Shown: positions 1-64,000 of the stretch, piece after piece
How positions within the stretch are numbered: the stretch's first letter is position 1
Layout: every line of letters begins with the position of its first letter
From: an uncultured Modestobacter sp.
GTDB taxonomy: Bacteria; Actinomycetota; Actinomycetes; Mycobacteriales; Geodermatophilaceae
DNA: 64,000 nucleotides
Assembly: GCF_947486615.1 (NCBI RefSeq)
Contig: NZ_CANKUD010000001.1
Location: forward strand, 186,001 to 250,000
Direction: 5' to 3'
Notes under the pieces: model-generated
Seen by the model: the letters and a program-made list of their open reading frames with translations, nothing else
What the model was told of the DNA's origin: nothing
Database searches by the model: none
Program-made: the position numbers and the translations under genes

Positions 1-835
1 GGTCGGTGTAGGGGCTGCTCAGCGCGGCGGTGTGCGAGCCGAACGCGCCGTCGCAGAACAGGTCACCGCCGGCGCCGGCCAGGCCGAGCTCCGCGACGAC
101 GTCCAGACCGCCGCGCTCGAACAGCTCGCCCCAGTAGCCGAGCACACGCGGCCCGGGCTGCTCGGCGGCCAGCTGCAGCAGCCCGGCGAGGTCGTCGGCG
201 CCGGAGACCTCGGGCCCGGCCATCTCGTGCACCGTGCCGATGCCCAGCGCCGCGGCGGCGTCGAGCGTGGCGCGCTGGGCGGTGCGCCGCTGCGCCGGGT
301 CGACCGAGCCGTAGGCGAGCACCCGGGCGGCGTGGTGCGCGTCCAGCCGCAGCCGGCCGTCGGCGGAGAAGCCGGGCAGCCCGGTCACCTCCGGCAGGCG
401 GTCCAGCAGGGCGGTGGAGACCGTGGCCGAGTGGACGTCGATCCGGGCCAGGTACGCCGGCCGGTCCCCCACGACGACGTCCAGGTCGTGCCGGGTCAGG
501 CCGCGCCCCTCCGGCCAGGCCGTCTCGTCCCAGCCGGTGCCCAGCAGCACGCCGGTCGGTGCGGCCGCGGCGTGCTCGGCGACCCGGGCCAGCGCCGACC
601 GCAGGCTGTCGGCGCCGGCGAGGTCCAGGCCGGTGAGCGCCAGCCCGGTGGCGGTGGCGTGCACGTGGGCGTCGACGAACGCCGGGGTGAGCAGTGCTCC
701 CCCACCGTCGAGCACCCGCCCGGACGACGGGGCGTCAGCGGCCGGCCCCAGCCAGGCGATCCGGTCGGCGACCACGTGCACCGCCTGCCCGGGCCGGTCA
801 CCGATCGTCACGTCCCGCACGAGCAGGTCGGTCAC
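1..835 (-). CDS. Amidohydrolase family protein (YtcJ-like), 3' part missing
   Basis: The reading frame starts with GTG at 835 and runs off the left edge, leaving about 278 residues. An early G-(A)LLTPAFVDAHVHA segment carries the metal-binding HxH typical of the amidohydrolase superfamily, and later HSATVS and TVHEMAGPE segments fit the amidohydrolase_3/YtcJ group. Members are metal-dependent hydrolases acting on C-N bonds; the substrate cannot be read from sequence. The start codon overlaps the stop of the upstream dehydrogenase gene (GTGA), so the two are translationally coupled. The link to lysine/beta-lysine breakdown is inferred from the two neighbours only. Confidence 0.8.
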   Translation of the reverse strand, partial: MTDLLVRDVTIGDRPGQAVHVVADRIAWLGPAADAPSSGRVLDGGGALLTPAFVDAHVHATATGLALTGLDLAGADSLRSALARVAEHAAAAPTGVLLGTGWDETAWPEGRGLTRHDLDVVVGDRPAYLARIDVHSATVSTALLDRLPEVTGLPGFSADGRLRLDAHHAARVLAYGSVDPAQRRTAQRATLDAAAALGIGTVHEMAGPEVSGADDLAGLLQLAAEQPGPRVLGYWGELFERGGLDVVAELGLAGAGGDLFCDGAFGSHTAALSSPYTD

Positions 836-1869
836 GAGGTGTGCACCCGTGGCTCGATCAGGGCCCGCACGCCCGGCGAGCGCCGGTACAGGTCCATCGC
901 CAGGGCCGCGTGCCCCGGCGTGTAGCCGTTGCCCACCAGCATCGTCACGTCCGCCGCCATCCCCTCAGCTCCCAGGGCCGCCGCCGAGAACGACGTGGCC
1001 ATGGAGAAGAAGACCACGGTGCCGCCGTCGGCTGTCGCGAGGACCGCCCCGTGCTCGGCACCGGGGACGTCGACGCAGACCACGGTGACGTCGACCGGGT
1101 GGCCGACGGCCGCGGCGACGGCCAGCGGGTCGGTCGCGTCGGCCACCACCACCTCGTCGGCGAGCCCGGCGGCGCGCAGCGCGGTGGCCTCCCGCTCGTC
1201 CCGGACGACGCCGACCAGCCGGCCGGCGCGGGCGTCGCGCGCGGCGGCCAGGCTCAGCGACCCGGACTTCCCGGCCGCCCCCAGGACGGCGACCGAGGGG
1301 CGGTGGCCGGACCGGTGCACGACCCGCTCGGTGGCCGCCGGCGCCCCGCACACGTCCAGTACGGCGAGGGCGATCTCCTGGGGCAGGTCGTCGGGCAGCA
1401 CCGCGGCGATCGAGCGGGCGAAGAGCACGGCGGTGCCGGCGGTGGGCACCTGCTCGCTGCGACCGTCCCAGTGCGCCAGGCCGTCGGTGACCCGCAGCGG
1501 GGTGAGGGTGAGCGAGACCAGGGTGGCCACCCGCTGACCGGGCTCCAGGCCCAGCGGGGAGTCGTCGCCCACCTCGTCGACGACGCCGATGAGCATGCCG
1601 CCGGAGCCGGTGACCGGGTTGTGCATCTTGCCCCGGCTCTCGATGATCCCGAGCACCGCGGCCCGCACCGCCTCGCCGTCCCCGTCGTGCTGCTCGGCCA
1701 GCTGGCGGTAGGAGGCGGCGTCGAGGTTGACCCGGCGCACGGCGATGCGCACCTCGTCGGGTCCGATCCGGGGGTCGGGGTCCAGCCGGTGGGCGGCCTG
1801 GGGCAGCACCCCGGCCGGTTCGAGCACCCGGTGCACCCCGAGGCTGCGGTGCAGTGCGCTGATCGCCAC
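832..1869 (-). CDS. kdd: L-erythro-3,5-diaminohexanoate dehydrogenase
   Basis: The 345-residue product matches Kdd, which oxidatively deaminates L-erythro-3,5-diaminohexanoate to 3-keto-5-aminohexanoate with NAD(P)+ in lysine fermentation (EC 1.4.1.11). Family-typical stretches are SRGKMHNPVTGSGGM near residue 80 and a Rossmann segment SVAVLGAAGKSG near 205. The GTG start at 1869 has an AAGGGA ribosome site six bases upstream. The kamA-like gene is divergent, and the amidohydrolase gene follows with a 4-nt overlap. The 5,6-aminomutase (kamDE), the beta-keto cleavage enzyme and the ammonia lyase are not in this window. The product assignment rests on remembered family sequence. Confidence 0.85.
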   Translation of the reverse strand: MAISALHRSLGVHRVLEPAGVLPQAAHRLDPDPRIGPDEVRIAVRRVNLDAASYRQLAEQHDGDGEAVRAAVLGIIESRGKMHNPVTGSGGMLIGVVDEVGDDSPLGLEPGQRVATLVSLTLTPLRVTDGLAHWDGRSEQVPTAGTAVLFARSIAAVLPDDLPQEIALAVLDVCGAPAATERVVHRSGHRPSVAVLGAAGKSGSLSLAAARDARAGRLVGVVRDEREATALRAAGLADEVVVADATDPLAVAAAVGHPVDVTVVCVDVPGAEHGAVLATADGGTVVFFSMATSFSAAALGAEGMAADVTMLVGNGYTPGHAALAMDLYRRSPGVRALIEPRVHTS

Positions 1870-1905
1870 CGTCGTCCCTTCGTCATCTCCGGCTCGACAC
1901 CGGAG

Positions 1906-1911
1906 AACCTA
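1906..1911 (-). promoter_or_regulatory. Probable -10 box of kdd
   Basis: On the minus strand these bases read TAGGTT, a good actinobacterial -10 hexamer, 36 nt before the kdd start codon. No convincing -35 box is seen 17 nt further upstream. Confidence 0.4.
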
Positions 1912-1945
1912 GCGTGATGTCGGCCACGAGCCGTAGTTCTTCCCG

Positions 1946-1951
1946 TAGGGT
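1946..1951 (+). promoter_or_regulatory. Probable -10 box of the kamA-like gene
   Basis: TAGGGT on the plus strand, followed by AGGAG at 1983-1987 and a GTG start at 1994. It sits back to back with the kdd promoter in the 124-nt divergent intergenic region. Confidence 0.35.
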
Positions 1952-1993
1952 CGCCGTGTCGAGGCCCGACGTCCCGGTCGCACAGGAGTGCCA

Positions 1994-3358
1994 GTGCTGG
2001 AGCAGCCCTACGAGTACACCGCCCGCGAGCTCGTCGAGCCCGACTGGCGCCGGCTCCCCGGCTTCGCCGGCGTCACCGAGGAGCAGTGGCGCAGCGCGCA
2101 GTGGCAGCGGGTGAACTGCGTGAAGAACGTGCGCCAGCTGCGCGGCGTGTACGGCGACCTGCTCGACGAGGCGTTCTACGCCGACCTCGAGGCCGACCAG
2201 ACCGGCGCCGCGACGATGTCGCTGCTGCTGCCGCCGCAGATGCTCAACACCATGGTGCCCACCGGGCTGCCGACGACCGCCGCCATGCTGGCCGACCCGG
2301 TGCGCCGCTACATGCTCCCGGTCGCCTCCGACCGGCTCGCCGGCGACGACGCGAGCCACCCCCACGCCGCCCGCGACTCGCTGCACGAGCACGAGATGTG
2401 GGCGGTCGAGGGGCTGACCCACCGCTACCCGACCAAGGTGCTGGCCGAGCTGCTGTCGACCTGCCCGCAGTACTGCGGCCACTGCACCCGGATGGACCTG
2501 GTGGGCAACTCGACCCCCGCCGTCCCGAAGCTCAAGTTCGAGCTCAAGCCGGTCGACCGGCAGGGCGCGATGCTGCAGTACCTGCGCGACACCCCCGGCG
2601 TCCGGGACGTCGTCGTCTCCGGCGGCGACGTGGCCAACCTGCCGTTCAAGAACCTGGAGGCGTTCGTCGCCGGGCTGCTGGAGATCGACTCGGTCCGGGA
2701 CATCCGGCTGGCGTCGAAGGCGCTGATGGGCCTGCCGCAGCACTGGCTGCAGGCCGAGGTGCTCGACGGCATGGGCCGGCTGGCCGAGACCGCCCGGGCC
2801 CGCGGCGTCTCGCTCGCTGTGCACACCCACGTCAACGCCGCCCAGTCGGTGACCCCACTGGTGGCCGAGGCAGCCCGGGCCCTGCTGGGCGCCGGGGTGC
2901 GGGACGTGCGCAACCAGGGTGTGCTGCTCGAGGGGGTCAACGCCACCGCCGGCCAGCTGCTGGACCTCTGCTTCGCGCTGCTCGACGGCGCCTCGATCAC
3001 GCCCTACTACTTCTACATGTGCGACATGATCCCCAGCGCCGAGCACTGGCGGGTCTCGCTGTCCACCGCCCAGACGCTGCAGCACGACGTGATGGGCTAC
3101 CTGCCCGGCTTCGCCACCCCGCGGATCGTCTGCGACGTGCCCTACGTCGGCAAGCGCTGGGTGCACCAGGTCGCCGAGTACGACCGTGACCTCGGCATCT
3201 CGTACTGGACGAAGAACTACCGCACCGGCATCGAGCGCACCGACGAGGCGGCGCTGGACCGCCGGCACACCTATTACGACCCGATCCACACCCTCGGGCC
3301 CGAGGGCCGCGCCTGGTGGGCAGCCCACCGTAGTTCCACCCTGACCCCGGTCGGCTGA
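1994..3358 (+). CDS. kamA: KamA-family radical SAM protein (lysine 2,3-aminomutase-like)
   Basis: The product resembles lysine 2,3-aminomutase, which converts L-lysine to L-beta-lysine using a [4Fe-4S] cluster, S-adenosylmethionine and PLP. The cluster motif is visible as STCPQYCGHCTR (CxxxCxxC, about residue 155). The classical PLP-lysine motif PGGGGK is absent; CDVPYVGKRW near residue 395 lies at the expected place and its lysine may do that job. GTG at 1994 is preferred because AGGAG (1983-1987) is six bases upstream; a GTG at 1988 abuts that ribosome site. Divergence from kdd supports a role in lysine to beta-lysine conversion. Substrate may differ from classical KamA. Confidence 0.8.
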   Translation: MLEQPYEYTARELVEPDWRRLPGFAGVTEEQWRSAQWQRVNCVKNVRQLRGVYGDLLDEAFYADLEADQTGAATMSLLLPPQMLNTMVPTGLPTTAAMLADPVRRYMLPVASDRLAGDDASHPHAARDSLHEHEMWAVEGLTHRYPTKVLAELLSTCPQYCGHCTRMDLVGNSTPAVPKLKFELKPVDRQGAMLQYLRDTPGVRDVVVSGGDVANLPFKNLEAFVAGLLEIDSVRDIRLASKALMGLPQHWLQAEVLDGMGRLAETARARGVSLAVHTHVNAAQSVTPLVAEAARALLGAGVRDVRNQGVLLEGVNATAGQLLDLCFALLDGASITPYYFYMCDMIPSAEHWRVSLSTAQTLQHDVMGYLPGFATPRIVCDVPYVGKRWVHQVAEYDRDLGISYWTKNYRTGIERTDEAALDRRHTYYDPIHTLGPEGRAWWAAHRSSTLTPVG

Positions 3359-3363
3359 CGGAG

Positions 3364-3394
3364 GACCCCGCTGCCCGGCCCCGGCAACGGGGTC
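3364..3394 (+). terminator. Possible terminator hairpin after kamA-like gene
   Basis: GACCCCG at 3364-3370 pairs with CGGGGTC at 3388-3394 around a GC-rich loop, six bases after the stop codon. No T tract follows, as is common in actinobacteria. Confidence 0.4.
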
Positions 3395-3439
3395 AGGGGT
3401 GGGGTTTCCGGGGTCGCGGACGGCGGTAGCTCCCTCGGG

Positions 3440-3952
3440 GTGGAACTGCTGTGCACGGACCGGCTGCGGCTGCGCGGCTGGACGACGTCCGGCGCCGACC
3501 TCGCGCGACTGGCCGACCTGTACAGCCGCGACGAGGTGACCCGCTGGCTCGGCGGCGGGCCGACGGTGCCCCCGGCGGAGCTGGTCGAGCGGTGGCGGCT
3601 GGTGCACCAGCTCAACCCGGTGCACGGCTGCTGGGCGATCGACCCACCGGACGGCGGCCTGCCGGCCGGCACGGTGCTGCTGAAGCCGCTGCCGCAGGGG
3701 GTCGGTGAGGTGGAGGTCGGCTGGCACCTGCACCCGGACAGCTGGGGCCGCGGCTACGCCACCGAGGCGGCCCGGGCGGTGGTCGACCGGGCCTTCGACG
3801 CGGGGCTGCTGGAGGTCTACGCCGTCGTCCGGCCGGGCAACGAGGCCTCCCTCGGGGTGTGCCGGAAGCTCGGCATGCAGCCGCTGGGCCGCACCACCCG
3901 CTGGTACGACACCGAGCTGGAGGCCTTCCGGCTCGAGTCGCCGGCGGTCTGA
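3440..3952 (+). CDS. GNAT family N-acetyltransferase (RimJ/RimL type)
   Basis: This 170-residue protein has the LCTDRLRLRGW opening and the WHLHPDSWGRGYATEAARAV segment (residues ~94-113) containing the acetyl-CoA binding Q/RxxGxG/A loop, followed by NEASLGVCRKLGM. Members transfer an acetyl group to amines such as protein N-termini or antibiotics; the acceptor is unknown. The GTG start has no strong ribosome site. The ribosome site of the next gene overlaps this gene's stop, so the two probably share a transcript. Confidence 0.8.
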   Translation: MELLCTDRLRLRGWTTSGADLARLADLYSRDEVTRWLGGGPTVPPAELVERWRLVHQLNPVHGCWAIDPPDGGLPAGTVLLKPLPQGVGEVEVGWHLHPDSWGRGYATEAARAVVDRAFDAGLLEVYAVVRPGNEASLGVCRKLGMQPLGRTTRWYDTELEAFRLESPAV

Positions 3953-3963
3953 GGGAGCGCGCG

Positions 3964-5388
3964 ATGGACTGGTTCGCCGACCCGGGCGCGTGGGAGGGAC
4001 GGCTGGTGCTCACCCGCGGGGTGGCGCTGGTCTACGTGATCGCGTTCGTCGCGGCGCTGCGGCAGGGGCCGGCGCTGCTCGGCTCCGCCGGGCTCACCCC
4101 GGTGCCCCGGTACCTGCAGTGGGCGTCCTGGCGGAAGGCCCCGAGCCTGTTCCACCTGCACTGGTCCGACCGGTTCTTCGCCGGCTGCTGCTGGACCGGC
4201 ATCGCGCTCTCCGTCGCCGCGCTGGTCGGGCTGGCCGACCGGTTGCCGCTGGCCGGCTGGATGGCGCTGTGGCTGGTGCTCTGGGCGCTGTACCTGTCGA
4301 TCGTGAACGTCGGCCAGATCTGGTACGGCTTCGGCTGGGAGTCGCTGCTGCTGGAGGTCGGCTTCCTGGTGGTCTTCCTCGGCCCGGCGCACGTCGCCCC
4401 GCCCACCCTGGGCATGTGGCTGGTGCGCTGGCTGCTGTTCCGGCTGGAGTTCGGCGCCGGGCTGATCAAGATGCGCGGCGACCGGTGCTGGCGAGACCTG
4501 ACCTGCCTGGCCTACCACCACGAGACCCAGCCGATGCCCAACCCGCTGAGCTGGCGGTTCCACCGGCTCAGCCCGCGGCTGCACCGGGTGGAGACGCTGG
4601 CCAACCACGGCACCCAGCTGGTCGTCGTCTTCGGGCTGCTGCTGCCCCAGCCGATCGCCGGGGTCGCCGCCGCCGTCATGGTGGTCACCCAGGGGTACCT
4701 GCTGGTCAGCGGCAACTTCGCCTGGCTGAACGCGCTCACCCTGGTGCTCGGGCTCTCGCTGCTCGACGGCCGCTGGCTGGCCGCGGTGCTCCCCGACCGG
4801 CCGGCCGAGCTCGCCGCGCCGACCTGGCACGCCGTCGTGGTCGTCGTCCTGGCCGTGCTGGTCGCGGTGCTGAGCGTCGCGCCGGTGCGCAACCTGCTGT
4901 CGTCGTCGCAGCGGATGAACTCCAGCTTCGACCCGCTGCGGCTGGTCAACAGCTACGGCGCCTTCGGCTCGGTCACCAAGGTGCGGCGTGAGCTGGTGGT
5001 CGAGGCGACCGACACCCTCGGCCCGGACGCGGGATGGCGGGAGTACGAGTTCCGCGGCAAGCCCGGGGACGTGCACCGCCGCCCGCCGCAGTGGGCGCCC
5101 TACCACCTGCGGCTGGACTGGCTGATGTGGTTCGCCGCCCTCTCCCCCGCCTACGGCCGGTCCTGGCTGGTGCCGTTCCTGGGCAAGCTGCTGGACGCCG
5201 ACCCCGCCACGCTGCGGCTGCTGCGCTCGGCGCCGTTCGGCGCGCAGCGGCCGGCCGCCGTCCGGGTGCTGGTGTACCGCTACCGGTTCACCACCCGGGC
5301 CGAGCGGCGGGAGACCGGCGCGTGGTGGCACCGGACGTACGAGCGTGAGCTGGTGGCCCCGGTGACGGCTGACGACCTGGCGCGCTGA
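3964..5388 (+). CDS. Lipase maturation factor family membrane protein
   Basis: The 474-residue product looks like the lipase maturation factor family (DUF1222, LMF1-like). It has an N-terminal membrane segment, a GLTPVPRYL loop, the APSLFHLHWSDRFF segment, and the conserved stretch around LEFGAGLIKMRGDRCWRDL (residues ~161-180) followed by YHHETQPMPNPLSW. Several hydrophobic helices run to about residue 320, then a soluble tail. In animals LMF1 helps fold lipases in the ER; the bacterial role is unknown. ATG at 3964 is chosen for the GAGGGAG ribosome site at 3951-3957, which overlaps the upstream stop. Confidence 0.8.
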   Translation: MDWFADPGAWEGRLVLTRGVALVYVIAFVAALRQGPALLGSAGLTPVPRYLQWASWRKAPSLFHLHWSDRFFAGCCWTGIALSVAALVGLADRLPLAGWMALWLVLWALYLSIVNVGQIWYGFGWESLLLEVGFLVVFLGPAHVAPPTLGMWLVRWLLFRLEFGAGLIKMRGDRCWRDLTCLAYHHETQPMPNPLSWRFHRLSPRLHRVETLANHGTQLVVVFGLLLPQPIAGVAAAVMVVTQGYLLVSGNFAWLNALTLVLGLSLLDGRWLAAVLPDRPAELAAPTWHAVVVVVLAVLVAVLSVAPVRNLLSSSQRMNSSFDPLRLVNSYGAFGSVTKVRRELVVEATDTLGPDAGWREYEFRGKPGDVHRRPPQWAPYHLRLDWLMWFAALSPAYGRSWLVPFLGKLLDADPATLRLLRSAPFGAQRPAAVRVLVYRYRFTTRAERRETGAWWHRTYERELVAPVTADDLAR

Positions 5389-5394
5389 GGACGG

Positions 5395-6261
5395 TCAGCG
5401 GCGGGCGCGGGCCAGCAGCTGCTTGATCCGGGCCAGCGGGTGCGGCGCCTTGACCTTGGTGCGGTTGCCGGCGGCGTAGTCGGCGTCGATGGCGGCGGCC
5501 TGCTCGGGCGTCGGCGCGCTGCCGCCCAGGTGGGCCGGCTGCCACCAGCGGTCGTCTTCCCCGGCCGGCCGGTCGGGGTAGGTGCGCTGGGCCTCCTCCA
5601 GCAGCTCCACCATCGCCGTCCGGGTGCGGCGGAGCAGCGCCTGCGGCTTCTCCCCCGGCTGCGGAACGAGCGGCTCGCCGATGATCACCGTGACCGGCAC
5701 TCCCCGGCGCAGCACCACCTTGTGGCCCTTGGTGGCGATGCGGTGCCCGCCCCACACGGCCGCGGGCAGGATCGGCACCCCGGCCGCGACGGCCATCCGG
5801 GCGGCGCCGGCCTTGAGGTCCTTGACGGTGAACGAGCTGCTGATGGTCGCCTCGGGGAACACCCCGACCACGTGACCGCCCTCCAGCGCCCGGACGGCGG
5901 CGTCGAACGCGGCCGCGCCGGCCTTGCGGTCGACCGGGATGTGCTGCATGGCCCGCATGAACGGCCCGGCGAACCAGTGCCCGAACACCGACGCCTTCGC
6001 CATGAAGCGCACCAGCCGGTGCTGCGGCAGCGCCGCGAGCCCCAGGTAGGTGAAGTCGAAGAACGAGACGTGGTTGCTGCAGATGATCGCCCCGCCGGTG
6101 GCCGGAACGTGCTCCTGCCCGCGGACGTCGAAGCGGAAGCCGAACAGCCGGAAGACGACCAGGGCCAGCCGGATGATCACGCGATACGGACGGTCACGCG
6201 GATCGGGGCGGGACCCGAACAGGTCGCGGCGGGCGACGTCGCCCCAGCTGGCGGTGTACAT
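5395..6261 (-). CDS. 1-acyl-sn-glycerol-3-phosphate acyltransferase-like protein
   Basis: The 288-residue protein is a lysophospholipid acyltransferase of the PlsC type, acylating a glycerophosphate at the membrane. The catalytic HX4D motif is seen as NHVSFFDF (about residue 70). The glycerol-phosphate binding motif appears as VFPEATIS (about residue 144), with Ala where FPEGT is usual. An amphipathic N-terminal segment RVIIRLALVVFRLFGF could anchor it. It is convergent with the lipase maturation factor gene, with only six bases between the stops, so a shared terminator must lie within coding sequence. Its exact acyl acceptor is not determinable. Confidence 0.85.
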   Translation of the reverse strand: MYTASWGDVARRDLFGSRPDPRDRPYRVIIRLALVVFRLFGFRFDVRGQEHVPATGGAIICSNHVSFFDFTYLGLAALPQHRLVRFMAKASVFGHWFAGPFMRAMQHIPVDRKAGAAAFDAAVRALEGGHVVGVFPEATISSSFTVKDLKAGAARMAVAAGVPILPAAVWGGHRIATKGHKVVLRRGVPVTVIIGEPLVPQPGEKPQALLRRTRTAMVELLEEAQRTYPDRPAGEDDRWWQPAHLGGSAPTPEQAAAIDADYAAGNRTKVKAPHPLARIKQLLARARR

Positions 6262-6311
6262 GGGCGGACCCTAACCAACGGTGCTGAGAGCGACGCTCCG
6301 GTGTCCGTGGC

Positions 6312-7475
6312 TCAGTCGCCGTGGGTCGCTGCCACCGCGGCGCGCACGACCGCGGCCAGGTCACCGGTCTCCCCGGCGACCGCGCGCTGCAGCGTCGCTC
6401 CGCTCCCCCGGCGCGCCAGCTCGGCCAGCCCGGCGGTGACCCGCTCGAGGTCACCGGCGTCGGCCAGCGCAGGCCGGACGTGCTCCACCAGTGCCCGCAC
6501 CACCTGGGGAGCCGGGGCCGGGCGCCCGGTGCGCGGGTCGACCAGGTCACCGGTGAGGCCGGAGCGGCCGGCCCGCCAGCCGGCCACCCGGACCAGCTCG
6601 GCGCGCACCGCCGGCGCCGGCACCCCGGCCCGCCAGTCCCGCGCGGCGGTCTCCACCAGGGCCCGGACCAGGCCGGCCAGCACCACGGCGTCGTCCACCC
6701 GGAGGGCGACGTCGGAGACCCGCACCTCCACCGTCGGCCAGGTCGCCGACAGGCGGGCGTCGAAGTAGACCATCCCCTCGTCCAGGACGGTGCCCGTGCC
6801 GACGAGGTCGTCGACCAGGCGGTGGTAGGCGGCCGGCGTCCCGAAGACGTCGTTCGGCCCGGCGGAGGGCCAGCGGTTCCACACCTGGGAGCGGAAGCTG
6901 GCGTAGCCGGTGTCCCGGCCGTCCCAGAACGGTGAGTTGGCGGTCAGCGCGGTGAGCACCGGGAGCCAGACGCGCACCCGGTCCAGGACGGCGACCCCCT
7001 CCTCGTCGTCGGCGACCGAGACGTGCACGTGGCAGCCGCAGGTGAGCACCTCGGCCGCGGTCAGCCCGAACGCCGCGACCATCTGCTCGTAGCGCCGTCC
7101 GTCGGTGGGGACCGGCTCGACCGGCACCGGCGAGCTGGCCAGGGCCGCGACCCGGGCGCCCAGCGTCGCCGCGGCGGCGTCGGCGCGGGACCGCCAGTGC
7201 CGGAGCTCGGCGGCGACCTCGGCGAGGGTGGTGCAGACCCGGGTGCCCAGCTCGATCTGCTGCTGTTTCAGCTCGGGCACCAGGCGTGGACCCGCGGGCG
7301 CTCCCCCGGCGTCGGTGCCGGGCGCCGTGCCGGACTGCTCGGCCCGGTCATGCTCGGCGACCGTCTCTCCCTCACCTCGCCGCGCGGCGACCTCCAGGGC
7401 CTCGGGGCCCAGCGGTACCGGTACGCCGTCCGGGTCGACGACCAGCAGTTCTTCTTCGACCCCGACGGTGCGCAT
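6312..7475 (-). CDS. Carboxylate-amine ligase, YbdK/GCS2 family
   Basis: The 387-residue protein begins MRTVGVEEELLVVDP, the standard opening of the glutamate-cysteine ligase family 2 (YbdK) fold. It contains CGCHVHVSVAD (about residue 135) and SPFWDGRDTGYASFRSQVW (about residue 170), both conserved. These enzymes ligate the gamma-carboxylate of glutamate to an amine using ATP; since this lineage uses mycothiol, a glutathione role is unlikely and the substrate is open. ATG at 7475 gives the canonical start. No strong Shine-Dalgarno is visible. A 193-nt gap separates it from the divergent gene at 7669. Confidence 0.85.
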   Translation of the reverse strand: MRTVGVEEELLVVDPDGVPVPLGPEALEVAARRGEGETVAEHDRAEQSGTAPGTDAGGAPAGPRLVPELKQQQIELGTRVCTTLAEVAAELRHWRSRADAAAATLGARVAALASSPVPVEPVPTDGRRYEQMVAAFGLTAAEVLTCGCHVHVSVADDEEGVAVLDRVRVWLPVLTALTANSPFWDGRDTGYASFRSQVWNRWPSAGPNDVFGTPAAYHRLVDDLVGTGTVLDEGMVYFDARLSATWPTVEVRVSDVALRVDDAVVLAGLVRALVETAARDWRAGVPAPAVRAELVRVAGWRAGRSGLTGDLVDPRTGRPAPAPQVVRALVEHVRPALADAGDLERVTAGLAELARRGSGATLQRAVAGETGDLAAVVRAAVAATHGD

Positions 7476-7642
7476 CCCGTCATGATCAGCCGACCGGCGA
7501 CCGTGGCGCACTCCCGGGTCGACCGGATCACCCGATCTCGTCAGGAATGCGTGGCGCGGGGCGTTGGTCTGCATTGCTGGTGTCTTCCTGTGTCGTGAGG
7601 TCACCACTCTGGCGTGAGTCGACGAATTTGATGGTGCACATT

Positions 7643-7657
7643 GTTGGGGATAACGGT
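7643..7657. repeat. 15-bp intergenic motif, copy 1
   Basis: GTTGGGGATAACGGT lies 11 nt upstream of the start at 7669 and recurs exactly at 22897-22911, also intergenic. Seven of 15 bases are A/T, which makes chance recurrence in this GC-rich DNA unlikely. Confidence 0.5.
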
Positions 7658-7668
7658 AGTAATACGAC

Positions 7669-8514
7669 ATGAGAGGTGAGTGGCAGCCGCCGCTGCCGGA
7701 GATGCCGGCCCCACCGCCGGTCCGTGCCTGGGCGCGGTTGCGGCCGCCCCCGGGTTACGAGCCGCAGTGGCGGCGTCTGGTCGAGGCCGCGCTGGAACAA
7801 GGGCTCGGTCCCGATGCGCTGTCCGAGACCGGCCTCGACCCGTTGGCCGCGGCCCGGGACTGGAAGCCCGCCACCGTCGCTCTGTACAGCAAGGTGGCCC
7901 GGTACGGCGGGCTGGGCGTGGCGCAGCCCCGGACGCCAGAACCCGATCCACCGACGCTGGACCTGCGCGAGCTGACCCGGGTGCGCGGCGAGGCGCCGGA
8001 GCACCTCCGGTCCGTCGCCTGGTGCGCGATCGCCCTGGGCTGGCCAGGGACGGTGGGCCAGTTCCGCGCGCTCCGCCGTGACCAGGTGCACGCCACGACC
8101 CGGCGACTGCTGGTCAGCACCGAGGACGGCGAGTGGTCGGTGCCCGGCGCGCTGACCGCCTGGCACGCCTGGGAGTCGGTGCGCAACCGGTTCCCCGGGC
8201 TCGCCGCGAGTCCCTGGGTGCTGCCAGCGCTGCGCCGCGGCCCTGGCGTCCACTCCCACCTGGGCGGGCAGCTGTCCACCCAGGCCCTGCAGGTGACCTT
8301 CGCCAAGCACGCAGTGCGCACCGCGACCGCGATGCGCGCCATCGCGTCACCCACGCACCGGGCCGCGGTCGAGGAGTTGGCCGCGGACTACCTGACGTTG
8401 TCCTACGACTCCTACCGGCGCCTGGCGCTGGCCGCCGGCGCGCCTCCGGTCGGCCCGAGGGGCGCGGTGCGGGCGCTGCGCAGTGTCGGTCGGGCGGCCC
8501 GGGAGGCCGGCTGA
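7669..8514 (+). CDS. Unknown protein with weak resemblance to a tyrosine recombinase core
   Basis: I do not recognise a named family for this 281-residue protein. The N-terminal third is proline-rich and helical and could be a SAM-like core-binding domain. The segment SVAWCAIALGWPGTVGQFRA followed by LRRDQV (residues ~124-149) resembles the helix around the first catalytic arginine of phage integrases (TGLRxSELxxLRWSDV), but that arginine is missing, and the HxLR, H/W and nucleophilic Tyr boxes cannot be found. A catalytically dead recombinase relative is an inference. It lies immediately left of a repeat-bounded island. ATG at 7669 has no Shine-Dalgarno; ATG at 7699 is an alternative. Confidence 0.6.
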   Translation: MRGEWQPPLPEMPAPPPVRAWARLRPPPGYEPQWRRLVEAALEQGLGPDALSETGLDPLAAARDWKPATVALYSKVARYGGLGVAQPRTPEPDPPTLDLRELTRVRGEAPEHLRSVAWCAIALGWPGTVGQFRALRRDQVHATTRRLLVSTEDGEWSVPGALTAWHAWESVRNRFPGLAASPWVLPALRRGPGVHSHLGGQLSTQALQVTFAKHAVRTATAMRAIASPTHRAAVEELAADYLTLSYDSYRRLALAAGAPPVGPRGAVRALRSVGRAAREAG

Positions 8515-8534
8515 GCCCGGTCAGTGCCGAGCCC

Positions 8535-8554
8535 GGTCAGCGCTGGGGCGGGTC
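8535..8554. repeat. 20-bp direct repeat, left copy
   Basis: GGTCAGCGCTGGGGCGGGTC matches 10260-10279 at 19 of 20 positions in the same orientation. It lies nine bases outside the left inverted repeat. The GGTCAGCGCTGGGG core also recurs at 10276, and GGTCAGCGCTGGG occurs at the tatC stop (18080). Confidence 0.6.
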
Positions 8555-8563
8555 CGGGTGTGG

Positions 8564-8580
8564 GGAGGATCGGAACGGTT
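8564..8580. repeat. 17-bp inverted repeat, left arm
   Basis: GGAGGATCGGAACGGTT is the exact reverse complement of 10233-10249. No 5-bp target duplication is visible directly outside the two arms. Confidence 0.75.
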
Positions 8581-8584
8581 TCTT

Positions 8585-8737
8585 CCCGTCACGGACGAGA
8601 TGATCGCCCGCCTGTCGTCCCTGCAGTTCGAGCACATCAACTTCCTCGACAGGTACGCCTTCACGCAACCCGACATCACCACCCTGCGATCACTTCGCGA
8701 GCCGGACACCTCCGCTGCCGGCCCGGGACCTTGGTGA
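8585..8737 (+). pseudogene. C-terminal remnant of a Tn3-family transposase
   Basis: The translated stretch PVTDEMIARLSSLQFEHINF continues LDRYAFTQPD and matches, from memory, the end of Tn3-family transposases (ARLSPLxxEHINFLGRYAF). Only about 35-45 residues are recognisable before a stop at 8735-8737. The similarity begins just inside the left inverted-repeat arm, so the rest of the gene was lost there. It is a relic, not a functional gene. Confidence 0.55.
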
Positions 8738-8804
8738 CCTTCGGTCCTGATCGCCATGCGGCCTGCCCACGTCTGTTTTGGCTGGGCCGTGACGGTCCTC
8801 ACCC

Positions 8805-8833
8805 TTGCTCCTCGGCGGCCTCCCGGTTAGGTT
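8805..8833 (+). promoter_or_regulatory. Promoter of the SnoaL-like gene
   Basis: TTGCTC at 8805-8810 and TAGGTT at 8828-8833 are separated by 17 nt, an excellent vegetative actinobacterial promoter. The predicted transcription start is near 8840. Confidence 0.65.
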
Positions 8834-8855
8834 TGTTATTGTCCAATCACTAACC
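8825..8855. promoter_or_regulatory. Candidate TetR operator
   Basis: GGTTAG (8825-8830) and CTAACC (8850-8855) form an inverted repeat that overlaps the -10 box and start site; inside lies a second small palindrome, ATTGTCCAAT at 8838-8847. The position suits repression by the TetR protein encoded 600 bases downstream. Binding is inferred, and the centres of the two palindromes differ by about 2 nt. Confidence 0.45.
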
Positions 8856-8866
8856 AAGGAGCCACC

Positions 8867-9334
8867 ATGAACGCCAAGCCGGCCCGCGAACTCACCCCCG
8901 CACAGCACGCCCTGGCAGAGCACCTGCGGCTGGTGTCCTCCGGCCAGATCGACGAGTGGATCAAGCTGTACGCCGCGGACGGCACGGTCGAGTTCCCCTT
9001 CGCTCCCGCCGGTGTGCCTACCCGGGTACAGGGACGCGAGGCGCTGATCGCCCACATGCGCGGCTTCCCGCAGACCTTCGATGTGAAGTTCATCGACGTG
9101 AAGTTCATCGAGACGACCGACCCCCGCACCGCGGTCGCCGAATACCGTTCGGAGGGAAGCGTCCTCAGCACCGGCAAGCCTTATGAGCAGACGGTCATCA
9201 CGGTGATCCGCCTCGACGAGGCGGGCCTGGTCGAGCGGTTCGTCGACTACTGGAACCCTCTCGTGGTCATCGAGGCCATGACCCCCGACCAGGCGGCCAG
9301 TGGCCAAGACGTGTCGTGGCCCGCAGGGCGCTGA
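8867..9334 (+). CDS. SnoaL-like / nuclear transport factor 2-fold protein
   Basis: The 155-residue protein has an SnoaL/NTF2-like pattern: an N-terminal helix, DEWIKLYAADGTVEFPFAP (about residues 26-44), a REALIAHMRG helix, and a C-terminal FVDYWNPLVV strand. Members are small cone-shaped dimers acting as polyketide cyclases, isomerases or ketosteroid-like enzymes; no specific reaction can be assigned. A short internal repeat, VKFIDVKFI, is present. Start is fixed by AAGGAG at 8856-8861, five bases before the ATG. It has its own strong promoter and putative operator and is followed by the TetR gene, suggesting an inducible small-molecule function. Confidence 0.8.
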   Translation: MNAKPARELTPAQHALAEHLRLVSSGQIDEWIKLYAADGTVEFPFAPAGVPTRVQGREALIAHMRGFPQTFDVKFIDVKFIETTDPRTAVAEYRSEGSVLSTGKPYEQTVITVIRLDEAGLVERFVDYWNPLVVIEAMTPDQAASGQDVSWPAGR

Positions 9335-9355
9335 TCCCGATTCGACAGGGTGAGA

Positions 9356-9390
9356 GGGGGCAAGACGGGTCGCCCACCCGTCTTGCCCCC
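9356..9390 (+). terminator. Long perfect hairpin between SnoaL-like and tetR genes
   Basis: GGGGGCAAGACGGGT (9356-9370) pairs perfectly with 9376-9390 around a 5-nt loop; an outer helix can form between GGGTGAGA (9348-9355) and TCTCACCC (9402-9409). No T tract follows. It may terminate the upstream message or attenuate the TetR gene that begins at 9431. Confidence 0.6.
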
Positions 9391-9430
9391 CTCGAACCCC
9401 GTCTCACCCCGCAGTGAAAAACTGGCAGAC

Positions 9431-10039
9431 ATGCCCGCCCCCGGCTCCAGCGTGAAAAGCGATCAACGCCGTCGAGTCGTACTGGACGCGGCCGTGGCCT
9501 GTTTTGCGCGCAAGGGTTACTACGGCACGACAACCAGTGAGATCGCCAAACGGGCCGGAATCTCTCAGCCCTACGTCTACCGCCTCTTCGCCAGTAAGGA
9601 GGCTCTGTTCGCCGGTGCCGTCCTCCACGTGTCCGAGCTGCTCTCGGATGCTCTGACCGGAGCCGGCGCCGGCGCCGGCACAGATGAGGCCGGGCCGCCC
9701 CGGCAGGCGGAGGGGGTGATGCGTGCGATCCGGTCCGCCTACAGCACCCTGATCCAGGACCGGGACGTCATGCGGTTCCTCATGCAGGCCAGTTGTGCAG
9801 CTGATGAGCCGCTCGTGGCCGAGGCGGTGCGCACGTGCTATGCCCGGCAGGTCGAACTCGTCAGTGAGCTCCTGAACCACGACGACGCTGCGGTCCGGCA
9901 CTGGTTCGGCGCCGGCATGCTCGAAAATGTCACGCTGACCCTCGGCCTGGCCGACGTCGACGAGCCCTGGGCACGGACCCTCAGCGGGCAACGGTCTCGA
10001 TCGGACAGCGGCAACTTCACCCACCAGGCTTCGCCCTAG
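9431..10039 (+). CDS. TetR/AcrR family transcriptional regulator
   Basis: The 202-residue protein has a classic TetR helix-turn-helix, with VVLDAAVACFARKGYYGTTT followed by SEIAKRAGISQPYVYRLFAS (residues ~15-54), and a variable ligand-binding C-terminal domain. It probably represses the SnoaL-like gene and perhaps itself through the palindrome at 8825-8855. ATG at 9431 is chosen because upstream in-frame sequence lies within the hairpin; the ribosome site is weak. The region after it to 10293 holds no convincing gene, only a hairpin and the right inverted-repeat arm. Confidence 0.85.
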   Translation: MPAPGSSVKSDQRRRVVLDAAVACFARKGYYGTTTSEIAKRAGISQPYVYRLFASKEALFAGAVLHVSELLSDALTGAGAGAGTDEAGPPRQAEGVMRAIRSAYSTLIQDRDVMRFLMQASCAADEPLVAEAVRTCYARQVELVSELLNHDDAAVRHWFGAGMLENVTLTLGLADVDEPWARTLSGQRSRSDSGNFTHQASP

Positions 10040-10185
10040 CTTCTACCGCAAGGGCGGGATATGCAGCCGACCTGCTCTGCCGACACCTGCCACCACGCCC
10101 CGCGGCCCAGGTCACCGCCGCCGAGCATGAACTGCACGCGCCTCCGACGACCGAGGCATGGCCAGAACCAGCGCTGTGAACACTT

Positions 10186-10220
10186 CATCTCTGCTGGGGG
10201 CTTCGCCGTCAGCAGAGATG
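10186..10220. repeat. 11-bp stem hairpin near the right end of the island
   Basis: CATCTCTGCTG (10186-10196) is the exact complement of CAGCAGAGATG (10210-10220) with a 13-nt loop that can itself pair (GGC-TTC-GCC). It sits 13 bases inside the right inverted-repeat arm in a gene-free stretch. No T run follows. Confidence 0.6.
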
Positions 10221-10232
10221 GCTACCGCCAAG

Positions 10233-10249
10233 AACCGTTCCGATCCTCC
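10233..10249. repeat. 17-bp inverted repeat, right arm
   Basis: AACCGTTCCGATCCTCC is the exact reverse complement of 8564-8580. Confidence 0.75.
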
Positions 10250-10259
10250 TCGGACCCCG

Positions 10260-10279
10260 GGTCAGCGCTGGGGTGGGTC
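10260..10279. repeat. 20-bp direct repeat, right copy, part of a 16-bp tandem repeat
   Basis: GGTCAGCGCTGGGGTGGGTC matches 8535-8554 with one difference. The unit GGTCAGCGCTGGGG repeats at 10276-10289 and a broken third copy starts at 10292, overlapping the stop codon of the radical SAM gene. Confidence 0.6.
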
Positions 10280-10293
10280 AGCGCTGGGGCCGG

Positions 10294-11397
10294 TCAGCAC
10301 AACGCCAGCTGCTCCGGCTCCTCGGCCGCGACGGCCCGGTCGGGCAGTCGGCCGGGCAGGCTGCCGGCCGGGAAGCCGGCCGACTCGTCGCCAGGCAGGC
10401 CGAGGCTGCTGCCGGTGCCGTCCACGCCGCGCGCCACTCCCCCGCTCTGCCGGTCCAGCCCGTGCCGTACCAGCACGGGGGCCACACGGGCGGCCAGCCA
10501 GCTGCGGTACTCCGCCGGCACGTACGCGCCCCGCCCGTACAGCTGGCGGTACCGGCCGACCAGCCCGGGGTGCTCCCGTGCCAGCCATGCGGTGAACCAC
10601 TCGCGGGCTCCGGGGCGCAGGTGCAGGGGCAGCACGGTCACCCCGGTGGCGCCGGCCGCGGCGATCGCGCCGATCGCGGCCTCCAGGTGCTCCCGGGTGT
10701 CGGTGAGCCCGGGCAGCACCGGGGCCAGGAACACCCCGCACGGCAGCCCGGCGTCGGTGATCGCCCTGACCAGGTCCAGCCGGGCGCGCGGTGTCGGCAC
10801 CCCGGGCTCCAGCGCGGTGTGCAGGTCGTCGTCCCAGATGGCCATCGACACCCCCATGCCGATCGGCACGTCCCGGGCGGCCGCGACCAGCCGGGGCACG
10901 TCACGGCGGGCCAGTGTGCCCTTGGTGAGGATCGAGAAGGGCGTGCCCGAGCGGGCCAGTGCGTCGATGACCCCGGGCATCAGCCGGTAGCGGCCCTCGG
11001 CCCGCTGGTAGGGGTCGGTGTTGGTGCCCAGCGCGACGTGCGCCCGCTGCCAGGACGGGCGGGCCAGCTCCCGGCGCAGCACGTCGACGAGGTTGGTCTT
11101 GACCACGATCTGTTGGTCGAAGTCGGCCCCGCTGTCCAGCTCCAGCCACTCGTGCGTCCCCCTCGAGTAGCAGTAGACACACGCATGGGAGCAGCCGCGG
11201 TAGGGGTTGATCGTGTGGCCGAAGGGCATCGCCGACCCCTTCGGCACGGCGTTGAGCGCGCTCTTGGCCCGCACCTCGTGGAACGTCAGCCCGGGGAACT
11301 CCGGCACCTGGACGGTACGCAGCAGGCCGCGGACGTCGGGCAGCCCGGGCAGGGCGCTCGGTTCGTCGAAGTCCAGCCGCTGGGCGTCCCATCGCAT
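10294..11397 (-). CDS. Rv2578c-family radical SAM protein
   Basis: The 367-residue protein has the radical SAM cluster motif in YRGCSHACVYCYSRGTHEW (CxxxCxxC, about residue 62) and the SALNAVP, ALGTNTDPYQ and PIGMGVSMAIWD segments of the Rv2578c group, related to spore photoproduct lyase-like SplB proteins. The reaction is unknown; a nucleic-acid repair role is inferred from its control. ATG at 11397 gives the family start MRWDAQ. A perfect mycobacterial-type SOS box ends ten bases upstream, and Rv2578c itself is, as I recall, in the LexA regulon. Its 3' end carries a 16-bp tandem repeat that may have altered the C-terminus. Confidence 0.8.
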   Translation of the reverse strand: MRWDAQRLDFDEPSALPGLPDVRGLLRTVQVPEFPGLTFHEVRAKSALNAVPKGSAMPFGHTINPYRGCSHACVYCYSRGTHEWLELDSGADFDQQIVVKTNLVDVLRRELARPSWQRAHVALGTNTDPYQRAEGRYRLMPGVIDALARSGTPFSILTKGTLARRDVPRLVAAARDVPIGMGVSMAIWDDDLHTALEPGVPTPRARLDLVRAITDAGLPCGVFLAPVLPGLTDTREHLEAAIGAIAAAGATGVTVLPLHLRPGAREWFTAWLAREHPGLVGRYRQLYGRGAYVPAEYRSWLAARVAPVLVRHGLDRQSGGVARGVDGTGSSLGLPGDESAGFPAGSLPGRLPDRAVAAEEPEQLALC

Positions 11398-11406
11398 GGC
11401 GCCATC

Positions 11407-11420
11407 CGAACACATGTTCG
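11407..11420. promoter_or_regulatory. LexA (SOS) box
   Basis: CGAACACATGTTCG fits the actinobacterial LexA consensus CGAAC-N4-GTTCG perfectly and lies ten bases before the radical SAM start codon. LexA binding here would block transcription until DNA damage. Confidence 0.8.
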
Positions 11421-11491
11421 ACGTGCTGTCGACCAGCGGCGCCCCGGCCCGGGCCACGTCTTGCCGAACGGTGGTGGGCCACCGTGACCGC

Positions 11492-11971
11492 CTAGACCGG
11501 CGGGCGGTCCTCGTAGAACGTGGAGAGGACGACGGTGGTGCGGGTGCTGACGTTGGCCGAGGACCGGATCTCGTGCAGCAGCCCCTCCAGCGCGTCGGGC
11601 GAGGCCACCCGCACCTTCAGGATGTAGCTCTCCACGCCGGCCACCGAGTGGCATGCCTCGATCGCGGTCAGATGCGCCAGCCTGGCCGGGGCGTCGTCGG
11701 GCTGGCCGACGTCGATCGGGGTGATGGACACGAAGGCGGTCAGCGGCAGCCCCAGGCCCTTGGCGTCCAGCTGGGCGGCGTAGCCGGTGATCAGCCCGCG
11801 CTGCTCGAGCCGGCGCACCCGCTGGTGCACCGCCGACACCGACAGCCCGACCCGTTCGGCCAGGTCGGTGAAGCTCGCCCGGCCGTCCCGCGCCAGGGCG
11901 CTGAGCAGCGCCCGGTCGACGTCCGGGGTGCCGCCCGCCGCCTGGTCAGCCGGGGAGTTCGACGAGCTCAC
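11492..11971 (-). CDS. Lrp/AsnC family transcriptional regulator
   Basis: The 159-residue protein shows an N-terminal helix-turn-helix (DVDRALLSALARDGRASFTD, then LAERVGLSVSAVHQRVRRLE, residues ~17-56) and a C-terminal RAM ligand-binding domain (TAFVSITPI and GVESYILKVRVAS). Lrp/AsnC proteins sense amino acids and act as oligomers on promoters. Its GTG start lies inside the last codons of the peptidase gene (26-nt overlap), so expression is probably coupled. The neighbouring peptidase and the lysine genes suggest an amino-acid related target, but that is only inference. Confidence 0.85.
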   Translation of the reverse strand: MSSSNSPADQAAGGTPDVDRALLSALARDGRASFTDLAERVGLSVSAVHQRVRRLEQRGLITGYAAQLDAKGLGLPLTAFVSITPIDVGQPDDAPARLAHLTAIEACHSVAGVESYILKVRVASPDALEGLLHEIRSSANVSTRTTVVLSTFYEDRPPV

Positions 11972-13094
11972 GGGGACCGTTGTTCAGGTTGCGGACGCCG
12001 TCGTCGGTGCAGACCACGATGTCCTCGATCCGGGCGCCGTAGCGGCCGGGCAGGTAGATGCCGGGCTCGATGGAGAAGGCCATCCCCGGCTCCAGCGGCA
12101 GGTCGTTGCCCGCCACGATGTAGGGCGCCTCGTGGCTGTCCAGGCCGATGCCGTGGCCGGTGCGGTGGATGAAGTGCTCGCCGAGCCCGGCCCGGGTGAT
12201 CACATCACGGGCGACCGCGTCGATCTGCTCGCAGGTGACGCCCGGCCGGACGGCGGCGACCGCCGCTGCCTGCGCCCGCTGCAGGACGTCGTACCAGTCG
12301 CGCAGCCCGCGCGCCGCGAACCCGCCGACCAGGTAGGTGCGGGTGCAGTCGGAGCGGTAGCCGGTCGCGGTCTCCCCGCCGATGTCGACGACGACGAGGT
12401 CGCCGGCCTCGACCACCCGGTCGGAGAGCTCGTGGTGCGGGCTGGCCCCGTTCGGCCCGGAGCCGACGATGGTGAAGTCGACGCCCACGTGGCCCTCGGC
12501 GAGGATCGCGGCGGCGATGTCGGCGCCCACCTCGGCCTCGGTGCGCCCCACCCGCAGCCACTCCCCCATCCGGGCGTGCACCCGGTCGATGGCCGCGCCG
12601 GCCAGCGCCAGCTCCTCGACCTCAGCCGGGGTCTTGACCATGCGCAGCCGGTCGATGACCGGGCTGGCCAGCTCCAGGACGGCGCCCGGCAGGGCCCGCT
12701 GGACACCCAGCGCGTGCTCGGCCCAGGTGCGGGAGCCGACGGCCACCCGGGTGGGAGCGCTGCCCAGCCGCTCGGTGACCGCCGCGGCCAGCCGGGCGAA
12801 GGCGTCGTCCGTCTCGTCCCAGGCCAGCACCTCCAGCCCCAGCGCGCCGGCCGGCGAGGCGCTGATCATCGGCGCCTCCAGTCGGGGCACGACCAGCAGC
12901 GGCTCCCCGCGGCGCGGCACCGCCAGGGCGGTGAGCCGCTCCATGGCGTGCGCGTCGTACCCGCAGAGGTAGCGCAGATCGGACCCGGGGGTGACGACCA
13001 GGACGTCGACCCCCAGCTCGTCGGCGACCGCGCGGGCGGCGTGCACCCGGTCGATCGACACCAGCGGGGAGGAACTCGGAGAGGCAGCGACCAC
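11946..13094 (-). CDS. M24 family metallopeptidase (Xaa-Pro dipeptidase type)
   Basis: The 382-residue protein has an N-terminal creatinase-like domain (residues ~10-135) and a C-terminal pita-bread peptidase domain. Metal ligands are visible in VVVDIGGETATGYRSDCTRTY (first two Asp), HRTGHGIGLDSHE (His), SIEPGIYLPG (Glu) and GARIEDIVVCT (Glu). It would cleave Xaa-Pro dipeptides in the cytoplasm and corresponds to PepE next to Rv2090 in M. tuberculosis. The GTG start is preceded by TAGTCT (13101-13106, minus strand) with six bases between, so the message is probably leaderless. Confidence 0.85.
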   Translation of the reverse strand: MVAASPSSSPLVSIDRVHAARAVADELGVDVLVVTPGSDLRYLCGYDAHAMERLTALAVPRRGEPLLVVPRLEAPMISASPAGALGLEVLAWDETDDAFARLAAAVTERLGSAPTRVAVGSRTWAEHALGVQRALPGAVLELASPVIDRLRMVKTPAEVEELALAGAAIDRVHARMGEWLRVGRTEAEVGADIAAAILAEGHVGVDFTIVGSGPNGASPHHELSDRVVEAGDLVVVDIGGETATGYRSDCTRTYLVGGFAARGLRDWYDVLQRAQAAAVAAVRPGVTCEQIDAVARDVITRAGLGEHFIHRTGHGIGLDSHEAPYIVAGNDLPLEPGMAFSIEPGIYLPGRYGARIEDIVVCTDDGVRNLNNGPRELVELPG

Positions 13095-13160
13095 GTCCGC
13101 AGACTAGCCACGGACCCCGACAGGTCCGACCGTCGTCATCTCACCGTTACCGTGCCCGGC

Positions 13161-14087
13161 GTGACCACGATGCTGCTGGACGCGGCGAGCCTGTACTTCC
13201 GCGCCTTCTACGGGGTGCCCGCCAGTGTCACCACGCCCGACGGCCGGCCGATCAACGCCGTCCGCGGCTTCCTGGACATGAGCGCCCGGCTGGTCGTCGC
13301 CCACCGCCCCGACCGCTTCGTGGCCTGCTGGGACGACGACTGGCGGCCGGCGTTCCGGGTGGCGGCGCTGCCCAGCTACAAGGCGCACCGGGTGGCCGAA
13401 GAGGGTGGCGAGGAGGTGCCCGACGAGCTGGGTCCGCAGGTCCCGGTGCTGGTCGACGTGCTCGCCGCTGTCGGCCTGACCCGGCTCGGGGCGCCCGGCT
13501 ACGAGGCCGACGACGTGATCGGCACCCTGGCCACCCGCGCCCGCGGACCGGTCGACGTCGTCACCGGCGACCGCGACCTGTTCCAGCTGGTGGACGACGC
13601 GCGGGGGGTGCGGGTGCTCTACACCAACCGCGGCATCAACGACCTCGAGTTCGTCGACGAGGCGGCGGTCGCGGCGAAGTACGCCATCCCCGGTCGCGCC
13701 TACGCCGACTTCGCGGTGCTGCGCGGTGACCCCAGCGACGGGCTGCCCGGGGTGTCCGGGGTCGGCGCGAAGACGGCGGCCGCGCTGATCAACGAGTTCG
13801 GCTCGCTGGACGGCATCCGCGCGGCGGCGGCCCGCACCGTCGTGCCGAAGCCGCCGCTGACCGCCGCGGTGCTCAAGAAGCTGGCCGCGGCCGGGGAGTA
13901 CCTCGACGCCGCGCCGGAGGTGGTCGCCGTGGTCACCACCATCGACCTCCCGCCGGTGGACGGCGAGCTCCCCCGCCGGCCGGCGGACCCGGACGCCCTG
14001 GCTGCGCTGGCCGAGACGCACGGGCTGCAGAGCTCGGTGCGCCGGCTGGGCGCCGCGCTGGGCTGGCCGGACGACGCCCTGGGCTGA
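13161..14087 (+). CDS. 5'-3' exonuclease (polymerase I N-terminal/FEN-like domain)
   Basis: The 308-residue protein is a stand-alone 5'-3' exonuclease of the kind fused to DNA polymerase I. Metal-binding acidic residues are seen in LLDAASLYFRAFYG, DRFVACWDDDW, GYEADDVIGTLA and VDVVTGDRDLFQLV, and a helix-hairpin-helix in ASDGLPGVSGVGAKTAAALI-like sequence near residue 195. It removes flaps or primers in replication and repair. A GTG start at 13161 is chosen because TACCGT (13148-13153) ends seven bases upstream, a leaderless arrangement; ATG at 13170 is the alternative. It corresponds in position to Rv2090. Confidence 0.85.
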   Translation: MTTMLLDAASLYFRAFYGVPASVTTPDGRPINAVRGFLDMSARLVVAHRPDRFVACWDDDWRPAFRVAALPSYKAHRVAEEGGEEVPDELGPQVPVLVDVLAAVGLTRLGAPGYEADDVIGTLATRARGPVDVVTGDRDLFQLVDDARGVRVLYTNRGINDLEFVDEAAVAAKYAIPGRAYADFAVLRGDPSDGLPGVSGVGAKTAAALINEFGSLDGIRAAAARTVVPKPPLTAAVLKKLAAAGEYLDAAPEVVAVVTTIDLPPVDGELPRRPADPDALAALAETHGLQSSVRRLGAALGWPDDALG

Positions 14088-14093
14088 GCGGCC

Positions 14094-14948
14094 TCAGCCG
14101 GCCTGCCAGGTGAAGGCGCCGTCCTCGCTGGTGACCTGGATGGTCACCGGCACTCTCTCCCCCTCGGCGGTCGTCCCCGAGCACTGGTAGCTGGCGCCGG
14201 CCCGCACGTCCATCTCCTGGTCGCAGGACAGGTCCAGCGCGACGCCCTCGCGCTGCTCGAACTGCTCGCTGACCTGCTGCTCCACCGAACCAGGGTCGAG
14301 CCGGGTCGGACCGGTGACGAGGACGAAGACCAGCACGGCGGCCAGGATGACCAGCAGGGAGACCAGCGACCCGTTCCGGCCCCGCCGGCGACGGACGGGT
14401 GGCTGCGCCGGTGGCCACCCCGGTGCCCCGTACTGGCCGGCTGATCCGTACTGAGGGGGCTGGCCGTTCTGGCCGGGCTGGCCGTACGGACCGGGCTGGC
14501 CGTACTGACCGGGCGGCGGGTACTGACCGGGCTGGCCGTACCGACTGCCGTACTGACCGGCCTGCGGAGGCTGCCCGTACTGGCCGCCGTACTGACCGGC
14601 CTGCGGAGGCTGCCCGTACTGGCCGCCGTACTGGCCGCCGTACTGGCCCGGCCGGCCGTACTGACCGGCCTGTCCGTACTGCGGGGGCTGCCCGTACTGG
14701 CTCGGCTGGCCGTGGCGGGGGCCGTGCTCTCCGTCCTGATCCTGCTGCCGGTACCCGCCCGTCGGGTCGGGACCGGGGCGCGGGGGCGGACCCCAGCCCG
14801 ATGCAGCCGGACCACCCTGCGGCGGACCCCAGCCCGACGCCGCCGAGCCACCCTGCGGCGGACCCCAGCCACCCGAGGACGGCGGACCCCAGTCCGGCGC
14901 GGCCGACCGGCCGTCCGGTGCCTCGTCGTCCCGTGGTGGCTGGCTCAT
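14094..14948 (-). CDS. DUF4333 domain membrane protein with Gly/Gln/Tyr/Pro-rich repeats
   Basis: The 284-residue protein has a long disordered N-terminal part (residues ~1-180) of WGPPQGG and GQYGQPP-type repeats, a basic PPVRRRRGRNG stop, one membrane helix (about residues 195-212) and an extracytoplasmic C-terminal DUF4333 domain with the typical cysteine pair (DLSCDQEMDV, SYQCSGTT). Function of DUF4333 is unknown. The place next to helY matches Rv2091c. Repeat expansion is visible at DNA level. It is convergent with the exonuclease gene, six bases apart. Confidence 0.8.
   Translation of the reverse strand: MSQPPRDDEAPDGRSAAPDWGPPSSGGWGPPQGGSAASGWGPPQGGPAASGWGPPPRPGPDPTGGYRQQDQDGEHGPRHGQPSQYGQPPQYGQAGQYGRPGQYGGQYGGQYGQPPQAGQYGGQYGQPPQAGQYGSRYGQPGQYPPPGQYGQPGPYGQPGQNGQPPQYGSAGQYGAPGWPPAQPPVRRRRGRNGSLVSLLVILAAVLVFVLVTGPTRLDPGSVEQQVSEQFEQREGVALDLSCDQEMDVRAGASYQCSGTTAEGERVPVTIQVTSEDGAFTWQAG
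14548..14625. repeat. 39-bp tandem duplication within the DUF4333 gene
   Basis: A 39-bp (13-codon) unit starting at 14548 is repeated exactly from 14587, encoding two copies of a GQYGQPPQA-containing peptide. Shorter degenerate copies of the GTACTGGCC motif continue to about 14700. Confidence 0.8.
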
Positions 14949-15018
14949 CGTGACCCCTCGCTCCGCTGCCCGGTCCGGCTCCGCCCGGCCCCGCTGTCCT
15001 GACCCACCCGCGACCGGG

Positions 15019-17871
15019 TCACCCGCTCACCGCCACGGCCACCACTCCCCGGCGGACCCGGCCGACCGCGGACCGGGCGACGCCGGCGAGCGGCTCGTCG
15101 GCCACCTTGGCCAGCTGGTCGAGCAGGTCGACCAGCTGGCGGGCCCACCGGACGAAGTCCCCGCCGGAGAGCTCGGTGCCGGCCTGCTGGGCGCCGTCCA
15201 GCACCCGGTCGAGGGTCTGCCCGTCGGCCCAGCGGAAGGCGGCCCAGACGAACCCGAGGTCGAGCTCGCGGGTGACCGGCACGCCGTGCTCCCGCTCGGT
15301 GTCGGCCAGCCGGCTGTGCACCCGGCGCATCTCGGCCAGCGCCCCGGCCACCTTGCCGGCCGGCACCGACGGCTGGGCGGCGCTCTCCCGGCGGGCCTCG
15401 AACACCAGCGCGGAGACGACGGCGGCCAGCTCCGCGGGGGTGAGCCCGCGGAAGACGCCGGCCCGCAGCGACTCGGCGGTCAGCAGGTCCGTCTCCGACC
15501 AGATCCGGGCCAGCCGCCGTCCGGCGTCGGAGACCACCGGCGACTCGTCCGGCGGCGTCCCGCCCTCGGCCGGCACCGGCTGGACGGCGGGCTCGGGCAG
15601 CAGGTAGCCCAGCTCCTGCAGGACGTCGCAGGTGCGGTCGAACTGGTCGGTCAGCGAGCCGGTGCGCTGGGCGATCTCCCGGCGCAGCCGCTCGGCGTCC
15701 CGGACCTCGCGCAGCCACCGGTCGGCGGCCCGGACCCGTTCCTCACGGTCGGGCAGCGAGTGCACCGGGTGCGCGCGCAGCGCGTGCCGCAGATCGGCCA
15801 GCACCGGGTCGTCGCCGGCGGCCGAGCGGCCGCGGATCCGCCGCGCCCCCAGGTCGTTCTCGGCCCGGGCGTTGCGCAGGGTGGAGGCGAGGTCCCGGCG
15901 GGCGTGCGGGCTGCGGTGGTTGAAGTTCTTCGGCACCTTGACCCGGGCCAGCGCGGTGACCGGCGTCGGGAAGTCCACCGAGCCCAGCCGGCCGGCCCAC
16001 TTGTCCTCGGTGAGCACCAGCGGCCGGGGGTCGGTCAGCTCGGTGATGCCCGGGTCGAGCACGACGGCGAGCCCCTGCCGGCGCCCGGTGGGCACCCGGA
16101 TGACGTCGCCGGCCCGCAGCGCGGCGAGTGACTCGGCGGCCTCCATCCGGCGCTTGGCCTGCGAGTCGCGGGAGAGCGCCTTCTCCCGCTCGGAGATCTC
16201 CATCCGCAGCTTCGCGTAGCCCGCGACGTCCAGCACCGCGGCGCTGAGCCCGCCGTTCATCTCCTTGAGCAGCCGGGCGGCGTCCTCCTCGTGCCGGGCC
16301 GCCGACCGCGCCAGCCCGACGACCGAGCGGTCGGCCTGGAACTGCGCGAAGGAGGACGCCAGCAGCTCCCGGGCCCGGTCGCGGCCGAAGGCACCGACCA
16401 GGTTGACCGCCATGTTGTAGCTGGGCCGGAACGACGAGCGCAGCGGGTACGTGCGGGTGCTGGCCAGCCCCGCCACCACGGCCGGGTCCACGCCAGGTGC
16501 CCACACGACGACGGCGTGGCCCTCGATGTCGATGCCCCGCCGCCCGGCCCGCCCGGTGAGCTGGGTGTACTCCCCCGGCGTGACGTCGGTGTGTGCCTCG
16601 CCGTTCCACTTCACCAGCCGCTCGAGGACGACGGTGCGGGCGGGCATGTTGATGCCCAGCGCCAGGGTCTCGGTGGCGAACACCGCCTTGACCAGGCCGC
16701 GGACGAAGCACTCCTCGACGGTCTCCTTGAACACCGGCACCAGCCCCGCGTGGTGCGCGGCGAACCCGGCCAGCAGCCCCTCGCGCCACTCCCAGAAGCC
16801 CAGGACGTGCAGGTCCTCCTCCGGCAGTGAGCCGGTCCGCCGGTCGATGACCTCGGCGATCGCGGCGCGCTCGGTCTCGTCGGTCAGCCGCATGCCCGAG
16901 CCCAGGCACTGGTGCACCGCGGCGTCGCAGCCGTTGCGGCTGAACACGAAGGTGATCGCCGGCAGCAGCCCGGCCCGGTCGAGCCGTTCGATCACCTCGG
17001 GCCGGGACGGCGGCCGGTACCGGGGCTTGTGGCTGAACCCGCCGCGGGTGCCGCCCCCGCCACCGGACCAGCTGTCGAAGCGGCGCTCCTGCTCGTGCAC
17101 GTACCGCACCAGCTCCGGGTCGACGACGGCCCGGCCGCGCTCCCGGGTCGACAGACCGCGCGGGGTCTGCTCCCACTCCCCCGCGTGCGCGGCCGGCCGC
17201 AGCGCGAACAGGTCGAACACCCGCCCGCCCACCAGCATGTGCTGCCACAGCGGGATCGGCCGCACCTCGCTGACCACCACCCGGGTGTCCCCGCGGACGG
17301 TGACCAGCCAGTCGGCGAACTCCTCGGCGTTGCTCACCGTGGCCGACAGCGAGACCAGCCGGACGTGCTCGGGGAGGTGGATGATCACCTCCTCCCAGAC
17401 CGCGCCGCGGAACCGGTCAGCCAGGTAGTGCACCTCGTCCATGACCACGTAGCCGAGGTCGGTGAGCGCCGGGGAGTCGACGTAGAGCATGTTGCGCAGC
17501 ACCTCGGTGGTCATCACCACCACCGGGGCGTCGCCGTTGATCGCGTTGTCACCGGTCAGCAGCCCGACCTTCGCCGCCCCGTACCGGTCGCAGAGGTCGC
17601 TGTACTTCTGGTTGGAGAGCGCCTTGATCGGCGTCGTGTAGAACGCCTTCCGGCCCTCCTGCAGCGCCTTGTGGACGGCGAACTCCCCGACCACCGTCTT
17701 GCCGGCACCGGTGGGGGCGCAGACCAGCACCCCGGAGCCCTCCTCCAGCGCCTCGCAGGCCTCGACCTGGAAGGGGTCCAGGGAGAACCCGAGCTCGGCG
17801 GTGAAGTCCGACAGGGTGGGGTGTGCGTTACGCCGGCGCGCAGCCGCGTACCGCTCAGCCGGGCTGGACAT
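15019..17871 (-). CDS. helY: DEAD/DEAH-box helicase HelY (Ski2/Mtr4-like)
   Basis: The 950-residue protein has two RecA-like helicase domains and a C-terminal DSHCT-like helical region, as in Mtr4/Ski2 RNA helicases. Walker A is CAPTGAGKT (residues ~51-59), Walker B is MDEVHYLADRF, motif III is SLSATVSN, and motif VI is QLTGRAGRRGID. It probably unwinds structured RNA or DNA using ATP. ATG at 17871 gives the family start (MSSPAERYAAA); upstream in-frame sequence lies within a palindromic repeat array. It follows tatC with a 210-nt gap holding those repeats. Order tatA-tatC-helY matches M. tuberculosis. Confidence 0.9.
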   Translation of the reverse strand: MSSPAERYAAARRRNAHPTLSDFTAELGFSLDPFQVEACEALEEGSGVLVCAPTGAGKTVVGEFAVHKALQEGRKAFYTTPIKALSNQKYSDLCDRYGAAKVGLLTGDNAINGDAPVVVMTTEVLRNMLYVDSPALTDLGYVVMDEVHYLADRFRGAVWEEVIIHLPEHVRLVSLSATVSNAEEFADWLVTVRGDTRVVVSEVRPIPLWQHMLVGGRVFDLFALRPAAHAGEWEQTPRGLSTRERGRAVVDPELVRYVHEQERRFDSWSGGGGGTRGGFSHKPRYRPPSRPEVIERLDRAGLLPAITFVFSRNGCDAAVHQCLGSGMRLTDETERAAIAEVIDRRTGSLPEEDLHVLGFWEWREGLLAGFAAHHAGLVPVFKETVEECFVRGLVKAVFATETLALGINMPARTVVLERLVKWNGEAHTDVTPGEYTQLTGRAGRRGIDIEGHAVVVWAPGVDPAVVAGLASTRTYPLRSSFRPSYNMAVNLVGAFGRDRARELLASSFAQFQADRSVVGLARSAARHEEDAARLLKEMNGGLSAAVLDVAGYAKLRMEISEREKALSRDSQAKRRMEAAESLAALRAGDVIRVPTGRRQGLAVVLDPGITELTDPRPLVLTEDKWAGRLGSVDFPTPVTALARVKVPKNFNHRSPHARRDLASTLRNARAENDLGARRIRGRSAAGDDPVLADLRHALRAHPVHSLPDREERVRAADRWLREVRDAERLRREIAQRTGSLTDQFDRTCDVLQELGYLLPEPAVQPVPAEGGTPPDESPVVSDAGRRLARIWSETDLLTAESLRAGVFRGLTPAELAAVVSALVFEARRESAAQPSVPAGKVAGALAEMRRVHSRLADTEREHGVPVTRELDLGFVWAAFRWADGQTLDRVLDGAQQAGTELSGGDFVRWARQLVDLLDQLAKVADEPLAGVARSAVGRVRRGVVAVAVSG

Positions 17872-17941
17872 GCCCCCACCGTATGCGCGCTCGCCCGGCT
17901 CGGCTCGGACGCCGTCCGCTCCTCTCCCCCACCCTCGGCCC

Positions 17942-18065
17942 TGTTCGCCGACATGGCCGGGCGAGAGGAACAAGCGCGGCCGTGTTCGCCGACTCGGCCG
18001 GGTGGCACGCCGGCCATGTTGGCGAACATGGCCACCCGGCCGCCCGACCATGTTGGCCAACATGG
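17942..18065. repeat. Array of four palindrome-related repeat units between tatC and helY
   Basis: Units begin with TGTT at 17942, 17983, 18017 and 18051 (spacings 41, 34, 34) and share TGTTsGCs-A-ATGGCCrsSCGG. The fourth contains an 18-bp perfect palindrome, CCATGTTGGCCAACATGG (18048-18065); the third has 9-bp arms GGCCATGTT/AACATGGCC (18012-18033). The units can fold as hairpins in the tatC-helY message and may act as terminators, attenuators or REP-like elements. Confidence 0.75.
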
Positions 18066-18081
18066 CCGGGCGGGCGTCGGG

Positions 18082-19032
18082 TCAGCGCTGGGTGTGGGTG
18101 GGCTCGTCGAGTCGGCTGGGGGTGGTGTCCAGCGGGCTGGGGCTGGTGTCCAGTGCGCTCGGACCGTCGATCAGCGGGGATGCCTCGTCGTCGTCCAGGC
18201 CGGAGAGGCCCAGGGCCGCCTCCCGCTTGGCCCGCCGCTTGTCCACGACCCGCGCGAACTGGATGGCGAGCTCGAAGAGCACGCACATCGGCGCCGCCAT
18301 GGCCAGCATGGTGAACGGGTCCTGAGTGGGGGTGATGAAGGCGGCGAAGACGATGGTCAGGAAGTAGAGCCAGCGGCGGCTCTTGGCCAGCGTGCCGTGG
18401 GACAGGACGCCGATCAGGTTCAGCGCGACCGCGATCAGCGGCAGCTCGAAGCTCACGCCGAAGGCGACCAGCAGTGAGATGACGAAGCCGATGTACTTGT
18501 CCGCGGTCAGCGCGACGGTGATGCCGTCCCCGGCCAGGCTGATCAGCAGTGCCAGGCCCTTGTCCAGGGAGACGTAGGCCAGCGCCGCACCGAGGGCGAA
18601 GAGGCTCGTGGCAGCGGCGACGAAGCCCACGCCGTACCGCTTCTCGTTCTTCTTCAGTCCCGGGGTCAGGAACGCCCACAGCTGGTAGAGCCAGAACGGC
18701 GCCGACAGGACGACGCCGACGATGAAGCTGATCTTCAGTCGGATCAGCGCACCACCGAGGACGTCGATGACCAGGAGATCGCAGTCACCGTTGGTCTGGG
18801 TGGGGAGCCCCCGGGAGGCGGGGTCGATGCCGCAGTACGGCGCCCGGATGAACTGCCCCAGGCCGTGCTCGTACCACCAGAACGCCACCGCGGTGCCGAT
18901 CAGCACGAAGAACAGCGCGATGCCGATCCGGTTGCGCAGCTCCCGGAGGTGGCTGATCAGGCTCATCGTCGCCGCGGCGTCCCGTTCGGGACGCCGCGGT
19001 CGACGGTCACGCACTCGCCCTGCCAGGGTCAT
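18082..19032 (-). CDS. tatC: Sec-independent translocase subunit TatC
   Basis: The 316-residue integral membrane protein is TatC, the signal-peptide receptor of the twin-arginine export system. The hallmark MSLISHLRELRNRIGIAL opens the first helix, SAPFWLYQLWAFLTPGLKKNE follows helix two, and SFELPLIAVALNLIGVLS and FITPTQDPFTML lie in later helices; six membrane segments are expected. A charged ~50-residue tail ends in Q-R. ATG at 19032 is favoured because its 22-residue basic leader before MSLISHL resembles that of M. tuberculosis TatC. It lies 22 bases after tatA in one operon. Confidence 0.95.
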   Translation of the reverse strand: MTLAGRVRDRRPRRPERDAAATMSLISHLRELRNRIGIALFFVLIGTAVAFWWYEHGLGQFIRAPYCGIDPASRGLPTQTNGDCDLLVIDVLGGALIRLKISFIVGVVLSAPFWLYQLWAFLTPGLKKNEKRYGVGFVAAATSLFALGAALAYVSLDKGLALLISLAGDGITVALTADKYIGFVISLLVAFGVSFELPLIAVALNLIGVLSHGTLAKSRRWLYFLTIVFAAFITPTQDPFTMLAMAAPMCVLFELAIQFARVVDKRRAKREAALGLSGLDDDEASPLIDGPSALDTSPSPLDTTPSRLDEPTHTQR

Positions 19033-19054
19033 GGGGGGCAGTCGGTGCTGGGGT

Positions 19055-19381
19055 TCAGCGGTTGCTGTCGGCCGCAGCCGACGCGCGGGCCTGCTCCGCG
19101 CGAGCCCGGGCATCCGCGGCGCGCGCCTCGGCGGCGGCGGCCTCGGCCTCGTAGTCGACGGCGGTCGGGGTCACCGACGGGGCGACGATCTGGCCGGTGA
19201 CCGGCGAGGTGCGGGCCTCGTCCTTGGCGCGGACGTCGTCGTCCTTCATGCCCTTCATCTCGCTCTTGAAGATGCGCATCGAGCGACCCATCGAGCGGGA
19301 GGCGTCGGGCAGCTTCTTGTAACCGAAGAGCAGCAGGACGGCCAGGATGATGAGGCCGATCTCCATCGGGCCGAGGTTCAT
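19055..19381 (-). CDS. tatA: Sec-independent translocase subunit TatA
   Basis: The 108-residue protein has the TatA layout: a short N-terminus with one membrane helix (MEIGLIILAVLLLFGYKKLP), the FGxxKLP hinge, an amphipathic helix (SMRIFKSEMKGM) and a long Ala/Glu/Arg-rich tail. TatA oligomers form the export pore with TatC. A GGAGGAG ribosome site precedes the ATG, and TAGAGT (19419-19424, minus strand) is a probable -10 box 38 nt upstream. Confidence 0.95.
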   Translation of the reverse strand: MNLGPMEIGLIILAVLLLFGYKKLPDASRSMGRSMRIFKSEMKGMKDDDVRAKDEARTSPVTGQIVAPSVTPTAVDYEAEAAAAEARAADARARAEQARASAAADSNR

Positions 19382-19418
19382 CGGACTCCTCCGAGTCGTG
19401 GTGGGGCGTGCCTGGCCG

Positions 19419-19424
19419 ACTCTA
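19419..19424 (-). promoter_or_regulatory. Probable -10 box of tatA
   Basis: Minus strand reads TAGAGT, between the small membrane protein gene and tatA; this suggests tatAC-helY can be transcribed separately from pafBC. Confidence 0.35.
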
Positions 19425-19485
19425 CGCGCGGGGAGTCGGGGGTCCAGGGCTGCGGACGGCTGTACGCGCGCCGTCCACCTGGGGT

Positions 19486-19683
19486 TCAGTCGGTCGTCGC
19501 CGACCGCTGGACGGCGGCCCGTTCCGCCGTGGCCTGGGCCTCGGCGAGCACCGGGCGGACGTCCCGCTCCAGGGCGCGCAGTTCACGGTTCAGCCGGCCG
19601 GCGGCACCGAGCAGGCCGTAGCCGAGGACACCCAGCACCAGCACGGCGAGCACCGCCACGACGATCCACACGGTCAGCAACAC
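19486..19683 (-). CDS. Small single-pass membrane protein of unknown function
   Basis: The 65-residue product has one N-terminal membrane helix (VWIVVAVLAVLVLGVLGYGL, residues ~5-24) and a charged helical cytoplasmic tail (RLNRELRALERDVRPVLAEAQATAE-like coiled-coil pattern). I recognise no named family. It lies between pafC and tatA, same strand, 51 bases after pafC. The ATG start is in frame with clean codon use. A role linked to the Tat system is possible but unsupported. Confidence 0.6.
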   Translation of the reverse strand: MLLTVWIVVAVLAVLVLGVLGYGLLGAAGRLNRELRALERDVRPVLAEAQATAERAAVQRSATTD

Positions 19684-19734
19684 GAGGACGACCCTAACGG
19701 CCGGCCGTGTGCCCGCGCTGCACGCCGGCTGGGG

Positions 19735-20700
19735 TCAGTCCGCGTAGCGGGCCAGCGCCGCCCGGGCCTCGGCCGCGACCTGCTCGGCGAGCTCGGCCGG
19801 CTCGTCGACGGTGGCCGCGCCGCCGAGCGAGGCGACCAGCCGGCGGGCCCAGGCCAGGTCCGAGGTGCGCACGGACACGGCCAGCCCACCGGGCGGGTCG
19901 CTGACCTCGGCCAGCTCCTCGACCGGGTAGTAGTCGGCGACCCAGCGGGCGGTGCGGGCCAGCCGTAGCCGCACCACCGGTGCCTCCGCACCGGGCTGGT
20001 AGAGCCCGTCGTCCAGGTCGCGCTCGAGTGCCTGCGGCGGCGGCGCGGCGGGCTCGTCGAGCACGGCCACCTCGTCGATCCGGTCCAGCCGGAACAGCCG
20101 CACGCCCTCCGCGCCCCGGCACCAGGCTTCCAGGTACCAGTGGCCGTCGACCAGCAGCAGCCGCATCGGGTCGACGGTGCGCTCGGTGCGCTCGTCCCGG
20201 CTGGGCACGTAGTAGTGCAGGTGCAGCGCCCGCTCCCGCTCCAGCCCGGCCCGGACGACGGACAGCGACTGCTCGCGGGCGCCCACGCTGACCGCCACCG
20301 GTGCCCGGACCTCCGCCGGGTGACCGGCCGCCGCCGAGACCTTCGCCAGCGCCCGGCTGACCGCCTCGCCCTCGGCGAGCCCGGGCAGCTCCAGCAGGGT
20401 GCGCAGCGCGACGATCAGCGCGACCGCCTCGTCGGTGGTCAGCCGCAGCGGCCGCACCATCCCGGCGGTGAAGGTGACCCGCACCCGGTCGCCCTCGAAC
20501 GCCAGGTCGATCAGGTCACCGGGGCCGTGCCCGGGCAGGCCGCAGACCCAGAGCAGGTCCAGGTCGCGGCGCAGCTGGGCCTCGGTCACCCCGAAGTCGG
20601 CGGCGGCGTCGGTCAGCCGGACGCCGTCCGGGCGGGCCTGCAGGTAGGGCACCAGCGCCAGCAGCCGGGTCATCCGCTCCGCGGTGCTCGGCGCGGTCAC
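19735..20700 (-). CDS. pafC: WYL-domain transcriptional regulator PafC
   Basis: The 321-residue protein has an N-terminal winged helix (MTRLLALVPYLQARPDGVRL, residues ~10-29), a WYL domain (DPMRLLLVDGHWYLEAWCRG, about residues 178-197) and the C-terminal WCX region. With PafB it forms the PafBC activator of the LexA-independent DNA-damage response in actinobacteria. It overlaps pafB by four bases (GTGA) and is surely co-translated. Confidence 0.9.
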   Translation of the reverse strand: MTAPSTAERMTRLLALVPYLQARPDGVRLTDAAADFGVTEAQLRRDLDLLWVCGLPGHGPGDLIDLAFEGDRVRVTFTAGMVRPLRLTTDEAVALIVALRTLLELPGLAEGEAVSRALAKVSAAAGHPAEVRAPVAVSVGAREQSLSVVRAGLERERALHLHYYVPSRDERTERTVDPMRLLLVDGHWYLEAWCRGAEGVRLFRLDRIDEVAVLDEPAAPPPQALERDLDDGLYQPGAEAPVVRLRLARTARWVADYYPVEELAEVSDPPGGLAVSVRTSDLAWARRLVASLGGAATVDEPAELAEQVAAEARAALARYAD

Positions 20701-21674
20701 GCTGCACCGCCCAGCGCGGCGAGGCGGGTGAGCCGCTCGACGACGGCCTCGCGCATCCGCTGCGGGGCCTCGACCAGCACGTCCGGTCCGTGGGCGGCGA
20801 GCTGGTCGGCCAGCGACCAGGGCTCGGTGGTGCGCAGCTCGAGACGGTCGTCACCGTCCTCGGCCGGGCCGAGCGGGACGGCGTGCCGGCGCAGGCCGAT
20901 CGCCGTCCCGGGCCGGGCCCGGACGACGACGAGCTGCTCCTCCCGACGCTCGGAGCCGGCCACCACCGAGGCCAGGTCCAGGTCTGCGGGGGGCTCGAAG
21001 GCGGCGGCCGGGCCGCTGGCCTTCGGCATGCCGGCCACCCGGGACAGCCGGAACACCCGGGGCGCCTGCCGGTCCAGGTCGTGGCCGACCAGGTACCAGC
21101 GGCCGTGCCAGGCGACGACACCCCACGGCTGCACCCGGCGGCGGCTCGCCCGGTCGGCGTCGGGACGGCGGTAGTCGAAGGCGAGCTCGCGGCGGTCGCG
21201 GGCCGCGGCGTAGCAGGGCTCGAACGCGGGCTCACCGGCGTCCAGCCGCGGCTGGATCGGGATGCCGCGGGTCCGGTCGACCTCCACGCCGGCCGCGCGC
21301 AGCTTCACCAGCGCGCTCTGCGCCGCGCCGGCCAGCTGCGCGGACTGCCACAGCCGCAGCGCCAGGCCGACGGCGGCGGCCTCCTCGCCGGTCAGGGTGA
21401 TCTCGGGCAGCTCGTAGTCGGTGCGGGCGATCCGGTAGCCGTCCTCGGTGTCGAAGGCGCTGGTGCGGCCGGTCTCCAGCGGGACGCCGATCTCCCGCAG
21501 CTCGGCCTTGTCCCGCTCGAACATCCGCTTGAACGCCTCGTCGGCCCGCTCGGTGCCGTCGTCCGGCTCGTAGCCGGGCACGGTCTCCCTGATCCTGGCG
21601 GCGGAGACGTACTGCCGGGTGCCGAGCAGGGCGATGACCAGGTTGACCAGTCGTTCCGCCCGCTTGGCTGCCAC
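20697..21674 (-). CDS. pafB: WYL-domain transcriptional regulator PafB
   Basis: The 325-residue protein begins MAAKRAERLVNLVIALLGTR with a winged-helix domain, then a WYL domain (RVQPWGVVAWHGRWYLVGHD, about residues 160-179) and a WCX extension. It pairs with PafC as PafBC. The GTG start has TAACCT (21681-21686, minus strand) ending six bases upstream, so the transcript is probably leaderless. In mycobacteria the genes sit next to pafA; here SDR, GNAT and DUF3866 genes are inserted between. Confidence 0.9.
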   Translation of the reverse strand: MAAKRAERLVNLVIALLGTRQYVSAARIRETVPGYEPDDGTERADEAFKRMFERDKAELREIGVPLETGRTSAFDTEDGYRIARTDYELPEITLTGEEAAAVGLALRLWQSAQLAGAAQSALVKLRAAGVEVDRTRGIPIQPRLDAGEPAFEPCYAAARDRRELAFDYRRPDADRASRRRVQPWGVVAWHGRWYLVGHDLDRQAPRVFRLSRVAGMPKASGPAAAFEPPADLDLASVVAGSERREEQLVVVRARPGTAIGLRRHAVPLGPAEDGDDRLELRTTEPWSLADQLAAHGPDVLVEAPQRMREAVVERLTRLAALGGAA

Positions 21675-21680
21675 GCGGAC

Positions 21681-21720
21681 AGGTTAGTGCGCGGCAGCAA
21701 CCCGGCCCGCTGGCTAGCCT
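21681..21720. promoter_or_regulatory. Divergent leaderless promoters of pafB and the DUF3866 gene
   Basis: TAACCT on the minus strand (21681-21686) ends six bases before the pafB GTG, and TAGCCT on the plus strand (21715-21720) ends six bases before the DUF3866 GTG at 21727. The 52-nt region leaves no room for 5' untranslated leaders. Confidence 0.6.
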
Positions 21721-21726
21721 GCCCGG

Positions 21727-22845
21727 GTGAGCACTCCCCCCTCCCCCGCTCCCGGGCCGCGGATCCGTTGGCGTCGTGGCCGGGTGACCGAGCTCGGCCG
21801 GTCGTGGCGCGACGCCCAGGAGATGACCGTCGAGGTCGACGGGGACGGCACCCTGAAGGCGCTGGCGCACCCCTCGATCGTCGGCACGCCGGTGGTCGGC
21901 GACCAGGTGCTGCTCAACACCACCGCCTGGGCGCAGCGGCTGGGCACCGGCGGGTACGCCCTCGTCGTCGCCGTCCCCGACCGGCTGCCCGCCGACCCGA
22001 CCGGCCCCGGGCACCTGGTCAAGGGCCGCTACACCCCGCTGCAGGTGACCGTGCAGGGCGTGGACGAGCAGGACACCCCGCACCACGAGACGATCGCCGC
22101 CGCCGAGGACCTGGCCGGCATGCCGGTCGTCGTCGCCGACCTGCACTCCGCGCTGCCGGCCGTGCTGGCCGGGGTGCAGGCCACCGACCCGGCGCTGCGG
22201 GTGGCCTACGTGATGACCGACGGCGGCGCGCTGCCCGCGGCGTTCTCCCGGACGCTGGACGCCCTCGCCGGGTCGCTGGCCGGGGTGGTCACCGTCGGGC
22301 AGGCCTTCGGCGGGGACCTGGAGGCGGTCACCGTGCACACCGGGCTGCTGGCCGCCCGGCACGTGCTGGACGCCGACGTCACGATCGTCGCCCAGGGCCC
22401 GGGCAACCTGGGCACCGGGACGCCGTGGGGGTTCTCCGGGGTCGCCGCCGGTGAGGCCTGCAACGCCGTCCACGTGCTCGGCGGGCGGACGGTGGGGGCG
22501 CTGCGCATCTCCGACGCAGACCCGCGGCCCCGGCACCGCGGGGTGTCCCACCACTCGCTGACCGCGTTCGGCCGGGTGGCGCTGGGTGGGGTCTCGCTGG
22601 TGGCGCCCCGCGGGCTGGGCTCGGAGCTGGGCAGACAGGTCGAGGAGGACCTCGCCGGGCAGCCGGAGCGGAACACCGTGGAGTGGGTGGACACCGCCGG
22701 CCTGGACGACGCGCTGGCGGCCCTGCCGGTGCGGTTGTCCACCATGGGCCGCGGGCTGGCCGAGGACCACGCCTACTTCCTCGCCGCCGCGGCGGCCGGC
22801 CGGTTCGCCGCCCAGCTCACCCTCTTCGGGCCACCGCCGGCCTGA
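21727..22845 (+). CDS. DUF3866 family protein
   Basis: The 372-residue protein matches DUF3866, a conserved actinobacterial/Firmicute family with no known reaction. Seen features are an N-terminal beta-rich part (WRRGRVTELGRSW), a Rossmann-like middle (VVVADLHSALPAVLAGVQAT), a VAYVMTDGGALPAAFS stretch (about residue 160) and GPGNLGTGTPWGFSGVAAGE (about residues 223-242). The GTG start fits a leaderless promoter. It lies divergent to pafBC. Confidence 0.75.
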   Translation: MSTPPSPAPGPRIRWRRGRVTELGRSWRDAQEMTVEVDGDGTLKALAHPSIVGTPVVGDQVLLNTTAWAQRLGTGGYALVVAVPDRLPADPTGPGHLVKGRYTPLQVTVQGVDEQDTPHHETIAAAEDLAGMPVVVADLHSALPAVLAGVQATDPALRVAYVMTDGGALPAAFSRTLDALAGSLAGVVTVGQAFGGDLEAVTVHTGLLAARHVLDADVTIVAQGPGNLGTGTPWGFSGVAAGEACNAVHVLGGRTVGALRISDADPRPRHRGVSHHSLTAFGRVALGGVSLVAPRGLGSELGRQVEEDLAGQPERNTVEWVDTAGLDDALAALPVRLSTMGRGLAEDHAYFLAAAAAGRFAAQLTLFGPPPA

Positions 22846-22896
22846 CGCCCTGGCGGTTGGCGTGGGCAGTGGCGGTTGACTGGGGTCCGGCGCGTA

Positions 22897-22911
22897 GTTG
22901 GGGATAACGGT
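22897..22911. repeat. 15-bp intergenic motif, copy 2
   Basis: GTTGGGGATAACGGT, identical to 7643-7657, lies between the stops of the convergent DUF3866 and SDR genes. Confidence 0.5.
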
Positions 22912-22949
22912 TCGATCGCAGGAATGACCCACTGGCGCCGGTGAGCGGC

Positions 22950-23699
22950 TCAGCCCCAGCGGCGGAAGCCGCCCTCGGCGTCGATCGTCTGGCCGGTGAC
23001 CGAGCGGGCGTCCGGACCGGTCAGCCAGGCGACCACCGCCGCGGCCTCCGCCGGGCTGTTCCAGCGGCCTCGCGGCATCGCCCGCTGGACGAGCTCGGCC
23101 TGCGCCCGGCCGGCCCAGCCGGTGTCGGTGGGTCCGGGGTTCAGGCAGTTCACGGTGACGTCGCGGTCGATCAGCTCGTCGGCCAGGGAGAGCGTCATCG
23201 CCTGGACCGCGCCCTTGCTGATCGCGTAGGGCAGCTCGCTCGCCATCGGCCCGCGGTGCTGGCCGGAGGTGAACAGCACCGCCGACCCGGGCCCGGCGGC
23301 CGGGTCGTGCTGGGCGGCGAAGGCCTGAGTGAGCAGCAGACTGCCCCGGGCATTGACCGCGAAGCACAGGTCGACCTCCGCGGCGGTGACCTCGGCGAGC
23401 CGGCCCTCCGCGCTCCTGGCGTGTGCCGCGACCAGCGAGGTCAGCGGACCGACGGCGTCCCGGGCGGCCGCGACCAGCCGGGCCGGCGCCGCCGGGTCGG
23501 CCAGGTCGACGCTGACGTGCGGCGGGTCGCCCAGCTCGGCCAGCACGGCGGCCAGGTCGTCAGCGCCCCACGGCTGCCCGGCGTCGTGCGGCGCCCAGGA
23601 CTGGACGACGACCCGGTCGCCGCGGTCGAGGAGCCGCCGCGCGACCGCGAACCCGATGGAGCTGCGGCGGCTGACGCCGGTGACCAGTGCGGTGCTCAT
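22950..23699 (-). CDS. Short-chain dehydrogenase/reductase
   Basis: The 249-residue protein is an SDR oxidoreductase using NAD(P)H. The cofactor motif is TGVSRRSSIGFAVA (residues ~8-21), an unusual spacing of TGxxxGxG. NARG and the catalytic YxxxK (LPYAISKGAV, about residue 157) are present, as is the PGPTDTGW loop. The substrate is unknown. It is not overlapping its neighbours; the stretch upstream to the next gene holds only 60 bases. Confidence 0.85.
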   Translation of the reverse strand: MSTALVTGVSRRSSIGFAVARRLLDRGDRVVVQSWAPHDAGQPWGADDLAAVLAELGDPPHVSVDLADPAAPARLVAAARDAVGPLTSLVAAHARSAEGRLAEVTAAEVDLCFAVNARGSLLLTQAFAAQHDPAAGPGSAVLFTSGQHRGPMASELPYAISKGAVQAMTLSLADELIDRDVTVNCLNPGPTDTGWAGRAQAELVQRAMPRGRWNSPAEAAAVVAWLTGPDARSVTGQTIDAEGGFRRWG

Positions 23700-23759
23700 C
23701 CGGGCGAGTCTGGCCCGTCCAGCGGCTGCCCGCGATCGACTTCCCGTGGGAGCGAGCGG

Positions 23760-24380
23760 TCAGGCGGGATCGACCAGCCGGCTGACGATCCAGGCGTGCT
23801 TGCCCACCTGCCGGACCCGGCTGAACCCGTGCTCCTCGAACAGCTCGACCGTGGCGCTGTACAGGAAGCGGCCGTGCGCCGTGCGGCCGGTGGTCACCTC
23901 CGGGATGGCCTCGACCAGTCCGCCGCCGCGGGCGGCGATCTGCTCCAGCGCGCCGACCAGGCCCACGCGGGCGATCCCCTGACCGCGGTGCCGGGTGTCG
24001 ACGTAGAAGCAGGTGACCCGCCAGTCCGGGCGCGGCGGCGGGTCCTGCTCGTAGACCCGCCGGTGCTTGATGGTCGGGAGCTCGTCGGGGTCACCGAACT
24101 GGCACCAGCCCTGCGCGACGCCGTCCGGGTCGAGGACGAGCGCGGCGTGCGCGCGGTCACCGAGCACCCGCTCCCGCTTGACCTGCCGATGGTCGATCCC
24201 CCGCTGCCCCCGCTCCGGATGCCAGCCGATGCACCAGCAGCCGCCGAACACCCCGTTGTTGCGCTCCACCAGCTCGGCGAACAGGTCCCAGGTGTCCGGG
24301 GCGAGCGGCCGGCTGCTGTACGTCGTGCTGGGGACGCTGCCGGCCGGCCCATCCGCTCCCATGGTCACGAGCGGGATCAT
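23760..24380 (-). CDS. GNAT family N-acetyltransferase
   Basis: The 206-residue protein has an N-terminal GGCWCIGWHPERG segment and the acetyl-CoA site TCFYVDTRHRGQGIARVGL (about residues 127-145, RxxGxG). The FGGCWC motif suggests a redox- or metal-sensitive cysteine pair. The acetyl acceptor is unknown. ATG at 24362 (MGADG) is an alternative start. It follows pafA by eleven bases on the same strand and may be cotranscribed with it. Confidence 0.75.
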   Translation of the reverse strand: MIPLVTMGADGPAGSVPSTTYSSRPLAPDTWDLFAELVERNNGVFGGCWCIGWHPERGQRGIDHRQVKRERVLGDRAHAALVLDPDGVAQGWCQFGDPDELPTIKHRRVYEQDPPPRPDWRVTCFYVDTRHRGQGIARVGLVGALEQIAARGGGLVEAIPEVTTGRTAHGRFLYSATVELFEEHGFSRVRQVGKHAWIVSRLVDPA

Positions 24381-24391
24381 GCCCCGCCCGC

Positions 24392-25750
24392 CTACATGCT
24401 GGCGATCAGCTTCTCCACGCGCTCGTCGACGGACTTGAACGGGTCCTTGCAGAGCACGGTGCGCTGCGCCTGGTCGTTGAGCTTCAGGTGCACCCAGTCG
24501 ACGGTGAAGTCGCGCCGCTTCTCCTGCGCCCGGCGGATGAACTCACCGCGCAGCTTGGCGCGGGTGGTCTGCGGGGGCACGTTCTTGGCCTCGAAGATCC
24601 GCGGGTCGTGGACCACGCGGTCGACCTGACCGGCCTTCTCCAGCAGGTAGTACAGCCCGCGGGTGCGCCGGATGTCGTGGTAGGCGAGGTCGAGCTGGGC
24701 AACCCGTGCGCTGGACAGCGGCAGGTCGTGCTTGGCCCGGTACCGCTCGATCAGCCGGTGCTTGATCGCCCAGTCGACCTCCCGGTCGATCAGCGACAGG
24801 TCACCGGAGTCGACGGCCTTGAGGGTGCGGCCCCACAGCTCGAGCATCTGCCGGTGCACCGGGCCGTAGCCCTCGCGGTCGACGAACTCAGCCGCCCGGT
24901 CGTGGTACTCCTGCTGGATCTCCAGCGCCGACATCTCCCGGCCGTTGGCCAGCCGGACCTTGCGCCGTCCGGTCATGTCGTGGCTGATCTCCCGGATCGC
25001 CCGGATCGGGTTCTCCAGGGTCATGTCCCGCATGACCACGCCCTGCTCGATCATCCGCAGCACCAGGTCGGTGATGGTGACCTTGAGCAGCGTCGTCGTC
25101 TCGCTCATGTTCGAGTCACCGACGATGACGTGCAGCCGGCGGTACTTCTCCGCGTCGGCGTGCGGCTCGTCGCGGGTGTTGATGATCGGCCGGGAGCGGG
25201 TGGTGGCGCTGGAGACGCCCTCCCAGATGTGCTCGGCGCGCTGGCTGACGCAGTAGACGGCGCCACGCGGGGTCTGCAGCACCTTGCCGGCGCCGACCAC
25301 GGTCTGCCGGCTCACCAGGAACGGGATGAGCACGTCGGCGAGCCGGGAGAACTCGCCGTGCCGGCCGACCAGGTAGTTCTCGTGGCAGCCGTAGCTGTTG
25401 CCGGCCGAGTCGGTGTTGTTCTTGAACAGGTAGATGTCGCCGGTGACGCCCTCCTCGGCCAGCCGCTGCTCGGCGTCGACCATCAGGCCCTCGAGGATCC
25501 GCTCGCCGGCCTTGTCGTGGACGACGAGCTCGGTGACGTCGTCGCACTCGGCGGTGGCGTACTCGGGGTGGCTGCCGACGTCGAGGTAGAGCCGGGAGCC
25601 GTTGCGCAGGAAGACGTTGGAGCTACGGCCCCAGGACACCACGCGGCGGAACAGGTAGCGGGCCACCTCGTCCGGGGAGAGCCGGCGCTGGCCCTTGAAG
25701 GTGCACGTGACGCCGTACTCGGTCTCGATGCCGAAGATCCGTCGTTCCAC
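24392..25750 (-). CDS. pafA: Pup-protein ligase PafA
   Basis: The 452-residue enzyme couples the C-terminal glutamate of Pup to lysines of target proteins with ATP. It is a carboxylate-amine ligase fold; [13 protein letters not shown] at the start, [20 protein letters not shown] (about residues 103-122) and [20 protein letters not shown] (about residues 190-209) are nearly invariant, and it ends in LIASM as in M. tuberculosis PafA, also 452 residues. GTG at 25750 is chosen on that basis. It closes the dop-pup-prcBA-pafA cluster. Confidence 0.95.
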
Positions 25751-25809
25751 CTCGCCGAGCGTAGGCGTCCGCGGCGCACTCGGCTCGTGTCCCGAGTGCG
25801 CCGCGCCGC

Positions 25810-26724
25810 TCACTGCTGGGGGTCCGGTGTGCCGGCGTCGGTGCCGCCGCCGACGCCGTCCTGGGTGTCGGGCTGGGCGGAGGCCTGCTCGGTGCCGCCG
25901 GCGGTGTCGACCGCGTCCGGGTGGCCGAGCCCGGCCGGCGTACCGGGGGCCGGTGCGCTGGGCGCGTGGGTGGCGGCGGCCTCCGCCGGGGCGGCCTCGG
26001 CCTCGGCCGGCTGCTCGTCGGCCAGCAGGGTGGCCAGCGCGGCGCCGACGACCCGGCGGAAGGTCCGCTTGGGACGCCGCCGGTCGAGCACGGCGACCTC
26101 GAGCTGGGTGGACGGCAGCTGGTCGTGCGCGCCGCCGTTGGCCGCGGTGACCGGGCTGACCGCGGACAGCGCCTGGACACCGACCCGTAGCGCGTCGGCC
26201 AGCGGCATGCCGGCGGTGAAGTGCTGGCGCAGGTGGCTGGTGACCGCCTCGGCCTGCCCGCCCATGACCACGAAGTCGGACTCGTCGACGATCGAGCCGT
26301 CGAAGGTGAGCCGGTACAGCTGGTCGGTCTCCGGACCGTCGCCGACCTCGGCGACGCACAGCTCCACCTCGAAGGGCTTCATCTGCTCGGTGAAGACCGC
26401 GCCGAGGGTCTGGGCGTAGGCGTTGGCGATGATCCGGCCGGTGACGTCGCGCCGGTTGTAGGAGTAGCCACGCACGTCGGCCAGCCGGACGCCGGCCACC
26501 CGCAGGCTCTCGAACTCCGAGTAGCGGCCGACCGCGGCGAACCCGATGCGGTCGTAGAGCTCGCTGACCTTGTGCAGGGTGGCGCTGGGGTTCTCGGCGA
26601 TGAACAGCACGCCGTCGGCGTAGGTGAGGACGGCGACGCTGCGGCCGCGGGATATGCCCTTGCGGGCGTACTCCGAGCGGTCCCGCATGACCTGCTCGGC
26701 GGAGGCGTAGTACGGCATGGTCAT
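25810..26724 (-). CDS. prcA: Proteasome subunit alpha
   Basis: The 304-residue protein is the alpha subunit of the 20S proteasome, forming the outer gated rings. It begins [20 protein letters not shown] with the gate peptide and has [20 protein letters not shown] and [10 protein letters not shown]-like core strands. About 70 residues at the C-terminus are Ala/Pro/Gly/Gln-rich and low complexity, longer than the M. tuberculosis subunit (248 residues by memory). It starts four bases after the prcB stop. Confidence 0.95.
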
Positions 26725-26727
26725 GGC

Positions 26728-27570
26728 TCAGCCCTGCCCGTCCGCGGCGGACCGCTCCGCGACGATGGTGGTGGCGACGGCGGCGACCTCGTCGTCCGGC
26801 AGCCGGACGGCGCCCTCGGCGTCGACGCGGTAGACGATCGGGTACAGCCGGCGCACGGTGTCGGGACCGCCGGTGGCGGAGTCGTCGTCGGCGGCGTCGT
26901 ACAGCGCCTCGACGAGGGTGCGGGTCGCGGCGTCGGCGGACAGCCCCGGGCGCCAGGTCTTCTTCAGGGAGTTGCGGGCGAACAGCGAGCCGGAGCCCAC
27001 CGAGGCGTAGCCGCGCTCCTCGTAGTTCCCGCCGGTGACGTCGTAGCTGAAGATGCGCCCCGGGCTCACGCCCTCGGCAGCGTCGAGGTCGTAGCCGGCG
27101 AACAGCGGGACGACGGCCAGACCCTGCATCGCGGCGCCGAGGTTGCTCCGGATCATCGCGGCGAGGCGGTTGGCCTTGCCGTCGAGGGACATGGTCAGCC
27201 CCTCGATCTTCTCGTAGTGCTCCAGCTCCACCTGGTAGAGCCGGACCATCTCGATCGCGATCCCGGCCGCCCCGGCGATGCCGATGACCGACCAGGAGTC
27301 GGCGGCGTAGACCTTCTCGATGTCCCGGCTGGAGATGAGGTTGCCCATGGTGGCCCGCCGGTCGCCGCCCATCAGGACGCCGCCGTCGAAGGTGGCGGCG
27401 ACGATGGTCGTGGCGTGCGGGGCGAGCTCACCCACCGGCAGGGCCGGCAGGGTGCGGCGGCCGGGCAGCAGGTCGGGGGCGGTGGTGCCCAGGAAGTCGG
27501 TGAACGAGGAGCCCACCCGGTCCAGGTAGGCGGGCGGGAACCCGCTCCGGCCAGCTGACGTCTCGGTCAC
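26728..27570 (-). CDS. prcB: Proteasome subunit beta (threonine protease)
   Basis: The 280-residue precursor carries a 53-residue propeptide; autocatalytic cleavage before Thr54 (in [15 protein letters not shown]) would expose the catalytic threonine. Core motifs include [32 protein letters not shown] (about residues 96-115) and [17 protein letters not shown]. It forms the inner catalytic rings with PrcA outside. GTG at 27570 is chosen because the family-like propeptide starts there; the longer upstream frame runs into intergenic DNA. Confidence 0.95.
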
Positions 27571-27670
27571 CCATCCACCTCTCGTGCCGCCCGGAGTGCG
27601 CGGCCTCGACTGCACGAACTCGTCCGGCGGCCACCGCCGGACCTCATTTGCGACCCTACCGGCGGGTCGA

Positions 27671-28315
27671 TCAGCCGGTAGGCCACCGCTGCTGACCCGG
27701 GAACGGCCCGGCGAGCTGGCCGGCCCGATGTGCCTCGACGTACCGAGCGGCCGCCCGCAACAGCGCCGGGTCGTCCTTGAACTGCCCCAGGCCGCCGTTG
27801 CAGTTGAAGCACAGCAGTTCCCGGACGCCGCCGGTGGCGTGATCGTGGTCGACGTGCGCGGCCGGTGCGGTTCTGCAGAGTGCGCAGACCCCACCCTGGT
27901 CGACCAACATGGCATCGGCCTGGTCAGCGGTGATGCCGTAACGCCGCTTCAAGTGATAGGTCCTGGAACCGCCGACCTTTTCCTTGGACGATCTCCCACG
28001 TGCATTGTGACAGGGCTTGCAGTAGGGACCTCGCCCTGATGGCTGACCTGCATTGCGGACGAATTCTGCGATGTCCTTCACCGTGGAGCAGTCAGGACAC
28101 CACTTGTGACCATCCGGCACCGGAACGTCCCGGGGATGCCGGGACGTCGGCGGACCGAGGCGCCGATCCCTAGATGCACGGACGCGCTGGCGCGAGTGGT
28201 CTCTGCAGTAGAAGCTGAGCCCGTCAGACCGTCGACGGTCTGAGGTGAAGGCCGAAATGGGCTTCAGTTCGCCACAGTCAGGACAGAACTTCGTGTCGAC
28301 CATTCTGCTGACCAT
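27671..28315 (-). CDS. Endonuclease VII-like HNH nuclease between pup and prcB
   Basis: The 214-residue protein has two N-terminal zinc-ribbon-like repeats ([13 protein letters not shown] with CRDH, and [13 protein letters not shown] with CKPC) and a C-terminal recombination endonuclease VII/HNH domain ([20 protein letters not shown], then [11 protein letters not shown], about residues 143-177). The HVDHDH and CxxC pairs supply catalytic His and structural zinc. Such enzymes cut branched or nicked DNA. It starts 13 bases after the pup stop, so it belongs to the operon. ATG at 28303 is an alternative. The function within the proteasome locus is unknown. Confidence 0.8.
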
Positions 28316-28327
28316 TCCAAGGAATGG
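28312..28327. repeat. Palindrome at the endonuclease VII-like start
   Basis: CCATTCC and GGAATGG flank AA, covering the start codon and ending next to the pup stop. It could fold over the start and tune translation of the nuclease. Confidence 0.4.
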
Positions 28328-28537
28328 CTATTGGCCCCCTTTTTGTATGTAAGATTTCACGAATTCCTCGGCATTCTCCTCGAGCACGCCGTCGATCTCG
28401 TCCAGGAGTGAGTCGACGTCGTCGCTCACTTCCTTGGTGCGCTCGGACGCCGTCGTGTCGACCGACGCCTCGACCTCCTCGGTCTCCTCGCGCGAACGCG
28501 TGGACCGCTGCTGACCGCCGGTGTCCTTCGTGGCCAT
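28328..28537 (-). CDS. pup: Prokaryotic ubiquitin-like protein Pup
   Basis: The 69-residue protein is Pup, the small disordered tag for proteasomal degradation. It is acidic, has a coiled-coil capable centre (DDVDSLLDEIDGVLEENAEE) that binds Mpa, and ends in GGQ, which Dop must deamidate to GGE before PafA can use it. The start ATG has a GGAGGGTGAG ribosome site directly upstream. It sits between a broken gene and the endonuclease VII-like gene. Confidence 0.97.
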   Translation of the reverse strand: MATKDTGGQQRSTRSREETEEVEASVDTTASERTKEVSDDVDSLLDEIDGVLEENAEEFVKSYIQKGGQ

Positions 28538-28637
28538 CTCACCCTCCGGAGCTCGCTGCTGGGTCGGTGCTGAGGCAGAAGCTACCCGCGCGGTGTGACA
28601 CTCCGCCGGACCGATGCCGAGACGATCCGGCCGATGG

Positions 28638-29039
28638 TCAGGCGGGCCCTGGCTCCGCGCTGCCGTCACGCGCCCAGGCCTCCAGGACCGACCCGACCGG
28701 ACGGGGCGCGAGCATCAGCACCGGCCGGAGCTCTTCCCAGCCGGGTTCCTTGCACCGCCGGGCGTAGGCGTCATGTGCCTGGTCGACGGTGTTGGTGAGA
28801 TCCAGTCCCGCACTGTCCTCGCCATAGAGGCTCAGGTCCTAGAGCCACTCGGTGCCGTCTGTGTCGGTGTGCCGAAAGGTCGCCTCGAAGGCCATCCGCT
28901 CGGCGCTGAGAGTGTCCAGACACTCGTCATAGCGCTCGTGCAGCATGTCCATCCAGCGATCCGTCTCCTGCTGGGCGCCGGGCAGCAACCGTGCACGACT
29001 GAGCTCCAGGCGCATGCCCGGTGGCACCGACGGCGGCAT
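28638..29039 (-). pseudogene. DUF6176-like gene interrupted by an amber codon
   Basis: From ATG 29015 (or 29039) the frame reads MRLELSRARLLPGAQQETDR then WMDMLHERYDECLDTLSAER and stops at TAG (28839-28841) after GTEWL. The same frame continues without another stop for 66 codons to TGA at 28638-28640, including LSLYGEDSAG and AYARRCKEPGWEELRPVLML. The two halves together look, from memory, like one ~125-residue DUF6176 protein, where WLY is expected; a single TAC-to-TAG change would explain the stop. Nonsense mutation, sequencing error or readthrough cannot be separated here. It lies between dop and pup on the same strand. Confidence 0.6.
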
Positions 29040-29107
29040 GGCGAGCGGGGCTGGGTCGGCTCTCTCGGCGGTCACCTCATCGACCCTGTCAGCCCGGTCG
29101 GCGGCGC

Positions 29108-30613
29108 TCAACCGCCGGTGATCCTGTCGACCAGCTCGGCGGCGGTCGAGGTGGACTCGAACAGGGCGCCCACGTGCTCCCGGGTGCCGCGCAGCGGCTC
29201 CATGGTCGGGATGCGCACCAGGGCGTCCCGGCCGACGTCGAACACCACCGAGTCCCAGGACGCCGCGGCCACCTGGGCCGGGTAGCGCCGCAGGCACTCA
29301 CCGCGGAAGTACGCCCGGGTGTCGGCCGGCGGCGCGGTCATCGCCCGGGTCACCTCGTCGTCGGTGAGCAGCCGCTGCATGGCGCCGCGGGCCACCAGGC
29401 GGTGGTAGAGCCCCTTCTCCGGCCGGACGTCGGAGTACTGCAGGTCGACCAGCTTGAGCCGGGCGTCGCCCCAGGAGAGGCCGTCGCGCTGGCGGTAGCC
29501 CTCCAGCAGCCGCAGCTTGGCCGGCCAGTCGAGCTGGTCGGCCAGCTGCATCGGGTCGACGGCGAGGGTGTCGAGCACCTCCGACCAGCGGCGCAGCACG
29601 TCGGCGGTCTGCTCGTCGTCGTCCCCGTTGTCGGCGACGAACTTCTGCGCCTGGGCGAGGTACTCCCGCTGCACCTCGATCGCGGTCAGCCGCCGCCCGT
29701 CGCGCAGCCGCACCCGGTGGGTCAGCGACGGGTCGTGGCTGATCGCCTGCAGCGCCTCGACCGGCTCCTCGATGGTGAGGTCCTGAGTGAGGGCCCGGGC
29801 CTCGATCATGGCCAGCACCAGCGACGTCGTCCCGACCTTCAGGTAGGTCGACAGCTCGGCGAGGTTGGCGTCGCCGATGATCACGTGCAGCCGGCGGTAC
29901 TCGTCGGGGTTGGCGTGCGGCTCGTCGCGGGTGTTGATGATCGGCCGCTTGAGCGTCGTCTCCAGGCCCACCTCGACCTCGAAGAAGTCGGCCCGCTGGG
30001 ACAGCTGGAACCCCTCGCGGCGCCCCTCCGTGCCGATGCCGACCCGGCCGGACCCGGCGAAGACCTGGCGGGTGACGAAGAACGGGATGAGCCCGCGGAT
30101 GATCTCGATGAACGGCGTCGAGCGGCTCATCAGGTAGTTCTCGTGCGACCCGTACGAGGCGCCCTTGCCGTCGGTGTTGTTCTTGTACAGCTGGATGGGC
30201 TGGGTGCCGGGCACCTGCGCCGCCCGGCGCGCGGCCTCGGCCATCACCCGCTCCCCCGCCTTGTCCCACAGCACGATGTCGCGCGGGTTGGTCACCTCCG
30301 GCGTCGCGTACTCCGGGTGCGCGTGGTCCACGTAGAGCCGGGCGCCGTTGGTGAGGATGACGTTGGCCATCCCGGCGTCCTCGTCCATGTCGTTGTGATC
30401 GAGCGCGGTGGCCGGCGAGAGGTCGAACCCCCGGGCGTCGCGCAGCGGTGACTCCTCCTCGAAGTCCCACCGCGGCCGGCGCGGCGTCGGCGCACCGGCG
30501 AACGCCCAGGCGTTCACCACCTGGCTCGACAGCGTCGTGGGGTTCGCCCCGGGCTGCCCCGGCACCGAGATCCCGTACTCGAGTTCGGTGCCCATGACCC
30601 GGCGGACGCTCAT
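29108..30613 (-). CDS. dop: Deamidase/depupylase of Pup
   Basis: The 501-residue protein is Dop, homologous to PafA; it converts Pup C-terminal Gln to Glu and removes Pup from targets. The catalytic aspartate lies in [14 protein letters not shown] (Asp96), and [20 protein letters not shown] and [20 protein letters not shown] are family-specific. An insert of about 40 residues after residue 45 is the known Dop loop. TAGGGT (30620-30625, minus strand) ends six bases before the ATG, giving a leaderless promoter that likely drives dop-pup-prcBA-pafA. Confidence 0.95.
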
Positions 30614-30656
30614 GCCCCAACCCTAGGCCGCGGCCGGCCGACGGCAGGATGAGCCG

Positions 30657-31505
30657 GTGAGCACCCCACCCCTCGGCCTCCTCCTGGACGTCGACGGTCC
30701 CGTGGCCAGCCCGGAGAGCCGCACCGTCGCCCCCGAGCTGCTCGATGACCTGTGGCGGTTGCTGGGCGCCGGCGTGCCGGTCGTGCTGAACACCGGCCGG
30801 TCGGTCGACTTCGTCGCCGAACGGTTGCTCGGCCCGCTGGTCGCCCGCGGGCTGCCCGCCGGCGCCCGCCTGCACGCGGTCTGCGAGAAGGGGGGTCTCT
30901 GGACGACGGCCGGCGCCGGTGAGGTCCACCTGGACGACGAGCTCGCCGTGCCCGCGGTCTGCCACGCCGTCCTGGCCGAGCTGCTCGACGGCGGCTACGC
31001 CGACGCGATGTTCGTCGACACCGGCAAGCGGACCATGGCCACCGTCGAGGCGCGGACCGACGTGCCCGCCGCCCACTACGCCCAGCGGCAGTGCGCGTTC
31101 GACGCCGACCTGGCCGAGCGGCTGTCCGCTGCCGGTCTGGGCGTGCAGCTCGGCGACCGGTCGTTCCCGGACGCGGCCGGCCGGACGCCCTGGCGCATCG
31201 ACCCCTCGGTGATCGCCACCGACGTCGAGTCGGTGCGGGCCGGCAAGGCGCTCGGCGCCCGCCGTGCCCTGCAGCTGCTGGCGGAGGACGGCCTCCTCCC
31301 CCACGCCTGGCACACCGTCGGCGACTCGCGCTCGGACTACGCGATGGCCGACCACCTGCACGGACTCGGCGCGGACGTGACGCACGTCGACGTCGGCCCG
31401 CTGCCGCCGCTGGACCGCCCCTTCCGGGTGCACACCGTCCCCGGGCTGGGGTACGACGCGGCCGGGCGGGCGCACCTGCGGGCGCTCGCCGACCGCCTCG
31501 GCTGA
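30657..31505 (+). CDS. HAD superfamily hydrolase (Cof/MPGP-like)
   Basis: The 282-residue protein has HAD motif I (LLLDVDGPVASPE, Asp nucleophile near residue 11), motif II (LNTGRS), the conserved lysine region and motif IV (HTVGDSRSDYAMADHL, about residues 222-237). A type IIB cap fits sugar-phosphate phosphatases. The substrate is unknown. The GTG start follows CAGGAT by six bases, a possible leaderless promoter, and is divergent from dop with 43 bases between. Confidence 0.75.
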   Translation: MSTPPLGLLLDVDGPVASPESRTVAPELLDDLWRLLGAGVPVVLNTGRSVDFVAERLLGPLVARGLPAGARLHAVCEKGGLWTTAGAGEVHLDDELAVPAVCHAVLAELLDGGYADAMFVDTGKRTMATVEARTDVPAAHYAQRQCAFDADLAERLSAAGLGVQLGDRSFPDAAGRTPWRIDPSVIATDVESVRAGKALGARRALQLLAEDGLLPHAWHTVGDSRSDYAMADHLHGLGADVTHVDVGPLPPLDRPFRVHTVPGLGYDAAGRAHLRALADRLG

Positions 31506-31553
31506 GCACGCCGGCGGCCGGCCCCCGTCACCGGGAGCGGCCGCCGGACGTCG

Positions 31554-33335
31554 CTACAGGTACTGGCCGGTGTTGGTCGCGGTGTCGATCGCCCGACCGC
31601 TGTCGGCACCCTTGCCGCTGATCAGCGTGCGGATGTAGACGATCCGCTCGCCCTTCTTGCCCGAGATCCGCGCCCAGTCGTCGGGGTTGGTCGTGTTGGG
31701 CAGGTCCTCGTTCTCCTTGAACTCGTCCACGCACGCCGCCATCAGGTGTCCGACCCGCAGGCCGCCGACACCGGTCTCCAGGCGGTCCTTGATCGCCATC
31801 TTCTTCGCGCGGTCGACGATGTTCTGCAGCATCGCCCCGGAGTTGAAGTCCTTGAAGTACAGGACCTCCTTGTCACCGTTGGCGTAGGTGACCTCCAGGA
31901 AGCGGTTCTCCTCCGTCTCGGTGTACATCCGCTCGACGGTGCTCTGGATCATCCCGGCGATGGTCGCCTCGCGGCTGCCGCCGTGCTCGGCCAGGTCGTC
32001 GGCGTGGATCGGCAGCGTCGTCGTCAGGTACTTGCCGAAGATGTCCCGCGCCGCCTCGGCGTCCGGACGCTCGATCTTGATCTTCACGTCGAGCCGGCCG
32101 GGCCGCAGGATCGCCGGGTCGATCATGTCCTCCCGGTTGGAGGCGCCGATGACGATGACGTTCTCCAGGCCCTCGACGCCGTCGATCTCGCTGAGCAGCT
32201 GGGGCACGATCGTGCTCTCCACGTCGGAGGAGACCCCCGACCCGCGGGTGCGGAAGATCGAGTCCATCTCGTCGAAGAACACGATGACCGGCGTGCCCTC
32301 GCTGGCCTTCTCCCGGGCGCGCTGGAACACCAGCCGGATGTGCCGCTCGGTCTCACCCACGTACTTGTTGAGCAGCTCGGGGCCCTTGATGTTGAGGAAG
32401 AAGGACTTCCCCTGGCTCCGGTCGGCGTCACCGTTGAGCTCGGCGACCTTCTTGGCCAGCGAGTTGGCCACCGCCTTGGCGATCAGCGTCTTCCCGCAGC
32501 CGGGCGGGCCGTACAGCAGGATGCCCTTCGGCGGGCGCAGCTCGTACTCACGGAACAGGTCCGCGTGCAGGAACGGCAGCTCCACGGCGTCCCGGATCTG
32601 CTCGATCTGCCGGGACAGCCCACCGATGTCGGTGTAGTCGATGTCGGGGACCTCTTCGAGGATGAGCTCCTCGACCTCGCTCTTGGGGATCCGCTCGTAG
32701 ACGTACCCCGAGCGCGACTCCAGCAGCAGCGAGTCGCCGCTGCGCAGCGGCTGGCCCGCCAGGGAGTCGGCGAGGCGGACCACCCGCTCCTCGTCGGTGT
32801 GCCCGATGACCAGCGCGCGGCGCGGTTCGCCGTCCACCGGCTCGAGCAGCTCCTTGAGCATGACCACGTCGCCGGCCCGCTCGAAGCCCCGCGCGGCGAC
32901 CACGTTCATCGCCTCGTTGAGCATGACCTCCTGGCCCTGCCGCAGGTCGGTGACCTCCAGCGCCGGGGAGACGGTCACCCGGAGCTTGCGGCCGCCGGTG
33001 AACACATCGACCGTGCCGTCCTCGAAGGCCTCCAGGAAGACGCCGTACCCCGACGGCGGCTGCCCGAGCCGCTCGATCTCCTCCTTGAGCGTCACCAGCT
33101 GCTCGCGCGCCTCGCGGAGCGTGCCGGCCAGCTTGTCGTTGCGCTCGGAGAGGAAGGCCGCCCGGCCCTCCGCCTCGGCGAGCCGCTCCTCCAGCGCGCG
33201 CACCTGGCGCGGACTGTCGGACACCTTGCGTCGCAGCAGCCCGATCTCCTCCTCGAGGTAGGAGATCTGGCTCACCAGGGAGGCGACGTCACGTTCACGC
33301 CGCGCTCGGAACTCGTCAGGACCAATGCCGCCCAT
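31554..33335 (-). CDS. mpa: Proteasome-associated AAA ATPase Mpa/ARC
   Basis: The 593-residue hexameric ATPase unfolds pupylated proteins into the proteasome. It has an N-terminal coiled coil (about residues 20-95) that binds Pup, OB domains, an AAA domain with Walker A ([11 protein letters not shown], about residue 280) and Walker B ([10 protein letters not shown]), and the C-terminal GQYL that docks on PrcA. ATG at 33335 is chosen for the GGAGG ribosome site six bases upstream. A TATAGATT sequence (33374-33381, minus strand) is a likely -10 region. Confidence 0.95.
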
Positions 33336-33466
33336 CGCGCACCTCCGCACACATCGGGGGGAGCCAGGAGGCCAATCTATACACGCGGGGACCGACGGCG
33401 CCGCTGGATCGTGAACGCGTGCGGACGCTGGGTCGCCGACGTCATCCGACCGTCACGCGAGGCCGC

Positions 33467-35510
<2,044 letters not shown>

Positions 35511-35536
35511 CCTCCACCCGCCCAGGGCCGGACGGC

Positions 35537-36298
35537 TCAGGCAGCGCCGGGCGGGCGGACGTCGTGCAGGACCAGCGTGGCGAACCCGAGGTGCCGCCGC
35601 CAGCCGCGCAGCCAGGCCGTGCGGTGGGACCGGGCGATCTCCAGCGCGTCGGTCCGTTCCTGCTGCGTCGGTGCGTCGTGCAGCGCCCAGGTGGTGAGCG
35701 AGCCGGTCCAGGAGAGCTCGTACTCGTCCCACTCGGCCAGCGAGCTCACGTGACCGTGGCCGGGCTCCCAGCCCTCGGCCTGTACCAGCTCGACCAACCC
35801 GGCGAGGTCGGGCATGTCGTCCGCGCCGATCTCCAGGTGCTCCAGGGCGGCCGGCGACGGCGGGGCGTCCCAGATCCCGTCACCGAGGACCAGGCGCCCA
35901 CCCGGGCGCAGGAACCGGCGGACCGCCTGGAGGGTGCCGTCGAGGCCGCCGAAGGCGTGCGTGGCGCCGACGCAGAGGACGACGTCGACGAGCCCGTCCC
36001 CTGTCCAGTCCTGCGCGTCGGCCTCCACCCACCGCACCCGGCCGGTGAGGCCTCGGCCGGTGGACTCCTGGGCGAGCCCGGCGGGGAGCAACCGGTCGAC
36101 ACCCACGCCGGTGGCACTCGGGTGCGCCGCCAGTGCCTCCATCAGCCACCTGCCGTACCCGCAGCCCAGGTCGAGGAAGGTCGCCCCGGCGGGCACCGGC
36201 CCCAGCTGCCGGACCAGGGCGCGCACCGCCTCAGCCGCGACCGGCGCCGCGATCGGGTGCTCGGCGTGCGCGATGTCGCTGGCTGTCAAGAAATCCAT
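35537..36298 (-). CDS. Class I SAM-dependent methyltransferase
   Basis: The 253-residue protein has the SAM-binding motif ATFLDLGCGYGRWLMEAL (about residues 39-56), an acidic DVVLCVGATHAFGG motif II and a LRPGGRLVLGDGIW motif III. It resembles small-molecule methyltransferases; the acceptor is unknown. The ATG at 36298 has no strong ribosome site. It converges on the RecB-like gene with 26 bases between the stops. The 140 bases upstream hold no gene. Confidence 0.8.
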   Translation of the reverse strand: MDFLTASDIAHAEHPIAAPVAAEAVRALVRQLGPVPAGATFLDLGCGYGRWLMEALAAHPSATGVGVDRLLPAGLAQESTGRGLTGRVRWVEADAQDWTGDGLVDVVLCVGATHAFGGLDGTLQAVRRFLRPGGRLVLGDGIWDAPPSPAALEHLEIGADDMPDLAGLVELVQAEGWEPGHGHVSSLAEWDEYELSWTGSLTTWALHDAPTQQERTDALEIARSHRTAWLRGWRRHLGFATLVLHDVRPPGAA

Positions 36299-36438
36299 CG
36301 TGGGAGATGCTGCCAGCGGGTGGGCGCCGGGTCGATCGACTTCCCGGCCGATCTGCGGCCCACCCGGCACGCCGAGCGGGCGCCGGGCTCCCCGACAGCG
36401 GAACGCCAGTCGCTGTAGTGAGCCGGCAGGATCGCTGG

Positions 36439-37176
36439 TCAGGCCGGTGGCGAGACCCCGGCCCGGACGTCGACCAGGGCGACGAGGTCCGCGACGCCGA
36501 GCCCGGCCAGGGACTCCCGGAGGGTGAGCGACCCGCCGGCTTGCAGCGGCTGTAGCGACGGGACGCCGAGCACCGCTGCCCCGGCAGCCAGACCTGCCAC
36601 CACGCCCACCTGGGAGTCCTCGATCACGACGCACGCGCCCGGCTCGACGCCCAGCGCCGACATCGCCTGCAGGTAGGGCGCCGGGTCGGGCTTGCGGGCC
36701 GGCACCTCGTCCCCGCAGACGGTCACGTCGAACGGCGTCCGGCCCAGGTCGGTGGTGATCGAGTCGATCACCAGGGCGGCGATCCGGCGGGGCGTCGTGG
36801 TCACCAGCGCGGTGGCCAGGCCGGCCGCGCCGACGGAGAGCAGCAGTTCACGGGCGCCGGGCCGCCAGGGCATCCCGCGGCTGGTCATCAGCGCGGCGGT
36901 CCGCTCCTCGACCCACTGCGCGTCCGTGCGCAGCTGCTCGTCGTCGCGGGTGAGGCCGAGGTCGGCGTAGAGCACCTGCATCGCCACCCGCATGGAGGCG
37001 CCGACGGTCTGCTGCCGGCCGGCGTCGGAGAACCTGCCGCCGAGCCGGGCGGCGAGCTCGTCCATCGCCTCGCCCCACAGCTCCTCGGTCTCCACCAGCG
37101 TGCCGTCCATGTCGAACAGCACTGCCTGCAGTGACTGGAACGAGCGGGGCGCGCTGCTCACCGGGGTCGCCGACAC
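36439..37176 (-). CDS. HAD family phosphatase (beta-phosphoglucomutase-like)
   Basis: The 245-residue protein has HAD motif I (AVLFDMDGTLVETEELWGEA, about residues 18-37), motif II (LVTTTPRR), motif III lysine (ARKPDPAPYL) and motif IV (VVIEDSQVGVVAGLAAG). It fits the HAD-IA subfamily that hydrolyses or isomerises small phospho-sugars. The GTG start has TAGACT (37183-37188, minus strand) six bases upstream, a leaderless promoter. The substrate is not determinable. Confidence 0.85.
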   Translation of the reverse strand: MSATPVSSAPRSFQSLQAVLFDMDGTLVETEELWGEAMDELAARLGGRFSDAGRQQTVGASMRVAMQVLYADLGLTRDDEQLRTDAQWVEERTAALMTSRGMPWRPGARELLLSVGAAGLATALVTTTPRRIAALVIDSITTDLGRTPFDVTVCGDEVPARKPDPAPYLQAMSALGVEPGACVVIEDSQVGVVAGLAAGAAVLGVPSLQPLQAGGSLTLRESLAGLGVADLVALVDVRAGVSPPA

Positions 37177-37210
37177 CCGGGCAGTCTAGGGAGCCGGCCG
37201 GCGTGGCCGA

Positions 37211-37909
37211 TCAGGCCGGCTCGGTGCGCACGAGGGTCGCGAAGGCGATCACGTTGTCCTCGTAGCTGCGCACCGACGAGTCGAAGTCGCCACCGCAGGT
37301 GATCAGCCGAAGCTGCGCGTCCGGGGTGTCGCCGTAGGCGGCGATGGTCGGGAAGTCGTCCTTGGGGTGGGTCTCCACCCGGTCGACGGCGAACACCGCG
37401 GTGGTGCCGTCCTCGCGGTCGACGCGCACCTCGTCCCCGGGCTGCAGGCCACCGAGGTCGAAGAACACCCCGGGGCCGTGCTCGGCGGAGTCGACGTGGC
37501 CGAGCAGCACCGCCGGCCCGATCGCCCCGGGTGCCGGGCCGCGCTCGTACCAGCCGGCCTGGTCGTCCGGGCCCAGCGGCGGCACCTCGACGGTGCCGTC
37601 GTCGTTGAGGCCCAGGCGCAGCAGGTCGCTGCTGACGTCGATGGCAGGGATGCTGACCGCCACCGGGGCGGCGACCGGCTGGGCAACCGTCTCGGCGGCC
37701 GCCGAGGGTGCCGCGGAGGACGGTGCGGGCGGTGCGACCGTGCTGGGTGGTGCCGAGCTCTCCGCGCGGTCGGCGCTGGGTGCCGGCCGCGGCGCCTCCT
37801 GCTGACCGGTCACCGCCACCACCACGGCGACGAGGGCCACGATCGCGAGGGCGACGGCCAGCGCCGTCCACGTGCGGGTGCTCGGCCGGCGGCCGCGGGG
37901 CTCGGTCAC
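37211..37909 (-). CDS. Class F sortase
   Basis: The 232-residue protein has one N-terminal membrane helix (WTALAVALAIVALVAVVVAV, residues ~14-33), a Pro/Ala/Ser-rich linker to about residue 80 and a sortase beta-barrel. The catalytic triad is visible as His138 (LLGHVDS), Cys205 (LITCGGDFD) and Arg214 (SVRSYEDN). Class F sortases of actinobacteria anchor surface proteins or cleave signals. It follows the CHRD-like gene on the same strand, 77 bases away, making that protein a candidate substrate. Confidence 0.9.
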   Translation of the reverse strand: MTEPRGRRPSTRTWTALAVALAIVALVAVVVAVTGQQEAPRPAPSADRAESSAPPSTVAPPAPSSAAPSAAAETVAQPVAAPVAVSIPAIDVSSDLLRLGLNDDGTVEVPPLGPDDQAGWYERGPAPGAIGPAVLLGHVDSAEHGPGVFFDLGGLQPGDEVRVDREDGTTAVFAVDRVETHPKDDFPTIAAYGDTPDAQLRLITCGGDFDSSVRSYEDNVIAFATLVRTEPA

Positions 37910-37986
37910 GGGGTTCCTTCCGGATGATCGGGTGAGGGGCCGTGCCGCGCGGGGAGGTCGCCCTCCCCGCGCGGCACGGAGCCGGA

Positions 37987-38760
37987 TCAGGCCTGGTCGG
38001 CCTGACGACGGCGGTAGGCGACCGCACCGGCGGCGGCGGCACCGACGGCGGCGAGGGCACCCACGCCCATGGCCGCGGTGTTCTCCGTGCCGGCGGTGCT
38101 GCCGGCACCGGTCTCGGCGCCACCGGCGGGGGCGGCACCCATCTGCGCGACGTCCAGCGAGCCGCAGGCGGCCGGGGCGGTGGCCTCCATCGGCAGCGAC
38201 GGGTCGAGGTCGCTCATGACGTCGCCGTCGTAGGCGCCCGAGCCGTCCTTGTCGATGCCGTGCACGACCAGCACAGCGGTGCCGGCCTCGAACGCCGCGT
38301 GGACGTCGTCGGTGACCTCGAAGGTGCGCTCGTAGCTGATCGAGCCGCCCTCGGCGGTCGGGAACCGGTCGATGGCCAGGCCGCTGTCGGGGCCGGTGTC
38401 GCCGGTGGTGGTCAGCGACGTACCGATGGCCCCGTAGTACTTCGCGGCCTCGGTGACGCTGACGAAGCCGTCACCGTCGGCGTCGTCGGACAGGTCGTTG
38501 GCCGGGCAGGTGCCCTCGGCGCCGATGTGGAAGTGCTGGGCGTGCGGCGAGCCGGCGAGCAGCCCGGAGGCCTCGATCATGACGGTGGCCGTGTTGCCGT
38601 CCAGCGTGACCATGCCGGTGCCGGAGACGCCGGACTGGTTCACCGCGCCGAGGTCGGCCTGGTAGCTGTGCGTGCCCTCGTGCGCCGACGCGGCGGTCAT
38701 GGTCAGCAGCGGGAAGGCCGCGGCTGCGGCGACGGCCGGGAGTGCGAGTGCCTTGCGCAT
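37987..38760 (-). CDS. Secreted CHRD-like protein with an EF-hand-like loop
   Basis: The 257-residue protein has a Sec signal peptide (MRKALALPAVAAAAAFPLLT to ASA-HEG, cut near residue 26), a CHRD-like domain (SYQADLGAVNQSGVSGTGMV, HAQHFHIG), an EF-hand-like loop D-A-D-G-D-G-F-V-S-V-T-E, and a C-terminal hydrophobic helix followed by YRRRQADQA. That tail resembles a sorting signal, but no LPxTG-type motif is present. GAGGAG precedes the ATG. It is divergent from copC. Copper or calcium handling at the surface is a guess. Confidence 0.75.
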   Translation of the reverse strand: MRKALALPAVAAAAAFPLLTMTAASAHEGTHSYQADLGAVNQSGVSGTGMVTLDGNTATVMIEASGLLAGSPHAQHFHIGAEGTCPANDLSDDADGDGFVSVTEAAKYYGAIGTSLTTTGDTGPDSGLAIDRFPTAEGGSISYERTFEVTDDVHAAFEAGTAVLVVHGIDKDGSGAYDGDVMSDLDPSLPMEATAPAACGSLDVAQMGAAPAGGAETGAGSTAGTENTAAMGVGALAAVGAAAAGAVAYRRRQADQA

Positions 38761-39124
38761 GGATGCTCCTCGTTGTCGGGATGCGGTCGCCTCCGGGGAG
38801 GTGGCCGCAGGACGGCGGTTGGGAACCACTCGCCCGTCGTGCCGGCGGACGCGTCGGTGCGCCCGCCCTCGATCAGGTCCGTGAAGACCACGACCGGCTG
38901 CAGGTCGGCAGCTGGGTGGTCCCCGCTGCCGCGCCGATCGCACGTGGTTCGGGCGCGGGGACCGGAGCGGTTCACCCGGTCCCGGATTTTTTTCTGTCCC
39001 CCGGCTGTGCAGCCGGTGGGAGCCCCTGGCTGTGTGGCCGGTGGACGGCCGCCGCGCGGACCGACCGGGACGCCGCTGCATGCGTCGGCCCAACCGGATC
39101 GGCCCTCACTGACGAACAACGGGC
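38761..39124. other. 364-bp divergent intergenic region between the CHRD-like gene and copC
   Basis: No coding signal is seen. The notable element is an intrinsic terminator on the plus strand at 38958-38993, with no plus-strand gene before it, so this region may encode a short leader RNA or antisense RNA. The rest is GC-rich without recognised promoters. Confidence 0.5.
38958..38993 (+). terminator. Intrinsic terminator with T tract, upstream of copC
   Basis: GGGACCGG (38958-38965) pairs with CCGGTCCC (38976-38983) around a 10-nt loop, then GGA and seven T (38987-38993). This is the only canonical T-tract terminator noticed in the window, and it lies 131 bases before the copC start. Confidence 0.65.
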
Positions 39125-39781
39125 ATGACTGCGCTCCGAGCCCCGTCGCCGGTCCTCCGGGTCACCCCCGCCCCGCGACGGCGGACGGCGGGTCTGCCGG
39201 CCCTGCTGACCGTGCTCATCCTGGCCGTCCTCGTGCTGGCGGCCGGTGTGGGTCCGGCCCGCGCCCACGACGGGCTGGTCCGCACATCCCCGGGGTCGGG
39301 GGCGGCGGTGACCTCCTCCCCCACCGTCGTCGAGCTCGAGTTCACCGGGGAACCGCTGCCGCTGGGCACCCAGGTGGTGGTGACCGGCCCGGACGGCGGG
39401 TCGGTGTCCGACGGCGCGGCGGAGATCAGCGGCAGGTCGGTGGTCCAGCCGCTGGCCGACGGGGTGCCCGCGGGCGACTACACCGTCGAGTGGCGGAGCA
39501 CCTCCTCCGACGGGCATGCCCTGACCGGCAGCTTCGCCTTCACCGTCGCGACCGCTCCGGCACCGGCGACCTCGGCCGCAGCGTCCGCCGAGGGCACCAC
39601 AGCCCCCGCCGCCGACGGCAGCACGGGCACGAACCCGGGCACGGAGCTGGACGGCGATCCGGCGCTGGCCGAGGCCGGCCGGGCCACCGGGAACGGGCCG
39701 GCCGTGGGCTGGCTGATCGCGGCCGGCGCCGTGCTGGTCGGCGCGGTGGCGGTGCTCGTCCGCAGCCGGCGTCGGTCGTGA
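39125..39781 (+). CDS. CopC domain-containing protein
   Basis: The 218-residue protein has a long N-terminal signal sequence (LLTVLILAVLVLAAGVGPARA), then a CopC beta-sandwich starting with the copper-binding His of ARAHDGLVRTSPGSG, ending at DGHALTGSFAFTV, an Ala/Thr-rich linker and a C-terminal membrane helix (VGWLIAAGAVLVGAVAVLV) with an R-rich end. CopC proteins bind copper outside the membrane. It overlaps copD by four bases (GTGA), so the two work together. Confidence 0.9.
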   Translation: MTALRAPSPVLRVTPAPRRRTAGLPALLTVLILAVLVLAAGVGPARAHDGLVRTSPGSGAAVTSSPTVVELEFTGEPLPLGTQVVVTGPDGGSVSDGAAEISGRSVVQPLADGVPAGDYTVEWRSTSSDGHALTGSFAFTVATAPAPATSAAASAEGTTAPAADGSTGTNPGTELDGDPALAEAGRATGNGPAVGWLIAAGAVLVGAVAVLVRSRRRS

Positions 39782-41190
39782 GCAGCGCGGTCGCGCCAGC
39801 GCCCACCGAGCAGGCGGCGCCGGCCGGTACGCCGGGCCCGAGACGGCCGGCGTCCCTGACCGTGGCCGGGGCGGGCGCCGTGGGCCTGCTCGCCGTCCTG
39901 GTCGGCGCGCTGGTGGTCGGTGGCGCTGCCGGAGCCGACGGGGCCGCGGGCCTGCAGCAGGCCGGGCAGCTCGTCGAGGTGGGCGCGCCGGTGGTCACCC
40001 TCGTCGGCCGGCTCGCCGCGGTGGGCACGGTCGGTGCGCTGCTGGTCGCCGCCGTGCTGCTCCCCGGTGGCCCGCTGTCCGCGCCGGCCCGGCGGGCGCT
40101 GCGCGCAGCCTCGGGCTGGGCACTGGTCTGGGCACTGGCGACGGCCCTCGGCGGCCTGCTGACCGTGAGCCGGCTGGTCGGCGTGCCTCCGACGGCACTG
40201 GACTCCTCCTCGGTCCGGGTCTTCTTCGTCGACACCGGCGCCGGCCGGGCGGCGCTGCTGGTCGTGGCCCTCAGTGGCGTGGTCGCACTGGCGGCCCGGC
40301 GCAGTGGCGGCACCACCGGCGCGCGCCTGCTGCTGGTGGTCGCCCTGGCCGCGCTGGTCGTCCCCGTCGTGCTGAGCGGGCACTCATCGGCGGCCGAGGA
40401 CCACCTGCTCGCCGTGACCACCCTCGCGGTGCACGTGGTCGCCGCGAGCCTGTGGGTGGGCGGTCTCGGTGCCCTGCTGTGGTGGGGTCGTGGCCCGGTC
40501 GCGGCCGCCGAGCGGTTCAGTGTCCTGGCGCTGGTCTGCTGGGCGGCCACGGCGGTCTCCGGCGTGCTGGCCGCCGGTCTCGTCCTCGGCGGGGCCGGTG
40601 CGGTGGTCGCCGCGCTGGGCAGCGGCTACGGCGCGCTGCTGCTGGCCAAGACGCTCGGGCTCACGCTGGCCGGCGTGCTGGGCTGGCGGCACCGGCAGCG
40701 CACCCTGCCCGCACTGCGCGCCGGCCGGCCCGGTGCCTTCCGGCGGCTGGCCGCGGTCGAGGTGGCCGTGCTGCTGGCGACCGTGGCACTGGCGGTCGCG
40801 CTGGCGGCGTCCCCTCCCCCGCCCGCCGCGGCGGGCGCGACGACGTCCCCCGCGGCCGCGGCCGGCTCAGGCCCGGCAGCCGGGAACCCGGCGGCCGACG
40901 ATCAGGCGGCCGTGGACCCGATGGCCGGGCACGACCACGGCGAGCTGTCGGTCGGCGTGCTGATCGACGACAGCCGCTTTCACGTCACCGGCCCGGTCAC
41001 GGCCGGCCAGCGGGTCACGGTGTTCAACGGCACCGATCAGCGGGTCACGATCACGGCGGACGACGGGTCGTTCGATGTCGAGGTCCCAGGCCACACGCTG
41101 CTGACCTTCCTGGCCCCGGACCAGCCCGGCGAGTACGACTTCACCAGCCGTCACTCCGCCACCTACACCGACGTCCTCGTCGTCGAGTGA
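39778..41190 (+). CDS. CopD domain protein fused to a cupredoxin-like domain
   Basis: The 470-residue protein has about nine membrane helices forming a CopD domain (VHVVAASLWVGGLGALLWW, about residues 220-238, with the conserved His) followed by an Ala/Pro-rich linker and an extracytoplasmic cupredoxin-like domain (SVGVLIDDSRFHVTG to YTDVLVVE, about residues 395-470). A GHDHGE segment precedes that domain. The usual cupredoxin Cys ligand is not seen; His residues remain. Start overlaps the copC stop. It probably moves or delivers copper with CopC. Confidence 0.85.
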   Translation: MSSAVAPAPTEQAAPAGTPGPRRPASLTVAGAGAVGLLAVLVGALVVGGAAGADGAAGLQQAGQLVEVGAPVVTLVGRLAAVGTVGALLVAAVLLPGGPLSAPARRALRAASGWALVWALATALGGLLTVSRLVGVPPTALDSSSVRVFFVDTGAGRAALLVVALSGVVALAARRSGGTTGARLLLVVALAALVVPVVLSGHSSAAEDHLLAVTTLAVHVVAASLWVGGLGALLWWGRGPVAAAERFSVLALVCWAATAVSGVLAAGLVLGGAGAVVAALGSGYGALLLAKTLGLTLAGVLGWRHRQRTLPALRAGRPGAFRRLAAVEVAVLLATVALAVALAASPPPPAAAGATTSPAAAAGSGPAAGNPAADDQAAVDPMAGHDHGELSVGVLIDDSRFHVTGPVTAGQRVTVFNGTDQRVTITADDGSFDVEVPGHTLLTFLAPDQPGEYDFTSRHSATYTDVLVVE

Positions 41191-41204
41191 CCCCGGCCCT
41201 TCGG

Positions 41205-41255
41205 CCCCCGTCCAGAGGCTCGCCCTGAGCTTGCGAAGGGTGAGGGGGACGGGGG
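41205..41255. terminator. Bidirectional terminator between copD and metH
   Basis: CCCCCGTCC (41205-41213) pairs with GGACGGGGG (41247-41255), and inside CTCGCCCT (41219-41226) pairs with AGGGTGAG (41237-41244) using one G-U. It serves the convergent copD and metH stops and belongs to the same sequence family as 46097-46147. Confidence 0.75.
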
Positions 41256-41259
41256 TCCT

Positions 41260-45069
<3,810 letters not shown>

Positions 45070-45099
45070 AGGGCGGTCCTCGGGATCGATCGATCACGG

Positions 45100-45180
45100 T
45101 CACGGAGGCGTCCGGCGCCAGGGCCCTGGCAACTCCGACGGGCAGCGCGGCGCCTCGTCGTCCTCGAACAGCACGTCCAT
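45100..45180 (-). CDS. Possible 26-codon leader ORF upstream of metH
   Basis: From ATG 45180 the frame reads MDVLFEDDEAPRCPSELPGP then WRRTPP and a stop, 30 bases before the metH start. It contains one Cys and no Met or His run. No ribosome site is obvious, so this may be chance; it is listed because of its position. Confidence 0.2.
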   Translation of the reverse strand: MDVLFEDDEAPRCPSELPGPWRRTPP

Positions 45181-45292
45181 GGTCTCACTTCCCGCGCCCG
45201 GGACGGCGGAGCCGGGCGCGCGCCCGCCCCGAGGACCCCACCGGCCCCGGCGGCACCCGGGGTGGTCGGCGAGATCGACGTAGGCTCGAAGG

Positions 45293-46090
45293 GTGATCGA
45301 TCCGAAGTCCACCGCAGACGACCTGCCCGAGCTGGACGACCCCGTGGTCGTGGTCGCGTTCGAGGGGTGGAACGACGCCGGGGACGCAGCGACCGGGGCC
45401 GTCGAGCACCTGGAGCTCAGCTGGGACGCGACCCCGCTGGCCGCGCTGGACCCCGAGGACTACTACGACTTCCAGGTCAACCGCCCCACCGTCTCCCTCA
45501 TCGACGGGGTCAGCCGCCGCATCGAGTGGCCCACCACCCGCCTCTCGGTGGCCAAGCCCCCCGGCAGCGACCGGCACGTGGTGCTCATCCGCGGCATCGA
45601 GCCGAACATGCGCTGGCGCAGCTTCTGCGACGAGCTGATCGAGCTCATCCAGGAGCTGGGCGCCACCACCGTCGTCGCGCTTGGCGCGCTGCTCGCCGAC
45701 ACCCCGCACACCCGCCCCACGCCGGTCACCGGGTCGGCCTACGACGAGGAGTCGGCCACCCAGTGGGGGCTGGAGACCTCCCGGTACGAGGGCCCCACCG
45801 GCATCCTCGGCGTCTTCGCCGACGCCTGCCTGCAGTCCGGTCTGCCGACGGTGAGCTTCTGGGCGGCCGTGCCGCACTACGTCTCCCAGCCGCCCTCCCC
45901 CCGGGCCACCGTCGCGCTGCTCCAGCGGGTCGAGGAGGTGCTGGAGATGGCCGTGCCGCTGGGCACCCTCCCCCAGCAGGCCGAGGAGTGGGTGAAGACC
46001 GTCGACGAGATGGCCCAGGAGGACGACGAGGTCGTCGAGTTCGCCCGCGAGTTCGAGAGGTATCTGCGCCGCCGCGGCGGCGCCGGCTGA
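45293..46090 (+). CDS. PAC2 family protein
   Basis: The 265-residue protein matches the PAC2 family (proteasome assembly chaperone 2-like fold); FEGWNDAGDAATGAVEHL (about residues 24-41), DFQVNRPTVSL and GALLADTPHTRPTPVTGS are typical. Bacterial roles are unproven; the gene also sits near metH and the Pup-proteasome genes in mycobacteria (Rv2125). TAGGCT (45281-45286) ends six bases before the GTG, so the message is probably leaderless. Its last codons are duplicated downstream. Confidence 0.85.
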   Translation: MIDPKSTADDLPELDDPVVVVAFEGWNDAGDAATGAVEHLELSWDATPLAALDPEDYYDFQVNRPTVSLIDGVSRRIEWPTTRLSVAKPPGSDRHVVLIRGIEPNMRWRSFCDELIELIQELGATTVVALGALLADTPHTRPTPVTGSAYDEESATQWGLETSRYEGPTGILGVFADACLQSGLPTVSFWAAVPHYVSQPPSPRATVALLQRVEEVLEMAVPLGTLPQQAEEWVKTVDEMAQEDDEVVEFAREFERYLRRRGGAG

Positions 46091-46213
46091 CCTCGGCCCC
46101 GTCGCAGGGGCCCGCCGCGAGCCTGCGAGTGGCGGGGGGCGACGGGGTCCTTCCACTGCGCCGCCGCGGCGGCGCCGGCTGACCTCGGCCCCGTCGCAGG
46201 GGCCCGCCGCGAG
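46064..46213. repeat. 58-bp perfect direct repeat spanning the PAC2 gene stop
   Basis: Bases 46064-46121 (last nine codons, stop and half of the terminator) recur exactly at 46156-46213, an offset of 92 with a 34-bp spacer. Only the first copy has the complete terminator hairpin. Confidence 0.85.
46097..46147 (+). terminator. Terminator after the PAC2 gene
   Basis: CCCCGTCGC (46097-46105) pairs with GCGACGGGG (46139-46147), with an inner CCCGCC/GGCGGG helix (46111-46116, 46131-46136), followed by TCCTTCCACT. It matches the copD-metH terminator in layout and sequence. Confidence 0.75.
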
Positions 46214-46475
46214 GCTCCTGCGCCGGGAAAGGGTTCCGCCACGGCGCCGGCGCGGACGCGCTCGCCGGCCCTCGGCCTGGCCGCGGCCTCGTCGTCGGAC
46301 GGGCTGACGGCCGGCCCCCCGACGCGCCGGCACGCGCTCCTCTGCACCGGTCCACCCGTGTCTCAGGTCGGCGTGCGGAGAGCGGTGCTGTGGCGCCGTG
46401 GACGCTGCTAGCTTCTGCCCTCATCGCGGTCCCCGGCCGTCAGCGGCCATGGACGCCAGAGCGAGAGGAACGCCC
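46214..46475. other. Gene-free stretch before the glycosyltransferase gene
   Basis: After the direct repeat the sequence to 46475 shows no coding signal. AGAGGA at 46464-46469 is the ribosome site for the next gene. A promoter for the glycosyltransferase pair must lie here, but no clear -10 and -35 pair was identified. Confidence 0.5.
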
Positions 46476-47450
46476 ATGGCCGGCACCGCCGATGAGCTCC
46501 CGACCGCCGACGTGGTGGTCTGCACCTACACCGATCAGCGCTGGGACCTCCTCGTCCGGGCGGTCGCCTCGCTACGGAGTCAGACGGTCGCCCCGCGGTC
46601 GGTCCTGCTGTGCGTGGACCACAATCCGGAACTGCACGAACGCTGTGTGCGCGAGTGGGCGGACGACGGTCGGCAACCGCCGGTCCAGGTCTTCGCGAAC
46701 CGCTACCCCGGACGGCTGGGCTCGGCCCGCAACACCGCCGTCGAGCGGGTGACCTCCGGCGTCGTCGCCTTCCTCGACGACGATGCCGAGGCAGACCCCA
46801 CCTGGCTGGAGACCCTGCTGCGGGTCTACGCCGAGGACCCCCGCGCCGTGGCGGTCGGCGGGGCTCCCCTCCCCCGGCACGTGGTCGCCCGGCCCGACTG
46901 GTTCCCGCACGAGTTCGACTGGGTCTTCGGCTGTCACTACGCCGGGCTCCCCGACGTCCGGCAGCCGACCCGCCACCTGATCGGCGCGAACATGTCCGCC
47001 CGCAGTGCGGCCCTGCGTGCGGTCGGGGGGTTCCACTCCGACAAGCACGACGACATGGACCTGTCGCACCGCATCGCCGCGGCTCACGGCGTGGCGGCGG
47101 TGGTGTACGAGCCCGAGGCCGTCGTCTACCACCACGTGCACCCGGAGCGGTTGACCTGGTCGTACTTCTGGCGCCGGTGCTACACGATCAACCGGGGCAA
47201 GGTCCGGGCGTTCGACGACATGGGGGCCGCGGGCAACATCCGGGCGGAGCTGGAGTTCGCCGGCCGGATGGCCGGCACGGTCGCTCGGAGGCTGCGTCGG
47301 GGGGTCACCGGGGACCTCGCGTCCGTGCGGCAGGCCGCCACCATCGTGGCCGGCCTGGCGACGGCCGGGGTCGGGCACCTGCGGGGCAGGCTGGACCTGC
47401 GGACGGGTCGGCTGCCGGAGTCCCTGACCGTGGGGCTCGCGGCGAGGTGA
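46476..47450 (+). CDS. Glycosyltransferase family 2 protein
   Basis: The 324-residue GT-A fold protein transfers a sugar from an NDP-sugar. Motifs are ADVVVCTYTDQRWDLL at the start, LGSARNTAVERVTSGVVAFL followed by the metal-binding DDDAE (about residues 92-116), and the ANMSARSAALRAVGGF acceptor segment with DDMDLSHRI. A C-terminal basic helix may touch the membrane. ATG 46476 is fixed by AGAGGA upstream. It overlaps the GMC oxidoreductase gene by four bases (GTGA), so the two proteins probably act on one glycan or glycolipid. Confidence 0.85.
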   Translation: MAGTADELPTADVVVCTYTDQRWDLLVRAVASLRSQTVAPRSVLLCVDHNPELHERCVREWADDGRQPPVQVFANRYPGRLGSARNTAVERVTSGVVAFLDDDAEADPTWLETLLRVYAEDPRAVAVGGAPLPRHVVARPDWFPHEFDWVFGCHYAGLPDVRQPTRHLIGANMSARSAALRAVGGFHSDKHDDMDLSHRIAAAHGVAAVVYEPEAVVYHHVHPERLTWSYFWRRCYTINRGKVRAFDDMGAAGNIRAELEFAGRMAGTVARRLRRGVTGDLASVRQAATIVAGLATAGVGHLRGRLDLRTGRLPESLTVGLAAR

Positions 47451-49105
47451 CCTCGAGCGTCCACCACCTCGTCATCGGCTCCGGCGCCTCGTCCGCCACG
47501 GCCATCTCGGTGCTGGCTGCCCGGCCGGGCCACCGGGTCACCGTGCTGGACGTGGGCGGCAGCCTGGAGGACGAACGGAGCGACGCGCGCACGCGGATGT
47601 CCATGCTGCCGCCCGACCAGTGGCAGGACCCGGACCTGGACCTGGTCAGCGCGCGCGCCACGACCACCGGGTCGGGCAGCGTGCCCCAGAAGCGCAGTTA
47701 CGGCTCCGACTACCCCTTCCGGGACCTCGGCCAGCTCCGTGGGGTGCAGACGTCGGGTGACGAGGTGAACCGGGACGTCATCTCCTCCGCCTACGGGGGC
47801 TTCACCACCGTCTGGGGCGCTCAGCTGATGCCGTTCTCCCCGGCGACCTTCGAGGCCTGGCCGGTGAGCTGGCGGGACATCGAGCCGCACTACCGCGCGG
47901 TGCTGGCGGAGGTGCCGCTGGCCGGTGAAACCGACGACCTGGCCGAGACGTTCCCCCTCCTCGAGCCACGCAGCGGGTTGCCGCCGCTGGGGCCCCGGGC
48001 CCAGGACGTGCTCGCCCGGTCCGCGCGCCACCGGGCGGCGCTCCGCCGGTCCGGCGTGGTCGTGGGGCGCGCCCGACTCGCACTCCGGGCCGATGGCTGC
48101 ATCCGCTGCGGGCTGTGCATGACCGGCTGCCCCTACTCGCTCATCTACAGCGCGGCCCAGACGATGGACGGGCTCCGCCGCCTGCCCAACGTCCGGTACC
48201 TCGGCGGTCTGCTCGCGGAGCGGATCGGGCAGGACGGCGACGAGGTGGTGGTGCGTGCGCGGGAGCTGTCCACCGGCGTGCTCCGCGAGTTCCGTGCCGA
48301 TCGGCTCTTCGTCGGGGCCGGCGCGGTCGGCACCACCCGGCTGGTGCTGGGCTCTCTGCCGGGGCCGTCGCCGGCCGTCGAGTTGCTGGAGTCGCGTCAG
48401 TACCTCGTGCCCTTCCTCTCCCGCCGTGGCGTCGCCGACCCGCGCGGGCCGCACGTCCGGGACTTCACCCTCAACCAGTTCAACCTGCTGATCACCTTCG
48501 ACGACCGGGGCCTGGACACCTCCCAGGTCCACTGCTACCCGCACAACCCGGCCATCGCCGAGGCGTTGCCGAGGGTGCTCGGCTCCGGAGCCGGCCGATG
48601 GCTCGGGGACCACGTGCTCGACCGGCTCACCGTGGGTTTCGGGTACCTGCCGTCCTGGGCGTCGCCGAAGGTCCGCGTGCACGTCCGCCCGGCCGCCACG
48701 GGAGGTCTGCCGGAAGTGACGCTGGAACGGTGCGAGGACCGGACCCGACCGCCGATGCTGCGGGACGCCCTCCGTCGGCTGGTCCGGGCCGCTCCACGGC
48801 TCGACCTCTGGCCCGTCCTTTCGCACGTCGAGCTCAGCGGCGCGGCCAAGAGCTACCACTTCGGCGGGTCGTTCCCGCATGTGCCGGCCGGCGCCGGCGG
48901 CACCACACCCGGGACGGACCGGTGGGGCAGGCTCCCGGCCTGGGACCGGGTGCACCTCATCGACGGCTCGGTCCTGCCCACGATCGCGTCGTCCACCTTC
49001 ACCATGACGGTCATGGCGAACGCCCACCGGATCGCGTCGGAGGTGCTGGCCGGGGAACGGACCGACGTCACGGCCGTTCCGGCAGCAGACCACCGCCGGC
49101 CCTGA
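47447..49105 (+). CDS. GMC oxidoreductase with a ferredoxin-like four-cysteine motif
   Basis: The 552-residue flavoprotein begins with a dinucleotide fold (HHLVIGSGASSATAISVLAA, residues ~6-25) and ends with a GMC C-terminal block (SYHFGGSFPHVP with the catalytic-type His, then VHLIDGSVLPTIASSTFTMT). Between, Cys218, Cys221, Cys224 and Cys228 (CIRCGLCMTGCPYS) form a CxxCxxCxxxCP motif that should bind a [4Fe-4S] cluster. It may oxidise a sugar alcohol and pass electrons onward rather than to oxygen. Its partner is the adjacent glycosyltransferase. Confidence 0.8.
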   Translation: MTSSVHHLVIGSGASSATAISVLAARPGHRVTVLDVGGSLEDERSDARTRMSMLPPDQWQDPDLDLVSARATTTGSGSVPQKRSYGSDYPFRDLGQLRGVQTSGDEVNRDVISSAYGGFTTVWGAQLMPFSPATFEAWPVSWRDIEPHYRAVLAEVPLAGETDDLAETFPLLEPRSGLPPLGPRAQDVLARSARHRAALRRSGVVVGRARLALRADGCIRCGLCMTGCPYSLIYSAAQTMDGLRRLPNVRYLGGLLAERIGQDGDEVVVRARELSTGVLREFRADRLFVGAGAVGTTRLVLGSLPGPSPAVELLESRQYLVPFLSRRGVADPRGPHVRDFTLNQFNLLITFDDRGLDTSQVHCYPHNPAIAEALPRVLGSGAGRWLGDHVLDRLTVGFGYLPSWASPKVRVHVRPAATGGLPEVTLERCEDRTRPPMLRDALRRLVRAAPRLDLWPVLSHVELSGAAKSYHFGGSFPHVPAGAGGTTPGTDRWGRLPAWDRVHLIDGSVLPTIASSTFTMTVMANAHRIASEVLAGERTDVTAVPAADHRRP

Positions 49106-49144
49106 CCGGCAGGTCGCGACGCCGGACCGGTCCGCCCAGCGGGC

Positions 49145-50248
49145 TCAGGCCAGCAGCGGGCGCATCCGCACGGTGGCGGTGTCGTCGAAGAGCCGGTCGT
49201 GGGTGGCCAGGGCGAACCGGTCGGTCATGCCGGTGACGTAGTCGACGACCTGGGTGAGCACGTCGGCCTCGGTGTCCCGGTAGCTGGCCGGGATCAGCCC
49301 GGGGTGGGCCAGGTGGTGGTCGACCAGCCGGCGGATGACGTCGATCGCCACGTGCTTCTGCCCGGCGGCGACCTCCGAGCCGTAGACCCGCTCGAACATG
49401 AAGGCCCGCAGCTCGTGCATCGCCTCCAGCGCGTCCGGCGCCATCCGCACCGCCGGAGCCGGCGGCCCACCGCGACCCGCGTGCCGGGCGTCGTCCAGTG
49501 CCGGGTGGAAGCTGCCGTCGACGACCGCCTCGATCATCGCGCCGACCATCGCCCCGCCGGGCGGCCCGAAGGTGGCGAGCGTCCGGGCCGGCAGGTCACC
49601 CGCGCGCAGCACCCCGGCCCGGACGGCGTCCAGCGCGTCGTGGGACAGGTAGCCGATCCGGTCGGCGAACCGCACGCACTCGGCCTCGCGGGTCGCCGGC
49701 GGCGGGTCGATCTTCCAGCTGTGCGCCCGGACGCCGTCCCGCACCTCCCAGGTGAGGTTGAGGTCCTCCAGCACCTCGACGATGCGCACGCCCTGGGCGG
49801 CGTGGTGCCAGCCGCCCTCGACGTAGGGCTCGAGCGCGTCCTCGCCGATGTGCCCGAAGGGCGAGTGCCCGACGTCGTGGGCCAGCGCGATCGACTCGGC
49901 CAGCGTCTCGTGCAGGCCCAGCGCGCGGGCCAGGGAGCGGGCCACCTGGGTGACCTGCAGGGTGTGGGTGAGCCGGGTGACGAAGTGGTCGCCGTCGGGG
50001 TGCAGGAAGACCTGAGTCTTGTGCTTGAGCCGGCGGAAGGCCTTGGCGTGCAGGATCCGGTCGCGGTCGAGCTCCCAGCAGGTGCGCAGCTCGTCCTCGG
50101 GCTCCGGGCGGGCCCGGCCCCGGGACTGCGCCGACCGGGCCGCGGCCGGCGCCAGTTGCGCCTCGGCGTCCTCCCGTGCCTGCCGGTCGATCCGGGAGAA
50201 GGCAGGCGGGTACGCCGGCCGATCGGAGCCCGTCCCGCCCCCGGTCAC
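49145..50248 (-). CDS. dgt: Deoxyguanosinetriphosphate triphosphohydrolase-like HD protein
   Basis: The 367-residue protein hydrolyses dNTPs, releasing triphosphate. HD-domain ligands are seen in [20 protein letters not shown] and [19 protein letters not shown] (about residues 70-125), with a third Asp in [20 protein letters not shown] upstream is family-typical. The GTG start overlaps the mshC stop (GTGA). In other actinobacteria dgt usually lies near dnaG; its coupling to mshC here is noteworthy. Assignment as the dNTPase rather than a related HD hydrolase is likely. Confidence 0.85.
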
Positions 50249-51528
50249 GGCGTGAGCGCGATGCCGAGCAGCGCGTCGACGAGGTCGGCGACGACGGTGG
50301 GCGACTGCTCGTCCCAGTCGTCGCCGGCCTGCGCGGCCGGCACGCCCCCACCTGATGCCGCCTCCGCGAGGCTGGCCGCGGCCCAGGCGTCGACGGCGGC
50401 CAGGGCGCCGGGGGTGTCCAGGTCGTCGGCGAGGCGCTCGCGGACGGCGGACAGCACCGGGCCGGCCGGGGCGCCCAGCGGCAGGGCTGCGGCGCGCCGC
50501 CACGTGTCGAGCCGGCGCAGGGCCCGGTCGAGCAGGTCCGGCGTCCAGGCCCGGTCGGTGCGGTAGTGGCCCGACAGCAGGGCCAGCCGGATCGCCATCG
50601 GGTCGACCCCGTCACCGCGGAGCCGGGAGACGAACACCAGGTTGCCCCGGCTCTTGCTCATCTTCTCGCCGTCCAGGCCGATCATCGCCGCGTGCACGTA
50701 GGCCTGGGCGAAGGGCTTGGCGCCGGTCAGCGCCTCGGCGTGCACCGCGGAGTACTCGTGGTGCGGGAAGACCAGGTCGCTGCCACCGCCCTGGACGTCG
50801 AAGCCCATGCCGATGGTGTCCAGGGCGATCGCGGCGCACTCGATGTGCCAGCCCGGGCGGCCGGCGATGCCGCGCGGGCCGGGCCAGGACGGCTCCCCCT
50901 CCCGCGCGCCGCGCCACAGCAGCGGGTCGAGCCGGTTGCGCTTGCCCGCCCGGTCGGGGTCGCCGCCACGCTCGGCGGACAGCCGGAGCATCGTCGCCTC
51001 GTCGTAGCCGGACTCACCGCCGAACCCGGGGGCCTGGGCGACGTCGTGATAGACGTCGCCGGTGCCGTCGTCGAGCTGATAGGCCAGGCCGGCGTCCCAG
51101 AGCGACTCCACGTGCGCGACGATCCGCGGGATCGACTCGACCGCGCCCACGTAGTCGTCCGGCGGCAGCACCCGCAGCGCCGTCATGTCCTCGCGGAACA
51201 GCGCCGTCTCGCGCATGCCGAGCACGATCCAGTCCTCGCCGTCCCGGTCGGCCCGCTCGAACAGCGGGTCGTCGACGTCGGTGACGTTCTGCACGAAGTG
51301 CACCCCGTGCCGTGCGTCCCGCCAGACCCGGTTGACCAGGTCGAAGGCGAGGTAGGTGGCGGCGTGCCCGAGGTGGGTCGCGTCGTAGGGGGTGATGCCA
51401 CAGACGTACATCCGGGCGATGCGGCCCGGCTGCGTCTGGACGACCTCGCCGCGGGCGGTGTCGTACAGCCGCAGGGCGGGGCCGGACCCGGGCAGGGTCG
51501 GGAGCAGTGGAGCGGGCCAGGAGAGCAC
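50245..51528 (-). CDS. mshC: Mycothiol ligase MshC
   Basis: The 427-residue enzyme, related to cysteinyl-tRNA synthetase, joins cysteine to glucosaminyl-inositol with ATP in mycothiol synthesis. The zinc Cys and HIGH-like motif are [20 protein letters not shown] (about residues 40-59), the [15 protein letters not shown] motif is near residue 227, and the KMSKS loop is [10 protein letters not shown] (about residue 290). TAGGCT (51535-51540, minus strand) lies six bases before the GTG, a leaderless promoter. It matches Rv2130c. Confidence 0.93.
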
Positions 51529-51600
51529 GGAGCGAGCCTAGATCCGGCCACCGACGGTCCGGCACGCCACCCGGTGCGACCGGGCTCGGCACCCGGGTGC

Positions 51601-51987
51601 TCAGGGCCAGGTGGTGGCGTGCCGCTCGAACTCCTCGCCGGTCTGGATGCCGACCACGCAGAACAGCAGGCCCGCCGGGTCCTTCATCTGCCAGAAGCCG
51701 CCCATGTCCGCCATCCGCACCGCTCCCAGCGCCTCCAGCCGGGTCACCTCGGCGTGCACGTCGTCGGTCTCGATGTCGACGTGCCAGCGGGGCGGCGTGC
51801 CCTCTCCGGTGCGCTGCACCTCCAGGTGGAACCCGTCGGCGAACGAGCCCAGCGAGGACCAGTGGTCGTCGATCCCGTCGGGCTCGACCGGGTGCCCGGT
51901 CGCCCCGGACCAGAACTGCTGCCCCCGGTCGTGGAGATGCGGCGGCAGGTCGATGAGCAGGATGGCCAGTCGGCTCCGGTGCGGCAC
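51601..51987 (-). CDS. VOC family (glyoxalase/bleomycin resistance-like) protein
   Basis: The 128-residue protein shows the paired beta-alpha-beta-beta-beta pattern of VOC proteins; RWHVDIETDDVHAEVTRLEA and FWQMKDPAGLLFCVVG (about residues 72-110) are typical. Members bind metal and act as dioxygenases, glyoxalases or resistance proteins. GTG at 51987 is preferred over 52008, though ribosome sites are weak. The 73 bases before mshC are empty. Substrate unknown. Confidence 0.75.
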   Translation of the reverse strand: MPHRSRLAILLIDLPPHLHDRGQQFWSGATGHPVEPDGIDDHWSSLGSFADGFHLEVQRTGEGTPPRWHVDIETDDVHAEVTRLEALGAVRMADMGGFWQMKDPAGLLFCVVGIQTGEEFERHATTWP

Positions 51988-52028
51988 CCGGTCACCCTGA
52001 CACCCCACGCCCCAGAAGTCAGCCGCCT

Positions 52029-52221
52029 GGTGAGCCGACGTCCGGTCAGATCAAGATCGCCGCTCGAGCGGCGCCAACGGCTCAGTGCCGGCCGGACACC
52101 ACTTCCGGACACCGCACGGGTGAGCCGACGTCGGGTCGGACCGGGGGGCGCCGCGTCAGCGGCTCGCCGGGAGGAGTGGGGGGCCGGAGGCTCCCGCGAC
52201 CGACCGGCGCCAACGGCTCAG
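52029..52221. repeat. Two interleaved intergenic repeats and a palindrome
   Basis: A 22-bp unit at 52029-52050 recurs at 52119-52140 (20/22), and GGCGCCAACGGCTCAG at 52070-52085 recurs exactly at 52206-52221. CGCCGCTCGAGCGGCG (52058-52073) is a perfect palindrome between. The ~290-bp gap between the VOC and SCO1664-like genes holds no coding sequence. Confidence 0.65.
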
Positions 52222-52275
52222 CGGTCGCCGGGACGGCTCCTGGCCGCGGTGTCGTCCGTCGGGACGACGATGTGC

Positions 52276-53133
52276 TCAGAACGGCGGCCACGGCAGCGCG
52301 GGCCAGTCGCCGCTGGGCTGCGGGTGCAGCTTGGTGCGGAGCAGTTCGGTGACCCGTTGCTGGGTGCGCCGGACCTCGCGGCGGGTGAGGTGCTCGTGTA
52401 GCTGCTCCCCCAGTTCGCCGCGCAGCTGCTCGTCCAGCCGTTCCAGGACGGCGAGGTGCTCCAGCAGCAGCGGCCTGCCGGCCCAGCGCCACAGCAGGGT
52501 GCGCAGCTTGGGGTCGGCGGAGAAGCAGATGCCGTGGTCGACGCCGTACACGTGCCCGTTGGGCATCGGGATGATGTGCCCGCCCTTGCGGTCGGCGTTG
52601 TTGACCACCGCGTCGAAGACGGCCATCTGCCGCAGCCCGGGGTCGTCCCGGCGGACGAACTCGGTGAGGTCGATCGTCGGGTCGGCGTCCATCCAGAGCT
52701 GCACCATGCCGGTGCCGAACGGCCCGTCGCGCAGCAGCGTCGGGGGCACGACCGACCAGCCGGTCGCCTCCGAGACCAGGTGGGCGCTGATCTCCCGGCC
52801 GGCGAGGGTGCCGTCGGGGAAGTCCCACAGCGGGCGCTCCCCCGCCACCGGCTTGTAGACGCAGGTGCCGGCCAGGGCGTCGGTGCGGATGGCCCCGATC
52901 AGGGTCACGTTGCTGGCGTCGAGCAGCCGACCCTCCAGGTCGAGCTCACCCTCCCGCAGCAGGGTCGCGACCTCGTCGGCCCCGGACGGCGCGCGCCGGT
53001 CCCCGTGGTCGAAGGCGGTGAGGTCCAGGGTGCGGACGTCGTCGTCCTCGTCCTCGGGGTCGTGGTCGTACTCGAGTTCGAGCTCGTCGACGTCCTCGGC
53101 CGGTTCGTCGCCCGGGCTCACGGGGGCGGTCAT
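52276..53133 (-). CDS. SCO1664-family protein (HipA/PI3K-like kinase fold)
   Basis: The 285-residue protein has an acidic N-terminal tail (about residues 1-35) and a kinase-like core: a strand-loop CVYKPVAGERPLWDF, the AVFDAVVNNADRKGGHII catalytic segment (about residues 168-185, Asp with N-x-D) and VYGVDHGICFS as the metal-binding DFG-like part. Members resemble atypical kinases; no substrate is known. It is conserved beside DUF3090 and the phosphomutase gene in actinobacteria. A gap of 16 bases separates it from DUF3090. Confidence 0.75.
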   Translation of the reverse strand: MTAPVSPGDEPAEDVDELELEYDHDPEDEDDDVRTLDLTAFDHGDRRAPSGADEVATLLREGELDLEGRLLDASNVTLIGAIRTDALAGTCVYKPVAGERPLWDFPDGTLAGREISAHLVSEATGWSVVPPTLLRDGPFGTGMVQLWMDADPTIDLTEFVRRDDPGLRQMAVFDAVVNNADRKGGHIIPMPNGHVYGVDHGICFSADPKLRTLLWRWAGRPLLLEHLAVLERLDEQLRGELGEQLHEHLTRREVRRTQQRVTELLRTKLHPQPSGDWPALPWPPF

Positions 53134-53149
53134 CGTGGCGGCCCGGCGA

Positions 53150-53701
53150 TCAGCGCCGGTAGCCGTTCTGCCGGGGGCACACGTGCCCGGCCGGGTCGAG
53201 GGGCAACGAGCACAGCGGGCAGGACGGGCGGCCGGCGGCGATCACCCGGCGGGCGCGGGCCACGAACGCGCGGGCGGCGGCCGGGGTGATGGTCACCCGC
53301 AGCGCGTCGGGGCCCTCGTCGCTGTCGGAGAGGATCACGTCCTCCTCGATCGGCTCCTCGCCGGCGGCCACGGCCTCGACGACGACGGCGTCGGCCTCGC
53401 CGTCCCAGGCCAGGCCCATGGCGGCGACCCGGAACTCCTCGTCCACCGGGGCGGTGAGCGGGTCGAGGTCGTCGACGTCGGCGTCGGGCGGGACGACGAC
53501 GGAGGCGCGGTTGCTCACCTCGTCGAGCAGCTCGCTCATCCGGTCGGCCAGCACCTGGACCTGCGTCTTCTCCAGCGCCACGCTGATCGTGCGGCCGGCC
53601 TCGTCGGAGGCCTGCAGGTAGAAGGTGCGGTCGCCGGGCTGGCCCACCGTGCCGGCGACGAACCGGGTGGGACGGTCGAAGAGGAAGACCTGACGAGGCA
53701 C
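53150..53701 (-). CDS. DUF3090 family protein
   Basis: The 183-residue protein matches DUF3090, of unknown function; VPRQVFLFDRPTRFVAGTVG opens it and a C-terminal zinc-ribbon-like CPLCSLPLDPAGHVCP (about residues 163-178) binds metal probably. TAACCT (53709-53714, minus strand) ends seven bases before the GTG, giving a leaderless start inside the operon of phosphomutase, DUF3090 and SCO1664-like genes. The order matches M. tuberculosis Rv2133c-Rv2135c by memory. Confidence 0.8.
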   Translation of the reverse strand: MPRQVFLFDRPTRFVAGTVGQPGDRTFYLQASDEAGRTISVALEKTQVQVLADRMSELLDEVSNRASVVVPPDADVDDLDPLTAPVDEEFRVAAMGLAWDGEADAVVVEAVAAGEEPIEEDVILSDSDEGPDALRVTITPAAARAFVARARRVIAAGRPSCPLCSLPLDPAGHVCPRQNGYRR

Positions 53702-53711
53702 GGCGATCAGG

Positions 53712-54413
53712 TTACGCGGCGCCGGCGCCCGCGCCGCCGCCGACGACCGCGTCGGAGGAGACCGTGCGCCGGCCGCGCTTCTTCTTCGGCGGGATGAGCG
53801 CCGCGACATCGCCGCCGGTGTCGTTGACCCGGACGACGAAGGGCCGGGTGTCGGTGTAGCTGACCACCGAGATGGACGCCGGGTCGACGACGATCCGCTG
53901 GAAGGAGTCCAGGTGCATGCCGAACGCGTCGGCCAGCACGGCCTTGATCACGTCGCCGTGGCTGCAGGCCACCCAGACGGCGTCCGGGCCGAGCCGGGCG
54001 TTCCACTCCCGGACGGCGGCGACCGCGCGGGCCTGGGTCTGGGCGAGCCCCTCCCCCTCGTCGCCGGGGAAGACCGCAGCCGAGGGATGCTGCTGCACGA
54101 CCTTCCACAGCGGCTCCTTGGCCAGCTCCTTGATCGGCCGGCCGGTCCAGTCGCCGTAGCGGGCCTCACCGAGCCGGTCGTCGGTCTGCACGTCCAGGTC
54201 GCGGTCCGCGGCCACCACGCCCGCGGTCTGCTGGCAGCGCTCCAGCGGGCTGCTCACCACCGCGGCGAGCGGCACGGCGGCCAGCCGCTGGGCCACCGCC
54301 TGCACCTGCCCCTGGCCGGTCTCGTCCAGCTGCACCCCGGGGGTCCAGCCGGCCAGCACGCCGGCGGTGTTGGCCGTCGTCCGGCCGTGCCTGAGCAGGA
54401 TGACCGTCGTCAT
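53712..54413 (-). CDS. Histidine phosphatase (MSMEG_4193-family phosphomutase)
   Basis: The 233-residue protein is in the histidine phosphatase superfamily. The catalytic RHG lies in TVILLRHGRTTANTAG (residues ~3-18), a second phosphate site in SSPLERCQQTA, and the second His in VACSHGDVIKAVLAD (about residue 150). The C-terminal ~25 residues are Gly/Ala-rich. It likely hydrolyses or transfers small phosphate esters; Rv2135c is the counterpart. It lies ten bases before the DUF3090 start. Confidence 0.8.
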   Translation of the reverse strand: MTTVILLRHGRTTANTAGVLAGWTPGVQLDETGQGQVQAVAQRLAAVPLAAVVSSPLERCQQTAGVVAADRDLDVQTDDRLGEARYGDWTGRPIKELAKEPLWKVVQQHPSAAVFPGDEGEGLAQTQARAVAAVREWNARLGPDAVWVACSHGDVIKAVLADAFGMHLDSFQRIVVDPASISVVSYTDTRPFVVRVNDTGGDVAALIPPKKKRGRRTVSSDAVVGGGAGAGAA

Positions 54414-54538
54414 GGGGCGTGCCTCCTCGATCGGCCCGTGGCTGGGCCGGGTGCTGGAGCGCGAGCTTATGGCCCCACGCCGACGCCCGTCCGGGCTCGC
54501 GGCCAGGACGGGGCCGGGCGTCAGGTGGGGTCCAGGCG

Positions 54539-55369
54539 TCAGGTGGGGTCGAGGACGCCGGTGCCGACGAGGGCCAGGACGAGCACGCCCAGCACGATGC
54601 GGTAGACGACGAAGGGGGTGAAGCTTCCCCGGTCCAGGTACCGCAGCAGCCAGGCGATCACGGTCAGCCCCACGCCGAAGGCGATGACCGTGGCCAGCAC
54701 GGTCGGACCCCAGGAGATCGCCTGGCCCTCGGTGTCGCCGGTGAGCGCCTCGTAGGCCTGGAAGAAGCCCGACCCGAGCACGGCCGGCACGGCGAGCAGG
54801 AAGGAGTAGCGAGCGGCCGCGGCCCGTGAGTAGCCGAGGAACAGCCCCGCGGTGATGGTGCCGCCGGACCGGGAGACCCCGGGGACCAGGGCCATCGCCT
54901 GGGCGAACCCGAAGGCGATGCCGTGACCCACCGTCAGGTCCTTCAGCTCGCGCTGCTTGGTGCCGATGCGGTCGGCCCAGAACAGGATCAGCGAGAACAC
55001 GATCAGGGCGACCGCGACGATGCGCAGGTCACGCAGCGTCGTCTCGATCGAGTCCTGGAACAGCAGCCCGAGAACGACGATCGGCAGGCTGCCGACGATG
55101 ATCAGCCAGCCCATCCGCGCGTCCGGGTCGCCCTTCCGGCGGCCGGCGAGGGACTGGCACCAGGCGACGACGATCCGCGCGATGTCCTTGCGGAAGTAGA
55201 GGAGGACGGCGGCCTCGGTGCCGATCTGGGTGATTGCGGTGAACGCCGCGCCCGGGTCGTCCCAGCCGAAGGCCTCGCCGACGACCCGGAGGTGGGCGCT
55301 GGAGGAGATGGGCAGGAACTCGGTCAGGCCCTGCACCAGGCCCAGGACGACGGCTTCGATCCAGCCCAT
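54539..55369 (-). CDS. uppP: Undecaprenyl-diphosphate phosphatase
   Basis: The 276-residue integral membrane protein recycles the lipid carrier of cell-wall synthesis by removing a phosphate from undecaprenyl diphosphate; it also gives bacitracin tolerance. Motif 1 is [15 protein letters not shown] (about residues 16-30) and motif 2 is [15 protein letters not shown] (about residues 162-176), with Glu, His, Ser and Arg as catalytic residues. About eight membrane helices are expected. It is followed by the phosphomutase gene with a 125-base gap. Confidence 0.93.
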
Positions 55370-55530
55370 GGTCAGGCCACCCGCCCGTCGGGCAGCGGGT
55401 GGGCAGGGCGGGTCGAGGGCTGTCGCACGACAGGCACCCTAGGTGGCGGGCCCGTCGAGGCCGGGGAGACCGCCCCGAGAGGTTCGTCGCTCCCGGGCGA
55501 CGTCGGGGGGCAACGGTAGGTTGACCCGTC

Positions 55531-56511
55531 GTGGAACAGCGGGCGCTCGGGCGCAGTGGGCTCGTGGTCTCCCGGCTCGGTCTGGGCACCATGACCTGGG
55601 GCCGGGACACCGACGAGGACGAGGCCGCGATGCAGCTCACCGCCTTCGTCGACGCCGGCGGGACGCTCGTCGACACCGCCGACGTCTACGCCGACGGGGA
55701 GAGCGAGCGCACCCTCGGGCGGCTGCTGGCCGACGTCGTCCCGCGCTCAGACGTCCTGGTCGCGACCAAGGCGGCGGGGCGCACGGCGCCCGGACCGATG
55801 GGGCGGGGCGCGTCCCGGGGGCACCTGCTGGCGGCGCTGGACGCCTCGCTGGAGCGGATGGGCCTGGACCACGTCGACCTCTGGCAGCTGCACGCCTGGG
55901 ACGACGTGACGCCGATCGAGGAGACGCTGGCTGCCTGTGACACCGCGGTCGCCTCTGGCCGGGCCCGCTACGTCGGGATCAGCAACTTCACCGGCTGGCA
56001 GACCGCGCAGGCGGTGACCTGGCAGCGGGCCTGGCCGGGCCGCACCCCGATCGTCAGCACCCAGGTCGAGTACTCGCTGCTGCAGCGCGGGATCGAGCGG
56101 GAGGTCGCCCCGGCGGCCGAGGCGCTCGGGCTGGGCATCCTGCCCTGGTCCCCGCTGGGGCGGGGGCTGCTGACCGGCAAGTACCGGCACAGCACGCCCA
56201 CCGACTCGCGGGGCGCCTCCGCGGAGTGGCAGGGGTTCATCGACGGGCTGCGCTCGGCCACCGCCGACCGGGTGGTGGAGGCGGTGATCACCGCCGCGCA
56301 GGGGCTGGGCACCACGCCGCTGGGCGTGGCACTGGCCTGGCTGCGCGACCGCCCGTGCGTGGTCGCCCCGATCGTGGGGGCACGCACCGCCCACCAGCTG
56401 CAGGCCGCGCTGGACGCCGAGGGGGTCCGGCTGCCGCCGGCGATCACCACCGCGCTGGACGACGTGTCCGCGCCGCACTTCTCCTATCCCGAACAGCCCC
56501 GAGAGCACTGA
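55531..56511 (+). CDS. Aldo/keto reductase
   Basis: The 326-residue TIM-barrel enzyme reduces carbonyls with NADPH. DTADVYADGESERTLG (Asp, Tyr, about residue 48-63), VATKAAGRT (Lys), LDHVDLWQLHAWDD (His) form the catalytic tetrad, and GARTAHQL near residue 285 binds cofactor. TAGGTT (55517-55522) ends eight bases before the GTG, a leaderless promoter. It is three bases from the helicase gene and likely cotranscribed. Confidence 0.9.
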   Translation: MEQRALGRSGLVVSRLGLGTMTWGRDTDEDEAAMQLTAFVDAGGTLVDTADVYADGESERTLGRLLADVVPRSDVLVATKAAGRTAPGPMGRGASRGHLLAALDASLERMGLDHVDLWQLHAWDDVTPIEETLAACDTAVASGRARYVGISNFTGWQTAQAVTWQRAWPGRTPIVSTQVEYSLLQRGIEREVAPAAEALGLGILPWSPLGRGLLTGKYRHSTPTDSRGASAEWQGFIDGLRSATADRVVEAVITAAQGLGTTPLGVALAWLRDRPCVVAPIVGARTAHQLQAALDAEGVRLPPAITTALDDVSAPHFSYPEQPREH

Positions 56512-56514
56512 TCC

Positions 56515-58464
56515 ATGAGCACCCCCGCACCGGCCGCCGACCCGGTCTTCGCCGCCTTCTGCGCCGCCGGCCTCTGGCCCGGCCTGGGCAAGCGCACCGC
56601 CGCCGACCTGCCGGCCGCCGGCATCACCAGCCCGGACGACGTCAGCGCCGACCGGCTGCTCAAGCTGCCCCGGGTGGGCCGGCAGCGGGCCGAGCGGCTG
56701 TTCAGCTCGTTCCTGGCCGCCGCCGGGACCTACGAGGTCGTCGAGCTGCTGGTCGGTGCCGGACTCAACGCCCGGCTGGCGGTGAACTCCGCGGACGCGC
56801 TGGGGCAGGACGCCGCCCGCCGGCTGCGCGACGACCCGTGGGCGCTGCTGAGCCTGTCCGGGGTGACCCTGGCCGACGCCGACCGGCTGGCGATCACCGT
56901 GCTGTCCGGCGCCGACCGGCAGGACTCCCGCCGCGGCCGGGCCATCGTCGGCCTCACGCTGCGCACGGCGACCCGGGACGGGCACACCGTGCTGCCGGCC
57001 GACCTGGTGGTGGCGGCGCTGCGCGCCGAGGGCATCGCCGACCCGGCGGCCGCGGTCGTGGCGGCGGTGGAGTCCGGTGAGGTGCTCGAGCACGAGCCGC
57101 CCGAGCCGCCGTTCGACCCGGACTCCGAGGACGAGCCGCTCGAGCCGGACCCGGCGCTGCGGATGCTGTCGCTGGCCCGCTTCGGCATGGCCGAGGAGGC
57201 GGTGGCGGAGAACGTGCACCGGCTGGCTGCCACCAGCGGCCGGATCGCCGACCCGGCGTCGGTGCGCTCGGTCGCCAAGGGCCTGGACCCGGCCCAGCAG
57301 GCGGCGGTCGCCCAGGTGCTCGGCGCCGGGATCTCGCTGCTGACCGGTGGCCCCGGCACCGGCAAGAGCCGCACGGTCGCCTCGCTGGTGAAGCTGCTGG
57401 AGGCCAAGGGCACCGAGGTGGCCCTCGCTGCACCCACCGGGCGGGCGGCCAAGCGGCTGGAGGAGCTCACCGACCACCCCGCGGTGACGGTGCACCGGCT
57501 GCTGGGCGCCCAGGGCATGACCGGCGGGTTCGCCCGCAACGAGGAGTGGCCGCTGGACGCCGACGTCGTCGTCGTCGACGAGGCGTCGATGCTGGACGTC
57601 GAGCTGACCGCCGCGCTGCTGGAGGCCTGCCCCGACGGCACCCACCTGCTGCTGGTCGGCGATCCCGCGCAGCTGCCCTCGATCGGCCCCGGCCACGTGC
57701 TCGGCGACCTGATCGACTCCGGTGCCGTGCCGGTCACCGAGCTGACGACGCTGCACCGGCAGGCCGCCGGTGGCGCGATCGCCCGGCTGGCCACCGGCGT
57801 CCGCGGCGGGGAGCTGGTGCAGGTCGACTCCCCCGACCGTGAGGTGGTCATCGTGCCGGCGGTCGGCAGCGCCGAGGCGGCCAGGCGGGTGGTGCAGCTG
57901 GTCACCGACTCGATCCCCCGGGCGCTGGGCATCGACCCCGCCACGGTGCAGGTGGTCACCCCGGTGCACCGCGGCCCCGCCGGCACCATCGAGCTGAACA
58001 AGGCGCTGAAGGAGAAGCTCAACCCCGGCACCGGCACGGTCTTCGGGTTCGACGTCGGCGACCGGGTGGTGGCCACCGCCAACCACCTGGATCTGGAGCC
58101 GATCGGGTTCGCCAACGGCGAGGTCGGTGTGGTCACCGGCACCGGCGAGGGGTCGCTGACCGTCGACTTCAGCTCCGGACCGGTCACGGTCACCGGCAAC
58201 GCGCTGCCGGACCTGCGGCACGGCTGGGCGATCACGGTGCACCGTGCGCAGGGGTCGGAGTGGCCCGGCGTGGTCGTCGTCCTCCCGCCGGAGGCCGGCG
58301 GGATGCTCTCCCGTCCGCTGGTCTACACCGCGCTCACCCGGGCGCAGAAGCACCTGTCGATCGTGCACGCCAGCGGTGCCGCGCTGGCCCGCGCGGTGCG
58401 CGAGGTCGACGTCCGGCCGCGGCGGACGCGGCTGGCCACGCTGCTGGCCGAACTGGCGGAGTGA
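56515..58464 (+). CDS. RecD-like DNA helicase
   Basis: The 649-residue superfamily 1B helicase has N-terminal helix-hairpin-helix-like segments (LPRVGRQRAERLF and the following part), then Walker A LTGGPGTGKSRTVAS (about residue 282), Walker B VVVVDEASMLDVEL, LVGDPAQLPSIGPG and C-terminal GWAITVHRAQGSEWPGVVVV and YTALTRAQKHL. It resembles RecD2, a stand-alone 5'-3' helicase, rather than RecBCD subunits. No UvrD-like or RecB partner is adjacent. It follows the aldo/keto reductase gene. Confidence 0.85.
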   Translation: MSTPAPAADPVFAAFCAAGLWPGLGKRTAADLPAAGITSPDDVSADRLLKLPRVGRQRAERLFSSFLAAAGTYEVVELLVGAGLNARLAVNSADALGQDAARRLRDDPWALLSLSGVTLADADRLAITVLSGADRQDSRRGRAIVGLTLRTATRDGHTVLPADLVVAALRAEGIADPAAAVVAAVESGEVLEHEPPEPPFDPDSEDEPLEPDPALRMLSLARFGMAEEAVAENVHRLAATSGRIADPASVRSVAKGLDPAQQAAVAQVLGAGISLLTGGPGTGKSRTVASLVKLLEAKGTEVALAAPTGRAAKRLEELTDHPAVTVHRLLGAQGMTGGFARNEEWPLDADVVVVDEASMLDVELTAALLEACPDGTHLLLVGDPAQLPSIGPGHVLGDLIDSGAVPVTELTTLHRQAAGGAIARLATGVRGGELVQVDSPDREVVIVPAVGSAEAARRVVQLVTDSIPRALGIDPATVQVVTPVHRGPAGTIELNKALKEKLNPGTGTVFGFDVGDRVVATANHLDLEPIGFANGEVGVVTGTGEGSLTVDFSSGPVTVTGNALPDLRHGWAITVHRAQGSEWPGVVVVLPPEAGGMLSRPLVYTALTRAQKHLSIVHASGAALARAVREVDVRPRRTRLATLLAELAE

Positions 58465-58521
58465 CGCACCCGATCAGGTGAACCTGGTTTGGTCGGGTGA
58501 TCTTGAGGGAATCGAGAGCCC

Positions 58522-58788
58522 ATGGGCATCATCGGATTTCTCGTCTTCGGCCTGATCGTCGGCGCGCTGGCGCGCCTCATCAAGCCGGGCAAGCAGAACC
58601 TCAGCATCCTGGCCACCCTGGCGCTCGGCGTCGTCGGCTCCCTGATCGGTGGCGTCGTCGCCACCGCACTGGGCACCGGTGACTTCGGCGAGCTGAACAT
58701 CATCGGTGCGATCGTGGCCATCGTCGCCGCCGTGCTGCTGATCGGCGTCGCCGAGGGCATGAGCGGCGGCCGTCGCAAGGTCCACTGA
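58522..58788 (+). CDS. GlsB/YeaQ/YmgE stress membrane protein
   Basis: The 88-residue protein has three membrane helices (MGIIGFLVFGLIVGALARLI; ILATLALGVVGSLIGGVVAT; NIIGAIVAIVAAVLLIGVAE) and the GxxxG-rich pattern of the transglycosylase-associated/GlsB family. Members are stress-induced small membrane proteins of unclear mechanism. Fifty-seven bases separate it from the helicase gene. A very strong hairpin terminator follows. Confidence 0.9.
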   Translation: MGIIGFLVFGLIVGALARLIKPGKQNLSILATLALGVVGSLIGGVVATALGTGDFGELNIIGAIVAIVAAVLLIGVAEGMSGGRRKVH

Positions 58789-58813
58789 CCTCGCGGCTCC
58801 ACTCCAGAACATC

Positions 58814-58861
58814 GCGCCCGCCCCGGGCACCGACGCTGACGTCGGCGCCCGGGGCGGGCGC
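58814..58861 (+). terminator. Strong hairpin terminator after GlsB gene
   Basis: GCGCCCGCCCCGGGC (58814-58828) pairs perfectly with 58847-58861, and CCGACG (58830-58835) pairs with CGTCGG (58840-58845) inside. It probably ends both the plus-strand GlsB message and the minus-strand DUF2470 message. Confidence 0.8.
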
Positions 58862-58880
58862 GTTCTCGTTCGGGGTGGTG

Positions 58881-59681
58881 TCAGCGGCCCGGGCAGGCCT
58901 GCCGGGCCGCGCACATCAGCCGGTTGATCGCCGCGGCCAGGTCGTCGGGCCCGGTGACCGGTGTGGCGAACGGCATCCGGACGTCGCGGTGGCCGCTGCG
59001 CCCCTCGATCCGGAGCCGGAAACCCCAGCGGTCCAGCCCGAGCGGCCGGACGACGCCCCCGTCGCGCAGCCACGCGGCCGGCACCCGGGAGGCCAGCAGG
59101 GCCAGCTCTTCGGGATGGGCCTGGTCCAGGTGCTGCAGCGCGTGCGCCTCCACCTCGGCCAGCGGGTCGGGCGTGGCCGCCAGGTAGTCCTCGGGGGTCA
59201 GTTCGGTGACCGTGCCGCACTCTCCCAGCACCACCTCGGCCAGGTCCAGCCGCAGCATGGTGGCGCCGCGGCCGACGTCCAGCAGGGCTCCCACCGGGGC
59301 CACGTCGGCGAAGGCCAGCGTCGAGGTCTGCAGGTCGGCTGGGAGCATCGGCGTCAGCCACCCCGACAGCCAGACCTGGCCCCGCACCGGCTCGCGGAGC
59401 TCCACCGGCGCATGGTCGGTGACCAGCAGCAGCGCGGCCAGGTCGCCGTCGGCGGAGTGCCGCACCGCGGTGGCGACGTCGCCGTCGGTGGGGACGACGA
59501 CGAGCACCTGCCCGTCGGCCGTGGTGGCGTGGGCGAGGACCCTGCTGCCGTCGATGCCGGCGGCGCAGACCGCGGCGCCGGCGCGGCCGGCCACGGTGCG
59601 GGCCCGCTCGGCCGGTGTCGGGCCCTGCCGCTGCGGGGAGCGTCCGGGCTGCCCGGGTGCGGGGCGGGTCGATCGCGTCAT
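58881..59681 (-). CDS. DUF2470 domain-containing protein
   Basis: The 266-residue protein has an N-terminal split-barrel-like part and a C-terminal DUF2470 domain (VEAHALQHLDQAHPEELALL, PLGLDRWGFRLRI, MPFATPVTGPDDLAAAINRL, about residues 160-255). DUF2470 often ends heme-degrading or FMN-binding split-barrel proteins such as HugZ. A DtxR/IdeR-like box lies 37 bases upstream, which supports a heme or iron role. The residue set for heme binding is not certain. Confidence 0.75.
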   Translation of the reverse strand: MTRSTRPAPGQPGRSPQRQGPTPAERARTVAGRAGAAVCAAGIDGSRVLAHATTADGQVLVVVPTDGDVATAVRHSADGDLAALLLVTDHAPVELREPVRGQVWLSGWLTPMLPADLQTSTLAFADVAPVGALLDVGRGATMLRLDLAEVVLGECGTVTELTPEDYLAATPDPLAEVEAHALQHLDQAHPEELALLASRVPAAWLRDGGVVRPLGLDRWGFRLRIEGRSGHRDVRMPFATPVTGPDDLAAAINRLMCAARQACPGR

Positions 59682-59717
59682 GCGTTCCTCCGTGGACGGC
59701 CGACCTGGCGTCGGGGG

Positions 59718-59736
59718 TAAGGTGAGCCTAACCGAA
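59718..59736. promoter_or_regulatory. DtxR/IdeR-like iron box
   Basis: TAAGGTGAGCCTAACCGAA matches the consensus TTAGGTTAGGCTAACCTAA at 15 of 19 positions. It lies 36 bases before the DUF2470 start and 13 bases before rpsD, in the divergent region. DUF2470 is the more likely target. Confidence 0.6.
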
Positions 59737-59749
59737 CCTGGAGGCCCGT

Positions 59750-60355
59750 GTGAACCAGTCCCGTCCCAAGGTCCGGCGCTCCCGTGCGCTGGGCATCCCG
59801 CTCACCCCCAAGGACGTCCGCTACTTCGAGCGGCGCCCGTACCCGCCCGGTGAGCACGGCCGCAAGCGCAAGAACACCAGCGACTACAAGACCCGGCTGA
59901 TGGAGAAGCAGCGGCTGCGCGCCCAGTACGACGTCAGCGAGACGCAGCTGCGGTCGGCGTTCGACCGGGCCCGTCGCGCCGGCGGCAAGACCGGCGAGGA
60001 GCTGATCACCCACCAGCTGGAGGCCCGGCTGGACGCCACTGTGCTGCGCGCCGGCTTCGCCCGGACCATTTACCAGGCCCGGCAGACCGTCAGCCACCAG
60101 CACGTGACCGTCAACGGCAAGCGGGTCGACCGGCCCAGCTACCAGGTGCAGCCCTACGACGTGATCGAGATCGCCGAGAAGAGCAAGAGCAAGCTGCCCT
60201 TCCAGGTGGCCGCCTCCGGGGCGCACGCCGCGGCGCCCTCCTACCTGGAGGTCCAGCTCGCGCAGCTGCGTTGCACCGTGCTCCGCCGTCCCCGGCGCGA
60301 CGAGGTGCCGGTGATCTGCGAGGAGCAGCTGGTCGTGGAGCACTACTCCCGCTGA
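59750..60355 (+). CDS. rpsD: 30S ribosomal protein S4
   Basis: The 201-residue protein is S4, the 16S rRNA-binding assembly initiator. NQSRPKVRRSRALGIPLTPK opens it, KRPYPPGEHG-like RRPYPPGEHGRKRKN is present, and the S4 RNA-binding domain is TVLRAGFARTIYQARQTVSH (about residues 98-117). It resembles the single-copy Streptomyces form rather than the operon S4 of mycobacteria; the N-terminal zinc Cys pattern is absent. GGAGG precedes the GTG. Its stop overlaps the convergent membrane gene by 13 bases. Confidence 0.93.
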   Translation: MNQSRPKVRRSRALGIPLTPKDVRYFERRPYPPGEHGRKRKNTSDYKTRLMEKQRLRAQYDVSETQLRSAFDRARRAGGKTGEELITHQLEARLDATVLRAGFARTIYQARQTVSHQHVTVNGKRVDRPSYQVQPYDVIEIAEKSKSKLPFQVAASGAHAAAPSYLEVQLAQLRCTVLRRPRRDEVPVICEEQLVVEHYSR

Positions 60356-60888
60356 GCCACCGGCGGCGCCGCGCTCGGGGGCATGGCGCCCGGGGGCACG
60401 GCGCCGCCGGTGACCGGACCGGAGTTCCGGGCGATCGCCCGGTACGGCGCTCGCCGCCGGAGGAGCACGAAGGTGGCGAAGGTGCCCCACTGCAGCAGGT
60501 TCAGCCACCAGGTCCTGCTCCAGTCGCCGCTCACCAGACCGACGACGCCCAGGCCGAGGAGCAGCAGCCCCCACGCCAGCACCAGCAGCACCAGCCCGCT
60601 GCGCAGCGCCGGGCGTCGGTGGGCGGCATCGCACGACACCTGGGCCCAGTCGACGACGGCGGCCCGCAGCCGCGGGTCGGTCAGGCCCCTGCCACCCGTG
60701 ACGGCCCGTTCCACGTCGGCCTGCTCGGCGGTGGTCAGCTGGTACCGGAGCACGACGGCCCGCTGCCTCTTCCGGGCCTCGGAGTACTGCACGGCCTGCA
60801 CGGTCCAGACCGGCCGGCGCGCCACCCACCACGCCAGCAGCGGCAACCCGATCAGCAGGGGCACCGCGACGGCGATCGCGACGGTCAT
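60343..60888 (-). CDS. Unknown two-part membrane protein, paralogue of its neighbour
   Basis: The 181-residue protein has an N-terminal membrane helix (IAVAVPLLIGLPLLAWWVAR), a helical central part (YQLTTAEQADVERAVTGGRG) and two more membrane helices (residues ~95-140), ending in a Pro/Ala-rich tail. No family name is recognised. It shares its helix and central motif with the next gene and overlaps it by four bases (ATGA). Function unknown. Confidence 0.7.
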   Translation of the reverse strand: MTVAIAVAVPLLIGLPLLAWWVARRPVWTVQAVQYSEARKRQRAVVLRYQLTTAEQADVERAVTGGRGLTDPRLRAAVVDWAQVSCDAAHRRPALRSGLVLLVLAWGLLLLGLGVVGLVSGDWSRTWWLNLLQWGTFATFVLLRRRAPYRAIARNSGPVTGGAVPPGAMPPSAAPPVAQRE

Positions 60889-61388
60889 GGCTGCACGGGT
60901 GTCACGGACGGCGGTCCGCTGTTCAGCTCGATGGCCCGCCGTGTGGTGCGCCGCATCCAGATCGGGCTCACGAACGCCACCATCGCGGGCAGCAGACCGA
61001 ACCACGGGACGTCGGAGAGACCACCGAAGGCGAGGGCGAAGACAGTTCCGGCGACCAGGAGCACCGCCCAGACCACGAACAGCAGGGTCATCACCCGCTG
61101 CGCCCGTGTCCCGTTCTCCGGCCACAACTGGAGCTGGCCGAGCGTCTCCTCGGCCAGGTCCACCGCCGCCCGGCGCAGCCGTTCGTCGTCCAGTGCGGTG
61201 CCCTTGGACACAGCGGTCTGCACCGTCATCGCCTCGCTCGTGCTCAGCCGGTGGGAGCGCATCAGGTCACCCCACGGGTCGGGCCCGCGGCCGGGCGTGA
61301 GCCGGTTCCAGAAGCGCCGGCCGCCGACCCACCAGGCCAGCAGCGGCAAGCCGACCAGGATCAGCACGATGATCACTCCAGCGGTCAC
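60885..61388 (-). CDS. Unknown membrane protein, first of a paralogous pair
   Basis: The 167-residue protein starts VTAGVIIVLILVGLPLLAWW, has a helical segment (HRLSTSEAMTVQTAVSKGTA, then LDDERLRRAAVDLAEETL) and two later membrane helices. It is 25-40% similar by eye to the downstream gene, with the same order, so the pair arose by duplication. A ribosome site before the GTG is weak. Function unknown. Confidence 0.7.
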   Translation of the reverse strand: MTAGVIIVLILVGLPLLAWWVGGRRFWNRLTPGRGPDPWGDLMRSHRLSTSEAMTVQTAVSKGTALDDERLRRAAVDLAEETLGQLQLWPENGTRAQRVMTLLFVVWAVLLVAGTVFALAFGGLSDVPWFGLLPAMVAFVSPIWMRRTTRRAIELNSGPPSVTPVQP

Positions 61389-61423
61389 GGTGGATGATCA
61401 TGGGGCACCGCCGTCGATCACGC

Positions 61424-62524
61424 TCAGCGGGCGATCAGCCGGCGCACCTCCGCGGCGATCTGCCGCTCCTCCTCCGGGTGCACCAGCACGACCGCTACCT
61501 GCGCCCCGATCGGGCTGACCACCGCGTCGACGTCCTGCGCCGTCGACAGCCCCTCGCGCAGCCCGAGCACCGGCAGCCCGGCGGCCACCGCCTCGCGCAC
61601 CTCGGGCTGGTCGGCGCCGATCTCACCGGTGAGGACGACGGCGTCCAGCCGGTCCAGCGACGCGGCCGCCGCGGCGACCTCCTGGCGCAGCCGCAGCGCG
61701 AAGACGTCCAGCGCCAGCTGCGCGTCGGCGTTGCCGTCGGACGCGGCGGCCACCAGGTCGCGGGTGTCACCGCCCAGGCCGCCGGAGAGCGCGGTGAGCC
61801 CGGAGTGGTGCTCCAGGGCGTCGGAGACCTCGGCGGCGGAGAGCCCGTGCCGGGTCTGCAGCCAGGTGATCATCCCGGGGTCGACGGTGCCGCTGCGGGT
61901 CACCATCACCAGCCCCTCCAGCGGGGTGAAGCCCATCGACGTCCACACGCTGCGCCCGCCGGCCACCGCGCACACCGAGGCGCCGCTGCCCAGGTGGCAG
62001 GCGACCAGCTGCAGGTCGGCGACGTCCCGGCCCAGCAGTTCGGCGGCCCGCGGCACCGCCCAGGCGTAGGACAGCCCGTGGAAGCCGTACCGCCGCACGC
62101 CGAGCTCCTCCCGCCACCGCTCCGGCACGGCGTAGGTGCGCGCGGCCGCGGGCAGGCCGGCGTGGAAGACGGTGTCCAGGCAGGCGACCTGCGGCACGTC
62201 GGGCAGCCGCTCCCGGCAGCGGTCCAGCGCGGCCAGCGCCGGGGGCACGTGCAGCGGCGCGAGGTCGGCGGCGGCGTCCAGTGCGGCCCGCACGTCCTCG
62301 TCCACCAGGGCGTGGTCGCTCAGCCGGTCGCCGCCGTGCACGATCCGGTGGCCGACTGCCGTGACGTCGTCGGCCTCGTCCAGCGCCCGGTCCAGCAGTT
62401 CGGCGGCCTCGGTGGAGTCCGGTGGTGCGTCGACGGTCCACCGGCCGCGGTCGTCGTCGTCCGGGCCGAGCAGCCGCAGCTTCAGGCTGTGACCGCCGGC
62501 GTTGACCACCAGCACGTTGCTCAT
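61424..62524 (-). CDS. ackA: Acetate kinase, divergent
   Basis: The 366-residue protein has the acetate kinase layout: VLVVNAGGHSLKL at the N-terminus (usual NxGSSSLK), GHRIVHGGD (Arg), APLHVPPAL (His), ACLDTVFHAGLP (Asp), HLGSGASV (His), VTRSGTVDP (Arg) and TGEIGADQPEVR. The last differs from TGGIGEN, so the usual catalytic Glu is replaced at its place. It would convert acetyl phosphate and ADP to acetate and ATP. It overlaps the phosphoketolase gene by four bases, supporting that role. The enzyme may prefer another acyl phosphate. Confidence 0.8.
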   Translation of the reverse strand: MSNVLVVNAGGHSLKLRLLGPDDDDRGRWTVDAPPDSTEAAELLDRALDEADDVTAVGHRIVHGGDRLSDHALVDEDVRAALDAAADLAPLHVPPALAALDRCRERLPDVPQVACLDTVFHAGLPAAARTYAVPERWREELGVRRYGFHGLSYAWAVPRAAELLGRDVADLQLVACHLGSGASVCAVAGGRSVWTSMGFTPLEGLVMVTRSGTVDPGMITWLQTRHGLSAAEVSDALEHHSGLTALSGGLGGDTRDLVAAASDGNADAQLALDVFALRLRQEVAAAAASLDRLDAVVLTGEIGADQPEVREAVAAGLPVLGLREGLSTAQDVDAVVSPIGAQVAVVLVHPEEERQIAAEVRRLIAR

Positions 62525-64000
62525 GTCCAGCTCCAGTCGGTGATCCAGTCGGGGTCGACCCCGGTGCGGCGCAGCTCGGCCCGGACGTCGTCCCGTTCCC
62601 GTGCGTAGGCGACGGCCAGCTCCCCGCCGGTGGTCGACCAGCCGGTCGCCCAGCGCAGCGCGGCGATCGCCAGGTCGTGCCGGCTCACCCCGTTGCTGGC
62701 CAGCAGCTCGTAGGGGGTGGTCGTGGTGCCCTCCTCGACGTAGCCCTGCACGTGGAAGCGGCCCGGTCGCGGCCGGCCGTGCAGGCACTCGTGGACCGCC
62801 GACGGGTAGCCGTGGAAGTCGAAAACCACCGGGGTGTCCTCGCCGAACAGCGCCGAGAACTCCTCGTCGGTCATCCCGTGCGGGTGTCGGTCGGCCGGCG
62901 TCAGGGAGAGCAGGTCGACCACGTTGACCACCCGCACCCGCAGCTCGGGGGCGTCGCGGCGGAGCATCCAGGCCGCGGCCAGGGTCTCCACGGTGGGGAT
63001 GTTGCCGGCACAGGCCAGGACGACGTCGGGGTCGCGGCCGCCGTCGGTGGAGGCCCAGTCCCACACCGAGGCGCCGGCCCGGACGTGCGCCTCGGCCTGC
63101 TCCAGGGTCAGCCACTGGACCGCCGGTTGCTTGCCGGCCACCACGACGTTGATCCGGTCGGTGGTCTGCAGGCAGTGCCGCATGGTGACCAGCAGGCTGT
63201 TGGCGTCCGGCGGCAGGTACACCCGGGCCACCGAGGCCTTCTTGGTCAGCACGTTGTTGATGAAGCCGGGGCCCTGGTGGCTGTACCCGTTGTGCTCCTG
63301 CCGCCAGCCCTCGCTGGTGAGCAGGTAGTTCAGCGACGCCACCGGCTCCCGCCAGCGCACCTCGGCCGCCATCTTCAGGAACTTGGCGTACTGGTTCACC
63401 ATCCCGTCGACGATGGAGACGAACGCCTCGTAGCAGGGGAACAGTCCGTGCCGGCCGGTGAGCAGGTAGCCCTGCAGCCACCCCTGGCAGTCGTGCTCGG
63501 AGAGCACCTCCATCACCCGGCCGTCCGGCGCCAGGTGCTCGGCGTAGCCCTCGACCGGCCACTGGTACGCCCGGTCGGTCACCTCCAGCACCGCCTCGAG
63601 CTTGTTGGACTCCAGCTCGTCGGGGCAGACGATCCGGAAGTCGCGGCGGGCCTCGCTGCGCCGGAACACCTCGGCCAGCCACGGCCCCAGCGCCGGGGTG
63701 GCGCCGGCCGCGCCCTGCCCGGGGGCGGGGACGTCGACGGCGAACGGGGCCAGGTCGGGGAGGTCCAGCGGCTGCCGGAGCCGGCCGCCGTTGGTGCCCG
63801 GGTGCGCGCCCAGCCGCAGGTCGCCCTGCGGGCAGACGCCCAGGACGTCGGCCGCGGGGCGCCCGGCGTCGTCGAACAGCTCCTCGGGCCGGTAGGAGCG
63901 CAGCCACGCCTCCAGTGCGGCGAGCTGCTCGGGGTCGTCGTGCACCTTGGCCAGCGGCACCTGGTGGGCGTGGAAGGTGTCCTCCACCGGGGAGCCGGCC
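62521..64000 (-). CDS. xfp: Phosphoketolase, 5' part missing
   Basis: The visible ~493 C-terminal residues match xylulose-5-phosphate/fructose-6-phosphate phosphoketolase, which makes acetyl phosphate with thiamine diphosphate. Family segments are TFHAHQVPL, SEHDCQGWLQGYLLTGRHGL (about residues 160-179 of the visible part), KQPAVQWLTLEQAEAH, CAGNIPTVETLAAAW and FHGYPSAVH. The gene continues past the right edge; the in-frame codons upstream of 63987 are open. Together with ackA it forms a phosphoketolase shunt. Confidence 0.92.
   Translation of the reverse strand, partial: AGSPVEDTFHAHQVPLAKVHDDPEQLAALEAWLRSYRPEELFDDAGRPAADVLGVCPQGDLRLGAHPGTNGGRLRQPLDLPDLAPFAVDVPAPGQGAAGATPALGPWLAEVFRRSEARRDFRIVCPDELESNKLEAVLEVTDRAYQWPVEGYAEHLAPDGRVMEVLSEHDCQGWLQGYLLTGRHGLFPCYEAFVSIVDGMVNQYAKFLKMAAEVRWREPVASLNYLLTSEGWRQEHNGYSHQGPGFINNVLTKKASVARVYLPPDANSLLVTMRHCLQTTDRINVVVAGKQPAVQWLTLEQAEAHVRAGASVWDWASTDGGRDPDVVLACAGNIPTVETLAAAWMLRRDAPELRVRVVNVVDLLSLTPADRHPHGMTDEEFSALFGEDTPVVFDFHGYPSAVHECLHGRPRPGRFHVQGYVEEGTTTTPYELLASNGVSRHDLAIAALRWATGWSTTGGELAVAYARERDDVRAELRRTGVDPDWITDWSWT

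Follow-up and report, generated by a model that had tools for sequence, protein, structure and literature searches.

A probable deletion derivative of a Tn3-family transposon carries a SnoaL-like gene and a TetR-type regulator gene in an uncultured Modestobacter

The locus described here lies in a stretch of 64,000 nucleotides from an uncultured Modestobacter sp. (contig NZ_CANKUD010000001.1), which was analysed as a whole and is called the window below. Two host genes enclose a short segment with a SnoaL-like (NTF2-fold) gene and a TetR-type regulator gene, and these two are in turn flanked by remnants of transposition genes and by repeats (Table 1). A first-pass annotation of the letters alone had reported a segment of about 1.7 kb bounded by a perfect 17-bp inverted repeat (8564-8580 / 10233-10249) nested inside a 20-bp direct repeat that agrees at 19 of 20 positions (8535-8554 / 10260-10279), and had cautioned that the right direct repeat is part of a local 16-bp tandem repeat. 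Both repeats and the tandem repeat were found as described, and profile searches recovered the SnoaL-like and TetR genes that it had placed inside the segment. The G+C content of the element delimited below is 66.2%, as against 73.7% for the window, and a search of positions 8400-10400 for Rfam families returned none. With respect to the right-hand neighbour, a homologue of the radical SAM gene is matched in two pieces in 12 of the 22 other genomes of the genus, with the pieces lying about 0.5-1.1 kb apart at residues 95-103. This is the pattern expected of an intein, and NCBIfam has an intein-containing Rv2578c model; the window copy (10294-11457) is without such an insert.

Table 1. Features of the element and its surroundings (positions are those of the window; IR, inverted repeat).
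Feature	Position	Strand	Remarks
Left host neighbour, 281-aa gene	7669..8514	+	no Pfam or NCBIfam family
Host 16-bp tandem repeat, left part	8516..8554	.	split by the insertion; period restored on joining the flanks
Left target duplication, GGGTC	8550..8554	.	5 bp
Left IR	8555..8581	+	27 bp left of 37; 27/27 identical to the Blastococcus element, which keeps 37 bp; one-base uncertainty at outer end
tnpA tail (Tn3 transposase)	8582..8737	+	stop at 8735-8737; 92% identical over 49 aa to the Blastococcus fragment, itself matching PF01526 to the last position
Passenger block	8759..10051	+	89-91% identical in genomes without the transposon: 6/341 of another family, all one genus
Imperfect palindrome, putative TetR operator	8830..8855	.	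26 bp, 10/13 pairs
SnoaL-like (NTF2-fold) gene, 155 aa	8867..9334	+	PF12680, E 3.4e-13
TetR-type regulator gene, 202 aa	9431..10039	+	PF00440, E 2.3e-17; ATG at 9431 (open frame from GTG 9350); same start open in the other copies
tnpR tail (serine resolvase)	10075..10160	+	stop codon changed; right limit approximate; aligned with the Blastococcus element
Hairpin, 11-bp perfect arms	10186..10220	.	just inside the right IR; 13-bp loop; also in the Blastococcus element
Right IR	10222..10258	-	37 bp; 36/37 to an end consensus built from these same elements
Right target duplication, GGGTC	10259..10263	.	5 bp
Host 16-bp tandem repeat, right part	10259..10298	.	split by the insertion; period restored on joining the flanks
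Right host neighbour, Rv2578c-type radical SAM gene	10294..11457	-	NF038135, 518 bits vs cut-off 430

The 17-bp inverted repeat extends outward to agreement at 22 of 26 positions. Taken alone, however, such a pair is weak evidence, because three perfect 17-bp inverted pairs with a spacing of 100-3000 bp are found in the 64-kb window and 30 first-order Markov versions of the window yielded 13 of them in all, spread over six versions. The earlier statement that the symmetry is hard to get by chance was thus too strong for the inverted repeat, and the reality of the feature was instead established by genome comparison. In 19 of the 22 other genomes of the genus (those that could be read at this locus), the two host neighbours are adjacent and the site is empty, which is the arrangement that had been proposed for inspection between the genes at 8514 and 10294; the segment is therefore not common to all orthologous loci. 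The gap between the ends of the two neighbour alignments is 7-67 bp in these 19 genomes and 1785 bp in the window, although in some of the 19 the alignment stops short of the end of the upstream gene and one (G022) matches only part of the radical SAM gene. The remaining three genomes were left out of the count for lack of one neighbour: in two (G012 and G016) the upstream gene was not found in the stretch, and in one (G019) there was no radical SAM match. The host 16-bp tandem repeat probably arose locally, as it was not seen between these genes in the readable genomes of the genus.

The tandem repeat made it possible to place the ends of the insertion. When positions 8555-10258 are removed and one GGGTC is kept, the host repeat continues across the junction with 32 of 36 period-16 matches, while other assumed duplication lengths between 0 and 15 bp give only 19-24 of 36. 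Since a duplication of 5 bp alone restores the period, the element was taken to be 1704 bp long with the duplication at 8550-8554 and 10259-10263. The period being 16 bp, we estimate the prior chance of obtaining the 5-bp outcome by luck at about 1 in 16. The 20-bp direct repeats had been read as part of the boundary; they are really units of the host tandem repeat, split by the insertion and including the 5-bp duplication, and the true ends lie at 8555 and 10258. One discrepancy concerns the left end, where the window duplication is exact if the element begins at 8555, whereas that of a related element in Blastococcus (see below) is exact only with the end one base further in (its duplication is AACCC if the left end begins GGGTG). 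The left IR of the window copy is cut after 27 bp by the deletion that removed tnpA. The hairpin just inside the right IR could be a terminator or a binding site.

A search with the 17-mer allowing at most one mismatch found it in 2 of 112 genomes of the family, in each case as one inward-facing pair. Besides the window's own genome, the pair occurs in Blastococcus xanthinilyticus DSM 46842 (NZ_VNHW01000003.1), so that the ends do recur at another locus, which the first-pass annotation had made a test of its proposal. The Blastococcus element measures 2952 bp, and it is 96.6% identical to the window element over 1494 bp and 93.4% over 211 bp, with two further stretches that are missing from the window copy. 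The first contains part of a Tn3 transposase fragment (177 aa searched; PF01526 positions 239-389 of 389, E 4.8e-44; NF033527 profile positions 801-954 of 954), and the second contains most of a serine resolvase (PF00239, E 9.3e-18; HTH_7 / PF02796), the first part of which is in another frame. The Blastococcus copy is broken too, judging from its sequence, since its transposase is only a fragment and its resolvase begins out of frame. Both of its ends are 37 bp long and agree with each other at 32 of 37 positions. It was this longer fragment that identified the Tn3-family transposase tail of the window, by the identity given in Table 1. The 47-aa tail is too short by itself to match any Pfam family, and a tblastn search of plasmids with a 49-aa stretch of it returned nothing; the Blastococcus fragment was therefore used as the query, and 74 of 394 genomes of the class matched it. 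An empty site for the Blastococcus insertion was also sought in 22 other Blastococcus genomes, using about 1.5 kb of flank, and the left neighbour gene was never found beside the right neighbour gene.

In a species-level genome collection the exact 17-mer is present in 18 stretches. The passenger pair accompanies it in three of them, from Blastococcus, Umezawaea beigongshangensis and Lentzea jiangxiensis; in the remaining 15 the bases around the 17-mer are unrelated, and these were set aside as chance occurrences. Umezawaea and Lentzea each retain one end matching at 25 or more of 37 positions (8-kb stretches examined). Umezawaea has lost its left end and nearly all of tnpA, and its resolvase gene is split by an insert carrying pieces of an IS4/5-type transposase; Lentzea has only an internal piece of tnpA. 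The breakage of tnpA thus differs among all four copies.

More complete relatives are found on Streptomyces plasmids. The Tn3 transposons of S. tendae (NZ_CP043961.1) and Streptomyces sp. NBC_00690 (NZ_CP109010.1) share the order IR - tnpA - passenger - recombinase - IR with the elements described here, and the C-terminal part of their tnpA products is 72-74% identical to the Blastococcus fragment. Their 37-bp ends match at 26-30 of 37 positions: 26 at each end in S. tendae (19-25 in five shuffles), and 30 and 26 in NBC_00690 (20-22 in shuffles). In all, seven stretches with relatives of the Tn3 transposase were scanned for such ends; an inward pair was detected in two (L183 and L185), one end in two (L184 and L186), two matches on the same strand in one (L187), and none above the shuffles in the remaining two (L082 and L188). 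The Streptomyces elements have a long tnpA and a recombinase gene, whereas only small parts of tnpA and tnpR survive in the window copy, and the passengers differ, being peptide deformylase and winged-helix genes in one case and an IPT/TIG protein in the other. The S. tendae plasmid element, at 1883-7315 of stretch L183, carries its peptide deformylase gene between the similar 37-bp ends. Because these plasmid relatives share the gene order and have similar ends, the comparison suggests that there is an actinobacterial Tn3 lineage whose passengers are taken up in the interval from tnpA to tnpR.

Tn3-family elements, as characterized in a published account (PMC7157771), are bounded by IRs of at least 38-40 bp, encode a resolvase and a TnpA of about 1000 aa, and carry diverse passengers. 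The present element has related IRs close to this length, with 37-bp ends in Blastococcus and a complete right IR and a 27-bp left IR in the window. It is also flanked on both sides by the 5-bp duplication GGGTC, with the one-base uncertainty relative to Blastococcus. On the other hand, only a tail remains in the window of the DDE transposase of about 1000 aa, and only the resolvase tail of the resolvase gene and res site. The element is thus a Tn3 member by descent and not a working transposon. Derivatives that lack transposition genes are known as well, namely the minimal insertion cassettes (MICs) of Xanthomonas (PMC7157771) and the TIMEs and their composites, TIME-COMPs (PMC4133298 and PMC13367494). 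Like the MICs, the window element is Tn3-derived and keeps a passenger while the transposition genes are missing: two passengers lie between Tn3 IRs, accompanied only by gene tails. It differs from the MICs in retaining the tnpA and tnpR tails and in having one truncated IR. Its structure resembles that of a MIC, and its descent is from a Tn3-family transposon. With the TIMEs and TIME-COMPs, as those papers present them, it shares Tn3-related IRs, 5-bp duplications and a non-autonomous state. However, TIME1-4 are given there as 262 bp and the composites as bounded by two TIMEs, whereas the window holds a single shrunken unit transposon with two genes. At 1704 bp and with two open genes, it also falls outside the TIME/MITE range of about 50-500 bp of geneless DNA between IRs.

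From these comparisons we conclude with considerable confidence that window positions 8555-10258 derive by deletion from a Tn3-family transposon that had landed between two host genes. The ancestor would have been a paste-and-copy transposon with the order IR - tnpA - [SnoaL-like + TetR passenger pair] - res region - tnpR - IR. The insertion took place within the host 16-bp tandem repeat between the two genes and generated the 5-bp target duplication seen there. Internal deletions would account for the loss, itself evident from the alignment, of tnpA up to its tail together with the inner 10 bp of the left IR, and of tnpR up to its tail. We infer that both deletions postdate the insertion, because the left IR lacks its inner 10 bp when the recognition sequence studied for Tn4430 is 38 bp (PMC9579193), and because the deletions differ from copy to copy. 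The alternative is that the element is a non-autonomous cassette (MIC-like or a TIME derivative) and moved to this site already in its 1.7-kb form, using in trans the transposase of a different Tn3-family element. Elements of this kind are described in two papers (PMC7157771 and PMC4133298), both ends and the 5-bp duplication are present, and related transposases exist in the class, as the tnpA-fragment matches demonstrate. Nevertheless, we regard this alternative as unlikely, given the shortened left IR set against the 38 bp of Tn4430, the independent decay of the other three copies, and two properties of the window's own genome. First, the 17-mer occurs there as a single pair only, i.e. the element is single-copy. 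Second, a PF01526 search of this 36-contig draft detected no Tn3 transposase domain; the same search was positive in 2 of 14 control genomes and is blind to remnants as short as the tnpA tail, which it missed. When the Blastococcus tnpA fragment was used as the query, the tail was the only match in the genome. Having arrived as a mobile-element insertion, in keeping with the mobility first proposed for it, the derivative is now probably immobile and fixed in place, since the search of the genome yielded no Tn3 transposase domain and the left IR is incomplete.

The passenger block also occurs outside Tn3 remains, in the six genomes of another genus listed in Table 1; five more of the 341 genomes match it at 68-70% (DNA). 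In an even sample of 394 genomes of the class, four match the block, including the window's and Blastococcus. The similarity of the six copies begins 22 bp past the tnpA stop in five and 29 bp past it in the sixth, and it ends, in coordinates of the Blastococcus element, at 2187-2190 in five and at 2084 in the sixth, just before the resolvase gene. The right limit of the block is where the res site would be expected. The tnpA tail was absent from the six copies, and nothing resembling an element end was conspicuous in them. Short repeated stretches aside, their surroundings match one another only within about 1.3-1.7 kb around the block (one contig is just 3.2 kb long). About 0.45 kb upstream of one copy lies a transposase-like gene with an rve domain. 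As neither the tnpA tail nor a conspicuous end was found in the six copies and their surroundings mostly fail to match, the block has probably moved by other means as well. A repeated stretch of 250-283 bp lies beside several of the six copies, and the pair may be mobile there by another route. Phage records did not contain the block, a search of viral contigs gave no relative of the SnoaL-like protein, and the best plasmid matches were below 60% at the protein level (47 records) and of 29% coverage at 67% at the DNA level.

The six copies raise the possibility that the passenger block is a mobile unit in its own right, to which the Tn3 remains are incidental. Their separation from these ends and the tnpA tail, their largely dissimilar surroundings and the transposase-like gene near one of them would all fit such a unit. 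Common ends for the six were not identified, however, and in the window, Blastococcus, Umezawaea and Lentzea the block lies within Tn3 remains; the Tn3 element is therefore the vehicle for these four, and we consider an independent unit very improbable as an account of the locus. A broader proposal is that the SnoaL-TetR pair is a selectable, ligand-controlled trait spreading through the Actinomycetes by way of at least two kinds of mobile DNA, with hosts repeatedly dropping the transposase and keeping the pair and with the 1.7-kb form still movable in trans; this we think doubtful and put forward as speculation. The idea that chance repeats or an assembly artefact surround ordinary chromosomal genes is refuted, even though a perfect 17-bp inverted pair is no great rarity in this DNA, by the empty sites in the 19 relatives and by the same ends flanking the same genes in another genus (Blastococcus). 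The segment had been put forward as a possible undescribed small mobile element, and part of this holds: it is a repeat-bounded mobile insertion, and in a literature search confined to open-licence full texts no description of it was found. The queries returned no paper combining Geodermatophilaceae, transposon and Tn3, none combining SnoaL, Tn3-family transposon and TetR, and none combining Tn3-derived, MITE, Streptomyces and passenger. It is, however, a shrunken transposon rather than a distinct small element, and thus a new, decayed member of the Tn3 family and not a new kind of element.

Both passenger genes are open in all four copies, with the Umezawaea SnoaL-like gene starting at GTG. 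The SnoaL-like proteins of the other three copies (155 aa) are 96.8-97.4% identical to that of the window, and the TetR proteins (196-202 aa across the copies) are 96.0-97.0% identical. Values of dN/dS (NG86) ranged from 0.07 to 0.34 in 20 comparisons covering five sequences and two genes, with few substitutions per pair, and these few substitutions show a pattern of purifying selection on the passenger pair. Within the block, a 15-bp perfect hairpin lies between the two genes at 9356-9390, which Blastococcus keeps with one change and Lentzea has lost, and a 15-bp tandem duplication at 9078-9107 within the SnoaL-like gene, also present in Blastococcus, produces a repeated DVKFI motif.

Upstream of the SnoaL-like gene lies an imperfect palindrome whose 24-bp core has the same pattern in all 10 copies compared. 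Sites with up to three mismatches occur once per genome in each of five genomes scanned, and a reversed control gave none. This degree of symmetry is reached by 23 of 2000 shuffles of the 129-bp stretch that precedes the gene; when the whole element is shuffled, 10 pairs come up in 81 of 200 cases, and the palindrome was accordingly not considered striking on that scale. Because of its position (8830-8855), its conserved core and its single occurrence per genome, the most likely arrangement is that the TetR protein would repress the SnoaL-like gene through this putative operator. Release would then most likely be brought about by a small molecule serving as ligand or substrate of the NTF2-fold protein. 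In terms of sequence, the nearest solved relatives of the SnoaL-like protein are PA3332 (1z1s), designed digoxigenin binders and YesE, with ketosteroid isomerases further off, and the protein likely binds or turns over a small molecule. An assignment as a ketosteroid isomerase was not accepted, as the NCBIfam score is 30 bits against a cut-off of 97 and the isomerases are distant among the solved structures. The one PADLOC hit was weak and partial and fell on the TetR protein (E 0.00086); we do not believe it.

For annotation, the locus provides a worked example in which the exact ends of a decayed transposon were recovered with the help of a split host tandem repeat and empty sites. For the biology of these bacteria, it reveals that an actinobacterial Tn3 lineage carries an uncommon passenger, an NTF2-fold protein accompanied by a TetR-type regulator of its own, which outlives the transposon genes in four genomes. 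That the passenger pair has been kept repeatedly is the aspect that deserves to be pursued, and what benefit the pair may bring becomes a testable question.
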